Made by a program: the position numbers and the translations under genes
Notes under the pieces: model-generated
Database searches by the model: none
What the model was told of the DNA's origin: nothing
Seen by the model: only the letters and a program-made list of their open reading frames with translations
Shown here: one piece after another, positions 1-64,000 of the stretch
Layout: each line of letters opens with the position of its first letter
Position numbering within the stretch: position 1 is the first letter of the stretch
NCBI RefSeq assembly: GCF_020480685.1
Contig: NZ_JAJAFU010000010.1
Location: forward strand, 1-64,000
Direction of reading: 5' to 3'
DNA: 64,000 nt
DNA from: Deferrivibrio essentukiensis
GTDB taxonomy: Bacteria > Chrysiogenota > Deferribacteres > Deferribacterales > Deferrivibrionaceae

Positions 1-433
1 TGGTTCTTATATGGTTATAAATTAAATTTATTTTAGAACTTTTTATAAATCTACTCTTTAAAACATTTACGCACGCTAAGGAATTGCATGTAAAGGAGTC
101 AATAATAGGGTTAATATAGTAGAAAAGGTTATTTGGCTTACTTAGTACCCCTCTATTTATAAAGAGTTTGTTCTTTTTTAAATTTAATAATGTTAGCCAA
201 AAACCAAGTTTATGGCCACCGTTATGATAAGTGTGAATGATATCGATATGTTCTTTTTTTAGTACATTCAATAAACCAAGAGCAGCTAGAATTTTATATT
301 TAAAATCAGCGTGGTAAATATTCTTACAAAACCCTGAAACTATATTATTAATTTCAGCATTTTTTTTGCTTATTAAATAGATATCTAAACCACAATTGTA
401 CAGTGATTCGATGTTATAGCTTAATTGACGAAT
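1..433 (-). pseudogene. Glycosyltransferase family 4 N-terminal half, partial, separated from its start by an in-frame TGA
   Basis: Read on the minus strand from the TGA at 434-436, the same frame as the upstream deacetylase stays open for 144 codons to the window edge. The translation looks like the donor-independent N-terminal lobe of a GT4 (GT-B) glycosyltransferase: an IDIIHTYHNGGHKLGFW segment followed by INRGVLSKPNN. The first Rossmann strand and glycine turn that such an enzyme needs (KILFITDSNKYSSG) lie before the TGA, at the end of the deacetylase reading frame, and there is no ATG, GTG or TTG between them that would restore it. I read this as the second half of a deacetylase-glycosyltransferase fusion interrupted by a nonsense codon. 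The C-terminal lobe is outside the window. A separate gene using a non-standard start after the TGA is possible but would lack the first strand. Confidence 0.7.
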
Positions 434-1456
434 TCATCCTGAGGAATATTTATTAGAATCCGTAATAAACAAAATTTTATTTAATTCTTTTTGTTTCTTA
501 AACTTTTTAAAGAAGATTGTAGCTGTTATTTTGTTTGAGTAGATGTTAAGCTTTTGACTCAACCACTTTATATTATCTTTATCATTAACCCCTATACGGT
601 TTATGTAAAAAGGATTGGTTCCATAAGAATTAGGAAATCTTTCAAGGGTAAAACTTCCTTTATATCCCGAATCTTTTAATGCCTGCATAGAAACTTTGTC
701 AAAATGCCCCCAAGGCCAACAAAAAAAGTCAATAGGTTTGTTTAGAATATTTTCCAGATACTCTTTACTTTCTTTGAATTCTTTGAGGCAAAAATGGTAT
801 CTTTCATCTGTATTTCTTTTTTTAAATATAACTTTTCCATTTTCTTCAATAGGCCAAAACCCATCATATGCATATGCAGAACCTTTATCAAAGTATTTTG
901 TTCCCTGTTTTACCTCGTTGTATATTCCATAAATTCCCCAATGAAATTTTTCAGGATAATTACCAATTAATTTCATAGATTTAAAACACATTTGATGGTT
1001 AACGGAATGGCTATATACTTCATGTCCAAAATCATGTACTGCTGAGTAAATTTCATTTTTATTCATAAATTGTGTTTTATCTGAATTTTTTAGTACATTT
1101 ATAAATGAAGTTTTAGCATCTAAAATTTCAGGCAAATTTTTATTTGGAAATTGAGCCCTTTTTTCCCCATCCCCTATAAAGTTTGTAATCGCAAAGAAAA
1201 TACCACTGAAATTATATTTATTAAGCAAAGGGATTGCATACACCCAGTTATCTAGGGAACAGTCATCAAATGTGATTACAACAGGCTTTTTAGGTAATTT
1301 AACGTTATTTGACATAAAATTGTATAACAGTTCTGCTGAGATGGTTTCAAAACCATTGTTTTGAAGATACTCAAGGTGCTCTGTAAATCTTTCAGGGGTT
1401 ATCCCCCCTGCATAAGAAACTTTATGGTAGCATAAAACAGGTACACTTTTAAACAC
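434..1456 (-). CDS. Polysaccharide deacetylase (carbohydrate esterase 4, NodB fold)
   Basis: Predicted metal-dependent deacetylase acting on N- or O-acetylated sugars of a surface glycan. The NodB fold is visible: VPVLCYHKVS at the start, the metal-site motif TFDDC near residue 65 (usually TFDDG) and HSVNH near residue 150, the HSxxH metal ligands. The length of 340 aa is slightly long for a stand-alone enzyme because the last 20 or so residues are the first strand of a glycosyltransferase (see 1-433). It overlaps the heptosyltransferase by 8 nt, so the two are probably translationally coupled. It is the penultimate visible gene of the minus-strand LPS operon. A FDDC variant may still be active because the second Asp and both His are kept. 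Confidence 0.82.
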   Translation of the reverse strand: MFKSVPVLCYHKVSYAGGITPERFTEHLEYLQNNGFETISAELLYNFMSNNVKLPKKPVVITFDDCSLDNWVYAIPLLNKYNFSGIFFAITNFIGDGEKRAQFPNKNLPEILDAKTSFINVLKNSDKTQFMNKNEIYSAVHDFGHEVYSHSVNHQMCFKSMKLIGNYPEKFHWGIYGIYNEVKQGTKYFDKGSAYAYDGFWPIEENGKVIFKKRNTDERYHFCLKEFKESKEYLENILNKPIDFFCWPWGHFDKVSMQALKDSGYKGSFTLERFPNSYGTNPFYINRIGVNDKDNIKWLSQKLNIYSNKITATIFFKKFKKQKELNKILFITDSNKYSSG

Positions 1457-2447
1457 CTATAACCTCTTGTAAAAAATTATTAAAATCATCTTTTATTTCA
1501 TCAAAACTGAAATCATGTAAACATGGAATATTATCACCATATTTACATTTATTGCTTTTACAAGGTTGACATTCAAGGTTTTTTCTAACCCATCTATATT
1601 CATTGGAAGGAAAAATCCAACCTTCACTTGAAGCGCCAAGTATAACAAAAGATGGCTTGTTTAATGCTACTGCCATATGAAAAGGGGATGAGTCATTGCC
1701 AGAGTGAAATCTTGATAAACTTAATATTGCCACAAATTCTGATAATGAAAAAGCGTTGGTAAAAAAAACACTGTTGTATAGTTTGTGTTTTTTAATTTTA
1801 TCTAAATAACTATCTTCATTAGGTCCATATGAAAAAATTATTTTAAAACCAGTTTTCATATGAATATATTCTGCCAGTTTAATATAATTATCCAAAGTCC
1901 ATCTTCTGGTATCCCCTTTGTGAGTGGGAGAAATAACTACAAAGTCTTCAATATTGTTGTTTTTTAGATATTGCTTTACTTTTTCGATTTCTTTTTCACC
2001 TGGATATATTACCGGCCTAATATTATACTCATTAATACCTAAAGATTTGAGTAAAGAGCATTTTATTTCTGTTGCAGTCCCTTTAAGTGGTTCGATAAGC
2101 TTGTTATAGGCAAGTTTTCTTTTTGTATATGAATAAGTAACTCTATACTTGGCTTTTGATAAAAGAGATATCCACATAGTGCGGGGATTATTCTGAAAAT
2201 CCAGAATGTAGTCATATTTTTCTTTTCTTATATCTTTAATTAGCTTTAAAGTTTGTAAAGGATTTTTATCTCTTTTAATACTCAATATTTTATCAATATT
2301 TTTATCATATTTAAGTATTGCATTACACATTGGAGTAGTTAAAAAATGAATTTCTGAATCTGGATATTTTCTCTTAATTTCTCTTGGTATTTGTGTTGTC
2401 AGTACGACATCTCCAATTTGGTACAACTGAATTATAAGAGTTTTCAT
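1449..2447 (-). CDS. ADP-heptose:LPS heptosyltransferase family (GT9)
   Basis: Transfers a heptose (or related sugar) from ADP-heptose to the LPS inner core at the cytoplasmic face of the inner membrane. The GT9 signature is clear: KTLIIQLYQIGDVVLTT at the N-terminus, and near residues 250-275 the conserved GNDSSPFHMAVALNKPSF followed by FVILGASSEGW, which forms the nucleotide-sugar pocket. A Cys-rich tail (CQPCKSNKCKYG, then CLHDF) is typical of WaaC/WaaF-like members. The size (332 aa) is normal. ATGA-type overlaps with both neighbours indicate coupled translation in the LPS operon. The acceptor cannot be told from sequence. Confidence 0.9.
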   Translation of the reverse strand: MKTLIIQLYQIGDVVLTTQIPREIKRKYPDSEIHFLTTPMCNAILKYDKNIDKILSIKRDKNPLQTLKLIKDIRKEKYDYILDFQNNPRTMWISLLSKAKYRVTYSYTKRKLAYNKLIEPLKGTATEIKCSLLKSLGINEYNIRPVIYPGEKEIEKVKQYLKNNNIEDFVVISPTHKGDTRRWTLDNYIKLAEYIHMKTGFKIIFSYGPNEDSYLDKIKKHKLYNSVFFTNAFSLSEFVAILSLSRFHSGNDSSPFHMAVALNKPSFVILGASSEGWIFPSNEYRWVRKNLECQPCKSNKCKYGDNIPCLHDFSFDEIKDDFNNFLQEVIGV

Positions 2448-3568
2448 GCAAGTTCCTTTATAACATTTAAATAATTATTAAATATATCTTTATCAGAGAA
2501 TAAAGTACTATTTTTATTAATATGTTCCTTTTTAATGCACATTGCTTTTTTTAGGTAAATAGAAAGTTCTTTACCACTTAATTCTTCCACAGTTATTAAA
2601 TAACCATTTTTTCCTTCATTAACAAAGTCCTGAGCTCCATTGTTTGTTGTAGTAATAACTGGAGTGCCAGCAGCTAAAGATTCTAATACAACATTTGCAC
2701 ATGTGTCATAAAATGTAGGCAAGCAAAAAACACTTAAAACATTGTAAAACTCATTCATATCTTTAATCTTACCTAAAAAATGAACTCTATTTTCTATTTT
2801 AAGTTGCTTGGCTTTTTCTATATATTTTTTAGGATTTCTATTACCTGCAATTAATAATTCTACATTATCAGGCAAATATTTAATAGCTTCTATTAAATAA
2901 ATCAAACCCTTTAACTCGAAATTTGAGGCAGCAAAACCAACATAAATTTTATCTTTTGATAGACTATATTTTTCATAAAAAGAATTAGAGATATCATGCA
3001 TTAACTTAAAAATATTTTTATTTACGCTATTCGGAATAATTTTATAATTCAAATTTGTTAAATTATACCTATTTAAAAATTCTTTTTTTGCCATATTTGA
3101 TTGAAAAACAACTAACTTTAAATTAGGATTATTTCTATACATTTTTTTCTCAATAAATACAGTAATATAATTTACAGGTGAAAAAAGTCTTTTCAGCATC
3201 TTTTTAAACTTACTATAACCTCTATACCCTTTTAAAGAGTTCATTAAAAAATCCAAATGAGATCCACTCCCAGCTCTAATTACATGACAGTAGTTAACTT
3301 TTGTAAGAGCTATGTTCAAAGAATTTTCACTATATTTTGCAATCTTTGATGCTTTTAAATAATAACTTAAGGTCTTCAAAAACCTACCTGGTCTCCATAA
3401 ACCTAATTCAATGATATTTTTATTCTTGATATCAGTTTTATTTTCACCACATACCACTTTGACTTCATACCCTTTTTCTACCAAAAACTGATAGAATCTA
3501 TAACAAAAGCTCTCTACACCACCATACCTTGAAAAAGCCCTTATAAAAAGAATAATTTTTTTCCCCAT
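2444..3568 (-). CDS. Glycosyltransferase family 4, WaaG/RfaG-like
   Basis: Retaining GT-B glycosyltransferase of 374 aa, probably adding a hexose to the LPS core. N-terminal lobe: FIRAFSRYGGVESFCYRF, the glycine-rich turn; then HVIRAGSGSHLDF, which resembles the WaaG acceptor loop. C-terminal lobe: YVGFAASNFELKGL and the donor-binding E-x7-E motif in FYDTCANVVLESLAAGTPVI, a form (DTCANVVLE) characteristic of WaaG-like enzymes. It sits 25 nt downstream of the ligase gene and overlaps the heptosyltransferase gene by 4 nt. The WaaG assignment comes from motif resemblance; another core hexosyltransferase is possible. Confidence 0.85.
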   Translation of the reverse strand: MGKKIILFIRAFSRYGGVESFCYRFYQFLVEKGYEVKVVCGENKTDIKNKNIIELGLWRPGRFLKTLSYYLKASKIAKYSENSLNIALTKVNYCHVIRAGSGSHLDFLMNSLKGYRGYSKFKKMLKRLFSPVNYITVFIEKKMYRNNPNLKLVVFQSNMAKKEFLNRYNLTNLNYKIIPNSVNKNIFKLMHDISNSFYEKYSLSKDKIYVGFAASNFELKGLIYLIEAIKYLPDNVELLIAGNRNPKKYIEKAKQLKIENRVHFLGKIKDMNEFYNVLSVFCLPTFYDTCANVVLESLAAGTPVITTTNNGAQDFVNEGKNGYLITVEELSGKELSIYLKKAMCIKKEHINKNSTLFSDKDIFNNYLNVIKELA

Positions 3569-3592
3569 TTAATATCCTTTAAAACCAACCAA

Positions 3593-4747
3593 TTATTCAT
3601 TTAAAGCATCAATATAGTTTTTATTTGAGTTTAATGAATATAATATTCCTATCAGAAAGCAAAAAAGCATTAATACTTCCGAGTCGCCAAAATTATTTTC
3701 TGTTAACCCATCAAGCATGTAGGCAATTGTTATACCTAATCCTGCCAATTTAGTAAATTGGTCATCAGAATTGTAAAATCTATATAATAACATACCTAAT
3801 ATTGCCATTAGTATTAATAAAGCGGGTACCCCATAATAAACGGCCAATGTTAAGTATGAGTTATGGGAGTGAGCCTTTGAGCTCACCGGCACGTCTATAT
3901 ATTGATCAAAATATTTTTTTATATTGTTGCCTATTCCAAAAATAGGGTTATCCCTAATTATTTCAAGAGAGCTTTTCCATAATACAACTCTGGTGCCAAA
4001 TGAAGTATTTGAGACGTTGTACGAATTATTAAAGAAATCATTGAATCGATTTTTTAAATTAGTATTAGTAAATATCAGGCTGGTGAAAATTAATATTATA
4101 ATTAAAGAAAATATTATGCCTTTTGATTTATATTTTAGTACAAGTATTACCAATAAAGTGATTGTTGTAAAAAGTATCGGGCCTCTTGAAAGAGTTAATA
4201 TTAAAGAAGTAAAATATAGTATAAATAGTAATATGTAAGAATACAATTCTATTTTTGTCGTATATGTTTTAGTTATTAGTATGACAAAAACTAAAATAAC
4301 TATTAATGAAATGGTATTACCATATGTTAGTGCGTGAGTAAAAAAGCCATCTGCTCTATGGGTTATTTTATTTATTATTTCATATATCGCATAGCATGAG
4401 GATAAAAAAGCTCCGAACATTAAGAATTTAAAAGTATTAAAAGGCTTAAGTTTTTTTTCTTCAAAGAAATACCATGTCACAAAAAATATCAGGTAGTGCC
4501 ACCAGCTAAAAGATTTTTTTATTAGTTTACTTATACTACTAAAATTTTCATAGTTTACAAATTTTGATAATGTTGTCCATGCAACAAATAATATGAATAA
4601 TATAACAATTTTATCTGAAAAGATATTTTTATTCCCTTTGATAATATCCTTTATAAAAAATAACAAAAGAATCCCAAATGCTATTTGTGTTGCACTTATT
4701 GATATAAAATGCGACAAACTAAAAATGTACATAAAATATTCAACCAT
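3593..4747 (-). CDS. O-antigen ligase / polymerase family membrane protein (Wzy_C)
   Basis: Polytopic inner-membrane protein of 384 aa with about ten hydrophobic segments. The Wzy_C signature region is present around residues 240-300: TRVVLWKSSLEIIRDNPIFG, then GIGNN, then AHSHNSYLTLAVYYG, where the periplasmic Arg and His residues used by WaaL ligases lie. Such proteins either join O-polysaccharide to lipid A-core or polymerise repeat units. Placement among core glycosyltransferases and the absence of flippase or Wzz genes in the window favour a WaaL-like ligase, but the two activities cannot be separated by sequence alone. It overlaps the GT2 gene by 8 nt. Confidence 0.8.
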   Translation of the reverse strand: MVEYFMYIFSLSHFISISATQIAFGILLLFFIKDIIKGNKNIFSDKIVILFILFVAWTTLSKFVNYENFSSISKLIKKSFSWWHYLIFFVTWYFFEEKKLKPFNTFKFLMFGAFLSSCYAIYEIINKITHRADGFFTHALTYGNTISLIVILVFVILITKTYTTKIELYSYILLFILYFTSLILTLSRGPILFTTITLLVILVLKYKSKGIIFSLIIILIFTSLIFTNTNLKNRFNDFFNNSYNVSNTSFGTRVVLWKSSLEIIRDNPIFGIGNNIKKYFDQYIDVPVSSKAHSHNSYLTLAVYYGVPALLILMAILGMLLYRFYNSDDQFTKLAGLGITIAYMLDGLTENNFGDSEVLMLFCFLIGILYSLNSNKNYIDALNE

Positions 4748-5495
4748 TTTTATGCTCCCAAGCCTTTATGTATTTTAATGCTTCATAAAAACTGCCTAAA
4801 ATGGCAATAATAAGCCCTCTGTAACCTTCAAAAATCCCACCTTTTAAAAAATACATTTTTATAAACTTTAAAGGTGGTTTAATAAATAAATTTAGAAGTA
4901 TACTTAGATTACTCAGTTTACTTTTTTCTTTTCCTAAAATTGTTGTGTACTTATTCATTTTATTAATGTGGTCTTCAATATTTTTATATGAATAGTGATA
5001 AAGGTCACAATTTTTAGGGATGTAAAATATTTTTTCTCCGCAGACTAATGATTCATGCACCGATTTATCATCCCAAAAGCAGACATTTTTGTCATAAATC
5101 CTTATTTTATAATCAGGATACCAACCGCTGTTTTTAATGAATTTACCAAGATAAAAGGTCCGCCTTGGGGTTGCAACAGCGGAATAACCCTGGGAGAAAA
5201 TATCATCTACATGCTCTAACAGATATTTTTTTAGCTCTACCGAAACTTCTTCATCAGCATCAATTGAAAATATGATATCATTTTTTGCTAAATTAGAGGC
5301 AAAATTTTTTTGCTGTCCATACCCTTCAAACTTATTAATATACACCTTATCAGTATATTTTTTGGCTATTTCTATTGTCTTATCAGTGCTTTCGGAGTCA
5401 ACTACGATAATTTCATCAACAAAATCCAAAGATTTAAGGCATCTGTCTAAATTGTCTTCTTCATTAAAAGTTATAATTGTTGCCGAAAGTTTCAC
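4740..5495 (-). CDS. Glycosyltransferase family 2, WaaE/KdtX-like
   Basis: Inverting GT-A glycosyltransferase of 251 aa. The N-terminus LSATIITFNEEDNLDRCL, followed by DEIIVVDSESTDKT and the metal-binding IDADEEV (DxD-like), is the pattern of the WaaE/KdtX group that adds glucose to the first heptose of the core. A late QQKNFA motif and the SGWYPDYKIRIYDK region match the same group. The C-terminus carries one hydrophobic stretch (about residues 220-240) that may anchor it to the membrane. It overlaps both neighbours by a few bases in the LPS operon. Confidence 0.86.
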   Translation of the reverse strand: MKLSATIITFNEEDNLDRCLKSLDFVDEIIVVDSESTDKTIEIAKKYTDKVYINKFEGYGQQKNFASNLAKNDIIFSIDADEEVSVELKKYLLEHVDDIFSQGYSAVATPRRTFYLGKFIKNSGWYPDYKIRIYDKNVCFWDDKSVHESLVCGEKIFYIPKNCDLYHYSYKNIEDHINKMNKYTTILGKEKSKLSNLSILLNLFIKPPLKFIKMYFLKGGIFEGYRGLIIAILGSFYEALKYIKAWEHKNG

Positions 5496-6583
5496 TTATT
5501 AATTCCTAAAAATTCTATATATTGTCCACAAACATTTAATTGCTCAAATTTTTTAATGTGTTCATCTTTTATTTCAGGATAATTTCTTAATGCTTGCTTC
5601 ATTTTCTCAGCCAATGCATCTACATCTCTTGTAGGAACTAAAAAATTGGCAAGTTCACCAGTCAAAATTTCACTTGGTCCACTATCACAATTTGTACTAA
5701 CTACAGGCGTTTTCAATATCAAAGCTTCAATCAAAACTCTTGGCAATCCTTCGAAGTCTGAACTTAAAACCAAAAGTTTTGCATTTTTAATTAAAGGGTA
5801 GGGATTAGTGACCATAGGATGCAAAATTACTTTACCATTTAATTGTAATTCATCAATCAACTTTTCCAAATATTGTTGACCACTGCCTTCACCTAAAAGT
5901 ATTAATTTCTCTTTTAAATTTGCTTTTTCATATGCCTTTAATAAAATATCTTGTCTTTTGTGTTTAATATCAAACCTACCAACATGTATAATGTGGTCAT
6001 CAACAGGAAGATTAAAATGCTCTTCAGACTTATTTAAAATATAGTCAGTATCAAAAGGATTATATATTGTTATGATACTCTCTGATTTTATACCAATATT
6101 TTTTACCAAATCATTATAAACTCCCTTTGATACACATATTATATTCTTACCCTTATAAGTATTAGCTAAATACTTCCTTTTAATATTTTTCAAAAATAAG
6201 CTATCGTTTCTATCTATTCTTTTTTTTGTAAATGAATTTCTAATTATATAGGAGATATTGTATTTCTTATCTAATTGATTAAGAATTTTTTCCCAACTTT
6301 TTGATGTTTGCGCTGTTAATATTGCATCATATTTACTTATTTCAAAAAAATTATTCAACTTATTCTTTAAAATAATATGTCTTAAAGGATGTTTTTTGTA
6401 TTTATCAAGTTGCAATTTAATAATATTAAAATCACATTGCTTATCCCATTCAACTTTACTGCCATAAGCAAGGACTAAGTCAACTAAATAACCTAATTTA
6501 ACGAACCCGTTTAAAAGAGTTAGCGTTGAAACCTCTGCTCCACCAATTCCAAAATTTCCCATTAAATATGCAATTTTTTTCAT
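5492..6583 (-). CDS. Glycosyltransferase family 4
   Basis: GT-B glycosyltransferase of 363 aa. The N-terminal IAYLMGNFGIGGAEVSTL is the classic GT4 glycine-rich loop, and the C-terminal lobe has HVGRFDIKHKRQD and the donor site SDFEGLPRVLIEALILKT (E-x7-E). It overlaps the GT2 gene by 4 nt and lies 1 nt from the next GT4 gene upstream. The sugar and acceptor are unknown. It probably extends LPS core or O-chain because of the operon. Confidence 0.85.
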   Translation of the reverse strand: MKKIAYLMGNFGIGGAEVSTLTLLNGFVKLGYLVDLVLAYGSKVEWDKQCDFNIIKLQLDKYKKHPLRHIILKNKLNNFFEISKYDAILTAQTSKSWEKILNQLDKKYNISYIIRNSFTKKRIDRNDSLFLKNIKRKYLANTYKGKNIICVSKGVYNDLVKNIGIKSESIITIYNPFDTDYILNKSEEHFNLPVDDHIIHVGRFDIKHKRQDILLKAYEKANLKEKLILLGEGSGQQYLEKLIDELQLNGKVILHPMVTNPYPLIKNAKLLVLSSDFEGLPRVLIEALILKTPVVSTNCDSGPSEILTGELANFLVPTRDVDALAEKMKQALRNYPEIKDEHIKKFEQLNVCGQYIEFLGINK

Positions 6584-6584
6584 T

Positions 6585-7643
6585 TTATCCCATAATTCTT
6601 TTGTAAATTTTTTTATAATTAAAGGTCATTTTTTCAAAACTAAATTCTTTTACTGAATAAATTAAATTATTTTTATTAAATTTACTATCTAAAGAGTACA
6701 AAAAAAGTTCTGCTATTTTTGAACTATTTTTAACCTCAGCAAGGTATCCATTTACTCCATCTTTTACAATCTCAGGTATCCCACCGACTTTTGTAGCAAC
6801 CACTGGTATTCCAAAGCTTAAAGCGTCTATAATAGATGTACAAAGCCCTTCCTCTTTTGATGTCATAGCAAAAACATCCATACATTTCAAGCAGGAATAT
6901 ACATCGTCTCTAAAACCGGTAAAAATAATATTGCTAAAACATGGTAAAGTTTTTGCGAAATCAACTACTTCATTAAAGAGTGGCCCGTCACCAACTAACA
7001 AAAGTTTAATTTTTTTATTTTCTTCGTAAGCTTTATCAAAAGCTTTTATCAGTGTTTTATGATCCTTATGATCGGCAAAATTTGCAATACAGCCAATAAC
7101 AAAATATCCTTCCAATATTTTTTTTAAATCTTCCGGACAGTTATAATCATCTGGGTTTTTAAACTCAACACCACTATAAATAACTTCAATTTTACTGTTA
7201 TCAACACCGTCATTTATTAATATATTTTTTACTGCTTCTGATATGGCAATAACTTTATCAACATATTTATTTGTATACTTGATTGCACTAAAAATATTTT
7301 TCTTTATCGAGAAATCAACTCGCCTTGTATGCAGCAGCTTAAAATCTTTTCCGAGCATTTTTATAATAACAAGAGGCGTTAACGAATGAGCATCATGTGA
7401 ATGTACGATATCAGGTTTTATTTTATTAATAATTTTCGTTAGATTTAAAATACTGAGAGGATTAACTTCCCCTTTAAAATCAAAAGGTAAAATATTTTTA
7501 TCATATTTATTAATCAATTCACCTTTACTGTTGGCAGCCAGGTAGCTTTCAAATCCATTTTCCAAAAGCCCTTTATGAAGCAGTAAAGCTTGCCTCTGTC
7601 CGCCTCTCCACTCTTTGCCTGTGTCAACATGCAAAATTTTCAT
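6585..7643 (-). CDS. Glycosyltransferase family 4
   Basis: GT-B glycosyltransferase of 352 aa. N-terminal MKILHVDTGKEWRGGQRQA is a loop shared by a subgroup of core glycosyltransferases in anaerobes; DIVHSHDAHSLTP follows near residue 80. The C-terminal lobe shows FVIGCIANFADHKDHKTLI and the E-x7-E donor motif in MTSKEEGLCTSIIDALSFG. It is 3 nt downstream of msbA, so it is the second gene of the LPS operon. The substrate cannot be assigned. Confidence 0.85.
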   Translation of the reverse strand: MKILHVDTGKEWRGGQRQALLLHKGLLENGFESYLAANSKGELINKYDKNILPFDFKGEVNPLSILNLTKIINKIKPDIVHSHDAHSLTPLVIIKMLGKDFKLLHTRRVDFSIKKNIFSAIKYTNKYVDKVIAISEAVKNILINDGVDNSKIEVIYSGVEFKNPDDYNCPEDLKKILEGYFVIGCIANFADHKDHKTLIKAFDKAYEENKKIKLLLVGDGPLFNEVVDFAKTLPCFSNIIFTGFRDDVYSCLKCMDVFAMTSKEEGLCTSIIDALSFGIPVVATKVGGIPEIVKDGVNGYLAEVKNSSKIAELFLYSLDSKFNKNNLIYSVKEFSFEKMTFNYKKIYKRIMG

Positions 7644-7646
7644 CGA

Positions 7647-9371
7647 CTATCCATTTTTAAATTGCATATCGTATAATGTTTTGTATGTAGAGGAAATAGA
7701 TATCAAGTCTTTATGTTTACCTGTAGCTTCTATTTTTCCATTTTTTAAAACAACAATCATGTCAGCATTTAAAATAGTAGATAACCTATGAGCAATAACA
7801 AAACTTGTTCTTCCTTTCATTAGATTCTCTAATGCCTTTTGAACAATTTTTTCTGACTCAGTATCAAGAGCACTGGTAGCCTCATCAAGTATTAATATGG
7901 GTGGATTTTTGAGCAAGGCTCTAGCAATAGTTATCCTTTGCCTTTGTCCCCCGGAAAGTCTTACTCCTCTTTCTCCAATAAAAGTATTGTAACCGTAAGG
8001 CAAGTCTAATATAAAATCATGGGCATATGCTGCTTTTGCAGCCATTATAATATCTTCCTCTAAAACATTGTCTAATCCATACGCTATGTTATTTTTTATG
8101 CTATCGTTGAAAAGAAATGGTTCTTGGGAAACAATACCTATATTTCTCCGCAGGGAATGAATTTTAAAGTTTCTTATGTCCGTGCCTCCAATACATATGG
8201 AGCCATCTGTAACATCGTAAAATCTCGGTAATAGATTTACCAATGTGCTTTTACCTGCTCCGCTAGAGCCGACAAGTGCAACAGTAGTTCCAGGCTTTAA
8301 ATTTAAATTAATTTCTTTTAGTATAAAATCTTCATCGTCTTCATATTTAAAATAAACATTTTTGAAAGTGATTTCCTTGCCTTGAGCTTTACACTCCAAA
8401 TAACCGTCTTTTTCTAAGATCTCGTTATTTATATCCATAAGTCCAAAGACCCTTTCAGCTGCACCAATTGCAGCTTGTACTTTACTGTTGGCCCTATTTA
8501 ACCTTTTAAATGGTTCATACATGAGTGCTAGAGCCGCAAGAAAAGAAAAAAATGTGCCTGGTGTAGTGCTACCGTTTAGGACTTGTTGTCCTCCATAATA
8601 TACAATAAATGCGATCCCTAATGCTCCAAAAAACTCTAGTAGTGGTGAGCTTATTTCATCATAAATGATCATTTTAATTTGATCATTTACAAATTTATCA
8701 TTAACTTTTTTAAACTTTTCTTTTTCTTTTTCTTCGTTTGTAAATGCTTTAACGACTTTTATGCCACTGAATATCTCTTGTAACAGGCTTGAAATATCGC
8801 CCATTTTTTCCTGGCCACGCTTGCTATATTTTTTTACTTTTTTGCCCAAATAAACTATGGGATAAATCAAAAATGGAACAATAAAGATTGCAATAGAGCC
8901 TAATATTAATTCTTGATTTAGTACTACACCAGCTAATACTACGATAGTAATACTTTCTCTTAGAAGAGAAATAGCAGATGGAATAGCATCTTGAATAACA
9001 TATATATCATTTGTAATTCTTGACATTAGCATACCTGTTGGGTTTTTGGAAAAAAACTTCATGGGTAGTATTATGATTTTTTCCAACAAGTCGTTTCTAA
9101 TAGCTTGTATGACTTTCTGCCCGGTTTTCCTTAGTAAATAGTTTTGAAAAAATCTAGAAACACCTTTAAGGGTATAAATTCCTATTAATAATAATGGGAT
9201 AAACATCAACTTTTCTTTATCTTTGTTAATAAAGATTCCATCTAGTGCTGGTTTTATGATGTACGCTGTTGCTCCAGTTGTTCCAGCAACGGTTAGAGAA
9301 AATAAAATAGAGAGCAGTAATTTGATTTTATGTGGCCTAAAATATAGCCAAATCCTTTTTAACTTTTTCAA
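7647..9371 (-). CDS. msbA: Lipid A export ABC transporter MsbA (permease-ATPase)
   Basis: Half-transporter of 574 aa that flips lipid A-core across the inner membrane as a homodimer. Residues 1-310 form a six-helix ABC exporter domain. The ATPase follows with Walker A (GSSGAGKSTL, about residue 370), signature LSGGQRQR and Walker B ILILDEATSALD, then the switch His in VIAHRLS. Start: TTG at 9371, preceded by AGGTGG at a suitable distance; no better ATG lies nearby. It is the first gene of the LPS operon and divergent from hemW, 57 nt away. Other lipid or glycan ABC exporters share the architecture; the operon makes MsbA the best reading. Confidence 0.88.
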   Translation of the reverse strand: MKKLKRIWLYFRPHKIKLLLSILFSLTVAGTTGATAYIIKPALDGIFINKDKEKLMFIPLLLIGIYTLKGVSRFFQNYLLRKTGQKVIQAIRNDLLEKIIILPMKFFSKNPTGMLMSRITNDIYVIQDAIPSAISLLRESITIVVLAGVVLNQELILGSIAIFIVPFLIYPIVYLGKKVKKYSKRGQEKMGDISSLLQEIFSGIKVVKAFTNEEKEKEKFKKVNDKFVNDQIKMIIYDEISSPLLEFFGALGIAFIVYYGGQQVLNGSTTPGTFFSFLAALALMYEPFKRLNRANSKVQAAIGAAERVFGLMDINNEILEKDGYLECKAQGKEITFKNVYFKYEDDEDFILKEINLNLKPGTTVALVGSSGAGKSTLVNLLPRFYDVTDGSICIGGTDIRNFKIHSLRRNIGIVSQEPFLFNDSIKNNIAYGLDNVLEEDIIMAAKAAYAHDFILDLPYGYNTFIGERGVRLSGGQRQRITIARALLKNPPILILDEATSALDTESEKIVQKALENLMKGRTSFVIAHRLSTILNADMIVVLKNGKIEATGKHKDLISISSTYKTLYDMQFKNG

Positions 9372-9397
9372 TTTTCCACCTTTAAAAATTCTATTTT

Positions 9398-9426
9398 AAA
9401 ATATCAAAACATAATGTATTTGTAAA
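9398..9426 (-). promoter_or_regulatory. Probable sigma-70 promoter of the msbA/LPS operon
   Basis: On the minus strand, TTTACA (9421-9426) and TATTTT (9398-9403) are separated by 17 nt, giving a start near 9391 and a short leader before the msbA TTG. The -35 hexamer touches the region just before the hemW ATG, so transcription of the two divergent operons may interfere. Confidence 0.45.
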
Positions 9427-9428
9427 CA

Positions 9429-10520
9429 ATGAAAGGACTCTATATACATATACCTTTTTGCAAAAGCAAGTGCAAATACTGCGGATTCTTCTCTCAAACA
9501 GATTACTCAGATTCTCTTGTAGAGAAGTATCTGAAAAAAGTAATAGAATATATTAATATCTTTGAGATTAAAGATTTTTCTACGATTTATATTGGTGGTG
9601 GCACCCCTACATCTATTTCTTGGAGATTATTTGATAAATTTTTGCTGAATCTTTCAAAGACTGTTTTTTGGGATAAAATTGCTGAATTTACTATCGAAGC
9701 AAACCCTGAAAGTCTTACTAAAGAACATTTGGATGTTTTTAAATCGTATTCTGTTTCCAGAATAAGCATGGGTGTTCAAAGTATGGATGACGAAGTATTA
9801 AAATTTTTGGGAAGGGTACATACAAAATCAGATGTAATTAGAGCAGTAAATTTAGTGAATAAAATTTTGCCAAACACTGCCTTAAATATCGATATTATAT
9901 TTGACATACCAAAAATTGAGCCTGCAATAATTATCGATTCTTTGGATACGATAATAAGAATAAATCCTGAGCATATTTCTGCATATTCATATAGCTTTGA
10001 CACGGATTTTTTACCGCAACATCTTGAAGTGGAAGAAAGTCAATTTTTAAAAATTAAAGAGATGCTGCAAGAGAATTCATACAAAAAGTATGAGATTTCA
10101 AATTTTGCCAAAGAAGGCTTTGAAAGTATCCATAACAGGCTTTACTGGGAAATGAAAGAATATTTGGGAATTGGTGCGGGAGCAAGCTCGATGCTTATTA
10201 AAGGTGATAAGAGGGTTAGATTTTCTTTTCCTAAAAGTGTAACTGAATTTTTGGAAACTCCTTCCCTTACAGACTTTGAGGTTATAGAAGAAAAAGTTGA
10301 GCTTCTAAAAGAGGATTTGATATTTGGGCTGAGGTTAATTGAAGGTGTAAATTTGAATGTTTTAAATAATAGATATGGAAAGCTGGTTGAAAAAATAATT
10401 AAAAAATGCGATAAGCTATTTACTGAAAATTTGTTACGTTATAAAGGGGAGAGTGTATGTCTCACGGAAAAAGGGGAGCTTTATTTGGACTTTGTGCAGC
10501 AGTATTTGTGGGAATTATAG
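9429..10520 (+). CDS. hemW: HemW-like radical SAM protein (haem chaperone / coproporphyrinogen oxidase family)
   Basis: Radical SAM enzyme-fold protein of 363 aa. The cluster-binding CKSKCKYC (CxxxCxxC) is at residues 11-18 within GLYIHIPFC, and TIYIGGGTPTS gives the SAM-binding glycine motif. The C-terminal 80 residues form the winged-helix-like HemN_C domain. HemW proteins bind haem and are thought to deliver it to respiratory proteins rather than oxidise coproporphyrinogen. The residues that distinguish true HemN (extra N-terminal segment with a fourth Cys) are absent, which supports HemW. The downstream haem protein overlaps its 3' end. No clear Shine-Dalgarno precedes the ATG. Confidence 0.88.
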   Translation: MKGLYIHIPFCKSKCKYCGFFSQTDYSDSLVEKYLKKVIEYINIFEIKDFSTIYIGGGTPTSISWRLFDKFLLNLSKTVFWDKIAEFTIEANPESLTKEHLDVFKSYSVSRISMGVQSMDDEVLKFLGRVHTKSDVIRAVNLVNKILPNTALNIDIIFDIPKIEPAIIIDSLDTIIRINPEHISAYSYSFDTDFLPQHLEVEESQFLKIKEMLQENSYKKYEISNFAKEGFESIHNRLYWEMKEYLGIGAGASSMLIKGDKRVRFSFPKSVTEFLETPSLTDFEVIEEKVELLKEDLIFGLRLIEGVNLNVLNNRYGKLVEKIIKKCDKLFTENLLRYKGESVCLTEKGELYLDFVQQYLWEL

Positions 10521-10777
10521 GCTTTGTATTATTGACGTCTGACAGTTACGCCGGTTGCGCAGGTGATTGTATGACTTGCCATCCGGTATTAAAAGGCTCT
10601 GCCGAGCACCGCTCACTGGAATCATGTATAAAGTGTCACGACCCTGCAAAAAATATTTCTATTGTCCCTTCAAATGACAACGGCTGTGGAGACAGATGTT
10701 TTGATTGTCATAATGAGTGGCCAAAAGATGGATACCATGCTGACCTTGATACCTGTAAGAATTGTCATAAGGGTTAA
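10457..10777 (+). CDS. Small exported tetrahaem c-type cytochrome
   Basis: A 106-aa protein with an N-terminal signal peptide (KR followed by a hydrophobic core, cleavage likely after DSYA at about residue 32). The mature part is about 74 aa and carries four CxxCH haem sites: CMTCH, CIKCH, CFDCH and CKNCH, with extra His residues that could be distal ligands. It would be a periplasmic electron carrier. The start overlaps the last 64 nt of hemW in another frame; a strong GGGGAGAG lies just upstream of the ATG, so this start is well supported. It ends 3 nt before the NusG-like gene. The partner is unknown. Confidence 0.85.
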   Translation: MSHGKRGALFGLCAAVFVGIIGFVLLTSDSYAGCAGDCMTCHPVLKGSAEHRSLESCIKCHDPAKNISIVPSNDNGCGDRCFDCHNEWPKDGYHADLDTCKNCHKG

Positions 10778-10780
10778 TAA

Positions 10781-11287
10781 ATGAATTGGTACTGTATTTA
10801 TTATAAACCTAATTGTTTCAAAGTAGTAGCAATTCATTTGAGCAGACTTAATGGTGAATACGAAATTTATTCTCCGAAGCTAAAATATGTTAAAGTCATT
10901 AATGGTAAAAAGGTAGAGAAATATCAAGACCTTTTCCCTTGTTATTTCTTTTTGAAAATAGATGAGGAAAAGTTGTCTCTTGTTCGCTTTACGAGGGGTG
11001 TAAAAAAAATATTGGGCAACTACAAAGGGGACTATTCTGTAATAGATGAGAATTTTATTGATTCTTTAAAAAGTGCTGAAAATGAAGATGGTTATATCTT
11101 TTTTGAAAATGACAAAAAGTTTGAAAAGGGTGAGCAGCTTGAGATAATAGATGGGCCTTTTAAGGGGCTGTCAGCACAGTATTTATATTCATTAAGCTCT
11201 CAAGAGAGGGTTGCTATTTTGTTAAATGTGGCAAATTCTTCAACAAAGATAATTATTGATAAACATTTAGTAAAGCCAAGGGGGTAG
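10781..11287 (+). CDS. NusG/RfaH-family transcription elongation factor (specialised paralogue)
   Basis: A 168-aa protein with an N-terminal NGN domain (WYCIYYKPNCFKVVAIHL, then PCYFFLKI and the RFTRGVKKILG turn) and a C-terminal KOW-type domain containing GEQLEIIDGPFKGLSAQY. The size and the weakly conserved NGN domain fit an RfaH/UpxY/LoaP-type factor that helps RNA polymerase through long surface-glycan operons, rather than housekeeping NusG (usually beside secE and rplK, not here). Its neighbours galE, glmU and glmS supply sugar nucleotides, and the LPS operon is divergent from this one. That makes LPS operon antitermination a reasonable guess. Confidence 0.8.
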   Translation: MNWYCIYYKPNCFKVVAIHLSRLNGEYEIYSPKLKYVKVINGKKVEKYQDLFPCYFFLKIDEEKLSLVRFTRGVKKILGNYKGDYSVIDENFIDSLKSAENEDGYIFFENDKKFEKGEQLEIIDGPFKGLSAQYLYSLSSQERVAILLNVANSSTKIIIDKHLVKPRG

Positions 11288-11289
11288 GT

Positions 11290-12276
11290 GTGAAAATTTT
11301 GGTAACGGGCGGAGCAGGATATATTGGCAGTCATGTGGTAAAACAGCTTGGAGATTATACCAAACATGAGATTGTAGTCCTTGATAATCTTGTGACAGGA
11401 TTTAGGGAGTCTATACTTTACGGAAGATTTGTGGAGGCAGACCTTTCTGACTGGGATTTTGTTGCAGACTTTATGAAAAAAGAACAGTTTGACGCAATTA
11501 TTCATTTTGCTGCAAGCCTTATTGTACCTGAAAGTGTGGTAAACCCTTTAAAATATTACCTAAACAATACCGCCAATACTGCAAATCTTATAAAATGTGC
11601 AGTAGAAAGTGGAGTTAAAAAATTTATATTTTCTTCAACTGCCGCCACTTACGGTGAGCCTGATAAAAAATATATCCCTATCAACGAAGAATGCCCTACA
11701 GTCCCTATCAATCCATACGGAATGAGTAAATTAATGAGCGAAAATATCCTTAAGGATGCATCTTATGCACATAAAGGTTTCAAGTATGTTATTTTAAGAT
11801 ATTTTAATGTTGCGGGGGCTGATGTGGGAGGGCGAATAGGCCAATCCACAAAAGATGCTACCCACTTGATTAAAGTTGCGGCAGAAGCAGCGACAGGTAA
11901 GAGGGATAAAATTTTGGTTTTTGGAACAGATTATGATACGCCGGATGGCAGCTGCATCAGAGATTATATTCATGTAGATGATTTGGCTTCAGCACATCTG
12001 CTTGCACTTGATTATCTTGATGATAATGATAGCGATATATTTAATTGTGGTTATTCAAGGGGTTATTCTGTCCTTGAAGTATTAAACACTATGAAAAAGG
12101 TTACGGGGGTTAATTTTAAAGTAGAAATTACTGGTAGAAGGGCAGGGGATCCGGCTGAGCTTGTGGCAGATAATAAAAAGATTGTTAGTAAATTAAAATT
12201 TAACCCTAAATATAATGACTTGGAGCTGATATGTAAAACAGCTTACGAATGGGAAAAAAGGCTTGAAGCTAAATAG
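11290..12276 (+). CDS. galE: UDP-glucose 4-epimerase
   Basis: Extended short-chain dehydrogenase of 328 aa that interconverts UDP-glucose and UDP-galactose (or the GlcNAc/GalNAc pair). NAD-binding GGAGYIGSH is at residues 7-15, the catalytic Ser/Thr in FSSTAATYGEP, and YGMSK provides the Tyr-x3-Lys pair. RDYIHVDDLA is the conserved GalE substrate segment. The start is GTG at 11290, with GGGGTAG upstream. It supplies sugar nucleotides for the LPS transferases encoded on the opposite strand. Confidence 0.92.
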   Translation: MKILVTGGAGYIGSHVVKQLGDYTKHEIVVLDNLVTGFRESILYGRFVEADLSDWDFVADFMKKEQFDAIIHFAASLIVPESVVNPLKYYLNNTANTANLIKCAVESGVKKFIFSSTAATYGEPDKKYIPINEECPTVPINPYGMSKLMSENILKDASYAHKGFKYVILRYFNVAGADVGGRIGQSTKDATHLIKVAAEAATGKRDKILVFGTDYDTPDGSCIRDYIHVDDLASAHLLALDYLDDNDSDIFNCGYSRGYSVLEVLNTMKKVTGVNFKVEITGRRAGDPAELVADNKKIVSKLKFNPKYNDLELICKTAYEWEKRLEAK

Positions 12277-12715
12277 ACTGTATAGAGAGCAAAAAATTAA
12301 TGCAGGAATTAATGAGGTTTGGGATTATTTTTCATCCCCTTCCAACCTGCCGGTAATTACCCCAGATTGGCTTAATTTTGAAATTATTTCAGTGGTGCCG
12401 GATGATATGTATGAGGGATTAATTATAGAATATAAAGTTTCTCCAATATTAAATATCCCATTTAAATGGATTACTGAGATTACTTATGTAAATAAGCCTT
12501 ATTTTTTTGTTGATGAACAACGATTTGGACCGTATAAATTTTGGCATCATAAACATTTTTTTAAAGAGCTTGATGATGGCTCGACTTTAATGAGCGATGA
12601 GGTTCATTATATTGTTACTTTTAATTTTTTGGATAAAATGTTAATTGCTAAGAGGCTAAAGAGCATTTTTGATTACAGATTTAAAAAAATCGAAGAAATT
12701 TTTAACAAGAGGTGA
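12263..12715 (+). CDS. SRPBCC-family (START-like) protein
   Basis: A 150-aa single-domain protein with the SRPBCC ligand-binding fold: IDxx-type start (QKINAGINEVWDYFSSPSNLP), central HKHFFKELDDGSTLMSDEV and a C-terminal amphipathic helix (FDYRFKKIEEIF). The closest general resemblance is to the bacterial family annotated as SRPBCC or cell-division-inhibitor-like proteins found beside SDR epimerases. The start is TTG, overlapping the galE stop by 14 nt. The ligand and role are unknown. Confidence 0.7.
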   Translation: MKLNRLYREQKINAGINEVWDYFSSPSNLPVITPDWLNFEIISVVPDDMYEGLIIEYKVSPILNIPFKWITEITYVNKPYFFVDEQRFGPYKFWHHKHFFKELDDGSTLMSDEVHYIVTFNFLDKMLIAKRLKSIFDYRFKKIEEIFNKR

Positions 12716-12717
12716 AT

Positions 12718-14088
12718 ATGAGTCTTAAAGTAGTTATCCTTGCCGCAGGAAAAGGGACAAGAATGAAGTCTGAGAAGCCTAAAGTACTATTTGAAGTTGC
12801 CGGAAAACCTATGATTGATTATGTAGTGGATGAAGCAAAAAAACTAAACCCGGAAGAGATAGTTGTAATCGTAGGTAATCAGAGTGAGCTTGTAAGAGCC
12901 CATTTAAAAGATAAAGGTGTTGTTTTTGTTGAGCAAACCGAGCAAAAAGGGACAGGGCACGCTCTAATGTGTGCAAGAGATAAAATAGAAGGTAAAGAGC
13001 AAAATATTTTGGTATTGTGTGGCGATATGCCGCTTGTTAAACATGAAACTTTGGTTAAGTTTATTGATTCAGCCAAAGGTAGCAAAGTTAGTTTTATTTC
13101 TGTTAAGGTTCAAAATCCGACAGGTTATGGAAGAGTTATTCGCGGGGCGGATAAAAAGGTCTTAAAGATTGTAGAAGAAAAGGATTCCAACGACAATGAG
13201 AAAAAAGTAAATGAAATCAATACAGGTGTTTACCTCGTAAATTCCAAAATACTACTTGAAAGATTAAGCATGCTTACAAATGAAAATGCTCAAGGGGAAT
13301 ATTATCTTACAGATATAGTCAAAAGCGGGGCTGATGTATATATGGCTGACGATGAGCAGGAGTTTATAGGGATTAATGATAAATATCAATTATCTGTCGC
13401 ATCAAAGGTGATTTGGAAAAGAATGGCGATAGAGCATATGAAAAACGGCGTACAAATACTGGATTTTGAAAATTGCTATATTGATGAAGATGTTAAAATA
13501 GGTATTGATACGGTAATATATCCAAATGTGTATCTGTTTGGTAAAACTGAGATAGGCCTAAGATGTAAGATTTATCCGGGTGTTCATATTGTCGATTCGG
13601 TAATAGAGGATGATGTGGAGATTAAGGATAATTCCTTTATAACTGAATCATTTGTCGGGGCAAAATCTTCGGTAGGACCTATGGCACAATTAAGGCCCGG
13701 GACAAAACTTCTTGGAGAAAACAAAATAGGTAATTTTGTGGAAACAAAAAAAGCCTTGATTGGAAAGGGCTCTAAAGCAAGTCACCTGACATATCTTGGA
13801 GATTGTGAAATTGGTGAAAATGTAAATGTAGGTTGTGGTACAATTACTTGTAATTACGATGGTATTTCCAAGCATAAAACAATTATCGGAGATAATGTAT
13901 TTGTTGGTAGTGATGTCCAATTTGTGGCACCTGTTAAAATAGGCTCAAACTCATTGATTGGAGCTGGCTCTACTATTACTAAGGATGTTCCTGACGGAGC
14001 ATTGGCTGTGACAAGGGCTGAGCAAAAGAATATCGAAGGTTGGGTGGAAAAATGGCGTGCTAAAAAGATGAAGATGAGGGGTGAATAA
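12718..14088 (+). CDS. glmU: Bifunctional GlmU: GlcN-1-P acetyltransferase / GlcNAc-1-P uridyltransferase
   Basis: Makes UDP-GlcNAc for peptidoglycan and lipid A. N-terminal uridyltransferase: LAAGKGTRMKSEKPKVL at residues 8-24, then CGDMPL. C-terminal left-handed beta-helix with hexapeptide repeats from about residue 250, including GPMAQLRPGTKL and the acetyl-CoA site region NVGCGTITCNYDG. I choose the ATG at 12718 because AGAGGTG lies 6 nt before it; a GTG at 12712 in the same frame is less well placed. The stop overlaps the glmS start (TAATG). Confidence 0.95.
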   Translation: MSLKVVILAAGKGTRMKSEKPKVLFEVAGKPMIDYVVDEAKKLNPEEIVVIVGNQSELVRAHLKDKGVVFVEQTEQKGTGHALMCARDKIEGKEQNILVLCGDMPLVKHETLVKFIDSAKGSKVSFISVKVQNPTGYGRVIRGADKKVLKIVEEKDSNDNEKKVNEINTGVYLVNSKILLERLSMLTNENAQGEYYLTDIVKSGADVYMADDEQEFIGINDKYQLSVASKVIWKRMAIEHMKNGVQILDFENCYIDEDVKIGIDTVIYPNVYLFGKTEIGLRCKIYPGVHIVDSVIEDDVEIKDNSFITESFVGAKSSVGPMAQLRPGTKLLGENKIGNFVETKKALIGKGSKASHLTYLGDCEIGENVNVGCGTITCNYDGISKHKTIIGDNVFVGSDVQFVAPVKIGSNSLIGAGSTITKDVPDGALAVTRAEQKNIEGWVEKWRAKKMKMRGE

Positions 14089-15905
14089 TGTGCGGAATTG
14101 TTGCGTATATTGGCTCTAAAAATGCTCCTAATGTTTTGATAGATGGTCTGACAAAGCTTGAATATAGAGGGTATGATTCTGCCGGGATTGCAGTAATTAA
14201 TAAGGATAAAATTGATGTTTATAGAAGTGTAGGCAAACTTATTAATCTAAAGAATATGTTAGATGAAAAAAAACCGGTTTCAAATATTGGAATTGGTCAT
14301 ACAAGATGGGCAACTCACGGTAAACCTTCCTATGAAAATGCTCATCCCCATTCTTCATTTGGTATATCACTCGTCCACAACGGAATTATAGAAAATTACC
14401 TTGATATAAAGAGGAATTTGGCTGATAAAGGGTATAAATTTGAATCTGAAACGGATACAGAAGTAATAGCTCACCTTATTCATTCAAATTACAAAGATGA
14501 CATATTTGAAGCTGTAAAGGTGTCTGTCAAACAAATTAAAGGCTCATTTGCTTTGGCAGTAATTTCGGTCAATGAGCCGGATAAAATTATTTTGGCAAGG
14601 CATGACAGCCCATTGGTTATAGGCATTTCTGACGGGGAAAATTTTGCAGCAAGTGATATTCCTGCACTTATCAGTTACACAAACAAATTTATCTTTCTTG
14701 AAGAGAATGACATAGCCATACTTACAAAAAATTCTGTGACATGTTATGATTTTGAGGGGAAAAAGACTGATAGAGAAGTCAAAATTGTAGATATTAACCC
14801 TGTAATGGCTGAAAAGGCTGGTTACCGACACTTTATGCAAAAAGAAATCTTTGAGCAGCCAAGAGCCATAATTGATACAATTAGAGGGAAGTATTCACTT
14901 GAAAATGGTGAGCTTCTTTTAGATGAGTTAAAAAGTATAGATATTAAAAAATATAGAAGGGTTAATATTGTAGCGTGTGGGACTAGTTGGCATGCCGGTC
15001 TTGTCGGTAAATTTTATATTGAAAAATTCGCTAAAATTCCTGTTGAAGTGGATATTGCATCCGAATACAGGTATAGAGATACTATAATTGATGAAGAAAC
15101 TTTATTTATCGCAATAAGTCAATCAGGGGAAACAGCCGATACGATTGCCGCTATGAGGTTAGCTAAAAGTAGAGGGGCTGGCATCTTATCGATTTGTAAC
15201 GTAATTGGGTCAACAATTCCAAGAGAGTCAGACGCGACATTTTTCACGCACGCCGGGCCAGAAATCGGTGTAGCTTCTACTAAAGCTTTTACCACCCAAG
15301 TCATTGCTCTTCTTATGCTTGCCTTATATTTTGCTCAGGAAAAACAAACTCTAAATCATGTAGAAATAAGAAATATTTTAACTGAGATTGTGAAATTGCC
15401 TGAAAAGATGGAAGAGGCATTAAAGCTTGATAGCCATATTGAAGAGATGGCAAAGGATTTCAAAAGTTTCCCAAGCTTTTTATATCTTGGCAGAAATGTA
15501 AACTACCCAATTGCACTCGAAGGTGCTTTAAAACTAAAGGAGATTAGTTATATTCATGCGGAGGGTTATCCGGCAGGTGAGATGAAGCATGGACCTATTG
15601 CCTTAATTGATAAAAATATGCCGGTATTCATAATTGCTACTGATTCTAAGGTTTATGATAAAGTCCTTGCAAATATTCAAGAGGTAAAGGCAAGGGACGG
15701 AATTGTAATTGCAACTGTCACAGAGGGGAATAAGGATGTAGAAAAGTTTACCGAGTATTGCATTAAATTGCCTGCAGCCGTTGAAGAGCTTTCGGTGTTT
15801 TTAAACTCTATTGTTATTCAGCTGCTTGCTTATCATATTTCGGCAGAGCTTGGTCTTGATGTAGACCAGCCGAGAAACCTTGCAAAAAGTGTTACGGTAG
15901 AATAA
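14088..15905 (+). CDS. glmS: Glutamine-fructose-6-phosphate aminotransferase (isomerising)
   Basis: First committed step to hexosamine: fructose-6-P plus glutamine to glucosamine-6-P. The protein begins MCGIVAYIG, with Cys2 as the Ntn nucleophile after Met removal. The glutaminase domain contains TRWATHGKPS and HNGIIENY, followed by two SIS domains (ACGTSWHAG, ISQSGETADT) and a C-terminal DQPRNLAKSVTVE, the standard ending. At 605 aa it is full length. No glmS riboswitch is possible here because the gene directly abuts glmU. Confidence 0.96.
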   Translation: MCGIVAYIGSKNAPNVLIDGLTKLEYRGYDSAGIAVINKDKIDVYRSVGKLINLKNMLDEKKPVSNIGIGHTRWATHGKPSYENAHPHSSFGISLVHNGIIENYLDIKRNLADKGYKFESETDTEVIAHLIHSNYKDDIFEAVKVSVKQIKGSFALAVISVNEPDKIILARHDSPLVIGISDGENFAASDIPALISYTNKFIFLEENDIAILTKNSVTCYDFEGKKTDREVKIVDINPVMAEKAGYRHFMQKEIFEQPRAIIDTIRGKYSLENGELLLDELKSIDIKKYRRVNIVACGTSWHAGLVGKFYIEKFAKIPVEVDIASEYRYRDTIIDEETLFIAISQSGETADTIAAMRLAKSRGAGILSICNVIGSTIPRESDATFFTHAGPEIGVASTKAFTTQVIALLMLALYFAQEKQTLNHVEIRNILTEIVKLPEKMEEALKLDSHIEEMAKDFKSFPSFLYLGRNVNYPIALEGALKLKEISYIHAEGYPAGEMKHGPIALIDKNMPVFIIATDSKVYDKVLANIQEVKARDGIVIATVTEGNKDVEKFTEYCIKLPAAVEELSVFLNSIVIQLLAYHISAELGLDVDQPRNLAKSVTVE

Positions 15906-15930
15906 AAAAGGCCTCTTTTGGAGGCCTTTT
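15906..15930. terminator. Bidirectional intrinsic terminator between glmS and trpB2
   Basis: A perfect 10-bp stem (AAAAGGCCTC / GAGGCCTTTT) with a 5-nt loop lies between the glmS stop (15903-15905) and the trpB2 stop (15932-15934). Runs of A on the left and T on the right allow it to end transcription from both sides. Confidence 0.88.
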
Positions 15931-15931
15931 G

Positions 15932-17281
15932 TTAAATCTTTGGGAGATTTTCCATAGATTTTTTAATCTCTTCTTCAGGATATTCAAAGTCAACCAGTTT
16001 GCCGTCAAGGTAAGCGTCATAACTTCCCATATCAAAGAAACCATGACCGCTCAAGCAAAACAGGAGTGTTTTTTCTTTCCCTTCCTCTTTACATTTTAAG
16101 GCTTCTTTTACAGTAGCAGCAATTGCGTGTGAAGATTCCGGAGCGGGGACTATCCCTTCTGTCTGAGCAAATAACATCCCATATTGAAATACTTCAGATT
16201 GCAATACGCTTTCGGCATTTATAAGCCCATCTTTATAAAGTTTGCTAACAATAGGTGAATCTCCGTGATATCTAAGGCCTCCTGCATGGATAGCAGGTGG
16301 TTCAAAATCATGACCTAAAGTAAACATTTTCATAATAGGTGTCAATTTAGCTACATCACCGTAATCATAAGCAAATACGCCTTTTGTAAGGGTAGGGCAG
16401 CTTGCTGGCTCAACAGCCACACATTCTACGTTTTTATCTTCTACAATTTTATCTCTGACAAATGGGAATGCAATCCCACCAAAATTTGAGCCGCCACCGC
16501 AAGAGGCAAATACTTTGTCGGGATAATCGCCGACTTTTTCAAGCTGTTTCTTAGCCTCAAGTCCTATAACTGTTTGATGAAGAAGCACATGGTTTAGTAC
16601 ACTTCCAAGAGCATAGTTTGTATCTTCTCTTCCGGCAGCCTCTTCCACGGCTTCACTGATTGCAATACCAAGACTTCCGTTTGAATTTGGATTTTTTTCC
16701 AAAATGGCACGGCCTGAATTGGTAAACTCAGACGGACTTGGGATTACTTCCGCACCAAACATATGCATAAATGACTTTCTGTATGGTTTTTGGTGAAAAC
16801 TTACTTTTACCATGTAAACACGGCAACTCATATCAAACATTTTACAGGCAACAGACAGTGCGCTCCCCCATTGGCCGGCGCCCGTTTCAGTAGTAAGTCT
16901 GTTAATTCCTGAAATTTTATTGTAATAGGCCTGAGCAACCGCTGTGTTTGGTTTGTGGCTTCCTGCTGGGGATACACCTTCATACTTGAAATATATTTTT
17001 GCTGGTGTACCCAATGCCTCTTCGAGCCTCTTTGCTCTAATTAGTGGGGTTGGTCTCCAGATTGAGAGTATATCAAGTACTTTTTCAGGAATATCTATCC
17101 ACCTTTCCGAAGACATTTCCTGTTCGATTAATGCAGGCGGGAAAATTGCTTTCAGTTCGTCAAGAGTTACGGGCTTACCCGTAAAAGGGCTGATAGGTGG
17201 CTCCATCGGTGTGGGCAAGTCAGCCAGAATATTATACCATTGCGTAGGCATCTCTTTTGCGTCTAAATATATCTTATGCAT
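15932..17281 (-). CDS. trpB: Tryptophan synthase beta chain, TrpB2 type
   Basis: PLP enzyme of 449 aa that condenses indole and serine. The long N-terminal extension ([17 protein letters not shown]), RWIDIPEKV and the PLP-lysine motif GSHKPNTA place it in the TrpB2 subfamily, which occurs apart from trpA and is thought to salvage free indole or work alone. [10 protein letters not shown] and the PLP-phosphate loop CGGGSNFGG are intact. AGGAGG precedes the ATG. It stands alone, with convergent glmS on one side and the end of the flagellar operon 92 nt upstream. Confidence 0.93.
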
Positions 17282-17307
17282 CTCATCCTCCTTAAAAGAT
17301 TAAAAAA

Positions 17308-17335
17308 TATTTAACATATTTGGGGCATAAATCAA
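17308..17335 (-). promoter_or_regulatory. Possible promoter of trpB2
   Basis: On the minus strand, TTGATT (17330-17335) and TAAATA (17308-17313) are spaced by 16 nt in the gap between the end of the flagellar operon and trpB2. No terminator is visible in the gap, so read-through from the flagellar operon is also possible. Confidence 0.3.
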
Positions 17336-17373
17336 CAAAATATTTGAGGTTGAAAGTTATCAATATTTATAAC

Positions 17374-18210
17374 TTAAGCATATATTTGAAGATTTCCAAT
17401 CCTTGAAAGAGCTGATTTGAATATGTCAAATTTTGTAACATCGGCGTCATTGAGTTTTTCCCATTTTAACTTAAGGCCCGGCAAATTTAATGCGTTAACA
17501 AAACTTGATATATCTATTGAAGTTTTCACCGTGCCGAAAATAGTTCCTTTTGTTTCTGTCAAAAATATTACGACATCTTTTAACTCGGAAAAGTTAGCCT
17601 TAATGTAAATGGAGTTAGATTTTTCTCCTTTTTTAAAGATTATTTCTCCGTCCTTAATGTCAAAATCTTTGGCTGAGAAGGTATAAAAGAGTGCCTGATT
17701 TAAAATTGTTGTTACTTGCAGTTTTGTTATGCTGTCAACTGTTTGTGCGTCACCTGCTTTATAGGCTACAGTTTTTAAATCATCATCAATATTTTCATCA
17801 TGCAGCAATTTTGCCTCAAAATTAAGCCCCGAGTTTTTGATAAGTTTTTTAAACTCTTCTTTATTTAAGCTTTTCAAATCGTTGCCATCAAATTTGAAAA
17901 GTGTATTTTTTATAAGGTTTTTATCAAAATTAACGAGGAACTTTTTCAAAACATTTAAACTTTCCGTTTCTTGATTTAATAACTTTATTTCCAAAAAAGG
18001 TTCAGTGGAGGCTACTTCCCCAAAATATCTTGAAAGGGTAGGCTGGCTTTTAAAAGCAGCATTTAAAAGTTTTCCTTTTATATTAATGAGAAAAAGGTCT
18101 TTGGAAATGGCTTTGAGGACATTGATTGCTACCTTATCCCCTATCTTTAAATTTAAATCGGAATTTTTAAGATTTAAAGTTAAGTTGTTTATATTATTTA
18201 TAGTGTTCAT
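17374..18210 (-). CDS. Unrecognised protein at the end of the flagellar operon, possibly FliK-related
   Basis: A 278-aa soluble protein that I do not recognise with certainty. Residues 1-60 look like a small beta-rich domain (LKIGDKVAINVLKAISKDLFLINIKGKL), a layout seen at the start of some short FliK-like hook-length or DUF-type flagellar proteins. The C-terminal part (from about 160) contains SIYIKANFSELKDVVIFLTE and VKTSIDISSFVNALNLPGLKLKW, comparable in position to the FliK C-terminal domain (flagellar export specificity switching). It overlaps the DUF2802 gene by 4 nt and is the last gene of the operon. The FliK link is inferred from context and a weak pattern. Confidence 0.45.
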   Translation of the reverse strand: MNTINNINNLTLNLKNSDLNLKIGDKVAINVLKAISKDLFLINIKGKLLNAAFKSQPTLSRYFGEVASTEPFLEIKLLNQETESLNVLKKFLVNFDKNLIKNTLFKFDGNDLKSLNKEEFKKLIKNSGLNFEAKLLHDENIDDDLKTVAYKAGDAQTVDSITKLQVTTILNQALFYTFSAKDFDIKDGEIIFKKGEKSNSIYIKANFSELKDVVIFLTETKGTIFGTVKTSIDISSFVNALNLPGLKLKWEKLNDADVTKFDIFKSALSRIGNLQIYA

Positions 18211-18623
18211 TGTTTCATTTTTATAACGAGATTGACTTCAGTAACTGATACACAAAGCTCCTTAGCAATCTCAATAGGACTTAATCCTTTGTTGTATAAA
18301 TCTTTTATCTTTTCACTTAATTTTTTTTCTTCCTTGTTTGTGCTTGTTATTGAGGCATATTTATTAAGTTTTTCATCAACTAATACACTCAAATCTTCAA
18401 GTAAGTTTTCCTTTCTTGTGATTTCCGTATCAAGATTTTCGGAAACACGCTCGCTCTCAATAATTAATTCTTTCAACTGCTCAATTATCAGAGGCAATTC
18501 GTTAAGATTATTTTTATAAATAAATTTATTGAGCCTGTTAATCTTTGATATTAAGTAAAAAATAATTAAGTAGTTTATCCCTACAAGTAAAAAGAGCAGA
18601 ATTAAAAATAGGGAAAGATTCAT
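18207..18623 (-). CDS. DUF2802-type membrane protein of flagellar loci
   Basis: A 138-aa protein with one N-terminal membrane helix (residues 4-26), a charged coiled-coil region (30-90) and a C-terminal helix-turn-helix-like segment (KIKDLYNKGLSPIEIAKELC) that matches the DUF2802 ending. Proteins of this family usually lie next to cheW or other chemotaxis genes at the end of flagellar operons; their function is not established. It overlaps the PilZ gene and the last gene of the operon by 4 nt each. Confidence 0.65.
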   Translation of the reverse strand: MNLSLFLILLFLLVGINYLIIFYLISKINRLNKFIYKNNLNELPLIIEQLKELIIESERVSENLDTEITRKENLLEDLSVLVDEKLNKYASITSTNKEEKKLSEKIKDLYNKGLSPIEIAKELCVSVTEVNLVIKMKQ

Positions 18624-19405
18624 CTGTTTTTCGACCCTTTTATCAACTCTCTCTCTTTTTCAAAAATAAATTTTACGATTTCTTCCCTTATCTCTCTGTC
18701 AATGTTATCGTAATTTGCCCCATAAATAAAGCCTTTTGGTGTTTTTATTATGCTTACGATTTTGCATAAAACAGACAGCTTGATTTTATAATAAGATTCG
18801 GCGATTTCACCTTCAAGGTAAATTGTGTCATTTTCATTAAAAATCTCTTTTGAAAAAAAGCTTAGACCGCCGCCGCTGATATCAACTGCATTCACCGATA
18901 TTAGGTCTGTCGAGATTTCGTTATCTTTGAGCAGAGTAATAATATCATCAAGCTTGTTGTTCATTTCGAGTAAAAATTTAAGGACAAGCTGATTATTAAG
19001 ACTTTCATTTGGAATAACATTTTTTACCTTTTGGGCAAGAGAGCTTTTGGATGCGAATGTATTATTTTCAGATAGGATTACATACTTACGCTTTTCACCC
19101 GGTTCAACCTTTTTTATCTTAAATATACCTTTATAATCTATCCTGTTGTATTCTCTTTCGGAGTCAAAATCTACTTTTTTAAGCCCCTTTAATGTCAAGG
19201 TATTGTTGTCGAGCTTTACATTCTCAACTTCAAAGATATTGAGCTGATTGTTTTCAGAGAATGTTGCCCAAACTCTAATAAAATTTTCATCTATCTCTTT
19301 TGTTTTGATGTTAACAACAATTTCATTATTTCCAATTTTGATTATGTTGCCGTAATGAGTTTTGATATCATTTTCGTAAAGTGCTCTTATTTTTATTACT
19401 ATCAT
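18620..19405 (-). CDS. PilZ-domain protein, probable cyclic-di-GMP receptor
   Basis: A 261-aa soluble protein. An N-terminal YcgR-like beta domain (residues 1-80) leads into the PilZ signature: an Arg-containing SEREYNRIDY region near residue 85 and VDISGGGLSFFS near 173, the D/NxSxxG half. The two parts are separated by about 80 mostly helical residues, longer than in YcgR, so the domain may be a split or extended PilZ. Its place beside cheR suggests c-di-GMP control of motility. Binding is inferred; the RxxxR half is imperfect. Confidence 0.72.
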   Translation of the reverse strand: MIVIKIRALYENDIKTHYGNIIKIGNNEIVVNIKTKEIDENFIRVWATFSENNQLNIFEVENVKLDNNTLTLKGLKKVDFDSEREYNRIDYKGIFKIKKVEPGEKRKYVILSENNTFASKSSLAQKVKNVIPNESLNNQLVLKFLLEMNNKLDDIITLLKDNEISTDLISVNAVDISGGGLSFFSKEIFNENDTIYLEGEIAESYYKIKLSVLCKIVSIIKTPKGFIYGANYDNIDREIREEIVKFIFEKERELIKGSKNR

Positions 19406-19408
19406 AAG

Positions 19409-19645
19409 CTATCCTTTAAAGTCGATTATTTGTCCATGCTCCTCTTCGACAAATTTTTTTCTTTTGTAGTTTTTGTCTTTCTTGCCATCTTTATTTTTTT
19501 GCTTATAAGAATCTTTCTTTTCCTTTTTGTCTATGGTTTTTGTCTGAGCATGTTCGGTTTGGACTACAACCTCGTTTTCTTGTTTTAGTTTAACCCCAAC
19601 TTCATTGGTCAAAATCTGTTGTTTGTTGAAAACATTCTTGTCCAT
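19409..19645 (-). CDS. Small Lys-rich flagellar-operon protein; 5' end probably frameshifted
   Basis: From the first in-frame ATG the product is 78 aa, with a very basic C-terminal half (KKEKKDSYKQKNKDGKKDK). The same frame continues upstream to about 19713 and encodes a sensible N-terminus (GIGPIDLQHVVGKI, then VEKVQDV), but without a start codon. A well-placed AAGGAG and an ATG at 19716 exist, yet that ATG reads Met-Gly-stop. Inserting one base near 19710 joins ATG to the long frame. So the true protein is probably about 102 aa, and the lesion is either a sequencing error or a real mutation. The function is unknown. Confidence 0.5.
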   Translation of the reverse strand: MDKNVFNKQQILTNEVGVKLKQENEVVVQTEHAQTKTIDKKEKKDSYKQKNKDGKKDKNYKRKKFVEEEHGQIIDFKG

Positions 19646-19718
19646 TACATCCTGAACTTTTTCAACAATACTTATTTTACCAACAACATGTTGTAAATCA
19701 ATTGGGCCTATCCCATTT

Positions 19719-20552
19719 TTACTCCTTTATGTAAACAATTCCACCGCCAAAGTTTAACATTTTAAATTTGTCGGTAATTTTGTTTAATGTTTCTGAATGA
19801 CCTAAAAATAAAAATCCGTTTGGTGCAAGTGTACTGTAAAACATTTCCATAACCTTTTGCTTGGCAGGTATATCAAAATATATGAGCACATTCCTACAAA
19901 AAATAACATCCGCAGTGCCAACTCTTGATGAAGCCATCCTTTCTACAAGATTTGCTTTAAAAAAGGTTACCATACTCTTTATTTCGGGAGAAAGTTTGTA
20001 GATAAAGCCATCTTTCTCAAAATATTTATTGATTATGGCTGGTGGTACCCCTCTGAAAGAAACCGTCCGATATTCACCTTTTTTGGCAGTTTCAAGGACT
20101 TCAGTATTGATATCGGATGCAAAAATATCAACCCTTATTTTTCCAAGAAGCCCCGATTCTTTTAGTAAGATTGCAATAGAATATGGCTCCTCACCTGTTG
20201 ATGATGCTGCAGACCATATCTTAATACTTCTCTTTCCATTGGAAATAAGCTCAGGAATCACTTTATTTACAAGATAATCCATTTGCGGTCTTTCCCTAAG
20301 GAAATAGGTTTCATTAATTGTAACAAGGTTTAACAGGGTTATCATTTCCTGCATTTTTTTAATATCATACTTGAGATAGTAGATATAATCTTTGAATGAG
20401 TTAAAATTAAGCTCTTGTATCCTTCTTGAGAGTCTGTTTTCAAGAAGATATTTCTTTGTAGCGCTAAACGTAATTCCAGAGTGTTTGTAAATTATATCTG
20501 AAAGCTCGGCAAACTCATCATCTTTCAGTTTTATAGTGCCTGCCCCAATCAT
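19719..20552 (-). CDS. cheR: Chemotaxis protein methyltransferase CheR
   Basis: SAM-dependent methyltransferase of 277 aa that methylates glutamates of chemoreceptors. N-terminal helical CheR_N domain (residues 10-65), then LLTINETYFLRE-like TINETYFLRERPQMDYL, the SAM site IKIWSAASSTGEEPYSIAI, ADVIFCRNVLIYFD and a C-terminal LFLGHSET. All standard CheR motifs are present. It overlaps the STAS-HEAT gene by 4 nt. No methyl-accepting receptor is encoded in the window, so its targets lie elsewhere. Confidence 0.93.
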   Translation of the reverse strand: MIGAGTIKLKDDEFAELSDIIYKHSGITFSATKKYLLENRLSRRIQELNFNSFKDYIYYLKYDIKKMQEMITLLNLVTINETYFLRERPQMDYLVNKVIPELISNGKRSIKIWSAASSTGEEPYSIAILLKESGLLGKIRVDIFASDINTEVLETAKKGEYRTVSFRGVPPAIINKYFEKDGFIYKLSPEIKSMVTFFKANLVERMASSRVGTADVIFCRNVLIYFDIPAKQKVMEMFYSTLAPNGFLFLGHSETLNKITDKFKMLNFGGGIVYIKE

Positions 20553-21970
20553 AACTCACCAACCAACCCTGCAAGTTTATCTTTTACGTATCTGTTAGTT
20601 TCTTTCTCAAGAGCCTGTTTAAAGATATTTGCAGTTTCACTCAAAGATAAAGTTTCAAGTATTTCTGCAGCCTTAAACCTAACAATCCAGCTATCGTCTT
20701 TCAATAACATCTCTTTTGCTGCACTAATAGCCATCTCTTTGTTTAGAAGGTAGAGTGAGTTTAATGATTCTTTTCTTAAATCTTCATTCTCCTCTTCAAG
20801 AAGTTGGTATAAAAAATCGATTACATCTGCACCAATCTTGCCCAGAGCTTCTAAAATAGCCACCTTAACCCTTGTGGTTGAGCCAGGATACAGATGCATT
20901 AATTTATCGGCACATTTGAAATCTCTACAAATATTGCCAAGTGTTTTTATTGCAAAAAATGATACCATTTCATCTTTATCGTTGGTATATTCCATTATTT
21001 TATCAACTTTATCGGTGGCGTTGATTCTTGACAATGATGCTGCAGCAGATTCCCTTATCTCTTCTGATACATCTTTAAGCAAGTCTATTAAAATGTCTGC
21101 CACTTCAATTTTATTAAAAAATGAAAGACACTTGACCATTATGCTTTTTACAGCAGGATTTTTTTCTTTTTTGATGGCCTCTAACAGGTAACCAAATGAT
21201 TTGTCATCATTGATAAGTGACAGAGATTTAGCAGCAATTTTTCTAAGTCTTTCATCAGGACTTAGTAAAAGCTCTTTTAGCTTATCAGCATCATTATCAT
21301 CACTTAAAAGTGATATTGATGCAGCAGCAGCTTCTGCGACATCGATAAATTCACTTTTAAGATATTCATAAATCTTATCTTTCAAATCATCAAGCCCGAG
21401 CCATCCGGCGACCAAAATGGAGGCTTTTTGAACATTTGCGACCTCAAAGTTCATAAACTCAGGGATAAGTTTTTCCACAGCTTCTTCATGCACTTTTCCG
21501 AGTGTAATTAGTGCATACTCCAATATTACCGGGTCGTCAGTCTTTAGTGCTTCAAAAAGCTTATTCTTGAAATCTTCGTTATAGTTTTGTGCAATAAAAT
21601 CTGAAACTTCATCTGCAATCTCAGGATTGAAAAAAGATTCAATCAGTTCATCACTGCTATAAGATGAGTAATCTCTTTCTATTTGAAATTGAGATAAAAG
21701 GTTAGTTATTTCAAGTATTTGTAAAACACTTTCCATAACGTTTGTCAAAACTAGCCTGACATCATCTTTCATTAGAACTTTTTTAAAAGCAATAAGTTGA
21801 GCCAGGTCTTTACTTTGTATGTAGAAACAGTTTTTCAGGTCAAGGATAACTTCCTTAACAGGCTTATTTTCATTATAAATATTAGCTAAAGACTCAAAAT
21901 CTTTAGTATCAGGCTCTTGAGTCATTAAAATTTTTAGTTTACCTGACTCTTTTTTAAATGAAATATTCAT
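20549..21970 (-). CDS. STAS domain fused to HEAT repeats
   Basis: A 473-aa protein. Residues 1-95 read as a STAS domain (ILDLKNCFYIQSKDLAQLI in the position of the anti-sigma-factor-antagonist phosphorylation helix). From about 115 to the end there are roughly ten HEAT-type helical repeats, for example LKELLLSPDERLRKIAAKSL and LKDVSEEIRESAAASLSRI. Such a protein would dock onto partners rather than catalyse. It sits between cheR and a free STAS protein plus a SpoIIE phosphatase, suggesting a partner-switch scaffold linked to chemotaxis. The function is inferred from architecture and context. Confidence 0.75.
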   Translation of the reverse strand: MNISFKKESGKLKILMTQEPDTKDFESLANIYNENKPVKEVILDLKNCFYIQSKDLAQLIAFKKVLMKDDVRLVLTNVMESVLQILEITNLLSQFQIERDYSSYSSDELIESFFNPEIADEVSDFIAQNYNEDFKNKLFEALKTDDPVILEYALITLGKVHEEAVEKLIPEFMNFEVANVQKASILVAGWLGLDDLKDKIYEYLKSEFIDVAEAAAASISLLSDDNDADKLKELLLSPDERLRKIAAKSLSLINDDKSFGYLLEAIKKEKNPAVKSIMVKCLSFFNKIEVADILIDLLKDVSEEIRESAAASLSRINATDKVDKIMEYTNDKDEMVSFFAIKTLGNICRDFKCADKLMHLYPGSTTRVKVAILEALGKIGADVIDFLYQLLEEENEDLRKESLNSLYLLNKEMAISAAKEMLLKDDSWIVRFKAAEILETLSLSETANIFKQALEKETNRYVKDKLAGLVGEL

Positions 21971-21973
21971 TGT

Positions 21974-22294
21974 TTACCCCAATGCAGCAGACTCGCTATC
22001 GTGAATTTTAAAAACTTTATCAAGTCCAGTAAATGCGAACATATCCCTGATATCTTTTGACATTTCGCAAAGTGCAAGCTCTTTTTTATCTTTTCTGCTT
22101 TGTTTTAATAAATCGATAATTTCTCTTAATCCAGAGCTGTTCATATAGACGACCCCTTTAAAAGAGAGAGCAGCGAAATCTTTTGTTTTGAAAACTCCTA
22201 AAACCTTGTTTTTTAGTTCCAACCCAGATTGTGCATTGATTTCACCCTTCAAATAAACAACAGTTTTTCCATTCTTTTCTTGGATATCAAACAT
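21974..22294 (-). CDS. STAS-domain anti-sigma-factor antagonist
   Basis: A 106-aa single STAS domain. FKGVVYMNSSGLREIIDLL carries the conserved Ser of the SpoIIAA/RsbV phosphorylation site at about residue 54. It follows the SpoIIE-type phosphatase gene by 1 nt. The expected arrangement is that the phosphatase dephosphorylates this protein, which then binds a kinase/anti-sigma partner; no such HPK-type kinase is encoded in the window. Confidence 0.88.
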   Translation of the reverse strand: MFDIQEKNGKTVVYLKGEINAQSGLELKNKVLGVFKTKDFAALSFKGVVYMNSSGLREIIDLLKQSRKDKKELALCEMSKDIRDMFAFTGLDKVFKIHDSESAALG

Positions 22295-23866
22295 TTAATC
22301 CTCCTTTTTTATAACAAATATAGTAATATCATCATCGAAGGGTCTGCCTTCAGTGAATTCTTTTAAATCTTTCATTATATTATCTATTATAACACAGCAT
22401 TTTTCATTTTGAAACATAATTAACTTAGAAATTAATCTATCGTAGCCATATTGTTCACTTGATTTGTTCATAGCCTCTACCAGGCCGTCGGTGTACATAA
22501 AAAGGATATCACCGGTATCGATTTTGACATTCCCCTCTTCATACTCTACATCTTCAAATGTTCCCAAGAAGAGTCCGGATGCAGTAAGTCTTTTAACAGT
22601 CATTTCACTTTTATCAAAAAATAGTAATGGATTATGACCTGCACTGGCAAAATTGCACTCGGAGGTATTTGAGTTCATTACAAGGTAAAACATTGTAACA
22701 AAGTCAGTGGTATAAATATTATCACAAAGTATTTCATTAACCATAGCAAGGGCTTCGGAAGAGGAAATGACATCATAGGTGTATGATCTCATTATTGCTC
22801 TTGTGATTGCCATTATAACTGCCGCAGGTATTCCATGTCCTGATACATCAGCTACCGTAAACCCGTAATAGCCATTGCTCATTTTTATACAATCGTAATA
22901 GTCACCGCCAGCTTGCTCTGCAGGTGTATAGAATGCACCAAAGTCAAATCCTTCTATGTCAGGTAATTTTTCCGGTAAAAGACTTGTCTGTATTTCACCG
23001 ACTTGTCTTAATTCATCATCAATAAGTTTTTGAGCTTCCTGCAGTTTGGCATTCATTTTTAGTAAGTCTTCATTAAGGATTTTCATCTGATGTTGTTTCT
23101 CTTTTAAATCAATTTGCTGCTTTTTAATCTCATCAAGCAAATATATCTCTTTTGTGGTATCTCTTACACTCTCTACAACATATTCATCAAAAAGGTTAAA
23201 ATTTACTGTTAAATGCTTATCTTTAATTTTTCTTGCAGACTTAACTGTTTTTTTATCTTTGAAAGGGCATTCGGGGCATTGGTTATTAAAACCGTAAATA
23301 TTATAACATTTTTCAATATTTTTATCTTTATATTTAGTTAATGTTTTAATTTTATAATTGCTTGTGATTACGTTAAAATTATTGTCAATAACCATCAATC
23401 CTTCTTCAGTGCTGTTAAGAATCTTTTCAAGAAATATTCGCTTCTTTTCGGTTTCCCTTTTTTGAAGGTTTAGCATCACATTTTTTGCTTTGAGCTCTTT
23501 AAGGTGATGATTTAATTTATCCATCATTTTTTTGTTTTCAGTTATGTCATTTAAAATTTCTATATAGCTATTCGTGGTAGTTTTACTAAATTGAGCAGAA
23601 TATATTTTTCTGAATCCTCTATGTGTCAATACATCGTGAGTAATCATTTTAGGAAGTTTATTGTCAATCAAATCTTTAAGTTGGCAATTTTCGCATGGGT
23701 TTGTTAGACCGAAAAGGGTAGAGTAACATTTTTTCCCTAATAACTGCTCTGAAGTTTTTCCAGTGAGCGATTTTACAGGATAGTTTGCGTATTGTATTTT
23801 ATAGTTACTGTCAATTTCTATAACTATATTTTCAATAAAATTGAGTATCTCTCTACAACTATCCAT
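22295..23866 (-). CDS. PAS-PAS-SpoIIE (PP2C-type) serine phosphatase
   Basis: A 523-aa soluble signalling phosphatase. Two PAS domains (about 5-110 and 145-245) each end in a Cys pair motif (NPCENC and NQCPEC), then a coiled coil (245-300) and a SpoIIE/RsbU PP2C domain with GGDYYDCIKM and VADVSGHGIPAAVIMA providing the metal-binding Asp residues, and DDDITIFVIK near the end. The likely substrate is the phosphorylated STAS protein encoded just downstream. The Cys pairs in both PAS domains suggest redox or metal sensing, which is inference. Confidence 0.88.
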   Translation of the reverse strand: MDSCREILNFIENIVIEIDSNYKIQYANYPVKSLTGKTSEQLLGKKCYSTLFGLTNPCENCQLKDLIDNKLPKMITHDVLTHRGFRKIYSAQFSKTTTNSYIEILNDITENKKMMDKLNHHLKELKAKNVMLNLQKRETEKKRIFLEKILNSTEEGLMVIDNNFNVITSNYKIKTLTKYKDKNIEKCYNIYGFNNQCPECPFKDKKTVKSARKIKDKHLTVNFNLFDEYVVESVRDTTKEIYLLDEIKKQQIDLKEKQHQMKILNEDLLKMNAKLQEAQKLIDDELRQVGEIQTSLLPEKLPDIEGFDFGAFYTPAEQAGGDYYDCIKMSNGYYGFTVADVSGHGIPAAVIMAITRAIMRSYTYDVISSSEALAMVNEILCDNIYTTDFVTMFYLVMNSNTSECNFASAGHNPLLFFDKSEMTVKRLTASGLFLGTFEDVEYEEGNVKIDTGDILFMYTDGLVEAMNKSSEQYGYDRLISKLIMFQNEKCCVIIDNIMKDLKEFTEGRPFDDDITIFVIKKED

Positions 23867-23869
23867 TTT

Positions 23870-24838
23870 TCACCTTATGTTAAAGTATATTATAGCAGCA
23901 ACCAGGATAATGATAATAGAAATAGCTATTAGTTTTGTTGAGCTTATATAAGTATTTTTTATCTGTCTTTTTTTATAATTATCTACAATTTCATCTATTT
24001 GTTTTAAATTATCAAGATTTGTTATCAGATTATTTTTATATTTTTCTACATCCTCTTCCGCTTCATATTCTGCCAAAGCACCAATATAAAGTATACAATT
24101 TTTGAGGGTATCAAAAAGAATCTCTTTTGCTTGGTCGACTTCAGGGGGAAGCTGAACAGACGAAATCTTAACAAGCTCCGGCAAAAGTGCATATTGAAGT
24201 TTTTTCAATTTATCCCTTTCTTCTACTGAGATTTTGTTAATATCTTCGATAGAATCCAGGGTTTTTAGTGTTTGTTCTACTTTAATCAGCGTTTTATTAG
24301 CATAAGAGGAGATATGTTCCAATTTTAAAACAATATGTTTTATTTCCTGTTTATGTGATTCCAGATAATTTTTAATTAATATAAATCCGCTCGGGACTTT
24401 TACCTTTTTTCTTTTTACCCTGGTTTCTTTGTTTTCCGATTTTGTCTTAATTACGCTGACAGTCTCTATAATTTCAGATGGAGTAAATATAAAATGATTT
24501 TTTCCGTCCAGGATATCAAGATTATCTTCCGATATACCACCATTTGTGAAGAAAAAAAGCTTTGTCAGATTTTCATCGTTCATTGCTCTTAAGACTTCTA
24601 TTGGTACATCTTTGGAAATATCTGAGCCTGAATTGGTTATCTCTATCCACACCAGAGCTTTGTCGGATTCATTTTTTTTGGACAGCCAGAGCTCAACCCT
24701 TCTTTTTTCAGGTAATTCTTTTATATTTCTATGAAAAATAAAATTAAAGTCATCCATAATGGATGCAGCAAGCTCATAAAAGTCAGATATTCCGATATTA
24801 TAAAATTTTTCAAAATCCAAGGTTTCATTTGTATTCAT
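23870..24838 (-). CDS. Tail-anchored membrane protein with a nuclease-fold-like N-terminal domain
   Basis: I do not recognise this family. With the ATG at 24838 (GGTGG upstream, overlapping the preceding stop by 14 nt) the product is about 322 aa. Residues about 20-130 resemble a restriction-endonuclase/Mrr-like fold (RRVELWLSKKNESDKALVWI, then FFFTNGGISEDNLDIL), but the catalytic QxK is replaced by EIT, so it may be inactive. A helical region follows (165-290), and the last 20 residues are a single membrane helix ending in NIR, typical of a tail anchor. An in-frame start at 24907 would overlap its neighbour by 83 nt and is less likely. It lies directly before the SpoIIE phosphatase. Confidence 0.5.
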   Translation of the reverse strand: MNTNETLDFEKFYNIGISDFYELAASIMDDFNFIFHRNIKELPEKRRVELWLSKKNESDKALVWIEITNSGSDISKDVPIEVLRAMNDENLTKLFFFTNGGISEDNLDILDGKNHFIFTPSEIIETVSVIKTKSENKETRVKRKKVKVPSGFILIKNYLESHKQEIKHIVLKLEHISSYANKTLIKVEQTLKTLDSIEDINKISVEERDKLKKLQYALLPELVKISSVQLPPEVDQAKEILFDTLKNCILYIGALAEYEAEEDVEKYKNNLITNLDNLKQIDEIVDNYKKRQIKNTYISSTKLIAISIIIILVAAIIYFNIR

Positions 24839-25538
24839 AAATTTCCACCCGTCTGTTAACAGGACTTCCATTAAATGTGTTGTCTTTTTTTGGATAAAAT
24901 TCTCCAAAACCCGCTATTTTCAGGTTTTCATCTTTGAGCCCTTTTTTTTCAATTAAATATTTTTTCACTTCAAGAGCACGTAGTATAGACAGCTCATAAT
25001 TTGTTTTAAAATAATCATTTGGTTTTACAGGAAGACTGTCCGTATAGCCGTAAATGAGATAAATCTTGTTATTTGAAAAAGTTAAATTATCAAATTTTGA
25101 AAAATCAGTGTTGTATTTTCCTGATTCAAAGTAAATGTCAGCGACAAAATTTATGTTTTTAAAGTTAGTGTTAAAATTTTGTGACATGTTGTGAGAAGTA
25201 GCATCCTCAGTGCCTTGAAGCATGCTATTGCTGTTATCGATGTTGTTAGTGTTATTTTTTGATTCCTCATTGAGCGCAGGCGGGTTAAACTTTTTTACAT
25301 TTAAGATTTTCCACCCATTTAGAGAAAGGTGCTCTTTTGCCTCATCTTCGGTATACGCCCATACATGAAAAGTTGTCTTAACCCCTTTAGGTGCTTTTTC
25401 CACATAAACTTCATATATATTTTTCTTGTTTTGCGCCAGACTATCTCCACCAAATATAAGGAGCAGGATTGTTATTAATAGGATACTTTTTTGGTAACAA
25501 TTCTTTTTTATTGTATTTATCAAGGTTAAAATCCTCAA
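24825..25538 (-). CDS. Exported OmpA-like C-terminal domain protein
   Basis: A 237-aa protein with an N-terminal hydrophobic signal (ILLITILLLIFGGDSLAQ). Residues about 40-80 form a small domain (FHVWAYTEDEAKEHLSLNGW). A low-complexity Asn/Ser linker follows, then a C-terminal OmpA/MotB-like peptidoglycan-binding domain (LIYGYTDSLPV, SILRALEVKKYLIE, NRRVEIYEY). The usual Asp and Arg contacts to peptidoglycan are recognisable. The start may be a TTG at 25523 rather than the ATG at 25538. Its place in the chemotaxis operon suggests a motor- or envelope-associated role, but it lacks a MotB transmembrane plug and no motA is present. Confidence 0.72.
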   Translation of the reverse strand: MRILTLINTIKKNCYQKSILLITILLLIFGGDSLAQNKKNIYEVYVEKAPKGVKTTFHVWAYTEDEAKEHLSLNGWKILNVKKFNPPALNEESKNNTNNIDNSNSMLQGTEDATSHNMSQNFNTNFKNINFVADIYFESGKYNTDFSKFDNLTFSNNKIYLIYGYTDSLPVKPNDYFKTNYELSILRALEVKKYLIEKKGLKDENLKIAGFGEFYPKKDNTFNGSPVNRRVEIYEYK

Positions 25539-25785
25539 CAGCCCTTTTTATATTATTATCGGCATAAATTTTTACTACTTTAAGGTTTACAATGACATCC
25601 TTCCCCCCGTTTAGATATAAAAATGTCACAGGGTCTTTAATGGATGATGTCAAAAACCTCCTGCTATCAGTTGCAACCTCATACACATACACATAAGCGT
25701 AAGTGTGTTTACAAAATAAACATATAAGCAAAAAACTAAACGTTAGTCTTTTGCACAAGGCTGTTAATCTTAGCAACCATTTCAT
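25441..25785 (-). CDS. Small exported protein overlapping both neighbours
   Basis: A 114-aa unrecognised protein with a plausible signal peptide (LTFSFLLICLFCKHTYA) and a short beta-rich mature part (VYVYEVATDSRRFLTS, VTFLYLNGGKDVIVNLK). As drawn it overlaps the end of cheA by 50 nt and the start of the OmpA-like gene by up to 98 nt in different frames. A TTG start after the tenth codon would reduce the cheA overlap. The hydrophobic signal and clean C-terminus make it likely real; its neighbour suggests the two exported proteins act together. Confidence 0.55.
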   Translation of the reverse strand: MKWLLRLTALCKRLTFSFLLICLFCKHTYAYVYVYEVATDSRRFLTSSIKDPVTFLYLNGGKDVIVNLKVVKIYADNNIKRAVEDFNLDKYNKKELLPKKYPINNNPAPYIWWR

Positions 25786-27829
25786 CTAAGTTAATCGGCT
25801 TAACTAAAAATGCATCAATTCCTGACAATTTTGCCTTTTGCATATTTCCTGCTTCACCTCTTGAAGAAACAGCAATAATTGGCTTTTCAAACCCTTTTTC
25901 TCTAAGTGTCCTTGCAAGTTCAAAACCGTCCATATCAGGCATTACGATATCTGTAATCAATAGATCAATATCGACCTTTTGTGCGGCATGCATAGCATCA
26001 TTAGGGTTTGAAACTTCCACGGTATCAATCCAACCGGTAGAGGTTAGCAAACGTTTCATAATTTTTCTGTCTGTAGCTGAGTCATCAACAATAAGAGCTT
26101 TTATATTATTGCTATTCTTGTATAAATTCTTCATACTTTTTCTTTTGCTTCTTCGTGGCATCTTTGTGGCTATTTCCATTACTCCAGAGACATCTACTAT
26201 AAGCCTCACCTTGCCGTCCCCCATAATGGTTGCTCCGGCGATACCGACATTGCCTCCCAAGTATTCACCTAAAGACTTAATAACTATTTCTTCCTGCCCT
26301 ACGAGTCTGTCAACAATAAGGCCAATCCTCTTTTCTGCCAAAGCGACTACTACCACATACATATCTTGTGAAAAAGAGCCTTCAAGCTGAAATACTTCAT
26401 CAAGCCTTATAAGGGATAAGACAGAGTCTCTGAGCTTCAAAACTTCTCGCCCTTCAAAACTATGTATTTCGTTGTCATTAATCTTAACAGTTTCAATTAC
26501 TGACACAAGAGGGATTGCGAAAACTTCACCTGATACCTCTACCAAAAGAGCCTGAATAATGGCTAGTGTAAGAGGTAATTTTAATTTGAAAGTAGAGCCT
26601 TTGTTTATTTCAGACTCAATGGTTATTATACCATTGAGTTTTTCAATGTTTGTTTTTACGACATCCATCCCAACGCCACGACCTGAAACACCTGTAACCT
26701 TTTCGGCAGTGGAAAATCCTGGTTTGAATATTAACCCTAAAACCTCTTCTTTGTTGAGATTTTTTGCCTCATCAGGGGTAATAACATCTTTTTCAATAGC
26801 CTTTTGCTTTATTTTTTCAGGGTCAATCCCTTTTCCGTCATCTTTTATTTCAATTACTATGTGATTACCTTCGTGGTAAGCATTAAGCCATACAGTCCCC
26901 TTTTTAGGTTTGCCCTTTTTAACCCTTTCCTCAGGTGATTCAACCCCATGGTCAACGGCGTTTCTAATCATATGTATTAAAGGGTCACCAATCTCTTCAA
27001 CTACTGATTTATCAAGCTCGGTATCCTCTCCGGCAATGACAAGATCTATCTCTTTATTTAAATCTCTGCATAGGTCCCTTACCATTCTTGGGAATTTATT
27101 AAACACTTTCCCAATCGGCACCATCCTGGTTTTCATAACCGCAAGCTGTAGCTCAGTAGTGATTAGTCCAATCTGTGAAGTAGTTTCGGCAAGCTGCTCG
27201 ATTATAAAATCACCTTCATATTTTTTCTCAAGCTCCACCGCAAGCTGTGTGATTCTGTTTCTACTTAAAACAAGCTCACCAACCAGATTCATAAGGGAGT
27301 CAAGTCTTGAAACATCAACCCTGATGGTTTGCTCTATCGCCTTTGTGACCTTTTTAATTTGTGAAGGCTTGTTTACATTTTTTTTAGACTCTTTAGTTTT
27401 ACCAGGCTGCTCTTGAGTTTTTACTGAAGAGGGGGCAACAAGTTTCCCCTCATTAGCTAACTTTAATTTTTTTACGGTTTCATCTATTGACGCTGTATCG
27501 GAATTATTTTTTATATCATCCATTAGCTGTTTGACTACATCGACAAATTCAAGCAAGACATCCATTATCTCTTTTGTTACAGCCATTTCACCTTTACGAA
27601 GCTTATTTAAGATCTCTTCGGCGTGGTGAGTAACGGTTGCCATTTTGTCAAAGCCCAAAAATGAAGATGAACCTTTGATAGTATGAGCGCATCTGAAGAT
27701 TCCATTTAGCAAATCAAGATCATTTTTTCTATGTTCAAGTTCCACAAGGTCTTGGTCTAATTTTTCTATAAGTTCTTCTGATTCGACAATAAAGTCGTTA
27801 ACCAGATCTTGCATGTCATCAAAGCTCAT
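25736..27829 (-). CDS. cheA: Chemotaxis histidine kinase CheA with C-terminal receiver domain
   Basis: A 697-aa hybrid kinase. The HPt domain carries phospho-acceptor His49 in CAHTIKGSSSFLGF. A short linker replaces most of the P2 domain. Then come the dimerisation domain (from TIRVDVSRLDSLMNLVGELV), the HATPase (HMIRNAVDHGVE, KGRGVGMDVVK-type SGRGVGMDVV), a CheW-like domain (about 440-570), and a REC domain from residue 577 (KALIVDDSATDRKI, LLITDIVMPDMDG). The fused receiver may act as a phosphate sink. No separate cheW or receptor is present in the window. Confidence 0.94.
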   Translation of the reverse strand: MSFDDMQDLVNDFIVESEELIEKLDQDLVELEHRKNDLDLLNGIFRCAHTIKGSSSFLGFDKMATVTHHAEEILNKLRKGEMAVTKEIMDVLLEFVDVVKQLMDDIKNNSDTASIDETVKKLKLANEGKLVAPSSVKTQEQPGKTKESKKNVNKPSQIKKVTKAIEQTIRVDVSRLDSLMNLVGELVLSRNRITQLAVELEKKYEGDFIIEQLAETTSQIGLITTELQLAVMKTRMVPIGKVFNKFPRMVRDLCRDLNKEIDLVIAGEDTELDKSVVEEIGDPLIHMIRNAVDHGVESPEERVKKGKPKKGTVWLNAYHEGNHIVIEIKDDGKGIDPEKIKQKAIEKDVITPDEAKNLNKEEVLGLIFKPGFSTAEKVTGVSGRGVGMDVVKTNIEKLNGIITIESEINKGSTFKLKLPLTLAIIQALLVEVSGEVFAIPLVSVIETVKINDNEIHSFEGREVLKLRDSVLSLIRLDEVFQLEGSFSQDMYVVVVALAEKRIGLIVDRLVGQEEIVIKSLGEYLGGNVGIAGATIMGDGKVRLIVDVSGVMEIATKMPRRSKRKSMKNLYKNSNNIKALIVDDSATDRKIMKRLLTSTGWIDTVEVSNPNDAMHAAQKVDIDLLITDIVMPDMDGFELARTLREKGFEKPIIAVSSRGEAGNMQKAKLSGIDAFLVKPINLDEMVAKINSLVQKTNV

Positions 27830-27840
27830 ATTTGCCCCCT

Positions 27841-28476
27841 TTAATTGCCAAACTCTTTCAAAAGAGCGTCAACTATATCTTGATCATTTAGGATTTCATC
27901 TATATTTCCGGCTCTGTTTAGAGTATCAACATCTATTTTATTATCTTTTAATCCAAGTTTAATAACAAGCTCACCTATTTTTCTTTCCAAGACTTTTATT
28001 ATTCTTATAAGCTTGTCAATCTTTTGTTTGGAGATGTCCTGAAATTCTAAAGAGGCAATCATATCAAAAGATACATCTTGCCCTTCAATTGTCTTGTCTA
28101 ATATTCTATCAATAACTCCAAGGGCATGTTCAAAATCCCCTGAATGGACATAATCTTTTAAAAGCTTAATGTTTTCTTTTACTTCATCTATGATAAAATT
28201 AATATTATCAGACAGATTTAAAATTTCTTCAGAAGCTTTTTTTGTATCATTTATAACTTCTGTTAGTACTTTTTCAAATAATGGTAAATCATCAAAAGAG
28301 TCTTCCACTGTATTGCTTACTTCAGAAAGTGTTTTAACAGCATCGCTAAAATATTTTGCTATTTCAAAAAGCTCACTTTCAGGGCTAATAGAAATATTTG
28401 TTATATCGTATTCGCCACTGTTAATCTTTTTGGCTATTTCAATAAGTTCGCCAATATCCTTTAACTCTTCAGCCAT
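27841..28476 (-). CDS. cheZ: CheZ-family CheY-P phosphatase
   Basis: A 211-aa helical protein. The decisive feature is SLEFQDISKQKIDKL: the catalytic Asp147 and Gln151 have the same spacing (D-x3-Q) as in E. coli CheZ (FQDLTGQ). The rest is predicted coiled hairpin, and the C-terminal tail (DIVDALLKEFG) resembles the CheY-binding peptide of CheZ. It lies 3 nt from cheY and 12 nt from cheA, as expected for a CheY dephosphorylation module. Confidence 0.82.
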   Translation of the reverse strand: MAEELKDIGELIEIAKKINSGEYDITNISISPESELFEIAKYFSDAVKTLSEVSNTVEDSFDDLPLFEKVLTEVINDTKKASEEILNLSDNINFIIDEVKENIKLLKDYVHSGDFEHALGVIDRILDKTIEGQDVSFDMIASLEFQDISKQKIDKLIRIIKVLERKIGELVIKLGLKDNKIDVDTLNRAGNIDEILNDQDIVDALLKEFGN

Positions 28477-28478
28477 AA

Positions 28479-28856
28479 TTAAAGTCCCAAGAGCTTAAAC
28501 ACTTTCTCCTGTAAAATATCGGGAGTGAAAGGCTTAACCACGTAGTTATTGACTCCGCTTTTAAGAGCTGTGAGTATATCCTCTTTTGCAGCTTCTGTGG
28601 TGACCATTAAAATAGGTATCTCCTTGTACTGATCTTTAGCTCTTAAAGTTTTTACAAAAGTAAGCCCATCCATCTCAGGCATATTCCAGTCAGTAATGAT
28701 TAAGTCTACATTGTTTTGTGCTAAAACTTCTAGTGCTTCAATACCGTTGCCGGCTTCCAATATATTTGAAAAACCGATTTTTATAAGTGTATTTTTTATA
28801 ATACGTCTCATTGTGGATGAATCATCAACAGTAATGATTCTGTGGTCGTAGGCCAT
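28479..28856 (-). CDS. cheY: Chemotaxis response regulator CheY
   Basis: A 125-aa stand-alone receiver domain. Phosphorylation Asp56 in DLIITDWNMPEMDG, acidic pair Asp11-Asp12, the switch Thr in VTTEAAK and Lys in VVKPF are all present. DWNMPEMDG is the wording typical of motor-binding CheY. Strong AAGGAGG precedes the ATG. A 69-nt gap separates it from the fliN/fliY gene; a TATAAT there (28890-28895, minus strand) may give an internal promoter. Confidence 0.95.
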   Translation of the reverse strand: MAYDHRIITVDDSSTMRRIIKNTLIKIGFSNILEAGNGIEALEVLAQNNVDLIITDWNMPEMDGLTFVKTLRAKDQYKEIPILMVTTEAAKEDILTALKSGVNNYVVKPFTPDILQEKVFKLLGL

Positions 28857-28925
28857 TATTTCCTCCTTGGAAAAACTTGTATTTGTCTAATTATAACTAA
28901 AATATTCAAATTTTAAATATAAATT

Positions 28926-29828
28926 TTATGCATCCCTTAATTTTTTTAATCTTTCTTCGCGGCTGATAATCTCTTTTATCCTGATTCCAAAGAATCCGTC
29001 TACAATAACTACTTCACCCCTTGCAATCGGCTTGTTATTTACCAATAGCTCTATAGGCTCATCAGCATAGTTGTCAAGCTCAATAATATTACCTGGGCCT
29101 ATCCCCACAATATCTTTCAAAAACATTTTTGTAGAGCCTATCCTTACACTGACAGGGATTTCAACATCAAGAAGCATCTCTATATTTCCGTCATAAGACT
29201 GCGCAAAGCTATTTGATGATTTTTTAGGGGTATCCTCAAATCCGGGCATGTCATCAAAATCAAAATCGTTATCTTGTGTATTCTCTTGTTCTTTACCCAA
29301 AATATTTTTTATTGAATCTGAAATAACCAGTTGGTAAACCTCTTCATTATTATCGTATGAAATTTTATAGTTTTGAACTAACAAATCACTATCTATTGTT
29401 ATTTTTTCTATTTTTTCAACTTTAGTAACTTCAAATGAAATTTTAGTCCCAAATTTTTCTTGAAATGGGACATTTACCGCTGATACCCCTTGTGATGCAA
29501 GCTCTTTTACTGCATCTATTAAATCAGGATTCAAATCATCTGCCCCGTTCCCTTCACCCATAAGCATAATGTCAGCAAAAGCCGTTATTAATTTAATATC
29601 AAATATTAACAGTCCGTTGACACTGTTTCCTTTATCACTGAAATATATTCCTGCCTTCCCTTTACTTTCATTTTCAACTGTTTCAGCATCCGATTCAAAA
29701 ATATCCGCAACCTCATAAATTAGAGGCTTACTTATTATCGTGCCTACACTGTTTGAAAATACTTCCCCAAATAAGTCAAAAAATTTGTAAAGGTTACTAT
29801 CTCTGTTCGGTTGTAATTGATTTTTCAC
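28926..29828 (-). CDS. fliN: Flagellar motor switch protein FliN/FliY
   Basis: A 300-aa protein of the C-ring. The C-terminal 80 residues are the FliN SpoA domain (MLLDVEIPVSVRIGSTKMFL, VGIGPGNIIELDNYADEP). The N-terminal 170 residues form a CheC/CheX-like domain (GLLIFDIKLITAFADIMLMG, LIDAVKELASQGVS), so the architecture is that of FliY. Whether the CheC part still hydrolyses CheY-P is unclear, because the canonical E-x2-N motif is not obvious. The start is GTG at 29828 with GGAG upstream, overlapping the fliM stop by 32 nt. Confidence 0.9.
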   Translation of the reverse strand: MKNQLQPNRDSNLYKFFDLFGEVFSNSVGTIISKPLIYEVADIFESDAETVENESKGKAGIYFSDKGNSVNGLLIFDIKLITAFADIMLMGEGNGADDLNPDLIDAVKELASQGVSAVNVPFQEKFGTKISFEVTKVEKIEKITIDSDLLVQNYKISYDNNEEVYQLVISDSIKNILGKEQENTQDNDFDFDDMPGFEDTPKKSSNSFAQSYDGNIEMLLDVEIPVSVRIGSTKMFLKDIVGIGPGNIIELDNYADEPIELLVNNKPIARGEVVIVDGFFGIRIKEIISREERLKKLRDA

Positions 29829-30816
29829 TGCTTAACTCCGCAATAATCTTTTTTATTTTTATCCCTTTTTTCACTCCCACAATACCAGGCTCTCCAAGAA
29901 AACTTTCCAAGTTGTTAACATTTACCTTAATATCTTGATTTGACTTTCTATCAAGTACAACCACATCGTCAGTAGCAAGGTCAAGGATTTCTTGAACTAA
30001 CAGGGTTGTTTTACCAAGCTCAGCATAGACAGGAATTTTAATTTCTTGCAATAGCTCAATAATTTTACTTTCGTGCTGTCCACCTTTCATCTTTTTGGCT
30101 CCGATAAGCCAATCTTGAGAGTTTATTTTACCAAGTATAGGCTCTAAAGTAATTGCAGGCAGACATAAATTTATCATCCCGGTAACTTCTCCGAATTTCA
30201 CCTCAAATACTACAAGTACGACCACTTCGTTTTGAGCAACAATTTGGACAACTTGAGGACTGTTTTCACTTATTTCTCTTTTAAATTTGATGTTAGGGAT
30301 AATTTGTTTCCATATATCTTCAAGCTCATTAAGTATCAGAGCAATAACACTTTGTATAATATTTTGTTCTAAAGATGTCATTTCGCGAATTTTATATAAA
30401 GGCTGACCTGGACCTCCTAATAGCTTATCAACTATAGGGAAAACGATAGATGGATTTATTTCAAGAACGGCATTTCCTTCGAGCGGTATCATACTTATTA
30501 CATTAAAGCTTGTTGGGTCAGGTAGTGACATTAGAAATTCACCATAGGTCATTTGGTCTACACTTACCAAATTTATATCTGTTATTGTCCTTAAGTAATT
30601 TGAAAATACGGAGCTGAAGTTTCTGGCAAATTTATCGTGTAAGTTTCTAATAGAGCGCAACTGTTCTTTTGAGACCCTGTCAGGTCTTCTAAAATCGTAG
30701 ACGGATACTTTTTTAGGGACATAGCTTAAAGTATCTTCCTGCTTTTCTTCAATGCCGTCTACTGCGACAGTCGATAGTAGAGCATCAATTTCTTCTTGGC
30801 TTAAAATATCTGCCAC
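29797..30816 (-). CDS. fliM: Flagellar motor switch protein FliM
   Basis: A 339-aa C-ring protein that binds CheY-P. The N-terminal peptide LSQEEIDALL (residues 5-14) is the conserved CheY-P docking motif. DFRRPDRVSKEQLRSIRNLH and the middle CheC-like domain with GGPGQPLYKIREMTSLEQN follow, and the C-terminal SpoA domain contains IPVYAELGKTTLLVQEIL. It is full length and lies 20 nt downstream of cheB. Confidence 0.95.
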   Translation of the reverse strand: MADILSQEEIDALLSTVAVDGIEEKQEDTLSYVPKKVSVYDFRRPDRVSKEQLRSIRNLHDKFARNFSSVFSNYLRTITDINLVSVDQMTYGEFLMSLPDPTSFNVISMIPLEGNAVLEINPSIVFPIVDKLLGGPGQPLYKIREMTSLEQNIIQSVIALILNELEDIWKQIIPNIKFKREISENSPQVVQIVAQNEVVVLVVFEVKFGEVTGMINLCLPAITLEPILGKINSQDWLIGAKKMKGGQHESKIIELLQEIKIPVYAELGKTTLLVQEILDLATDDVVVLDRKSNQDIKVNVNNLESFLGEPGIVGVKKGIKIKKIIAELSSEKSITTEQR

Positions 30817-30836
30817 ATAGACTCCTTAATGTAAAT

Positions 30837-31892
30837 TTACTTGCAATAGTTGATAATGGTATTTGCAATGGATTCAAGTGGTACAACTTCATCTGCAATA
30901 CCAGCTTCAACTACAGCTCTTGGCATACCGTAAACTACGCATGTTTCTTGGTTTTGAGCTATAACAGCACCGCCCAAACCTTTTAACTTTTGTAAGCCTT
31001 TCAATCCGTCACTTCCCATACCGGTCATTATTACTCCTAAAGCATCCCGTCCAAAATTTTCTGCAACGGACTCCACCATAACATCCACACTCGGAATGTG
31101 CAGCATATTAGATGGTTCATTAGTCACATCTGTATAATAATTCGTCCCAATTTTTTTAATCTTTAGATGAAATCCGCCTTTTGCAATGTAAACTATATTT
31201 GGTTCAAGCTTTTCTTTCCCTTGAGCTTCAACAACTGTAAGCTGACTAAGCGTGTTTAGTCTGTTTGCAAGTGAAGCTGTAAAATTAGGTGGCATATGTT
31301 GGACAACCAGTACAGGCTTGTTTAATGATGACGGAAGCAGCGGTATAACCTTTTGCAAAGACTGGGGACCACCCGTTGAGGTGCCAATAGCTACTATTCT
31401 TTTATTACCGCTACCGGCTTTTACAGCAGTAGGTGTAAATGTAGTTTTAGGCTGTATTGATTGTTTCGGTTTAGCAGTTGGTATTCTAAAATGTTTTTTC
31501 GTTGCAAATTGTCTAATTTTTTCGATAATTTGATCTTCCAGCTTCATTACACCGAAACTTGCAAATGACTTATCTTTTGTCAGAAAGTCAACTGCACCAA
31601 GTTCAAGCGCTTTTATAGTGGCTTCAGCCCCTTCGGAAGTAAGTGAACTTACCATAATAACAGAAGTAGGGCATTTTGACATAATTTGACTTAGAGCCTC
31701 AAGTCCATCCATAATAGGCATTTCAATATCAAGGGTGATAACATCAGGTCTTAACTTTTCGGCAAGCTCGACAGCCTCTTTACCGTTTCTTCCAAAACCA
31801 ACAATTTGTATGTCAGGTGCTTTTTGTAACATGTTTTCAATCGCTTTTCTCATAAAAGCGGAATCATCGACTACAAGCAGTCTAATTGCCAT
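30837..31892 (-). CDS. cheB: Protein-glutamate methylesterase CheB
   Basis: A 351-aa two-domain response regulator: receiver (Asp55 in VITLDIEMPIMDG) and C-terminal methylesterase with IGTSTGGPQSLQKVIP (catalytic Ser), QHMPPNFTASLANRL (His) and VIMTGMGSDGLKG (Asp). It removes the methyl groups that CheR adds. The ATG overlaps the fliA stop by 11 nt, with AAAGGGG upstream. Confidence 0.95.
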   Translation of the reverse strand: MAIRLLVVDDSAFMRKAIENMLQKAPDIQIVGFGRNGKEAVELAEKLRPDVITLDIEMPIMDGLEALSQIMSKCPTSVIMVSSLTSEGAEATIKALELGAVDFLTKDKSFASFGVMKLEDQIIEKIRQFATKKHFRIPTAKPKQSIQPKTTFTPTAVKAGSGNKRIVAIGTSTGGPQSLQKVIPLLPSSLNKPVLVVQHMPPNFTASLANRLNTLSQLTVVEAQGKEKLEPNIVYIAKGGFHLKIKKIGTNYYTDVTNEPSNMLHIPSVDVMVESVAENFGRDALGVIMTGMGSDGLKGLQKLKGLGGAVIAQNQETCVVYGMPRAVVEAGIADEVVPLESIANTIINYCK

Positions 31893-32622
31893 AGAATGCC
31901 CCTTTCAATCTTTTTTTCAGTTTTGCCACAGCTGCTGAATGTATTTGCGAAGTTCTCGATTCGGTTATATTTAATACTTCACCTATTTCTTTCATTGTAA
32001 GCTCTTCATAATAATATAATGTAATTACAGCTTTTTCTTTTTCGTTAAGCTTGTCAATTGCATCTGATAATAAACCTATAAGCTCTTCTTTTTCAATAGC
32101 TTCTTCAGGATTTAGAAAAGTTCCTTTTATAAAGTCTACCAGGTCTGTTTCATTATCATCCCCTACAGAGTTGTTTAGACTAATAACCTGGTTGTTTTCA
32201 AGAACTTGTAACAAGTTAAAAACTTCATCAAGTTCCATATTAGTATATTCTGCAAGCTCTTCTGCGTTAGGTTTTCTTCCTAATTTAGTAGAAAGTTCAG
32301 CTATCTTTGTTTCAAGAGATTTTACTTTTGTTCTAAGGTTTCTCGGTAAGACATCCATTTGCCTCAGGGCGTCTAAAATTGCCCCTTTAATCCTTCTTTC
32401 AGCAAATGCTTTAAATTCAACATTTCTTGACTTATCAAATCGTTTAAAGCTTTCAACCAGTCCCAGACATGCGGCTGAATAAAGTTCGTCAAGGTCTACC
32501 GATGAGGGTAAAGTTTGGGAGATTCTGATTACCCAGCTTTTTATTTTAGGGATAAACTCTTCAGCGAGAGTATTTTGGTCTTCAGCGGAAATTTTATCTA
32601 AATATTTATCATAACCTGTCAC
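31882..32622 (-). CDS. fliA: Flagellar sigma factor FliA (sigma-28)
   Basis: A 246-aa sigma-70-family factor for late flagellar genes. Region 2 contains DELYSAACLGLVESFKRFD and the sigma-28 segment RRIKGAILDALRQMDVLPR. Region 3 includes LSTKLGRKPNAEELAEY, and region 4 ends with EKAVITLYYYEELTMKEIGE then LNITESRTSQIHS. It lies between flhG and cheB as in many bacteria. No flgM (anti-sigma-28) is seen in the window. Confidence 0.95.
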   Translation of the reverse strand: MTGYDKYLDKISAEDQNTLAEEFIPKIKSWVIRISQTLPSSVDLDELYSAACLGLVESFKRFDKSRNVEFKAFAERRIKGAILDALRQMDVLPRNLRTKVKSLETKIAELSTKLGRKPNAEELAEYTNMELDEVFNLLQVLENNQVISLNNSVGDDNETDLVDFIKGTFLNPEEAIEKEELIGLLSDAIDKLNEKEKAVITLYYYEELTMKEIGEVLNITESRTSQIHSAAVAKLKKRLKGAFYGN

Positions 32623-32825
32623 AGAAGCTTCCTGTATGTATTAAAAATATCTTCAATATAGCCAAAAATAATTTTTGACACAATGTAAACTACTATAAAG
32701 AGAATAAAATCTTTTACAATGTATTCAAAATTAATTTCAAAATATACGATATATTTATACAAAAAAGAAACAATAAATGCGATAGAGGCCACAAGAAAAG
32801 CAAAATGTTTGTATAATCCGGTCAT
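32619..32825 (-). CDS. Small membrane protein between flhG and fliA
   Basis: A 68-aa hydrophobic protein with two predicted membrane helices (residues about 8-26 and 38-56), overlapping both neighbours by 4 nt. The tight coupling in both directions argues that it is translated. I do not recognise the family. Proteins of this type occur at the same position in other flagellar operons, but no role is established. Confidence 0.55.
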   Translation of the reverse strand: MTGLYKHFAFLVASIAFIVSFLYKYIVYFEINFEYIVKDFILFIVVYIVSKIIFGYIEDIFNTYRKLL

Positions 32826-33670
32826 GATACAAGCCTCCTTAATATATCTTTTAAGCTAATGTTATTTTTGGGAATTTCAACGGTAATCCCGTTTAGCTTT
32901 TGCAAAACTGCTGATAAATCTTTTATATAAACGGAATTTGGATTAAATACCGCAAGAGGTTGCTGCTTTTTTACCGATTTAATAATATTAGTATCCTCTC
33001 TGAGGTAACCAAGAAAATTTATGTTTATTTTAAGAAACTTATCAATTATTTTTTGTAAATTGTCAAATAGTGCGTTTGCTGCCTTTTCGTCAGTTATTCT
33101 GTTTATTACAAGGTTTATCTCTTTTATGCCGTAATCTTTGTTGGCCACTTTGATAAGTGCATATGCGTCGGTTATTGCTGTCGGCTCAGCTTGGGTTAAA
33201 ATTATGTTGTAGTCGGAAATCGCAACAAACTTCATTACGTTTTCAGAAATACCTGCACCTGCATCAAAGATGATATATTCATATTTTTCATCAATATAGA
33301 CAAAAATCTCAATTAATTTTTCAAAATCTTCTTCCGAGATAGAAGCAAGCTTTGAAAAACCGCTTGATGCCGGGATTACGTCAAATCCGTAGTTTGAAGT
33401 CGTGATTAACTCTTTTGGAGAGAGATTTTTTTCAAAATAGTCAATAATGGTATTTTTGGGACTTAAATTAAGTAATATGTCAACATTTGCTAACCCCAAG
33501 TCCGCATCAAACAAGAGGACTTTTTTTCCGTTTTTTGCTAGCAGGTAGGCAAAGTTTACTGAGAAATTAGTTTTTCCGACTCCACCTTTGCCGCTGGAAA
33601 CGGTAATATACTTAGCCTTCTTTTTCCTTTCCCAGGCTATCTTTCTTAGTTGTTGTGCCTGATCTGCCAT
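32822..33670 (-). CDS. flhG: Flagellar number regulator FlhG (MinD-like ATPase)
   Basis: A MinD/ParA-type ATPase of about 282 aa that controls flagellar number with FlhF. The deviant Walker A SSGKGGVGKTNFSVNFAYLL is near the start, with LLFDADLGLANVDILLNL (switch) and YEYIIFDAGAGISENV (Walker B). I prefer the ATG at 33670, which overlaps the flhF stop (TAATG) and has GGAG 6 nt upstream. An in-frame ATG at 33682 is possible. The C-terminus has an amphipathic segment (LKDILRRLV) that could bind membrane as in MinD. Confidence 0.92.
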   Translation of the reverse strand: MADQAQQLRKIAWERKKKAKYITVSSGKGGVGKTNFSVNFAYLLAKNGKKVLLFDADLGLANVDILLNLSPKNTIIDYFEKNLSPKELITTSNYGFDVIPASSGFSKLASISEEDFEKLIEIFVYIDEKYEYIIFDAGAGISENVMKFVAISDYNIILTQAEPTAITDAYALIKVANKDYGIKEINLVINRITDEKAANALFDNLQKIIDKFLKININFLGYLREDTNIIKSVKKQQPLAVFNPNSVYIKDLSAVLQKLNGITVEIPKNNISLKDILRRLVS

Positions 33671-34845
33671 TAACTTCTCCATAAATTCGGTATTTCGTTG
33701 AAGATAAATTTAGCAATCTTTTTGCCATCCGGAATTTCCATATCTTCGGGTACGTTTTGACCATTTGTCATGAGAAGTATCGGGACTTTTTTTAAGATAG
33801 GAAGACTTGCCAGACTTCCAAAATATCTTGTTTCATCAAGCTTTGTAAATATTAGGTAATCAGGGCTTAATTTTGAATATCTGTTAAAAGTGTCACCCAG
33901 CTCACTATGGTTTGAGCTCATTGAGAGCACTAAAGCCACATTTATCAAAGGATTAATGGTAAGAAAACTTTTCAGGTCGTCAATCTGTGCTGTGTCATAT
34001 TGGCTTCTACCCATCGTATCAAGGAGTATGTATTCATAATCTTCAAATTCCAAAATTATTTCATTTAATTCTGTGGGGCTACTTGCAACTCTTAACGGGA
34101 CATCAATTATTTCCGCATAGCTCTTTAACTGCTCTACGGCACCGATTCTAAATGTGTCTATCGAAATAAGTGCAACAGATTTTTGTAATTTGAGGGCAAG
34201 GTTAGCGGCAATTTTTGCCACAGTGGTAGTTTTCCCCACGCCGGTCGGGCCGACAAGTGCCAAAACTTTTTTCTTTAAAGATGAGAAATAACTCTTTTCC
34301 GTAGGTATCAAGTCACCAAATAGCTGAGCAGCAATACTTTTTATCTGCAAATGTGTGGAATTTTCAGGAATACGGTTTTCTATCTTTTTGAGAAACTTAT
34401 AACTGAGGACATCATCCACTTCGTTTTTTATCATAATATTATAGACTTCTTGTAATGATTTTGGCAAATCAAGAGCAATATTTTCAGAAATTGCAGTTTT
34501 CATTTCACTGATTTGCTTCTTGATTTCATTCATATCGTTAAGAAGCATTTCAAACTTATTAAGCCCCAAAGAGTTTATTATATCAGTAATTTTACTTATA
34601 TCTGCACTATCGTCCGTATTTTTTTCAGGTGCAGGATTATAATTTTCTTTCGGTTTTTTTACTTCCCTTTTGGCTGTATAATCTATGGCAGCGGTGACTT
34701 CAATCATTGGCCTTGAAAAAAGTCCGAAGCTGCCATTTTTTACAATTTTTCTTGTGGATAAGATAACTGCATCAGGTCCAAGCTCTTTTTTGATAAGTGC
34801 CATCGCCTCTTTCATATCATAAACTTCATACTTTTTTATTTTCAT
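33670..34845 (-). CDS. flhF: Flagellar SRP-type GTPase FlhF
   Basis: A 391-aa SRP-family GTPase that recruits the first flagellar parts to the pole. The variable N-domain begins MKIKKYEVYDMKEAMALIKK and includes LGPDAVILSTRKI. The NG domain starts at about 170, with G1 ALVGPTGVGKTTTVAKIA, G2-like IDTFRIGAVEQLKSYA, G3 YILLDTMGRSQYD and G4 FTKLDET. It overlaps the flhA stop by 4 nt and flhG by 1-13 nt, the usual flhA-flhF-flhG order. Confidence 0.95.
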   Translation of the reverse strand: MKIKKYEVYDMKEAMALIKKELGPDAVILSTRKIVKNGSFGLFSRPMIEVTAAIDYTAKREVKKPKENYNPAPEKNTDDSADISKITDIINSLGLNKFEMLLNDMNEIKKQISEMKTAISENIALDLPKSLQEVYNIMIKNEVDDVLSYKFLKKIENRIPENSTHLQIKSIAAQLFGDLIPTEKSYFSSLKKKVLALVGPTGVGKTTTVAKIAANLALKLQKSVALISIDTFRIGAVEQLKSYAEIIDVPLRVASSPTELNEIILEFEDYEYILLDTMGRSQYDTAQIDDLKSFLTINPLINVALVLSMSSNHSELGDTFNRYSKLSPDYLIFTKLDETRYFGSLASLPILKKVPILLMTNGQNVPEDMEIPDGKKIAKFIFNEIPNLWRS

Positions 34846-36923
34846 AATTGTATCTCCACGTTTCCTAAAGTTTCTATTTTAACATTATCTGCAATCTCGT
34901 TGTGAGAAATAATATTCAGATTAGGGATAAATTTTTCAACAAATCTTCTAAAAGGGAGTCTAATCGGTGGAGAAATTACGAGCACAGGCGGTAGCCCTTT
35001 CATATTTATTTCATCCACTTTTTTCATTAAAGCGGAAAGTATCTTTTGACCAAAAGATGGGTCGACTACAATATCTTTTCCATCATCTGTTTGTTGAATA
35101 TTTTTTGCCAAAAATTGTTCAATAGGGGAGGCCAGTGTAAAAACGTAAAGCTTACCATCGGGAGCAAGGAGACTTTCTGAAATCTGTCTTTTAAGTGCAA
35201 TCCTTACCTTTTCGGTCAAATAATCAACATTTTTTGATTGTGTACCATATGAGGCCAGGACTTCAAGTATTGTTTGAAGATTTCGGATAGAAATCCTTTC
35301 TTTGAGAAGGTTTTGTAATACTCTATGGACAAGCCCCAAATCCAAAATATTTGGGACTAAATCTTCTACTAATTTTGGATATTTTTCTTTTAATTTATCA
35401 AGTAAATCCTGCGTTTCTTGTCTGCCTACGAGTTCAAATGCGTTTGTCTTAATTACTTCTGTGATATGTGTGGCTATGACGGTCGCAGGGTCTACTATCG
35501 TGTATCCTTCCAGCTCTGCTTTTTCACGTTCTGCAGTATCTACCCATTTGGCGTCAAGTCCAAAAGCAGGGTCTTTTGATTCAATCCCTTCTACAAGATT
35601 CAAATCTCCGTCAGGGTTCATTACAAGCCACTTATCAGGCAGCACAAAGCCTGATGCTACCTTTACCCCTTTTATTAAAATAACGTAATTATTCGGATCA
35701 ATTTGAAGGTTATCTCTGATTCTTACAGGGGGAACTATAAACCCCATCTCGAGTGCTATTTGTCTTCTAATAGATTTAATTCTGCCCAATAGATTCCCAC
35801 CTTTTTGCTCATCTACAAGCTGTATAAGATTAAAACCAATTTCAAGCTCCATAGTATCCATATCAAGCAGATCTCTTACAGCTTTTTCTTCAGGCACCTC
35901 ATCAGGCTCTTCTTCAGGTTCTTCAGCCTCTTTTTCAGCAATATCTTTCAGTGAGGATTTGGAGTAGTAAGCAATTGCAAACATTATCCCGGCAAGAATA
36001 AAAAATGATAGCTTTGGAAGCCCTGGTATTAGACCGAAAAATACAAGTATAGCACCTGTGACATAAAGTATTTTTGTGGTCTTAAACATTTCTGCCAGAA
36101 GTCTTGTGCCTAAGTCTGCTTGTTCTCCAGCTCTTGTCACAACAATACCAGCTGCAGTAGAAATGATAAGTGCAGGCATCTGGCTTACAAGTCCGTCACC
36201 GACTGTTAATATTGTAAAACGTTTTGCTGCCTCACCTACTGTCATATCAAACTGCGCAACACCTATGATAAGTCCACCAATGATATTTATTGCTGTAATT
36301 AAAAGGCCTGCAACTGCATCACCCCTTACAAACTTAGAAGCACCATCCATTGCTCCGTAAAAATCAGCTCTCTTTTGAATGTCTTCCCTCAGCTTTTTTG
36401 CCTGCATTTCATCGATGATACCGGCATTAAGGTCAGCATCTATACTCATCTGCTTTCCGGGCATTGCATCAAGAGTAAATCTTGCAGCTACTTCAGCCAC
36501 CCTTCCTGAACCTTTTGTGATAACTACAAAATTTATAATAACGAGAATCAAAAATATAATAAGACCGATTACAAAATTTCCCCCTACTACAAATTGTCCA
36601 AAAGACATAATTACTGCACCGGCAGCATCTTCACCCTCGGCACCGTGGAGTAATATTCGCCTTGTTGATGCTACGTTTAACGAAAGTCTGAACAAGGTAG
36701 AAATAAGTAAAACCGAAGGGAATGTAGAAAAATCAAGAGGCTCTTTTATGTATAATGAAACAAGTAAAATTATTAGAGCAAGCGTAATACTCATTGTAAG
36801 GAAAATATCGAGCAGAGGCGCAGGCACAGGTATAATCATTACTATAAGGATGCCTACTACCAAAAACGGCATAAATATATCGCCACTTTTAAGTTTACTT
36901 AATACACCGGTTTCCTGAGCCAT
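34842..36923 (-). CDS. flhA: Flagellar export gate protein FlhA
   Basis: A 693-aa export-apparatus protein. The N-terminal half has eight or so membrane helices and the conserved FHIPEP-type region (FPSVLLISTLFRLSLNVAST and MPGKQMSIDADLNAG). The C-terminal cytoplasmic domain (from about 330) binds substrates and chaperones and contains FELVGRQETQDLLDKL and VLVISPPIRLPFRRFVEKF. It is the first gene of the minus-strand flagellar operon, immediately downstream of a good promoter. Confidence 0.96.
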   Translation of the reverse strand: MAQETGVLSKLKSGDIFMPFLVVGILIVMIIPVPAPLLDIFLTMSITLALIILLVSLYIKEPLDFSTFPSVLLISTLFRLSLNVASTRRILLHGAEGEDAAGAVIMSFGQFVVGGNFVIGLIIFLILVIINFVVITKGSGRVAEVAARFTLDAMPGKQMSIDADLNAGIIDEMQAKKLREDIQKRADFYGAMDGASKFVRGDAVAGLLITAINIIGGLIIGVAQFDMTVGEAAKRFTILTVGDGLVSQMPALIISTAAGIVVTRAGEQADLGTRLLAEMFKTTKILYVTGAILVFFGLIPGLPKLSFFILAGIMFAIAYYSKSSLKDIAEKEAEEPEEEPDEVPEEKAVRDLLDMDTMELEIGFNLIQLVDEQKGGNLLGRIKSIRRQIALEMGFIVPPVRIRDNLQIDPNNYVILIKGVKVASGFVLPDKWLVMNPDGDLNLVEGIESKDPAFGLDAKWVDTAEREKAELEGYTIVDPATVIATHITEVIKTNAFELVGRQETQDLLDKLKEKYPKLVEDLVPNILDLGLVHRVLQNLLKERISIRNLQTILEVLASYGTQSKNVDYLTEKVRIALKRQISESLLAPDGKLYVFTLASPIEQFLAKNIQQTDDGKDIVVDPSFGQKILSALMKKVDEINMKGLPPVLVISPPIRLPFRRFVEKFIPNLNIISHNEIADNVKIETLGNVEIQL

Positions 36924-36960
36924 TTTACCTCAAATTAAAATTATTGATATACTTTTGTCT

Positions 36961-36990
36961 ATTATACACTAAAAATATTAAAAAAGTTAA
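36961..36990 (-). promoter_or_regulatory. Probable sigma-70 promoter of the flagellar operon
   Basis: On the minus strand, TTAACT (36985-36990), an 18-nt spacer and a perfect TATAAT (36961-36966) lie upstream of flhA, giving a start near 36954. A housekeeping-type promoter would fit because this operon encodes FliA itself. No sigma-54 (GG-N10-GC) element was seen. Confidence 0.55.
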
Positions 36991-37036
36991 GCCTTTTTAT
37001 TAGTTTAGTTTGATTTTAAATTTTATTACTCAATAT

Positions 37037-37077
37037 TTGACATTTATCAATTCAAAAAAAATATTTTTATGTATATT
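37037..37077 (+). promoter_or_regulatory. Fnr/Dnr-type operator with class II promoter geometry
   Basis: TTGACATTTATCAA (37037-37050) matches the Crp/Fnr-family consensus TTGAT-N4-ATCAA with one mismatch. Its centre (37043.5) is followed by TATATT at 37072-37077, the spacing expected for an activator bound at -41.5 with a start near 37085. AAGGAGG precedes the ATG at 37104. The convergent regulator gene at 40643-41290 is a natural candidate for binding here; this is inferred. Confidence 0.65.
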
Positions 37078-37103
37078 TCCCACTAAAGAGTAAGGAGGCA
37101 GAT

Positions 37104-38336
37104 ATGACAGCAGTAATTGATACAAATATTTCAATAAAAGAATTGGTTGAAAAATATCCTGAGACACTTGATATACTTGTTGCTAACGGTTTTGAAATGT
37201 TTAAGGATGAAAATAAGTTAAATAGTGTAGGTAAAATTTTAAAGCTTGGTTCAGCCCTGAAATCAAAAGGGTTTGACGAGGAAACCTTTGTAAAACTTTT
37301 GGAAGAGAAGGTTGAACAAGAAAGAAACGTAAGCGATGTTACGATGAAAAAGAGAGTGGCAGTGGGGGATATCAAAGTAAAAGGTTTACTCCCTTGTCCC
37401 GTAAGAATACCTCTTTTAGAAGGGTTTGACAGCTTTACAGAAAAATTTAATGAAGAAAATGGTATAAATATTACCTATAAACTTGAAGCAGCTTCAGTAG
37501 GTGCAAAGTTTCTTGAAGAAGAGATTGCAAAAGTGGAATCTGAAGATGAGCTTCCGGATATCTTTGTTTCTGCGGGCTTTGAGACATTTTTCGACAAGAG
37601 AGCCATTGGCAGATTTAAGGATAACGGGGTGTTTGTAAACCCTTATTTTGGTGAAAAATTAAATGATGATTTTAATGGAGTAGATATAGAAGACCCGAAG
37701 GGTGATTATACGATAATTAGTACTGTGCCTGCGGTATTTATGGTAAATTTGCAGGAAATCGGTGATTTAAAAGTCCCTGAAAGTTGGGCAGACCTTTTAA
37801 GTGAAGAGTATTATCAAAAAGTTGCTCTACCGGTTGGTGACTTTGACCTTTTTAATGCAATTTTGATAAGTATTTATAAAGATTTTGGTATGGATGGCGT
37901 GGAAAAATTGGGTAAAATTTTGCTCAAGTCAATGCATCCTGCACAGATGGTTAAAAATGCGGGTAAAAAAGTAGCAGACAAGCCGGTTGTGACTATTATG
38001 CCGTACTTTTTTACAAAGATGGTTAGGGACGTGTCTACAATGAAGGTTGTATGGCCTAAGGATGGAGCGATTATTTCACCTATTTTTATGCTTGTGAAAA
38101 GAAGTAAACTTGAGATTTTAAAACCTGTAGCTGACTTTCTATTTTCAAAAGAGGTAGGGGAAATACTTTCGCACAAAGGGCTTTTCCCATCTTTAAACCC
38201 TGAAGTAAAAAATATTTTGCCTGAAAATGCAAAATTCAAGTGGGTTGGTTGGGATTACATTTATTCAAATGATATTGGCGAATTGATAAAAACTACTAAT
38301 GAAGTTTTTGAAAAAAGTGCAGATGAGGTGAAATAA
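37104..38336 (+). CDS. Cytoplasmic solute-binding-like protein with N-terminal ScdA_N/DUF1858-like domain
   Basis: A 410-aa protein. Residues 1-70 form a ScdA_N/DUF1858-like helical domain (ISIKELVEKYPETLDILVAN, with GFEMF), the domain found at the front of Ric/ScdA iron-centre repair proteins. Residues 90-405 read as an ABC-type (Fe3+/thiosulfate-class) substrate-binding fold (LPDIFVSAGFETFFDKRAIG, WADLLSEEYYQKVALPVGDF). There is no signal peptide or lipobox, and no permease gene is nearby, so it cannot be a normal periplasmic binding protein. First gene of a five-gene operon; its stop overlaps the next start. The ligand is unknown. Confidence 0.72.
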   Translation: MTAVIDTNISIKELVEKYPETLDILVANGFEMFKDENKLNSVGKILKLGSALKSKGFDEETFVKLLEEKVEQERNVSDVTMKKRVAVGDIKVKGLLPCPVRIPLLEGFDSFTEKFNEENGINITYKLEAASVGAKFLEEEIAKVESEDELPDIFVSAGFETFFDKRAIGRFKDNGVFVNPYFGEKLNDDFNGVDIEDPKGDYTIISTVPAVFMVNLQEIGDLKVPESWADLLSEEYYQKVALPVGDFDLFNAILISIYKDFGMDGVEKLGKILLKSMHPAQMVKNAGKKVADKPVVTIMPYFFTKMVRDVSTMKVVWPKDGAIISPIFMLVKRSKLEILKPVADFLFSKEVGEILSHKGLFPSLNPEVKNILPENAKFKWVGWDYIYSNDIGELIKTTNEVFEKSADEVK

Positions 38337-39019
38337 TGAAATTTTTAACTATTTCAGGGCCCCCATCTTCCGGGAAGACATCAGTAATTTTAAAGACAAT
38401 AGATGCATTGAAAGAAAAGGGGTATAGGGCAGGTGTGGTCAAATTTGACTGTTTGTTGACTGACGATGATAAGCTTTATATGTCAAAAAATATCCCTGTT
38501 AAAAAAGGTCTGTCCGGTGCATTGTGCCCTGACCACTTTTTTGTAAGTAACATTGAAGCTTGCGTTGAGTGGGGGATGGAAAATAATCTTGAATTTTTGA
38601 TAAGTGAAAGTGCAGGGCTTTGCAACAGATGTTCTCCGCATATTAAGGATATATTGGCTGTATGTGTAATTGATAATTTAAGCGGCGTAAATACACCTAA
38701 AAAAATTGGCCCGATGTTAAAATCTGCAGACATAGTGATTATTACAAAGGGTGATATTGTTAGTCAGGCAGAAAGGGAAGTTTTTGCAAGCAGAGTAAAA
38801 AATGTAAATCCGAGTGCTACAATTATGCACGTAAATGGTATCACAGGGCAGGGTGCTTATGAGTTTGCAAGCCTTATAGAAGATACAAATGAAATAGAGA
38901 CTTTGAAAGGTAAGAAATTAAGATTTTCGATGCCTTCAGCACTTTGTTCATATTGTCTTGGTGAGACAAGGATAGGGGAGTCCTATCAGATGGGCAATGT
39001 AAGAAAGATGGAGATGTAG
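38336..39019 (+). CDS. HypB/CobW-like P-loop GTPase
   Basis: A 227-aa SIMIBI-class NTPase. The P-loop SGPPSSGKTSVILKTI is at residues 7-22, and EFLISESAGLCNRCSPHIKD carries a metal-type Cys pair in the switch region, as in HypB/UreG-type metallochaperones. DIVIITKGDIV is in the position of the G4 motif (TKGD), and a second Cys pair (CSYC) lies near the C-terminus. The start overlaps the previous stop (ATGA-like). It probably uses GTP to deliver or insert a metal or cluster; the client is unknown. Confidence 0.72.
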   Translation: MKFLTISGPPSSGKTSVILKTIDALKEKGYRAGVVKFDCLLTDDDKLYMSKNIPVKKGLSGALCPDHFFVSNIEACVEWGMENNLEFLISESAGLCNRCSPHIKDILAVCVIDNLSGVNTPKKIGPMLKSADIVIITKGDIVSQAEREVFASRVKNVNPSATIMHVNGITGQGAYEFASLIEDTNEIETLKGKKLRFSMPSALCSYCLGETRIGESYQMGNVRKMEM

Positions 39020-39021
39020 TT

Positions 39022-40011
39022 ATGAGTACGATATTAAAAGAGCCTATTTCAAAGATTATAATTGAAAAACCATACCTGTCAGACTTTTTTGAGTCTTACG
39101 GAATAACTGTTGATAAAGACGATGAGAGAGATTTGGATACCTTTTTCAATGAGTTGAGCGAAGATTTACTTGAGGATGTAGGTACAACTCTTTCAGATTT
39201 GAAAAAGGCATTTAAGGAATATTTGTCGGCGATGGAAGAGGTGCTTGAAAATGATTTTCAGGTAGAAGAGATAACTATTATCGGAGGGTTTAATAAGTCA
39301 AATGAGCCTGAAAATTTTGAGCTTACTATCAAAAAAGGTGATGTTGTTTGTATAGTAGGCCCCACAGGGTCAGGAAAAAGCAGACTTTTGGCAGATATTG
39401 AGTGGATGGCTCAGGGGGATACCCCTACTAAAAGAAAAGTATTAATAAATGGTGAAAAGCCTAAAAAAGAGTGGCGATTTTCTACTGAACACAAGCTTGT
39501 GGCTCAACTTTCTCAAAATATGAATTTTGTAATGGATTTGACTGTTGAAGAGTTTGTTACTCTTCACGCAGAAAGCAGATTTATTCAAGATGTTGAGGAA
39601 AAGGTTAACAGAATCATAGAAGAGGCAAACAAACTTGCAGGGGAAGAGTTTACAAAGGACACCCCTGTAACTGCACTTAGTGGTGGTCAGTCAAGGTCAT
39701 TAATGATTGCGGATACTGCCTTTTTGAGTAAATCCCCCATAATTTTAATTGATGAAATAGAAAATGCCGGTATTGACAGAAAAAAGGCCTTAGAGCTCTT
39801 GGTAAAAGAGGAGAAAATTGTCCTTATGGCTACTCACGACCCTATCTTGGCACTGATGGGTGACAAAAGGCTGATTATTAAAAATGGCGGGGTTGCCAAG
39901 ATAATTGAATCGAGTGAAGAGGAGAAGGCAATTTTGCCGGAGCTTAAAGCACTTGATAACAAGCTTTTGGAATTAAGAAACAGATTGAGAAATGGTGAAG
40001 TTTTAAAATAA
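39022..40011 (+). CDS. ABC-type ATPase with N-terminal ScdA_N/DUF1858-like domain
   Basis: A 329-aa protein. Residues 1-70 resemble the same ScdA_N/DUF1858 domain as the first gene (ISKIIIEKPYLSDFFESYGI). The ABC ATPase follows: Walker A CIVGPTGSGKSRLLAD (about 112-127), signature LSGGQSRSL, Walker B PIILIDEIENAG, and switch His in MATHDPI. The Walker B Glu is present. No membrane domain is attached or encoded nearby, so it is more likely a soluble ABC protein working with the GTPase and the binding protein than part of a transporter. Confidence 0.74.
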   Translation: MSTILKEPISKIIIEKPYLSDFFESYGITVDKDDERDLDTFFNELSEDLLEDVGTTLSDLKKAFKEYLSAMEEVLENDFQVEEITIIGGFNKSNEPENFELTIKKGDVVCIVGPTGSGKSRLLADIEWMAQGDTPTKRKVLINGEKPKKEWRFSTEHKLVAQLSQNMNFVMDLTVEEFVTLHAESRFIQDVEEKVNRIIEEANKLAGEEFTKDTPVTALSGGQSRSLMIADTAFLSKSPIILIDEIENAGIDRKKALELLVKEEKIVLMATHDPILALMGDKRLIIKNGGVAKIIESSEEEKAILPELKALDNKLLELRNRLRNGEVLK

Positions 40012-40037
40012 GATTAATAAATACAGGAGGCTTAATT

Positions 40038-40277
40038 ATGCATGAAGGATGTATGGGAAGTTTTGAAAATGGAAAGCAGGTAGTTGATAAACTCAGAATG
40101 ATGGGGTTTAGTAATCAATATATGCCTATGCCGATGAAGTTAAAGTGCTGCTGCGGTGAAGAATTTGAAATGGAAACATTTGAAACAAAATGCCCAAAGT
40201 GTAATATGGTTTACGGCGTAACGCCTTGTCATGCTTTCGACCCGTCAAATATTCAAGCAGCAGGAGTGGACTACTAA
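40038..40277 (+). CDS. Small Cys-rich protein, probable metal-binding knuckle
   Basis: A 79-aa protein with a strong AGGAGG start signal. CCCGEEFEMETFETKCPKC gives a zinc-ribbon or rubredoxin-like pair of CxC/CxxC knuckles, and the N-terminal MHEGCMGSF and C-terminal TPCHAFD add more Cys/His. It is the fourth gene of the operon and ends with TAA directly before the next ATG. I do not recognise a named family. A metal-carrier role within the operon is a guess. Confidence 0.6.
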   Translation: MHEGCMGSFENGKQVVDKLRMMGFSNQYMPMPMKLKCCCGEEFEMETFETKCPKCNMVYGVTPCHAFDPSNIQAAGVDY

Positions 40278-40595
40278 ATGGCACTTTCCAAAGAAAAAAG
40301 AATTAAGAAAGATGCTAAAATTTTAAGAAAATTTGTGTATGTATATTGCAAAAAAAATCATCCAGATAGAGAAAAAAACTCTGACGGTTATTGTGATGAA
40401 TGCTTTGAAGTTTTAAACTATGCACTCAAGAGGGATGAAAAATGCCCTCTTGACCCAAAACCCAAATGTAAAGATTGTAAAATCCACTGTTACAAACCTG
40501 AAATGCGCCAAAAAATCAAAGAAATTATGAAATTTAGCGGTATCTATTTTATCAAAAGGGGCAGACTTGATTGGGTATTTCATTATTTCTTTTGA
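40278..40595 (+). CDS. YgbA_NO family protein (nitrous-oxide-stimulated-promoter family)
   Basis: A 105-aa Cys-rich protein. The pattern YVYCKKNHP, then YCDECFEVLNYALKRDEKCP, then KPKCKDCKIHCYKPEMRQKI and the C-terminal RLDWVFHY is that of the YgbA_NO family, whose E. coli member is induced by nitric oxide through NsrR. Seven Cys residues could hold a metal or iron-sulfur site. It starts immediately after the previous stop. The family is the best clue that the operon answers nitrosative stress. Confidence 0.82.
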   Translation: MALSKEKRIKKDAKILRKFVYVYCKKNHPDREKNSDGYCDECFEVLNYALKRDEKCPLDPKPKCKDCKIHCYKPEMRQKIKEIMKFSGIYFIKRGRLDWVFHYFF

Positions 40596-40642
40596 TTGGT
40601 CGATTTTTTGCGAAGGGTTTTAAGGCTTAAGGGTATAAAAAG

Positions 40643-41290
40643 CTAATTTCCTAAAAGCTCAATCTCTTTTCCATTTACTTTTATAATATTTTCTTCGGTA
40701 AGTTTTTTTAAGAGTCTTGAAAATGTCTCAGGGGCTATCCCCAAAAGGATTGCTATATCCCCTTTGCTTGCAGGCAGTATCACCTTATTATCTTTATTTT
40801 TATCAGCCAGTACAGTTAAATATCGCAAAAGTCTGTTTCTTGCATCGCTTAGAGTAAGATTTTCTATCATATTCAAAAAATATTTTATCCTTTGGGCCAT
40901 CATTCCGGTTAGCTTCATCGAAATATCAGGATTTTCTCTAATCAACTGGAAAAGTTTTTTGGAATTTATGCTAAGTGCGGTACAATTTTCTACGGCTTCG
41001 GCTGTCACGGGATATCTGTTTCTAAGATAAAGTAAAATTTCAGCAAATAATTCTCCGGGCCTGACAAAATGGATTATCGCCTCTTTCCCCTCATCGTTTG
41101 TTTTGTATAGTTTTATAAGGCCTGAAGCAAGAAAGTAAATGTTTTCCCCTTCCTGATCTTCAAAGAAAAATATCTCTTTTTTATCTTTTTTAACAAGTGT
41201 TGAAATGTTTTCAAGTAGTTTAAATGTCTCTTCGTCAGAGTTTCCCAAAAAGCAGTTTACAAACATTTTTAGCGCACTTTTTTTATCCAT
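40643..41290 (-). CDS. Crp/Fnr-family transcriptional regulator, Dnr-like
   Basis: A 215-aa regulator: cyclic-nucleotide-binding-like sensor (residues 20-125, IYFLASGLIKLYKTNDEGKE, FVRPGELFAEI), dimer helix, and a winged helix with TLSDARNRLLRYL, KGDIAILLGIAPETFSRLLK (recognition helix). The Fnr four-Cys cluster motif is missing, so oxygen sensing through [4Fe-4S] is unlikely; Dnr-type haem/NO sensing is possible. It converges with the NO-linked operon, 47 nt away, and a matching operator lies at that operon's promoter. Confidence 0.85.
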   Translation of the reverse strand: MDKKSALKMFVNCFLGNSDEETFKLLENISTLVKKDKKEIFFFEDQEGENIYFLASGLIKLYKTNDEGKEAIIHFVRPGELFAEILLYLRNRYPVTAEAVENCTALSINSKKLFQLIRENPDISMKLTGMMAQRIKYFLNMIENLTLSDARNRLLRYLTVLADKNKDNKVILPASKGDIAILLGIAPETFSRLLKKLTEENIIKVNGKEIELLGN

Positions 41291-41482
41291 GTCAGGAATA
41301 TAGCATTTATTTACGAAAAATCAAATCACTTATTTAGCCCGGCAAAAATTATAAATACACTTTTTATCCCTTTAAACACATATCAATTCGTGCTAATATC
41401 TATATGTTAGAAAATATCTGTCTTTATTTTGGGTTATATAAGTAGCTATTTTGAATGCTTTGTATGATATGATGAGGTGATT

Positions 41483-44400
41483 ATGCTTAAACCAAGTCTT
41501 TGCACGCAGGCGTCTGCAGGCTCAGGCAAGACATATAGGCTTGCATCTCGATATATTCACCTGCTTAAACTGATTTTTAAGGGGAATATTAAGGACAATT
41601 TCCCTGAAATTCTTAACCCCGATTCTATCGGCTCAATAGTTGCCCTTACATTCACAAATAAGGCTGCTGCTGAGATGAAAGACAGAATCATTCTTTTTTT
41701 AAAGAAACTTGCAGATATTTATCCTGACAAAGATTTTGATAAAAATAGTTTTGGTATAAAAGAAAATGAAGCAGCAAATCTACTCGTGGATATAATAAAA
41801 AATTACGGTGATTTTAATGTCACTACCCTTGATTCTTTTATGAATAAAATATTAAAAGCTTTTGCAATAGAAAAAAAGATTATGCCCGATTATGAGGTAT
41901 TTTTTGAATCGGATGAAATTTTTGAGCTTGCCTTTGGAGATGTGGTTTCTAATCCCGATAACTTTATACAGCTTCTCGATTTTTTAATCAAACTTCTTGA
42001 TTTGGGGCAATCCGGCGTAAATCCGGAGAAGATTATATTTGATGGGCTTAGTAAATACAAAGATATCGATATTCCTGAAAATCTGCTACTTTTTGAAAAT
42101 CTATGTGAAAAGCTTGAGTTTGATAATAAAAACTTTGCTGAAATACAGTCTGAAATTGAAACTAATCTGCTTGAAAATTTTAGGTATTTTCAGGAGTTGT
42201 TTTCTGAGCATGCAGATATTTTTAATAAGACAAATATAAAAAAGTTTAAAAAATCTGACATTAATGAAATGATACAACAGCTTGGTAGATATGAAGAAAT
42301 ATTAACTGAAGGTTCCCTTGTCAGCCTTTATAAAGGAGGCGGTTTTCTAGATGAGGCTAAAGAGAAAGAATTTATTTCAAGACTAACTGAAAGTGTGGAT
42401 TTGCTTAAGAAATATATGCTTTTGAAGAGCAGTTTTGAGACAGATGTAGTGGCACGGCAGCTGAAAAGGTTAAGGGATAAAGAGGAAGAGATTAAACATA
42501 TCTCAAATATCGTAGATGGGCAGAAGGTTGCAAAGGATGTGAGTGAGATTTTAAGCGAAAACGATATCTCTTATGCCTTTTTGAAATTGGGGGAGAAGAT
42601 TTCTCACTACCTTATTGATGAATTTCAAGACACATCTAAAGAGCAGTTTGATGCGATTTTCCCTCTTATCGAAAATGCAGTATCTGAAGGGGGGACACTA
42701 TTTATCGTAGGGGATAAAAAGCAGGCCATTTACGGCTGGAGAGGCGGAGATTATACAATATTTGACGAAGCTCTCAAGAGCGATAGTCTTAGATTAGAGG
42801 AAGAATTTACTGACACAAATTATCGCTCCGCAAAAAATATTGTAAATTTTAACAATTTTACATTTAACACTTCAAATCTTTTAAATGCAAACTTGCTGGG
42901 GATTTTTGAAGATGATTTGGGAAAGGATTTTAAAATTTTGATGATGGATGCAATAGAAGGTATTTACGGGGCTTCAGAGCAAAAGTATAAAAATGAAAAT
43001 GATGGTTATCTGGAAATTATTTTGCAAAATGTGGCTGATAATGACGAGTCAGAAGATTTTTATCGAGATGAATTTGTTGATACCCTTAAAAAAGTAATTA
43101 ATGATTACAAGGTGCCCCCATCAGATATAATGATTCTTTTAAGAAAAAAGGGTGATATAGACTTGGTTGTTTCCTGGATGAGGGAATATTTTGAAGAGCT
43201 TCCCTTTGTGACGGAAGATTCAATGAGAGTATCATCTAATTTTGAAATTAAAAAATTGCTCTTTATCGCAAATGTCATGACTATGCCCGAAAATCAGGAT
43301 TTTGATAAAATATTCAGTGAATTAAAAGTAGATAAAGAGACGTTTGATAATATAAAAAGTGAGATTGCATTTTTATCCCCTTATGAAATTTTTTGCAAAA
43401 TTATTTCTGCCGATATTCTTAATTATAATGACAATAAAGTTTATTTTGAAAGATTCTTAGAGGAAGTTTTAAAAATCTCTGATAAACATAAAACTTTGGA
43501 AGATGTATTAGAATATTTTAATAAAAAGAAGGATATTACAATAAGTCTCAACGAAAATATAGAAGCTGTTAAAATAATGACAATTCACAAGTCGAAGGGG
43601 CTTGAAAGTCACACTGTCATAATCCCTTTTTACGATTGGAAACTTTACGATAAAGGGAAGTTAAAAGATGCATATCATGCCGTAAATATTGAAGAGTTTA
43701 CAGGTGAGCCTGATTATTTGCTGATAAAGCTTACTAAGGCGAGGGATTTTTTAAAAGATGGTAGAGATAAGTATTTTGAAAAGTTTAAAAATGAAATCGT
43801 TGAAAATTTAAATCTTATGTATGTTGCAAATACAAGAGCGAGGGAAAATCTTTTTGTTATTGGGCAGTATAAAAAGGATATTCAGGAAAATAGATACGGC
43901 AGACAAATATCGGCTTCCGATTTACTGCATATGATACTTGAAAATTCGGAATATGGTTGCAAGTCTGAGAAAACTTGTAATGAAAGATATATTGTAGGCG
44001 AAATGAAAAAATGCTCTAAAATTAAATATGAAGAAAAACCTGTGGAAGATGATAAAGTTGAGATAAATGCAAATTTTAGAGGGCATCTTAAAATATATGA
44101 AAAGGAAACATATCTTAATTTTGAAAAAAAGGAGAGACTAAAAGGTGAGCTGTTTCACTTGGGGATGTCTTTTCTTAGCAAAGTAGATTTTGAAAAAGAT
44201 TTAAAAGCAATGATAAATGATGCTTATTTTAGAGCAGTGAATTTAATGAGATATTCAGATGAAGATGTCAAACCGTTAATGATGAAGGCTGTGTTAGACT
44301 TGAGGAAATATTTTGAAGATATAGATGCCTTTTGGAATGAAAAAGAGTTTGTGGACAGATATGGAAATATTATGCGTCTTGACCGTGTAGTAAAAATAGG

Positions 44401-44545
44401 TAGAGAGATTACCGTAATTGATTATAAAACAGGGGAAAAAGATTTAAGCCATGAGCTTCAGATGAGAAGGTATATGAAGATTTTTGATAACTGTAGAGGA
44501 ATAATTTACTATTCAGATACTGGGGAGATATTTGATGTCGTTTAA
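41483..44545 (+). CDS. addA: AddA-like helicase-nuclease (RecBCD-type repair)
   Basis: A UvrD-family helicase with a C-terminal RecB-type nuclease, about 1020 aa. Motif I QASAGSGKTYRLA, motif II YLIDEFQDTSKEQF, motif III IVGDKKQAIYGWRGGDY, motif V MTIHKSKGLE, motif VI MYVANTRARENLFV; nuclease GELFHLG and RLDRVVK followed by VIDYKTGEKDLSHELQMRRY. It resects double-strand breaks for RecA loading. The ATG at 41483 with GAGGTG is preferred over the GTG 6 nt earlier. It overlaps addB by 11 nt. Confidence 0.88.
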   Translation: MLKPSLCTQASAGSGKTYRLASRYIHLLKLIFKGNIKDNFPEILNPDSIGSIVALTFTNKAAAEMKDRIILFLKKLADIYPDKDFDKNSFGIKENEAANLLVDIIKNYGDFNVTTLDSFMNKILKAFAIEKKIMPDYEVFFESDEIFELAFGDVVSNPDNFIQLLDFLIKLLDLGQSGVNPEKIIFDGLSKYKDIDIPENLLLFENLCEKLEFDNKNFAEIQSEIETNLLENFRYFQELFSEHADIFNKTNIKKFKKSDINEMIQQLGRYEEILTEGSLVSLYKGGGFLDEAKEKEFISRLTESVDLLKKYMLLKSSFETDVVARQLKRLRDKEEEIKHISNIVDGQKVAKDVSEILSENDISYAFLKLGEKISHYLIDEFQDTSKEQFDAIFPLIENAVSEGGTLFIVGDKKQAIYGWRGGDYTIFDEALKSDSLRLEEEFTDTNYRSAKNIVNFNNFTFNTSNLLNANLLGIFEDDLGKDFKILMMDAIEGIYGASEQKYKNENDGYLEIILQNVADNDESEDFYRDEFVDTLKKVINDYKVPPSDIMILLRKKGDIDLVVSWMREYFEELPFVTEDSMRVSSNFEIKKLLFIANVMTMPENQDFDKIFSELKVDKETFDNIKSEIAFLSPYEIFCKIISADILNYNDNKVYFERFLEEVLKISDKHKTLEDVLEYFNKKKDITISLNENIEAVKIMTIHKSKGLESHTVIIPFYDWKLYDKGKLKDAYHAVNIEEFTGEPDYLLIKLTKARDFLKDGRDKYFEKFKNEIVENLNLMYVANTRARENLFVIGQYKKDIQENRYGRQISASDLLHMILENSEYGCKSEKTCNERYIVGEMKKCSKIKYEEKPVEDDKVEINANFRGHLKIYEKETYLNFEKKERLKGELFHLGMSFLSKVDFEKDLKAMINDAYFRAVNLMRYSDEDVKPLMMKAVLDLRKYFEDIDAFWNEKEFVDRYGNIMRLDRVVKIGREITVIDYKTGEKDLSHELQMRRYMKIFDNCRGIIYYSDTGEIFDVV

Positions 44546-47357
44546 GCTTTACAAGGTTGATTTGAGTATAAATTTTGTAAATTTTATATCTAAAAGGCTA
44601 AAGGGATTGGCGAAAAATTATGGCAAAGTTGTATTTATCTCTGCCAATAAAAGACCTATCAGATTTGTAGAAAAAAGTATTGATATTGATACTTCTTTAA
44701 AAACGGAATTTTATACAATAGAAGAGTTTGCAAGGACAGTGGTGACAAACTATTCTGATAATTTGCCTATTTTCCACACAAAAATTGAAAGGGAAATATA
44801 TTTTCTCGATTTGATAAAAGGGGATGAAAATCTCAATAAAAGAATTGGGCTTGATGATGCAGGCCTTTTATCCTGGGCAAAGAGACTTTCAAGGCTATTT
44901 GATGAAATAGACAGGCAGCTTTTGGAAAACAAGATAAAAAATTTTCAGTATATAGAAGCTTTGCCTGAAGCTGTAAGTATCTTAGAAAATCTTAAAGATT
45001 TGTATGTGAAATACAGAAAAGAAAATGAAAATATTACCTATGGTGGTGACATTTTCAGGCGGGCTGCCAAACTTACGTCCGAAGAAAGTTTCAGACAAAA
45101 TTATACCGGGGCAATTTTTATCTTTACAGGGTTAGTTTACCTTTCAAACTCGGAAGTTGAAATAATTAAAAATATTGATGAGTTTGCAGATATAGATTTT
45201 TATGTGCAAACGGATTTGATGGATAGAGAAAGAGGGGTTGAGAGGTTTGAGACGTTTAAAGTGGTAGATAATCTTAGTAAAAGGCTTGGTAAATCAGTCA
45301 AAAACCTTGATATAGAAGAGATAAAGCCTGACTCTTATACCCCTTCAAAAATTCATTTCTTTCAGTTTACTGATACTCATAATGAAGCAAAAAAGGCTGT
45401 AACACTAATTGAAGATAAATATAAATCTTTTAAAAATAAATATGACAGCAGTAATTTGGCAGTAATCCTTCCGGATTCAAAAACCCTTTTCCCGTTGCTA
45501 TCTTATTTGGAAAATATAGAAGATTTGAGCCTTAATATATCTTTGGGTATGCCATTGAAAAGCACGGAAGTGGGGGTATTTGTAGAAACACTTTTTATGC
45601 TTTTGGTTGATATTAAAAGAAAGGAAAGCATAGGTGTAGCAAATTCTGCTGATTCCAAAACTCTATTGAGATTTTTAAATTCAAGCCTTCTATCCCTTTT
45701 TAAAGAGCAAATTATTAACGATATTAATTGGATTAAAAATGAAATTGTCAAAAGTGAGGCTTCTGTTTTTCAACTTGATTCAAATAGAGCTGTTTTTAAA
45801 AAACTTTTAGCCCCTTTTTTACAAACTAAAAATTTAATACAATTAGAAGAAGCATTTAAAAATCTATTTGATAACCTCGATGAAAGCAAATTGAGGCAGG
45901 AGACGGCAAAATTAAGTTTTCAAATTTTGCAGTACTTTTATTTTGAGGTAATAAATAATTTCAGATTGATTGACAAAGACAGATTTGGAGATTTGCCATT
46001 TTTTTATAAGCTGTTGAGTGAGATAATTAATGACATAATTATCCCATATGAGGGGCATCCGCTTCAGGGCATTCAGATAATGGGGATGCTTGAGGCGAGA
46101 CTATTGACTTTTGAAAATATCGTAATTACTGACGTTAATGAAGGTGTACTGCCTTCAGGTGATAAAATTGACCCCCTTTTGCCTGAATCGGTGAAGATAG
46201 AGCTTGGTCTTACCTCTTTTAAAGAAAAAGAGATGTTGATGAGATACAATTTTTTCAGGCTCATCTATTCTGCAAAAAATACCTATATCCTTTTTAAATC
46301 AGGGGCAACAGGGAGTGATAAATTTATCCGTAGCAGGTTTGTAGAGCAGCTTTTGCTGATTAAAGAGAAAAATGAAAAAAGGGAGATTAAAATTGATTCT
46401 GTGCCCTTTTCTATACCGAGATTGAATAAGATTGAAAATTACATACCAAAAGGGGAAGTAGAGTCAAAATTTATTGACAGTATAAAACATTTTTCACCTT
46501 CTGCATTAAATAGTTATATGAAATGCCCTTATTCTTATTATTTAAAATATATCAAGGCTGTGCCTGATAGGGTAAGGTTTGACAGAGATTTTGAGGCAGA
46601 TACCCTCGGCAGTATCGTTCATAAATATTTTGAGATACACTTTGGAAAAGTTTTAGGCAAAATCTTGGATGAAAAATTGCTTGATAATGTAGAGTATAAA
46701 ATTTTAGAAGATATAAAGAGGCTACCTGAATTTTTATATGAAGATAGGGACAATAGAATAAAAAACTTTTTAGGAAGGCTGACAGAGTTTCAAATTGAAG
46801 GGTTGAAGATTATATTGGAAAGAAGAGTAAAAGATTACTTTAAAAATATTAAAAGTGCTGGAGAAATATTTAAGATATTGGAGACAGAAAAGGATATTGT
46901 CAATTTTGGTTTAAAATTAAAGGGGAGAATTGACAGGGTGGATGAGCTTAGGGATGGAAGGATAAGAGTGATTGATTACAAGACAGGCTCAGGGAAAAAT
47001 ACCCCTTATACAAGAAAAGTGGCAAAATTAATTGAAATGTTTGATGATATTAAAGATATATATGATGATAAAAACCTTACCCTTGTGAGAGACAGTCTTA
47101 ACTCAGCACAGTTGCCATGCTATATTTTACTTGCAAGGGAATGTTACGAAAAAGATATTATTTCTGAAATTCATTATATCGGGAAGAAAGATAGGGATTT
47201 TAGAGAAGTGCTGACAGATGAAAATATTGATGATTATAAAAAATTAATAGATTATATAATGAGCCATATGAAAATGACAGATAAGATTTATGCCCTGCCA
47301 AAAGAAGATATTTGTAAATTTTGTGAGTATGAGAGTTTTTGTAAATTTAGTGTATAG
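44535..47357 (+). CDS. addB: AddB-like nuclease subunit with iron-sulfur cluster
   Basis: The partner of AddA, about 940 aa. The N-terminal two thirds is a degenerate helicase scaffold. The C-terminal nuclease begins with HFSPSALNSYMKCPYSYYLK (first cluster Cys), then TLGSIVHKYFE, LKGRIDRVDEL and IRVIDYKTGSGK. The end CKFCEYESFCKF supplies the other three Cys of the AddB [4Fe-4S] staple. GGGGAGATATTT precedes the ATG at 44535. Both AddAB nuclease sites look complete. Confidence 0.87.
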   Translation: MSFKLYKVDLSINFVNFISKRLKGLAKNYGKVVFISANKRPIRFVEKSIDIDTSLKTEFYTIEEFARTVVTNYSDNLPIFHTKIEREIYFLDLIKGDENLNKRIGLDDAGLLSWAKRLSRLFDEIDRQLLENKIKNFQYIEALPEAVSILENLKDLYVKYRKENENITYGGDIFRRAAKLTSEESFRQNYTGAIFIFTGLVYLSNSEVEIIKNIDEFADIDFYVQTDLMDRERGVERFETFKVVDNLSKRLGKSVKNLDIEEIKPDSYTPSKIHFFQFTDTHNEAKKAVTLIEDKYKSFKNKYDSSNLAVILPDSKTLFPLLSYLENIEDLSLNISLGMPLKSTEVGVFVETLFMLLVDIKRKESIGVANSADSKTLLRFLNSSLLSLFKEQIINDINWIKNEIVKSEASVFQLDSNRAVFKKLLAPFLQTKNLIQLEEAFKNLFDNLDESKLRQETAKLSFQILQYFYFEVINNFRLIDKDRFGDLPFFYKLLSEIINDIIIPYEGHPLQGIQIMGMLEARLLTFENIVITDVNEGVLPSGDKIDPLLPESVKIELGLTSFKEKEMLMRYNFFRLIYSAKNTYILFKSGATGSDKFIRSRFVEQLLLIKEKNEKREIKIDSVPFSIPRLNKIENYIPKGEVESKFIDSIKHFSPSALNSYMKCPYSYYLKYIKAVPDRVRFDRDFEADTLGSIVHKYFEIHFGKVLGKILDEKLLDNVEYKILEDIKRLPEFLYEDRDNRIKNFLGRLTEFQIEGLKIILERRVKDYFKNIKSAGEIFKILETEKDIVNFGLKLKGRIDRVDELRDGRIRVIDYKTGSGKNTPYTRKVAKLIEMFDDIKDIYDDKNLTLVRDSLNSAQLPCYILLARECYEKDIISEIHYIGKKDRDFREVLTDENIDDYKKLIDYIMSHMKMTDKIYALPKEDICKFCEYESFCKFSV

Positions 47358-47366
47358 GTGACAGTT

Positions 47367-48533
47367 ATGATTAATAATACTTTGATAAAAAAGATATTTG
47401 AGGCAGCATACATTCAGCGGTGGAATGACCATTTAAGGCCGTCTATGGGGTTTACAGAGCTTGATAAACAGGCTCATAAGGTAATTATTGCGTATGTTAT
47501 TGGCAAAATAGAAGAAGCTCTTGGTAACAATTTTAGTTGGTTAAAGCTGATTGAGGGCTCAGTTTTTGAAACATTGCAAAGGATAATTACTACTGACATT
47601 AAGCCGCCTATCTTTTATAAGCTAAAAAGTGTCCACGGAGAAAAATTTAATAGATGGATATATTCCGAAATAAAAGAAAAAAGCGGCATAGAAGATAATC
47701 TTTTTTTTGAAAATCTTGATAAATATCTGTTTGATGAAAGATATTGCTTTTTTGAGAAGAAGATTTTAAAGGCTGCCCACTATTTGGCAACTTATTGGGA
47801 ATTTAAAATAATTTATGATATGAACAAAAATTTATACGGTATAGAAAAGACAAGGGAAAATATCCTGTCAGAAATAGAAAATCACTATGACCTTGTTTCA
47901 GTAAAAGAGATAATGACAATCAGGGAGAATACGAGAAATTTTATCGACCTTGTAGGGCAATTAAGGTTTCAACAAAGATGGGCACATACTCCGCGAATGC
48001 CTGAAACAAGTGTGCTTGGACATATGTATATTGTTGCTGCACTTGGGTATTTTGATAACTTTCATTTGCAAATTTGCGACAGGCTCAAGTACAATTACTT
48101 TTTTGGCGGTATTTTTCATGATTTGCCCGAAGTGATGACAAGAGATATTATATCCCCTGTAAAAAGGGGGGTAGAGGGGCTTGATGAGCTTCTCAAGGAG
48201 ATTGAAATTCAGCAGATAAAGGAAAATGTGTTGCCGCTATTGCCTAAGACACTCCACTTAGAGATAGAATATTTTGTAAAAGATGAATTTGAATGCAAAT
48301 TTCAAGAAGGTGGAAAAACTAAATTTGTTAGCAAAGATGAGCTTTTTGAAAAATATAATGATGATAATTTTAATCCGGTAGACGGCAAAAAGATAAAGGA
48401 ATACGATATAATCGCCGCATATTTTGAAGCCCTTATCTCCATTGAAAATGGCATTAAACCTATCACCCTTTTGCAAGCAAAGGAAAATATGGAGAAAAAA
48501 TACAAATTTTTAAATATTTTTATCAATGAGTAA
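47367..48533 (+). CDS. HD-domain hydrolase, YfbR-like
   Basis: A protein of about 388 aa following addB. Metal-binding HD residues are visible in SVLGHMYIVAALGYFD and FFGGIFHDLPEVMTRDIISP (H...HD...E), as in YfbR-type 5'-deoxynucleotidases. The first 180 residues form another helical segment with KQAHKVIIAYVIGK, which may be a second, degenerate HD-like unit. I choose the ATG at 47367, with GGTGA upstream. Its presence behind addAB may link nucleotide hydrolysis to repair, but the substrate is not known. Confidence 0.75.
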   Translation: MINNTLIKKIFEAAYIQRWNDHLRPSMGFTELDKQAHKVIIAYVIGKIEEALGNNFSWLKLIEGSVFETLQRIITTDIKPPIFYKLKSVHGEKFNRWIYSEIKEKSGIEDNLFFENLDKYLFDERYCFFEKKILKAAHYLATYWEFKIIYDMNKNLYGIEKTRENILSEIENHYDLVSVKEIMTIRENTRNFIDLVGQLRFQQRWAHTPRMPETSVLGHMYIVAALGYFDNFHLQICDRLKYNYFFGGIFHDLPEVMTRDIISPVKRGVEGLDELLKEIEIQQIKENVLPLLPKTLHLEIEYFVKDEFECKFQEGGKTKFVSKDELFEKYNDDNFNPVDGKKIKEYDIIAAYFEALISIENGIKPITLLQAKENMEKKYKFLNIFINE

Positions 48534-48601
48534 TATTTTATTATTAATTTACAGCCTGTAAAAATACGTTAACAGTATCCGCAGATGTAAGCAGAATATA
48601 A

Positions 48602-50002
48602 TTATTCAAAAGTGGTAAAGCTAAATATCGCCTCACTGGTTTCGATATTCTTACTTACGTTTTTAAAGCTCAGCCCCCTTGTTTTGCCCACATTAATGAT
48701 AGGTTCATTTTCAAGAACACAATACCCATCCTTGTTTGTATGGCAAGAAGGAATATTTAATTCGCATTTTCCGTCATTACCCAATGTTGTCGCAAAAAGC
48801 TGCAATACTTCTCTGCCATAGGGTGGGGCAATTTCTATATTTTCCGCAACTACGTAATTCGTATTGACAAGTTCGCCGGCTATCTTCCCTTTAAATTCAT
48901 CTCCATAAACACCTATCGGCAACAGGTAGCTGAATTTTTCATTTTTGTTGAATACGTGTCCTACAATATAATAGCAAATGGGCTGATTTGTATTTATAAC
49001 AAGGTCGACTTTGTCTCCTGCATTCAGGTCGATACCTTCGCCTGTACCATACCCCTTAAACCCAATTTTTACCTTAAGGTTTGACCTTGTAACATTTCCG
49101 GTAAGTAGCGCGTAATCAAAATTTTGATATTGTGGCTGAAATTGTGCATTAATTATTTTTGAATCAAATATTAGGGAATAATTTTTTATGCTATTATAAT
49201 TTTTATTATAAAGATTCATGTGTAGCAATATCTTATTATTTATAACCTCGTAATTGCCCCTTAAAATAAATTCAGCATTTTCAGGGGTGCTGACCGAATC
49301 TGTTTTCTGTGCGAGCATTGTTTTTAATAATTTTGAAAATTCTGTAATCTCCTCTGACATTTTTGGTTTTACAGGAAAAATGTAAATTTTATTGAATGTC
49401 AGCTCTTTTGATATGATGCTGGCTACAGTGTCAAGGGAGTCAGGGGTTTGCTGAATTTTAACAAGTTGGTCTTTGATTTCACTTTCGGTAATATCAAGTA
49501 CAGGAAAATTAGAATGCCCGAGAATTATTGCAACGGTTTTGTATTTTTCAAGAAGCTTCAGGTTGCTTAATATTTTTAGCAAATAATCGTATTTTAAAGA
49601 TGAGTTATTTGTTTGCTCCGCCATAGTTTTTAATTTATTGGTTTCTACTGTAAGTTTTTCTATTTCATTAATGTAAGCACTCAAACTGTTTTCAGATGAA
49701 AGGATTGCAATCACCTTGTCCTCATCTTGATATTCAAACTTGATCCTCAACAGAGGGATTTCGGATGAAGTTTTGATAATACTTGTTGCTGCACTTGACT
49801 TAATTTCATTATTTAGGACTTTTTGGACTCTTTCAAAGTCACTTTTGATGTTTACAGAAATTTGCGTGGCAAGATCAGCAAGGGCTTCTTTTTTGGCAAT
49901 TTCCCTATCTTGCCCATAGCCTATTCCGAAAATCTCTTTATTCTCAGCCATTACATTTGTAAAGCTTATCAATAAAACAATTATGGCAAAGATTTTTTTC
50001 AT
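48602..50002 (-). CDS. Exported DUF4384 protein with LPP20-like N-terminal part
   Basis: A 466-aa exported protein: signal peptide IFAIIVLLISFTNVMA, then a LPP20-like module (GIGYGQDREIAKKEALADLA) and a middle region of unknown fold. The C-terminal DUF4384 domain runs from about 330 (LNAGDKVDLVINTNQPICYY, EKFSYLLPIG), a domain often found with CHAT or caspase-like proteases. Last gene of the four-gene CHAT operon, 24 nt after the DUF4139 gene. Its function is unknown; the domain pair suggests an envelope partner or substrate of the protease. Confidence 0.72.
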   Translation of the reverse strand: MKKIFAIIVLLISFTNVMAENKEIFGIGYGQDREIAKKEALADLATQISVNIKSDFERVQKVLNNEIKSSAATSIIKTSSEIPLLRIKFEYQDEDKVIAILSSENSLSAYINEIEKLTVETNKLKTMAEQTNNSSLKYDYLLKILSNLKLLEKYKTVAIILGHSNFPVLDITESEIKDQLVKIQQTPDSLDTVASIISKELTFNKIYIFPVKPKMSEEITEFSKLLKTMLAQKTDSVSTPENAEFILRGNYEVINNKILLHMNLYNKNYNSIKNYSLIFDSKIINAQFQPQYQNFDYALLTGNVTRSNLKVKIGFKGYGTGEGIDLNAGDKVDLVINTNQPICYYIVGHVFNKNEKFSYLLPIGVYGDEFKGKIAGELVNTNYVVAENIEIAPPYGREVLQLFATTLGNDGKCELNIPSCHTNKDGYCVLENEPIINVGKTRGLSFKNVSKNIETSEAIFSFTTFE

Positions 50003-50026
50003 ACTTAATCCTCTTATAATGTTAGA

Positions 50027-51628
50027 TTACTCTATTCCACTTATTTTAAGCTCTTTAGGATATTCTATGTCAAATTTCAAGTTAAGTTTTCGGTTTGATT
50101 TGGCAGGTATATTGACTTGCCAAATTATTATTCCGTCTTTTGAAATGGCTGCATCTTTATCAGTAGGTGTTTCCAAATGTGTTTTTATCTGTTCATTCAA
50201 TGATATAGGGTAGCTGTCTTTTACCTCGATTCCTACTTCTTTTGATTTGCCGTTTTGGATATCTATCTCATACTCAAAGAATATCTTTTCAGATTTTGAA
50301 ACGATTCCTGAATATTCGGTAAATTTTTTAAGTCTTTTTCGTTCAACTTTTAAAGATTCATCCACTCCCAAAGGGAGCTGAATCTGTTCGGCAGGAGCTT
50401 TTGTGCTCGACAAATTTTGAGTATTTAAAAATTTCCCGTCTACGAAAATGTTAACTTTGCCGGCAAAAAGCGGGAATTCAAATGGGTTGTTGAAGAGCCC
50501 TGTAAGAAATACATATGGTGACTTTTTAGGTATCGCGACATATTTTATTAGCTTTTCCTTTAAGTTGTTTTTTGTAATTTTTTTAGAAGCTATAAATACT
50601 TTATGAGGCTGATTATCTGAAGGCACAGTAACAGTATCTCTTAATATAAAGCTAAAAGATATGCCCTCTTCCTTAACAGCAGGTTCATTTGAGTCAACAC
50701 CAGCCAACTTATCCTCAATTTCTTCAGGTATCAAGGCTTTGGATGCCCTCATCTCCTTGTAAAAAACCGGTTGGGAAGGTTTGTAAATATCCACATACCA
50801 TGGTGATACATCCGAAAATTTGGCTGATACGGATTTGGCAGTGGAAATTTCCATAGTCACATTTTCCCAATTCTCTCCAGTGCTTTGCGTGATATTTGTA
50901 TAGATATCAAAAGTTATTGAATCGTTGGAAGTATCTACATCAGCATTGTAAAGAGGGCTCCAACCTGCACCGTTTACAAGATAGCTTAATTCTATTTTTG
51001 ATTCCGCAGTTTTAAAACCTTTTACCGTGAGAATAATGTTTTTTGATTCCTTATTTTGACCTCCGATGTTTGAAAGCTCATTTTTCAGTTTGTCTTTTTC
51101 TTCATTAAGAGTAGAGATTTCAGTTTCAATTTTAGCCAAATCTTTGTAGGATTTTTTCAGGCTGTTTTCCAGGAAGTTAGAGTAATTTTGTAGTTCGGCA
51201 GCAGTTAATTTTAAGCTTGCTGAAAGAGGGTTGGACTTGCCGATAATATCAATAAAATTTTCTGTAGCCTTTTTTTCATGTCCGAGCATTTTTATTTTGT
51301 TTTCTACCTCTTTTATTTGTTGCAAAAGCAGATTTATTTTTTCTTCATTTGCAGCTGAAGTATAGCTTTTTTCAACCTTTACATCTACTATTTTGCCAAT
51401 ATTTTTGTCGATAGAAGCCTGAATTGTATTATCTATGACGTTTGTAGTTAATCCTTTTATAATGAATAAGTTTTCCCCTTTTGTTATGTTTATCTTTCCG
51501 CTTCTGTTAATAAGTGCCGAATCTATAAATACCGTGACCTTTTCAATTTTTGTATTTGTTTCTGGGTAAGAATAGCCAAACCCACAAATAATAAAGATGA
51601 TGAGCAACGCAAGCAGAATTCTTTTCAT
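50027..51628 (-). CDS. DUF4139 protein (MuiA family)
   Basis: A 533-aa exported protein with signal peptide LLALLIIFIICGFGYS. The N-terminal DUF4140-like domain (VTVFIDSALINRSGKI) is followed by a long coiled coil (about 85-190) and a C-terminal DUF4139 beta domain (SYLVNGAGWSPLYNADV, EYEIDIQNGKSKEVGIEV). Members are called mucoidy inhibitor-like in some genomes, but no biochemical activity is established. It lies 11 nt after the membrane-protein gene in the CHAT operon. Confidence 0.8.
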   Translation of the reverse strand: MKRILLALLIIFIICGFGYSYPETNTKIEKVTVFIDSALINRSGKINITKGENLFIIKGLTTNVIDNTIQASIDKNIGKIVDVKVEKSYTSAANEEKINLLLQQIKEVENKIKMLGHEKKATENFIDIIGKSNPLSASLKLTAAELQNYSNFLENSLKKSYKDLAKIETEISTLNEEKDKLKNELSNIGGQNKESKNIILTVKGFKTAESKIELSYLVNGAGWSPLYNADVDTSNDSITFDIYTNITQSTGENWENVTMEISTAKSVSAKFSDVSPWYVDIYKPSQPVFYKEMRASKALIPEEIEDKLAGVDSNEPAVKEEGISFSFILRDTVTVPSDNQPHKVFIASKKITKNNLKEKLIKYVAIPKKSPYVFLTGLFNNPFEFPLFAGKVNIFVDGKFLNTQNLSSTKAPAEQIQLPLGVDESLKVERKRLKKFTEYSGIVSKSEKIFFEYEIDIQNGKSKEVGIEVKDSYPISLNEQIKTHLETPTDKDAAISKDGIIIWQVNIPAKSNRKLNLKFDIEYPKELKISGIE

Positions 51629-51639
51629 TACAGCCCCCT

Positions 51640-51987
51640 TTATTTTAACTTTTTATTTTTGCCTATCAGAAAATATGAAATTCCAAAAATAATAGAAATC
51701 AGTCCAACTAAGAGCTCAAATTTAGAGTTTATTGGAAATATTTCTTTAACAGTAATACCAATAATGCCAATTATCACTGAAATTAATAAAATAATCACCC
51801 ATACCACTTTTTCACTTCCATTAAATTTTCCGCTTATTACATCTATAAATGCCAAAACAGACACTAATATTCCTATGCCTGCAGGCCCTGCATCAACGCT
51901 TGCAAGTAGTATCCATAAAATTATAACAACTAAAGAAATACCTATTATTTTAAAATAAGTTCTGTTCTTATCGTTTGATATACTCAT
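51640..51987 (-). CDS. Small four-helix membrane protein
   Basis: About 115 aa, starting at the ATG at 51987 (GAGGGATAAAA upstream); an upstream in-frame start would overlap the CHAT gene and has no ribosome site. Four hydrophobic helices (IIGISLVVIILWILLAS, IGILVSVLAFIDVI, VVWVIILLISVIIGIIGI and LLVGLISIIFGISYFL) span the protein, with a Lys-rich cytoplasmic tail. It is between the CHAT protease and DUF4139 genes. I do not recognise the family. Confidence 0.65.
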   Translation of the reverse strand: MSISNDKNRTYFKIIGISLVVIILWILLASVDAGPAGIGILVSVLAFIDVISGKFNGSEKVVWVIILLISVIIGIIGITVKEIFPINSKFELLVGLISIIFGISYFLIGKNKKLK

Positions 51988-51989
51988 TT

Positions 51990-54900
51990 TTATCCCTCGC
52001 CGTGTAATATAAAGACAGCCCAATAAAACGGGTTATGGTATTTAGATTTTATATAGTTTTTTGCAAGTTTTACTGACTCGGTTTTACTCTTGCCAGATTT
52101 AAGGTTAGTATAAAGTTCTTCCATATATTCCACTGCTGGCTCAGAGGCTACTTCCCAAAGGCTAACCAAAACCGAATTTGCTCCAGCTTGCTGAAATGCT
52201 CTTGCAAAATTGGCGACACCTTCCCCCTCTATCTCTTTTCCTACTCCTGTGACGCAAGCTGATAATACCACAAGGTCTGCATTGATTTTCATCTTTGAAA
52301 CTTCGCTCAGTGTTAAAAAACCATCATCATTTTTATTTTCCACTTGACCAAGCAGTATAAATGGCTCTTTTATCCCTTGAATCATTCCAGGCAGTGATGC
52401 GTGAGTTGCAAAATGAAGGTATTTATAATCCTCTGGTCTTATTAATTTAAAATTGGTTTCATTTGCTTCCACCCCAAAAAGAATGTCCGGTGGCTCTGGC
52501 TTAGTCCCCATTATTTTCGCGATCTTTTTTATTTCAGTTTCGGTTTCAGGTAAAAGGGGAAATTCTATCTTATTATTTTCACTTTTTGTCGTTGCTCCCC
52601 ATTTTACATTTATTGCAAGTGCTCTAAATGCATATTTACTTTTATCGTTTAATGTGTAGTTTTTTAAAGTCTTTCCCTCTTTCCATGCTATATATCTTTG
52701 ATCGTCAGCAGTAAAAACAGGGTTGCCGATAGCAAAAAGTAATTTTTTGGGATTTTTCTTTTGAAACATTCTATTTAATGCAAGTATTGTGGCAGATTGG
52801 TAATAAGATATATTGTACCTGTCATTTACAAATATAGACGTTTCTATATTATTTCCTTTTTGAATAATTAATGATTCAAATGGCAAAACACCAAGTATCC
52901 CATCAGGTACTATAATTACTTTTGTATTTTCATCTACATTTTCCAAAGCTTCGGAAAGTAGTAATTTGTAGAGATTTTGTGCAGCTTCAATAGAAAACAT
53001 TTCCGGCTTTTTAAGTGTCATTGGCGAAAGAAATGCTTTTATGTCTTCTTCAAGTTGTTTTTTACTTACAGGTAGTTTTATGATTTTTTTTATCCCGCCT
53101 TTGGCAACAAGAAACAGATATGTAGCATCATTTGTTACAGAGTATTCCAATAATAACTCATTCTCTTTTAAAGGGAGTTTTTCTGCAGTTACAGGTAAAG
53201 GGTAATTGATTGCAGCATATCGGGGATATCTTTCTCTTAAAATTGCTATTAAACTATCAAGTTCTTTTTTCAATCCTTCTTTTTTTGCTATGAGTTCTTT
53301 TGTCTTTTGTTCACCAGATTTATAAGAATTTATAAGCTCTGTTTCAATTGAAGAAAGGTTATTCAAAATTTTATTTTCTGTAGTTCTTAGATTAGATGGG
53401 ATTTCCGACATATCATTATTTTTATTTGATGTAGACATTGCTTCAAGCAATGTCCTTGCTTTTGTCATTTCAGAAAAGTAAAATGCTGCTGCTTCGGGTG
53501 AATTGCCAAACTGTAAAAAATCATATGCACTTCTTCTTGCCTTGAGTAGCTCTGAGTATGCTTGGGACTGCGATGTTACATTTTTTACACCGGGGACAAG
53601 ATATTCGCTGTTTTTGTGCATTTCATAAAATACTGCTATAATCTCTCGATAAGGTCTTAATCTGTTGTAATAATTTCCCCCGGCAAAAAATTGCTCTTTG
53701 CTGTTTATCAAGTGTCTGTTGTCTTCAATCGAATTAATAGCAGTCATAAAATTTATGGCGGCTTCTTGCAAAAGCCCTTTTTCTTTCAATATTAATCCCT
53801 TTTGTGTATAATATTCCATATGTCTGGTGGGGGTGTCTTTCCATGTAGGCGGAATTTCATTTAATATTGCTAAAGCTCTATCTAATTCTCCGGTTAGAAT
53901 ATATGTTTCGACAAGGCCTGAGTTTATTAATCTGTTTGGTTTTATTTTACTTTCAAGATTTTTTCTTTCACTAAATACTTTTTCGGCTTCTCTATATTTT
54001 TTTTGTTTTAGCAATACTGCTCCTATATTATTTAACCTTGTTTCAATTAAGTGAGGATTATTGAGCTTTTTATCAATATCAAGAGCTTGTTTAAGGTATT
54101 CAAGCGCCTTTTCATAATTTCCAATTTTGAAATATGCCATCCCTATATTGTTTAAGAGGTAAGTTAATGAGTAAGGCCTGTCGAGCTTATTTTCAATTTC
54201 AAATGCTTTGTTGTAATATTGAAATGCATAATCGATATTGCCGAGACTGCTTTCTATGTGGCCTAAGTTATTTAGAATAGTTGCTTTAGTGGGGTTATCG
54301 TTTTGTTTATTAGCAAGTTCGAGAGATTCAAGATACAGGGTTTTTGCGTTTTCGTATCTGTTAAGATCCATGTATAATGTGCCAAAGCTGTTAAGGCTTA
54401 TCCCCAATTCTTTTGAGATGTGATTTTTCCTTTGAATATTTATTGCTTCTTCGTAGTATTTCATGGCATTTTCATAATTGTAGATGTCTGCGTAGGCATC
54501 CGCTAATTGTCTTGTAACAATTGAAATAGCTTCAGGGTCGTTTACTTTTTCAGCAACTTTTAAAGATTCCTTGAAATAAGATATTGCTTTTTCAAGCTGG
54601 CCCATTTTTGAATATGTTATTCCCAATTGATTTAGGTTGGCCCCGATGGAAAATTCATCGCCGAGTTCCTTGTATAATATGTTGGATTTATTAAAAGAAT
54701 CTATTGCTGATTCAAATTTACCTAACATTCTTTCTGTTTTTCCGAGTTCGTGTAGTGTGATTGACAGACTGCTCTTATCATTGTCTTTTTCGTATATTTT
54801 TTTACAATAGTTAAGGTATTCGTAAGCTTTTGGTATATTTATGCCAAGGCGATTGTAAATAGAAGCAGTGAGAAAATATCCTGTTGCAATCCAGCCCTCA

Positions 54901-55265
54901 TCTCCAAGTTTTTTTGCTGCTTCAACTGTTTTTTCATAATAGTAAAGGGCTTTTTCATTATTTCCCATATCTTCGTATGATGCTCCAAGACCATTGTAAT
55001 CGGCAGCATAACATTCATAGTCCTGGCCACAAAGAGCCAAAGATTTTTCATAGTAATATATCGCATCTTTATACCTTTTTTCATTGTATGCTTTATCAGC
55101 TATTTCCCAAATTTTCTCAGCTTCGCTTTTAGGCGTAGTATTTTTATTATTTGTAGTAGATTCTTCTGACAATTTTGAGTGGTAAGTATTGGTTGAACAT
55201 CCAATATTGATTATGGTGAATAATATTATTAAACAGAGCTTGATATAAAGATTTGATTTTATCAT
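51990..55265 (-). CDS. TPR-CHAT protease, probably exported lipoprotein
   Basis: A 1091-aa protein. The N-terminus has a hydrophobic signal ending INIGC-STN, an imperfect lipobox, so export and lipidation are likely. About ten tetratricopeptide repeats fill residues 45-500 (for example YYEKSLALCGQDYECYAADY and LGQLEKAISYFKESL-type units). A helical linker leads to a C-terminal CHAT caspase-like domain with catalytic His955 in HFATHASLPG and Cys1004 in VVLSACVTGVGKE; GEGVANFARAFQQAGA and SLWEV are standard CHAT wording. The ATG at 55265 is used because GGAG lies 6 nt upstream; a TTG at 55277 is not needed. Confidence 0.84.
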   Translation of the reverse strand: MIKSNLYIKLCLIILFTIINIGCSTNTYHSKLSEESTTNNKNTTPKSEAEKIWEIADKAYNEKRYKDAIYYYEKSLALCGQDYECYAADYNGLGASYEDMGNNEKALYYYEKTVEAAKKLGDEGWIATGYFLTASIYNRLGINIPKAYEYLNYCKKIYEKDNDKSSLSITLHELGKTERMLGKFESAIDSFNKSNILYKELGDEFSIGANLNQLGITYSKMGQLEKAISYFKESLKVAEKVNDPEAISIVTRQLADAYADIYNYENAMKYYEEAINIQRKNHISKELGISLNSFGTLYMDLNRYENAKTLYLESLELANKQNDNPTKATILNNLGHIESSLGNIDYAFQYYNKAFEIENKLDRPYSLTYLLNNIGMAYFKIGNYEKALEYLKQALDIDKKLNNPHLIETRLNNIGAVLLKQKKYREAEKVFSERKNLESKIKPNRLINSGLVETYILTGELDRALAILNEIPPTWKDTPTRHMEYYTQKGLILKEKGLLQEAAINFMTAINSIEDNRHLINSKEQFFAGGNYYNRLRPYREIIAVFYEMHKNSEYLVPGVKNVTSQSQAYSELLKARRSAYDFLQFGNSPEAAAFYFSEMTKARTLLEAMSTSNKNNDMSEIPSNLRTTENKILNNLSSIETELINSYKSGEQKTKELIAKKEGLKKELDSLIAILRERYPRYAAINYPLPVTAEKLPLKENELLLEYSVTNDATYLFLVAKGGIKKIIKLPVSKKQLEEDIKAFLSPMTLKKPEMFSIEAAQNLYKLLLSEALENVDENTKVIIVPDGILGVLPFESLIIQKGNNIETSIFVNDRYNISYYQSATILALNRMFQKKNPKKLLFAIGNPVFTADDQRYIAWKEGKTLKNYTLNDKSKYAFRALAINVKWGATTKSENNKIEFPLLPETETEIKKIAKIMGTKPEPPDILFGVEANETNFKLIRPEDYKYLHFATHASLPGMIQGIKEPFILLGQVENKNDDGFLTLSEVSKMKINADLVVLSACVTGVGKEIEGEGVANFARAFQQAGANSVLVSLWEVASEPAVEYMEELYTNLKSGKSKTESVKLAKNYIKSKYHNPFYWAVFILHGEG

Positions 55266-55293
55266 AGGAATCTCCAAGCAAATGACTTAGTAA

Positions 55294-55325
55294 ATTATAC
55301 CACACATATCAAATGAATTTGTCAA
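55294..55325 (-). promoter_or_regulatory. Probable promoter of the CHAT operon
   Basis: On the minus strand, TATAAT (55294-55299) is preceded by TG one base away (extended -10). TTGACA lies at 55320-55325, but the spacer of 20 nt is long, so the extended -10 may do most of the work. Start near 55287, 22 nt before the ATG. Confidence 0.45.
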
Positions 55326-55384
55326 CAATATTTAAAATAAAGATTATTATATATTTGGTTGTATACCCAATTATTATAAAATTT

Positions 55385-55973
55385 TTACTTTGCATCTCTT
55401 ACGCATCTGACATAGTTAAATACATACCTTAAATCCCCTTGTGGGCCGAAGTATTGAGGATAGTCGCTTACTCTCCCTGATTTTGGATCGCTGCGCTGTG
55501 AGCCGGCACCGTGAACATCCATAATTCGATTTCTCATGTTTCCTTGTGCAGCACCAAATGCTATGTAAACAGCCGAGCTGTAAGGATTTCTGCCATCCAG
55601 ATGGGTAGTACTTGTCCAAAAATAAGGATATTGTTTATTCCCTTCAGTATCTTTGATAGTGCTAATTTCAAAGATAGGGTCTATAGCAGCTGTGCCTGTT
55701 GCCTGTGTTTTGCCACATTAATCCGGTGATTTTGTCGGTAATGGTACCATCTCCGTTATCGACATAAGACGGCGGATTGATTTGATATTGTGCATCTTGT
55801 CCGTAAAAAGGCTCTCCCGGTTTTGGAGCAGGGATGATAGATGTATTGCTATAAAATTCGGTTACTCCCGTGTCAACAATTGGATAGCTTAATTTTTTCT
55901 TCCCAATATATTCATTGATGGAAGCTGCTTGTAGTGTTGTTAAATATATGATGCATAATATAATTGTTTGCAT
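55385..55973 (-). pseudogene. DUF1566-family exported protein, broken by an internal deletion and frameshift
   Basis: The N-terminal part has a signal peptide (MQTIILCIIYLTTLQAAS) and the DUF1566 hallmark YVDNGDGTITDKITGLMWQN. After this the frame is lost (stop after about 101 codons). In another frame the classic C-terminal part continues: AIDPIFEISTI, YFWTSTTHLDG, SAVYIAFGAAQG and YVRCVRDAK ending in TAA at 55385. The middle of the domain (the tryptophan-rich WRLPN region) is missing, so an internal deletion joined the two parts out of frame. Either half alone would be non-functional. AGAGG lies upstream of the original ATG. Confidence 0.8.
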
Positions 55974-56021
55974 TGCATTTTATATGCCTCTCGAATTTAT
56001 AGTTATCGCTGGCTGTTTATA

Positions 56022-56293
56022 TTAGGTATGCTTATTAGCATTTTTTACTTTAATGTTTAAACACCTTGCTATACCTACCAAACTTATTAATAACCAAAAT
56101 GATTCAATTATAAAAGCCGATAAATTAAAATCAAAGTATAGTGACATTATAATAAAAAAGCACCAAAAGCGTTTAGAATGCTAAATTTTAAAGATTGGCT
56201 GTTAATTTTACTCAGTTGTAGCAGTAAATATGCAAGCAAAATTAAAAAAACGCCGACATTGCCTACAAAATCATACCAATGATATTCTATCAT
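56022..56293 (-). pseudogene. CBU_0592-like small membrane protein, single-base frameshift
   Basis: Starting at the ATG at 56293 (overlapping the ACT-gene stop as ATGA), the frame reads IEYHWYDFVGNVGVFLILLA, then LNAFGAFLL and stop. Shifting one base near 56150 gives MSLYFDFNLSAFIIESFWLL then ISLVGIARCL to a TAA at 56022. Together these make the complete two-helix protein known as the CBU_0592-like family. The lesion is at TTATTA-TAATG; one extra base restores it. Either a real disabling mutation or a sequencing error. Confidence 0.75.
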
Positions 56294-56694
56294 GAGCTTT
56301 GGGAGAGTGACTGCAGAGTATTTAGTGCTTCATTTGCTTTATTTGCAGACACAAAGATATGATCGTGATAATATGCGGCAACTACGTTTGCACTAATGCC
56401 TTTTTCGGCCAGTGCTGTTGAAACCGCTGCAGTTAAGCCAACTGCTTGCAGGCTAGAATGAATTTGTAATGTTATCTTCTTAAATATTTCATCAAAATGG
56501 AATTGATATTTTTGAGCGATATTTTTTTCTAATATCAAAGTCAAACCTTCATCCTCTTTAAATGTGCATATAGGATTTAATTTTTCTACATCATCTAAAA
56601 TAAATGATTTGACAGTGCAAAAGACATATTCTTCTTCGGATATCACAGGGCGCATATTTTTTAATAATTCGTCCAACTTTACAATTCCGCTCAT
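56290..56694 (-). CDS. ACT-domain protein (double ACT fold, ACT_3/ACT_7 type)
   Basis: A protein of about 134 aa. The start at 56694 (MSGIVKLDELL) is chosen because TTGGAG lies 6 nt before it. EEEYVFCTVKSFILDD and KEDEGLTLILEKNIA are the first half, and LQIHSSLQAVGLTAAVSTAL with GISANVVAAYYHDHIFV the second, the standard wording of this small amino-acid-binding family. It precedes the broken CBU_0592-like gene in the same operon, a pairing common elsewhere. The ligand is unknown. Confidence 0.82.
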   Translation of the reverse strand: MSGIVKLDELLKNMRPVISEEEYVFCTVKSFILDDVEKLNPICTFKEDEGLTLILEKNIAQKYQFHFDEIFKKITLQIHSSLQAVGLTAAVSTALAEKGISANVVAAYYHDHIFVSANKANEALNTLQSLSQSS

Positions 56695-56918
56695 TAAATT
56701 CTCCAAGTTATGTTGCATTTTTCAACGCAAGTTAGCACTTTTTATATTTAATTTCAATGCTGTTGAAGCTTGCTATATATGAAATAAATTTAGCTAAGAT
56801 ATTATTTTTGACATATCGGGTAGCTGTGCAGAAAAATTTCTAAATTTACATTTTTGGTTATGAATTGACTTTTTAGTAAAAATTTATAACATTTGGTAAA
56901 AAATAAGGAGGTATATTT

Positions 56919-57458
56919 TTGAAGAAATTTGTATTATTGGTTTTAATTATCTTTATGGTATCAAGTGTAAGTTTTGCTTTTGAGAAAAATGGTATGTTTC
57001 ATTTTGGATTTGGTATTAAAAATCTTTCTCTTGACATACCTGGAGAGGATTCAGCTACTTTGTATGGTGGTGAAATTGGTTTTAACAATGCTTTAGTAAA
57101 AGCTGATTATGGAAATTTAGATATGATTTTTAATATTGGATATTATGTAGGCTCTGATGATGTAGGGTATTCTAAAGATGTAAGTATTAATGATACAGTT
57201 GGAGAATTTGGCATCGGTTACAGCAAATTATTATTGAATGACAGCTTGATATTAAAAGCAGGAATACTTGGCGGCTATGAATACGTTAGCTTTGATGGCG
57301 ATGGAGAGGATGGATTTATTTATGGTTTGTCAGGTGACATTGCCTACAAAGTAAACGCAAGTATGTTTCTCGGGGTAAATGCAAAAGTGATGAAATCAAG
57401 CAACGATGTAATTGACAAAACCTTAACATATAACGCAACTTTAACATTTCTATTCTAA
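56919..57458 (+). CDS. Small outer-membrane beta-barrel protein
   Basis: A 179-aa protein with signal peptide FVLLVLIIFMVSSVSFA. The rest alternates hydrophobic and polar residues in eight or so strands (MFHFGFGIKNLSLDI, VGEFGIGYSKLLL, ILKAGILGGYEYVSF) and ends in TLTFLF with a C-terminal Phe, the sorting signal of outer-membrane barrels. The start is TTG at 56919 with AAGGAGG 7 nt upstream. It stands alone, closed by a terminator. The function is unknown; OmpW- or porin-like small barrels look similar. Confidence 0.72.
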   Translation: MKKFVLLVLIIFMVSSVSFAFEKNGMFHFGFGIKNLSLDIPGEDSATLYGGEIGFNNALVKADYGNLDMIFNIGYYVGSDDVGYSKDVSINDTVGEFGIGYSKLLLNDSLILKAGILGGYEYVSFDGDGEDGFIYGLSGDIAYKVNASMFLGVNAKVMKSSNDVIDKTLTYNATLTFLF

Positions 57459-57459
57459 C

Positions 57460-57483
57460 AGGCGGGCTATCCCGCCTTTTTTT
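57460..57483 (+). terminator. Intrinsic terminator after the beta-barrel gene
   Basis: AGGCGGG (57460-57466), loop CTAT, CCCGCCT (57471-57477) and a T-run to 57483: a strong GC stem followed by U-tract. It also insulates the CRISPR array from the barrel gene. Confidence 0.9.
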
Positions 57484-57529
57484 GTGCCATAATTCTATTT
57501 TTTACCACTCAATTTAACACTTCAATCAG

Positions 57530-58120
57530 ATTATAGTCCCCATCGATGAGGATGTCATCTCTGACGGTTTTCAACTTGGACTGTGTTGAAGGGATTGACA
57601 GTCTCAGTCCCCATCGATGAGGATGTCATCTCTGACTGATAAACATTTCAAGAGTCATAATCCTAAGGTCTCAGTCCCCATCGATGAGGATGTCATCTCT
57701 GACACGAATGTCCAGAATGCCAACACTGGAATGGTAGTCTCAGTCCCCATCGATGAGGATGTCATCTCTGACATTAAATTTGAACCGCTGATTTGGTTCA
57801 TAATGTCTCAGTCCCCATCGATGAGGATGTCATCTCTGACGAGGTGCGTAAAGGTATTATGAACGCACCTATGAGTCTCAGTCCCCATCGATGAGGATGT
57901 CATCTCTGACTTATCGGACATCAAGACACAGCATCTATTTTAAGTCTCAGTCCCCATCGATGAGGATGTCATCTCTGACTGGAAGAAATAAAAAACAAAG
58001 TGGTGGAGGAAGAAGTCTCAGTCCCCATCGATGAGGATGTCATCTCTGACAAATTGTCCTAAAGGAAAAGAAGCAGAGGTTGAAGTCTCAGTCCCCATCG
58101 ATGAGGATGTCATCTCTGAC
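57530..58120 (-). CRISPR. CRISPR array, nine 36-nt repeats and eight spacers
   Basis: Eight identical 36-nt repeats begin at 57601, 57668, 57737, 57805, 57875, 57944, 58015 and 58085; a ninth at 57530-57565 matches only from its sixth base onward. On the plus strand the repeat starts GTCTCAGTCCCCATCGATGA and ends GGATGTCATCTCTGAC, with a central CATCGATG palindrome. Spacers are 31-35 nt. The degenerate repeat marks the old end (left), so the leader is on the right and transcription runs on the minus strand. Read that way the repeat ends ACTGAGAC, comparable to the 8-nt 5' tags (ATTGAAAC-like) of type III and some type I crRNAs. No cas gene is in the window. Confidence 0.96.
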
Positions 58121-58145
58121 TCTGCCTTTTTTTATAAACTAAATA

Positions 58146-58173
58146 TCAATAAGTTACAAGGCCATTTTGTCAA
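58146..58173 (-). promoter_or_regulatory. Possible CRISPR leader promoter
   Basis: On the minus strand, a perfect TTGACA (58168-58173) and a weak TATTGA (58146-58151) are 16 nt apart, so transcription would begin about 20 nt before the first intact repeat at 58120. This agrees with the array polarity deduced from the degenerate repeat. Confidence 0.4.
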
Positions 58174-58192
58174 ACCCCCTCCAAAAAATGAG

Positions 58193-58345
58193 TTTTCCAC
58201 AATGATTTTAGGGGGGTCTGACAAGAAAAAATGTAGACGGATTTTTTAGGCTTATTATCAATAAGTTATGATGCTGTGTCAGAAATTTAATTTTTTGAGT
58301 TTTCCACATAGGTTTTCCACAATTTTTAAGGGTTATTGTGGAAAA
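58193..58345. promoter_or_regulatory. Cluster of four DnaA-box-like TTTTCCACA sites
   Basis: TTTTCCACA occurs at 58193-58201, 58300-58308 and 58313-58321 on the plus strand and once inverted at 58337-58345; each fits TTWTNCACA. Two of them are preceded by TGAG. Whether they bind DnaA is unknown. Confidence 0.45.
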
Positions 58346-58346
58346 C
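58312..58346. repeat. 12-bp perfect inverted repeat
   Basis: GTTTTCCACAAT (58312-58323) and ATTGTGGAAAAC (58335-58346) flank an 11-nt loop. The hairpin could be a protein-binding site or a weak terminator; there is no long T-run, so a terminator is less likely. Confidence 0.8.
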
Positions 58347-58476
58347 TTTTGAGTGTAAAAATAGCCTATCTCGCTGATATTCAACTGTCAAATAGCAATA
58401 ATATCAATTCAATACATTATTTTATACGTTGAATACAGATTTTGCAAACTATATTGAATTATTAACTATAAAAAAA

Positions 58477-58505
58477 TTGACTTGAAATAAGTTATTTATT
58501 ATTCT
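58477..58505 (+). promoter_or_regulatory. Probable promoter of the sigma/Lon-like operon
   Basis: TTGACT (58477-58482), 17-nt spacer, TATTCT (58500-58505), then GGGAGG and the ATG at 58525. The leader RNA would be very short. The inverted pair ATTCAA...TTGAAT (58407-58434) upstream may be an operator. Confidence 0.5.
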
Positions 58506-58524
58506 CTGAGGGAGGATAATTTTA

Positions 58525-59484
58525 ATGACCAAAGTCAGCTTAGAATATTTATTTTCTGTGTTTAAAAAGAAAGACTATGAAAATTTTATCATAGAGCTTA
58601 AAGATTATATCGCTTACTTTTTTAATTCCAAACTGAGCATATTAGTTTCTAACCCTATTTATGAAAATAAAGCTGATGCACTTAATGATGTTTTGTTTTA
58701 TTTTATTAGTGATAAGTTTCCTCTAATGAAAAAAGATTCATTGTCTTTTGATGACTATAAAAGGTTTGGAAGCTATTTAAACCTTTCTATAAATACAATT
58801 TTTTCAAACCTGTCACATCAGGATATTGTGTTTAGTCTAAAAAGCCGATTTAAAAAGGAATTACTCAATGTTGCTAAATCTACCGATATATTTGTAATTG
58901 AAAATGATAGAGTTAAAATTATAAAAGACCCTGAGACAACTACCATACAAAAAAAGCCTCAAAATTTTTTAGGTATACCTCAGGCAGACATTCCTGTACT
59001 TGTACATTTATTGATAGATAAAAAAGAGTATAGAGTTGATGAAGTAGTTGATAAATGTATTGAATATTTGTCTGATTACGGTTTTATTTACTTTGCTGAA
59101 AAGGTGAATGCAAACAATGATAATGATAACGAAGGTGTGAATGAATTTTATCTAAATTTAAAAGATGCGGGTGAGGAAGATTCTGCTCATGTAGATATTA
59201 AAGATGATATAGTAAAAGCTGCCAAAGAAACATTAGATACTATGACAGAATTTGAAAAAGCGATATTTAGTGATATGTTTTTTGAAGACTTGTCTCAATC
59301 GGAAATTGCTGAGAAAAATTCAATTTCAGTGCAAAATCTTGCATATTATAAAAATAAATTGGAAAAACATTTAAAATATATTTTTGAAAAATATGATTTA
59401 GTGGACGAAGAAAGGAATTTTAATATTTTTATGGAAGTAATGTATGAAATTTTAAAAACGGGGGAAAAATCTGTTTTTAAATAA
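58525..59484 (+). CDS. Sigma-70-like regulator at the head of a CRISPR-adjacent operon
   Basis: A 319-aa protein. Residues about 45-115 resemble sigma region 2 in outline (KADALNDVLFYFISDKFPL, YKRFGSYLNLSINTIFSN). An acidic, low-complexity linker (190-220, NNDNDNEGVN) leads to a region-4-like helix-turn-helix at about 240-290 (EFEKAIFSDMFFEDLSQSEI, AEKNSISVQNLAYYKNKL). It therefore looks like an alternative sigma factor or sigma-derived activator, longer than an ECF sigma. It starts the operon whose third gene encodes a Lon-like protease. The sigma reading is by pattern; region 2 is weak. Confidence 0.6.
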   Translation: MTKVSLEYLFSVFKKKDYENFIIELKDYIAYFFNSKLSILVSNPIYENKADALNDVLFYFISDKFPLMKKDSLSFDDYKRFGSYLNLSINTIFSNLSHQDIVFSLKSRFKKELLNVAKSTDIFVIENDRVKIIKDPETTTIQKKPQNFLGIPQADIPVLVHLLIDKKEYRVDEVVDKCIEYLSDYGFIYFAEKVNANNDNDNEGVNEFYLNLKDAGEEDSAHVDIKDDIVKAAKETLDTMTEFEKAIFSDMFFEDLSQSEIAEKNSISVQNLAYYKNKLEKHLKYIFEKYDLVDEERNFNIFMEVMYEILKTGEKSVFK

Positions 59485-59502
59485 TGAGACTAAGGGATAA
59501 TT

Positions 59503-60408
59503 ATGGATAAATTTGATTTGACAAGGCTTAAATATCAGCTTGAGGAGATTGAAAAGGTTTATTTTATAGAAAATAAACCTATCGTAGATAAAATAAATGA
59601 TGATATTAAAAGCATAGATGCCATATCAAAATTTAAACAAGGAGATATTTGTGCTGTAAAGGTCGACTCCCCTTTACCTGTATATATTTTGATACTAAAG
59701 CGTTGTGAATTTTACTTTGAATGTGTGAGAGTATCAATTTTTACTGAGTTTGAATCAGATTTAGATATAATATTTGAGGCTTGGCTTATTCAGCCATGGA
59801 ATAAATTAAAAATACTATTTAACAGAATATCCCACAAGGTAGAAAGTGTGCCCGAAGAGTTAATTACACAAATTTATAGTATGATGGGCAAATTAAAGGA
59901 TAAAAAAGAGCCTGTATTGTTGCAGCATTTTAGAGATTTGGAAGTAGCTTATCAAAATGATTATTTTTTAAATAGTGATAATGAGATTATTGAAAAATTG
60001 ATAAATGAAAAGAGCAACCTTTTAAAAAGTATAAAACAAAAGCTGACTGAGCAATACGGAAAAATCATAAATATTGTTTTGCCTGAGCAATTACCATTAT
60101 TTGCTGATACCGGTAAGTTAGTAACTTACGGATATGAAAAATCGATTTTAATATATGAAGATGATGTAATAAGGCTTAGTTATTTTCTGTACAGATGTGA
60201 TGAAAGTTTTTGTATAAAATTTTTCTTAAATCATTTCTTGAATATTATTGTAGATAATATTTTTATTAATAATTCCGGAGCAGATATTTTGTTTGAAGAT
60301 TTTGAAAAAACAATATTTCAATATCGAGCGGATAAGCTTGAGGAAGTAATAATAAATTTAAATATACTAAATAACGAATTAAAGTTTTGTTTAAAACAGA
60401 ATGCTTAA
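59503..60408 (+). CDS. Unrecognised protein with a possible MazF/SH3-like segment
   Basis: A 301-aa soluble protein of no family I can name. Residues 45-110 (KFKQGDICAVKVDSPLPVYI, then VRVSIFTEFESD) begin like MazF/PemK-type small barrels, where a GDI/V-x-V strand is typical; the resemblance is weak. The remainder is helical with several charged segments. It lies between the sigma-like gene and the Lon-like gene (18 nt after the first, overlapping the second by 8 nt), the place where an anti-sigma partner would sit in a sigma/anti-sigma/protease cassette. That role is inference from gene order. Confidence 0.5.
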   Translation: MDKFDLTRLKYQLEEIEKVYFIENKPIVDKINDDIKSIDAISKFKQGDICAVKVDSPLPVYILILKRCEFYFECVRVSIFTEFESDLDIIFEAWLIQPWNKLKILFNRISHKVESVPEELITQIYSMMGKLKDKKEPVLLQHFRDLEVAYQNDYFLNSDNEIIEKLINEKSNLLKSIKQKLTEQYGKIINIVLPEQLPLFADTGKLVTYGYEKSILIYEDDVIRLSYFLYRCDESFCIKFFLNHFLNIIVDNIFINNSGADILFEDFEKTIFQYRADKLEEVIINLNILNNELKFCLKQNA

Positions 60409-62032
60409 TAACAGTGCAATTGAGACAAATTTAATTCTTAATACATCAAATTTATCTGATTTACCAAATTTTTTAAAAGAAAACAGATGTCATATAGATA
60501 TTCAATATAAAGATATTGGAGAGTATTATAAAAATCTTAATAAGTTTTTATTGAGAGATTTAAAAGATAAGGTTTGTGAGGATATAGATTTTGCGGTTTT
60601 TTTCCCTGTGGTAGGCAGTGATTCTAAAATATTTGCAGTAACCTATCAAAAAAGTAATATGCTTTATTCAAAGTCAATAAAAGATATCGAGTATTTTGCT
60701 CGCATGACAAAATGCTTTATAAACAAAAAGTTTGATATCCCACTCTCTTTATTGAATATAAATGGTAAATATGAAATAAATGCAGATGAAAATTTTTACG
60801 GTGATTCTTACACGTTAGCCGTATTTCTTACGATTTTAATCACAAATTTTGGCAAAGTAGGGGCATTTCCTATTACAGTTACAGGTATTTTTAATGATAA
60901 GTTTGAAATTGAGCCTGTAAATTATGTACAAGAGAAATATAAAGTGTTTGATCGAGAAATTTTAAATAGTAGTAGAAAATTTGTCTACTGCTCAGATGTA
61001 AATTTGAATTATCCAGATGCTTTAAGAGTTGATAATACTGATGAAGTATTGGATGCTATTAATTTTGAATATTTTTTTCCTGAAAAATTTTTAAAATTAA
61101 AAGATTTATTAAAAAAAGCTGACAATCTTGAGACGGAAAAAAGGTTTTTTGATGCCAATGAAATATATTTATATGTGGAAAGGGTATTCAATAACAAGCT
61201 TGATATTTATGAAAAATTTAAAATCCTGCTTTCAAAGGCAAATTTTGAAAACCTAAATGATAATATTTCAAAAGCGGAAAATTTTTATCATCAGATTGAC
61301 AATGAAATTATAAAGAGTAAACATTTTAGCCCTTTTGCTTGCTCAGATGATATGAGTAAATATTATTTAAGATTGACAAAATTTTATCTCAAAAAATTTG
61401 AAATTGATAATGCCAAAAATATTCTGGAAGAGTGTAAAGATATTATAGACAACGATTATGAGGACAAATATTATGAAATTTTAGGAAATATATATGAAAT
61501 AGATTTTGATTTTGATAAAGCTCTCCATTATTACCATAAGTCTGAAGAGAATGGGTATATGGTAGATGAAGCAAGGGCTTTTAACAATAAAATGCGACTT
61601 TTTATTAAAATGAATGAGTTTAAATTTGCAAAAAAGCTCATAAATGCGTATAAAACACCCCCCCTTAATTCTGAAAATGTATATTACATACTAAAATATT
61701 CTCTTTTAAACGGCGATAAAGATTTTTTTGATTTATTAAGAAGTTACAAATTTTATAATAGTAAATTTGATAAACTGAATATGTTAATTTTAAACAAACT
61801 AAATTTGTGCCAATTAGAAATACAGGATATTAATCATAAATTTACTAACTTTATATGTGATTTGTATGAAAAATTTTTTGACGGAATGAGTCTTGAAGAA
61901 TATCTCATTGAGATAAAGTCAAATAGTTTAATTGAGGATATACTTGGTCTTAAAGAGTATATTTTAAACTTTATTGAAAATAAAAAGGTACTAACTTTTA
62001 AGGAATTGTTGAGCACAACTATATATTTTTAA
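60401..62032 (+). CDS. Lon-type (S16) protease-like domain with C-terminal helical repeats
   Basis: A 543-aa protein. Residues about 120-225 match the Lon proteolytic fold: ENFYGDSYTLAVFLTILITN, then GAFPITVTGIFNDKFEIEPV, then VQEKYKVFDREI, and VDNTDEVLDAI in the place of the final Lon helix. Ser136 (GDS) and Lys179 (EKY) stand 43 residues apart, the same spacing as Ser679-Lys722 of E. coli Lon. There is no AAA+ domain. Residues 235-480 contain TPR-like helical pairs (YYEILGNIYEIDFDFDKALH, YYHKSEENGY). A protease that acts on a neighbour, activated by an unidentified signal, is the likely role. No SAVED domain is recognised in the first 120 residues. Confidence 0.65.
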   Translation: MLNNSAIETNLILNTSNLSDLPNFLKENRCHIDIQYKDIGEYYKNLNKFLLRDLKDKVCEDIDFAVFFPVVGSDSKIFAVTYQKSNMLYSKSIKDIEYFARMTKCFINKKFDIPLSLLNINGKYEINADENFYGDSYTLAVFLTILITNFGKVGAFPITVTGIFNDKFEIEPVNYVQEKYKVFDREILNSSRKFVYCSDVNLNYPDALRVDNTDEVLDAINFEYFFPEKFLKLKDLLKKADNLETEKRFFDANEIYLYVERVFNNKLDIYEKFKILLSKANFENLNDNISKAENFYHQIDNEIIKSKHFSPFACSDDMSKYYLRLTKFYLKKFEIDNAKNILEECKDIIDNDYEDKYYEILGNIYEIDFDFDKALHYYHKSEENGYMVDEARAFNNKMRLFIKMNEFKFAKKLINAYKTPPLNSENVYYILKYSLLNGDKDFFDLLRSYKFYNSKFDKLNMLILNKLNLCQLEIQDINHKFTNFICDLYEKFFDGMSLEEYLIEIKSNSLIEDILGLKEYILNFIENKKVLTFKELLSTTIYF

Positions 62033-62104
62033 TAACTTTTATTGTAATTGGAAAAAAGTGTGATAAGATAAAGTTGCTGCTTAATTTTAAAATTGAGGGT
62101 TTTG

Positions 62105-62845
62105 GTGGGGCTAAACTATCATTTTCTCCTTGGGGGGAGAGACCTTGAAATGTTTGAAATTGAATCAATCTTAATTGATAATTGCATTACATTTTCCAAT
62201 CGTAATTTAAGTTGGGGAGCAACACTGAGCAGTTATGAAGATTTATTTGATTTAGACTTTAAGTTTATAGGTATTGAGCTTATTTCCGATTGTAAACCTC
62301 CAAAAAATTATATTATTATTGACCATCACAATGAATATTCCAGTAACAAATCTTCTATTGAGCAGGTGGCTGATTTATTAAATATCCGTCTTAGCAGGTA
62401 TCAAACATTAGTGGCATTGAATGATAGTGGGTATATTCCTGCAATGCTAAATTATGGTGCTACAATTGAAGAGGTATCCGCAATAAGAAAAAAAGACAGA
62501 ATGTGTCAGGGTGTGACTTTAGAAGAGGAAAAATTAGCAGAAAAATCTATATCAGAAAATATGGAAATAATATCAGGTGTGCCATTTATAAAATCATTTA
62601 CAAATAGGTTTTCACCGATTGCTGATAGGATATATTTTGAATATCCTCAATTTGTGATTTTTGATGACATCAGTTGGTTTTATTCAGGGGGAAAAGCCCA
62701 TAAATTAGCTGATATTTTTAAAAAAGAGGTAAATGTCGGTTTAGCATATTATGGAGGAAGTGCAAAATTTGGTTTTTTGGGAATGAATGATAAGTTTAAG
62801 GAATATTATAAAAATAAGATAATAGAGGTAATTAAACATGGATGA
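62105..62845 (+). CDS. DHH-like phosphoesterase-fold protein
   Basis: About 246 aa from a GTG at 62105 (GAGG 6 nt upstream); a TTG at 62093 is the alternative. YIIIDHHNEYSSNKSSIEQV gives the DHH motif with its usual Asn, followed by LVALNDSGYIPAML (a later Asp) and GGSAKFGFLG near the C-terminus, in the position of the glycine-rich DHHA1 substrate loop. The N-terminal DxD motif of full DHH enzymes is not clear. DHH enzymes cleave nanoRNA or (di)nucleotide messengers. The previous gene ends 72 nt upstream. It could remove a second messenger; that is inferred from the fold. Confidence 0.55.
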   Translation: MGLNYHFLLGGRDLEMFEIESILIDNCITFSNRNLSWGATLSSYEDLFDLDFKFIGIELISDCKPPKNYIIIDHHNEYSSNKSSIEQVADLLNIRLSRYQTLVALNDSGYIPAMLNYGATIEEVSAIRKKDRMCQGVTLEEEKLAEKSISENMEIISGVPFIKSFTNRFSPIADRIYFEYPQFVIFDDISWFYSGGKAHKLADIFKKEVNVGLAYYGGSAKFGFLGMNDKFKEYYKNKIIEVIKHG

Positions 62846-64000
62846 AAAAACAGTTTATTCGCATCATATCTTTTTAATGCCCTTTAAGCTTAAAAATAAT
62901 GTGCTGTGGAGTAAGAGCTTTCAAAATGACTTAAAAAGTAAAGGGTTTAAGTATGAAAAATTTTTGTTAAAAGATGAAAGTGCTTACAGTGAATATAATT
63001 ATTTTTATGACTTTGCCGCAAAAGTACTTTTTAATGATTATGATGAAAGTGCAGATAAAAAGCTTGTGTATGTGTATAAATATAATGAAATAGAAAAGCT
63101 TGGCAGTTATTGTATTCAGATATCTAAAGGAAATAGTGAAAACGAGCTGTTTAGTCTCCCTTTAGAAAAAATCCTTTTTATGATTTATCCTGAAATAGGT
63201 ATCGGTGTTTTATCTATTCATATGAATAATTATGCCTATTCTAACCCTAATGATATCTTAAAGATTAATGATTTTGGCAGGAGGATATATCCTCAATTTT
63301 TACCTCTTGATGCTGTAAAAGGGAGTTTTTTGGCTAATAAAATTTATTTTAAAAATATGCCTGAAGTAATAGAAGACTTTGAAGATTTTATAAGTGTGAA
63401 AGATATCAATACTAAAAATTTTTCTAACTTCAAAATTCCAAAGCATTTTAAAATAATATTACCTGAAAGTATCTTGAAAAGTATTGATTTATCGGTAGAT
63501 GACAGAATGTTTACCATTTGTTGGACGGGAGTGGATAAGGAAAATTCAGTTTTTGATGAGCTTTTTGAATATGATGAATGTACAAAAGAATATACTTATG
63601 CTAATTCAGATTTTTGGCACAAGTATCTTTTTGTAGATGGTAAAGGTTCAACATGTCAAAGTTACAACATGATGCACGGTTTATTAAATAAACATACTTA
63701 CGACAGGTGGGTAAAGTTCAAGACACTTTATGGGATTACAAGGTATTCATTTGTGGTATTTGGGGAGAGAAATGGTTTTTATGAAGGCGTTATTCTTAAT
63801 CATGTAAAGACAATGTATTTTAAAATGGTATTGCTGTCACTTATTTACAGGTCAGCTTATTTAAAATTTTCTGAGGAGATAACTAATATATCAAATAATC
63901 TTGATTCATCAAAAACGGTCTCTAAAAATCTTGAAGATTTGTTTAGCAAATACTTAAAGTTTATAAATAACTACTATTTTAAGGAGGTAACGGCTCAAGA
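62838..64000 (+). CDS. Large unrecognised protein, 3' end outside the window
   Basis: The ATG at 62838 overlaps the DHH-like gene by 8 nt, and the frame stays open for 387 codons to the window edge. The visible part is soluble: an alpha/beta N-terminal region (VYSHHIFLMPFKLKN, ICWTGVDKE, HKYLFVDGKGSTC) followed from about residue 310 by long helices (VKTMYFKMVLLSLIYRSAYL, LEDLFSKYLKFINNYYFKEV). This order (alpha/beta part, long helices, and perhaps membrane helices beyond the edge) is compatible with a CorA-like protein, but nothing decisive is visible. It belongs to the same operon. Confidence 0.6.
   Translation, partial: MDEKTVYSHHIFLMPFKLKNNVLWSKSFQNDLKSKGFKYEKFLLKDESAYSEYNYFYDFAAKVLFNDYDESADKKLVYVYKYNEIEKLGSYCIQISKGNSENELFSLPLEKILFMIYPEIGIGVLSIHMNNYAYSNPNDILKINDFGRRIYPQFLPLDAVKGSFLANKIYFKNMPEVIEDFEDFISVKDINTKNFSNFKIPKHFKIILPESILKSIDLSVDDRMFTICWTGVDKENSVFDELFEYDECTKEYTYANSDFWHKYLFVDGKGSTCQSYNMMHGLLNKHTYDRWVKFKTLYGITRYSFVVFGERNGFYEGVILNHVKTMYFKMVLLSLIYRSAYLKFSEEITNISNNLDSSKTVSKNLEDLFSKYLKFINNYYFKEVTAQ

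Follow-up and report, generated by a model that had tools for sequence, protein, structure and literature searches.

Opening a type III-B CRISPR operon in Deferrivibrio essentukiensis is a three-gene cassette that probably encodes a divergent proteolytic sigma switch of the CalpS-CalpT-CalpL type, run by that operon whatever its signal may be. The cassette may also bring a new element to such switches, the sensor domain having been exchanged for a TPR array in an operon of apparent SAM-AMP type.

A cassette at the head of a type III-B operon

The original prediction for this DNA had placed three adjacent genes, for a sigma-like protein, a middle protein and a protease, beside a CRISPR array. 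Within the window (the whole 64,000-nucleotide stretch analysed), this anatomy was confirmed: all three open reading frames are intact and co-directional at 58525–62032, and the array, at 57530–58120, has nine repeats. A search for cas10 after position 64000, suggested at the same time, located the gene within a type III-B operon. The features are as follows.

57530–58120, minus strand: CRISPR array 1 (36-nt repeat, nine copies; tag ACTGAGAC; the repeat at its low-coordinate end is degenerate)
58122–58353, minus strand: array 1 leader, sharing 98% identity with the array 2 leader across 232 bp
58354–58524, plus strand: upstream region of the cassette, with RBS-like GGGAGG ahead of the ATG
58525–59484, plus strand: gene for the sigma-like protein (319 aa, ECF-type; CalpS-like role proposed)
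59503–60408, plus strand: gene for the middle protein (301 aa; putative distant end-to-end relative of the anti-sigma protein CalpT)
60401–62032, plus strand: gene for the Lon-like/TPR-like protein, here TPR-Lon (543 aa)
60401–61105, plus strand: predicted Lon-like (S16) protease domain, residues 1–235 of the 543-aa protein
61106–62032, plus strand: TPR-like helical C-terminal half of TPR-Lon, in the place of SAVED in CalpL
62093–62845, plus strand: NrN, DHH-family phosphodiesterase of the family that degrades SAM-AMP (PADLOC DHH_CorA, 3.4e-68; DHH at residues 77–79)
62838–64000 and on to contig position 64349, plus strand: CorA-family membrane effector, 503 aa, from the family of SAM-AMP effectors (PADLOC CorA, 1.6e-108)
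Contig 65606–67024, just beyond the window: cas10

The TPR-Lon gene overlaps the middle-protein gene by 8 nt, and a gap of 60 nt separates the cassette from nrn. Lying between the array 1 leader and nrn, the cassette comes first in a series of co-directional genes that ends with cas2 and has an array on either flank; the order after the cassette is nrn-corA-cmr1-cas10-cmr3-6-card1-like-cas6/RT/cas1-cas2, in which the card1-like gene encodes a Card1-like CARF nuclease. With its leader on the cassette side and the degenerate repeat at the far end, array 1 is read on the minus strand, pointing away from the cassette; the array 2 leader is at contig 73950–74181, on the opposite strand to that of array 1. 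Neither a convincing promoter in 58354–58524 nor a common promoter motif was found. The island that holds the cassette is missing from two genomes of the same genus.

Sigma-like and middle proteins

The first gene had been read as sigma-like, and matches to NCBIfam TIGR02985 (E = 1e-6), sigma70-ECF TIGR02937 (E = 3e-5, residues 76–284) and the PHROG sigma factor phrog_1740 (6e-7) now place its product with ECF-type factors, with a Pfam sigma region 4 match (7.5e-4) under the Pfam cut-off. As also anticipated, the protein is larger than its Calp counterpart, with a long stretch separating regions 2 and 4 among its 319 residues. Kinship with CalpS in particular was tested by alignment and profile scoring against Calp proteins and gained no support, CalpS-specific similarity not being found; BLASTP against the Calp paralogue in the same genome was not significant.

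Neither the Lon domain nor the middle protein is recognised by any single database profile, and for the latter Pfam, PADLOC and PHROG give no meaningful match. Aligned with seven CalpT proteins, however, the middle protein reached a mean score of 110 against ≤80 for 417 real ORFs (0/417 scoring as high; z 5.2–6.0), in an alignment that spans the proteins from end to end; its length is about that of CalpT. A local-profile test against CalpT gave only ~2% by shuffling, and BLASTP against the same-genome Calp paralogue was marginal (E = 0.008). On these alignments the middle protein is a distant relative of the CalpT anti-sigma protein, its homology remote, in keeping with the CalpT-type role first assigned to it.

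Protease domain and TPR-like half

The protease had been described as S16/Lon-like, with Ser136 and Lys179 spaced 43 residues apart and without an AAA+ domain, all of which was borne out. Both residues are present at that spacing in the translation (codons 60806–60808 and 60935–60937), and a CalpL-type Lon-domain profile aligns FYGDSYTLA (Ser box) and EPVNYVQEK (Lys box) with the catalytic boxes, collinear with CalpL. The TPR-Lon score on the wider CalpL-type profile was matched by 0 of 4,000 shuffles, that on a narrower Lon profile by 1 of 2,000. Against Calp Lon domains the mean score was 81, compared with ≤70 for 343 ORFs (z 4.2); BLASTP against the CalpL paralogue of the same genome was not significant. 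Pfam detects neither an AAA+ nor a CHAT domain in TPR-Lon. As far as sequence can tell, the protease domain is a distant relative of the CalpL Lon domain, remotely homologous and with both catalytic residues kept.

The lack of a recognisable SAVED domain and the TPR-like repeats that follow the protease, both part of the original prediction, hold as well. The repeats match PF25063 (1.5e-5) and designed TPR proteins in the PDB (5.6e-5), and TPR-Lon has no PF18145 or PADLOC SAVED match, whereas the CalpL paralogue (L010:2091–3599) matches PF18145 at 2.6e-18. CARF is likewise absent by Pfam and PADLOC, as is any recognisable cyclic-oligoadenylate-binding domain. An alignment of the TPR half with SAVED (z = 2.7) was not counted as homology, and a SAVED remnant in this half, made up of helical repeats with no profile match, was rejected.

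Signalling signature of the operon

By the signature residues defined in PMC10600005, the operon looks built for SAM-AMP signalling, SAM-AMP synthesis being putative. Its Cas10 (472 aa, beginning at Cmr2_N with no HD stretch ahead) keeps the D70 and E151 equivalents, which occur in 39/40 and 40/40 CorA loci, respectively; CorA has RR148/149 and DD221/222, conserved across the CorA set, and NrN retains DHH in the alignment. The Cas10 motif is SGDD, not GGDD, with the metal-binding DD intact and a first residue unique among the 40, and messenger synthesis is therefore not certain. Elsewhere in this genome, a second type III locus combines a canonical Calp cassette, its CalpL bearing SAVED, with a Cas10 of cyclic-oligoadenylate type, in which position 70 is N instead of D and GGDD is intact.

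In the literature searched, the CorA membrane protein is the sole SAM-AMP effector reported; neither a SAM-AMP-activated protease nor a SAM-AMP transcriptional output was found there. Why SAM-AMP must also be degraded for immunity is treated in that literature as an open puzzle.

Distribution

The cassette occurs in none of 54 other CorA loci and is known from a single instance. No close homologue of any of its three proteins was found in 51 genomes of the phylum, among which a CalpL control query was matched in six. Nor did convincing homologues turn up in plasmids, in viral contigs, in 347 genomes around a Sulfurimonas genome or in 395 around a Desulfobacteraceae genome; a peptide-pattern search of genome contigs, suited to close relatives only, was also negative. 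Fifty genomes with CorA loci gave weak chance matches, the best of which (L073), a TPR/membrane protein, was dismissed. Since the cassette proteins diverge fast, these empty searches carry limited weight.

One Bacteroidota genome has a cassette of sigma, MazF-like (PemK-like) and Lon genes (L104:3053–6375); neither CRISPR arrays nor cas genes lie within 52 kb of it. The original prediction had named homologous operons mostly apart from CRISPR as evidence against itself; this distant cassette points in that direction, as a single case only. A Csx3-like end of its protease, suggested by eye, found no support on testing.

Proposed mechanism and alternatives

We infer that the genes are expressed as one operon and that, in the resting cell, the CalpT-like middle protein would hold the sigma factor. 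Recognition of phage RNA by Cmr would switch on Cas10, which should produce SAM-AMP; the signal would activate TPR-Lon, whose SAVED domain would have been swapped for the helical array, and its Ser/Lys protease would cleave the middle protein, releasing the sigma factor to redirect transcription. CorA would work in parallel at the membrane and NrN would terminate the signal. That SAM-AMP is what triggers TPR-Lon we put a little short of an even chance; that TPR-Lon is a protease effector turning SAM-AMP (or Cmr docking) into a transcriptional response by proteolysis is a tentative reading. The original prediction of a CalpLTS-like cassette stood for the CalpT-like and CalpL-Lon-like proteins, the ECF sigma factor and the type III-B link; CalpS-specific similarity was not found. 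Its idea that this is a separate branch responding to a different signal agrees with the findings: SAVED is absent and the operon has markers of SAM-AMP, not of cyclic tetra-adenylate.

A variant of this explanation, in which the sigma factor is still freed by cutting the anti-sigma protein, differs in the signal only: as in Craspase, the TPR array would dock the Lon protease on Cmr, and target RNA would activate it with no diffusible messenger. The TPR-CHAT protein Csx29 acts on Cas7-11 in this way in type III-E, where anti-sigma and sigma genes complete the CASP precedent (PMC10028731), and a protease with TPR-like repeats, lacking SAVED and CARF and joined to its own cmr operon, would suit such docking. 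We consider it unlikely, though worth keeping in view, given a protease that is Lon-like and not CHAT, the absence of Csx29 among the PDB matches of TPR-Lon, and the reliance of canonical Calp on a messenger. Less probable is a response to cyclic oligoadenylate or another messenger, possibly from the second type III system, which would leave the link to the SAM-AMP operon positional; the Card1-like nuclease in the cassette's operon, the SGDD motif and the second-locus Cas10 speak for it, yet TPR-Lon has no domain recognisable as binding such a molecule, the second locus already owns a SAVED-bearing CalpL, and mixed signals within one locus are very rare (PMC11229360).

Two further explanations would detach the cassette from CRISPR or from proteolysis. 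It could be a stress or regulatory sigma/anti-sigma/protease cassette that landed beside the operon by chance, as the CRISPR-unlinked Bacteroidota cassette and the absence from the other CorA loci would allow; its co-directional place between array leader and nrn, inside an island that two same-genus genomes lack, argues against this, as do two homologous domains that both point to the CRISPR-linked Calp family, and we regard it as improbable. Alternatively, TPR-Lon could lack protease activity, its Ser/Lys pattern having arisen by chance in a TPR protein: Pfam Lon_C is silent even at E = 1, and AlphaFold gave no usable model, whether for TPR-Lon alone (pLDDT 36.6) or for its Lon domain given seven CalpL alignment rows (pLDDT 34.0). 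The CalpL-Lon profile, score and box-alignment results and the CalpT-like neighbouring gene oppose that idea and make it very unlikely.

Comparison with known systems

The CorA/NrN type III-B system (Bacteroides fragilis Cmr, PMC10600005) has the same nrn-corA-cmr1-cas10-cmr3-6 order and signature residues; the window operon differs in its added sigma/anti-sigma/protease cassette and in the SGDD of Cas10. If the proposal is true, this protease/sigma arm would provide SAM-AMP with a second output, at the level of transcription, and with a soluble receptor that is easy to assay; the immune system may then regulate genes via a type of signal input that is new to the literature.

Type III-E CASP/Craspase (Cas7-11, Csx29, Csx30, CASP-sigma; PMC10028731) shares a TPR-type protease, an anti-sigma substrate and a sigma factor, but pairs a CHAT cysteine protease with a Cas7-11 effector where the window has a Lon-like Ser/Lys protease and multi-subunit Cmr. 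Neither Csx29 nor Csx30 was found to have a similar protein here. The L104 cassette agrees in its three gene types and their order, in a large ECF-type sigma factor with the same match layout and in a Lon_C domain, but its protease has a different C-terminal domain, and no CRISPR lies nearby.

Closest is Calp itself (Sulfurihydrogenibium, PDB 7QDA, 8B0R and 8B0U; a second Lon-SAVED structure is 9EYI), which shares the order sigma, anti-sigma, protease, a Ser/Lys Lon-like N-terminal domain, a CalpT-like middle protein and a type III operon. It differs in having SAVED where the window protease has a TPR-like array, a Ser-Lys spacing of 40 rather than 43, a smaller sigma factor to which that of the window has no specific similarity, and a cyclic-oligoadenylate-type rather than SAM-AMP-type Cas10; a ~184-aa gene (PADLOC C3a162) precedes the sigma gene in 5/6 related loci and is missing from the window. 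With two Calp-type switches in one genome, one with SAVED next to a cyclic-oligoadenylate-type Cas10, the other SAVED-less with a SAM-AMP-type Cas10, this organism offers a ready comparison for the part that reads the signal.

Genomic context of the cassette

The 2.36-Mb genome is in 64 contigs, and the window spans the first 64,000 of 75,775 bases of its contig. All three adjacent genes of the original prediction are real, intact and co-directional at 58525-62032. Features of the locus are as follows:

57530-58120, CRISPR array 1 (nine 36-nt repeats), upstream of the cassette
58122-58353, array 1 leader, matching the sequence directly before array 2
58525-59484, sigma-like protein gene, same strand as the other two cassette genes, intact ORF (319 aa)
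59503-60408, middle protein gene, same strand as the other two, intact ORF (301 aa)
60401-62032, TPR-Lon protease gene, same strand as the other two, intact ORF (543 aa)
62093-62845, nrn, same strand as the cassette
62838-64349, corA, same strand as the cassette, crossing the window end
65606-67024 of the contig (L009:8606-10024), cas10, same strand as the cassette, after cmr1

The leader and the sequence before array 2 (at least 22 repeats, close to a contig end, strand opposite to array 1) are 98% identical over 232 bp on opposite strands; this match fixes the orientation of array 1, which points away from the cassette; in its reading direction the tag is ACTGAGAC. The cas10 sought beyond position 64,000 was present within a type III-B run that continues without strand switch: nrn, corA, cmr1, cas10, cmr3, cmr4, cmr5, cmr6, a Card1-like gene, a Cas6-RT-Cas1 fusion and cas2. 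As this run is unbroken and co-directional, and only 60 nt separate cassette and nrn, we regard the cassette as the head of this operon-like run. Two genomes of the same genus lack the island; their sequence, 96-99% identical, ceases to match at window position 56768. A short way left of that boundary lies a TPR-CHAT protein of 1095 aa (51990-55277, minus) that bears a lipoprotein-like signal and is probably unrelated to CRISPR. The Card1-like CARF nuclease (L009:12915-14018) lies within this SAM-AMP-type operon; Card1-like genes also occur near CorA in L017, L032, L042 and L067.

Kinship to Calp

A canonical Calp cassette lies on another contig (L010), ahead of a second type III-B operon, in the order 183-aa gene, sigma-like (212 aa), CalpT (288 aa; PADLOC CRISPR-T, 8e-25) and CalpL (502 aa; 1.5e-44 to 7QDA, SAVED 2.6e-18). 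CalpS, CalpT and CalpL alignments were built from the six CalpL-bearing genomes among 51 of the phylum. A same-genus genome has a 92-96% identical Calp locus (L100-L101) followed by a type III-A csm-looking set between the same flanking genes as the L010 cmr operon, an apparent effector-module exchange. Downstream of that cmr operon, a CARF-like/adenosine deaminase protein (Cad1-like; L010:13359-16409) precedes two small ORFs.

The middle protein and the Lon domain of the window cassette escape every curated profile searched, so kinship was tested directly, using scores of real ORFs and of shuffled sequences as the background. Against seven CalpT proteins, the middle protein aligned end to end with a mean score of 110 (best of 417 other ORFs, 80; z 5.2-6.0); its local-profile score alone was weaker (about 2% by shuffling). 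With the Lon domains of nine CalpL proteins as targets, TPR-Lon residues 1-240 scored 81, and none of 343 other ORFs exceeded 70 (z 4.2). A profile of ten Lon domains gave 17.3 bits, reached by none of 4,000 shuffles, and with a narrower profile one shuffle in 2,000 reached the score. Ser136 and Lys179 align with the CalpL catalytic residues, in keeping with the proposed Lon-type protease, and the C-terminal half is TPR-like with SAVED absent, as originally noted. The sigma protein is ECF-type, but score comparison with CalpS proteins found no specific likeness. An ordinary sigma factor elsewhere in the window (31882-32622, minus; regions 2, 3 and 4, Pfam 7e-19) matches the CalpS profile better than the cassette's sigma protein.

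Gene order was largely uniform across 54 CorA loci from many phyla, none of which held another such cassette; wider genome, plasmid and viral contig searches found no close relatives. The cassette is a single instance with remote homology to Calp. Homologous operons mostly lacking CRISPR had been named beforehand as counting against the prediction, and one distant case came to light: the only match of a Lon-domain profile in 396 Bacteroidota (L104:3053-6375, G1022:C3) belongs to a cassette made up of a sigma-like, a PemK/MazF-like and a Lon_C gene, and no cas gene lies closer to it than 52 kb. Its middle protein gave z 4.2 against CalpT and z 1.1 against the window's. From this cas-free cassette we infer that sigma/CalpT-like/Lon switches extend beyond CRISPR and that their C-terminal domains vary. 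The L104 protease ends in a ~140-aa domain of no assigned family; a Csx3-like resemblance, seen by eye and lacking database support, was rejected.

Messenger markers and proposed mechanism

The SAM-AMP type is defined by a Cas10 without HD and with D70 and E151, a CorA with R152/R153 and D219/D220, and a DHH NrN (Chi et al., PMC10600005). The window-locus Cas10 matches the Cmr2 chain of 9lq5 (2e-47), a reference whose D328/D329 numbering agrees with B. fragilis Cas10, and keeps both acidic residues, which are retained in 39/40 (D70) and 40/40 (E151) Cas10 proteins of CorA loci. CorA and NrN retain their SAM-AMP-type residues. Alone among the 40, this Cas10 has SGDD in place of GGDD, with both metal-binding aspartates intact; the first position is G in the other 39. 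In the second-locus Cas10, GGDD is intact and position 70 is N (FPNK), resembling N300 of the cOA-type Pyrococcus Cas10 (PMC10600005).

By analogy with Calp (PMC11417357, PMC12751052) and type III-E CASP (PMC10028731), the CalpT-like middle protein would sequester the sigma protein until cleaved by the activated Lon-like protease, whereupon the sigma protein would alter transcription. In CalpL, cA4 binding to SAVED brings about oligomer or filament formation and activation; lacking this device, TPR-Lon must be activated differently. Given the markers carried by this operon, SAM-AMP is the leading candidate trigger, at slightly under an even chance. Activation by direct docking of the TPR array on Cmr is the second candidate and rather unlikely. 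Our literature search found no SAM-AMP-activated protease, TPR-Lon effector or SAM-AMP transcriptional output.

Set against Calp, the cassette fails on SAVED/cA4, and for that reason we do not count it among the members of that system; it is a Calp variant in kind and probably works in the same way.
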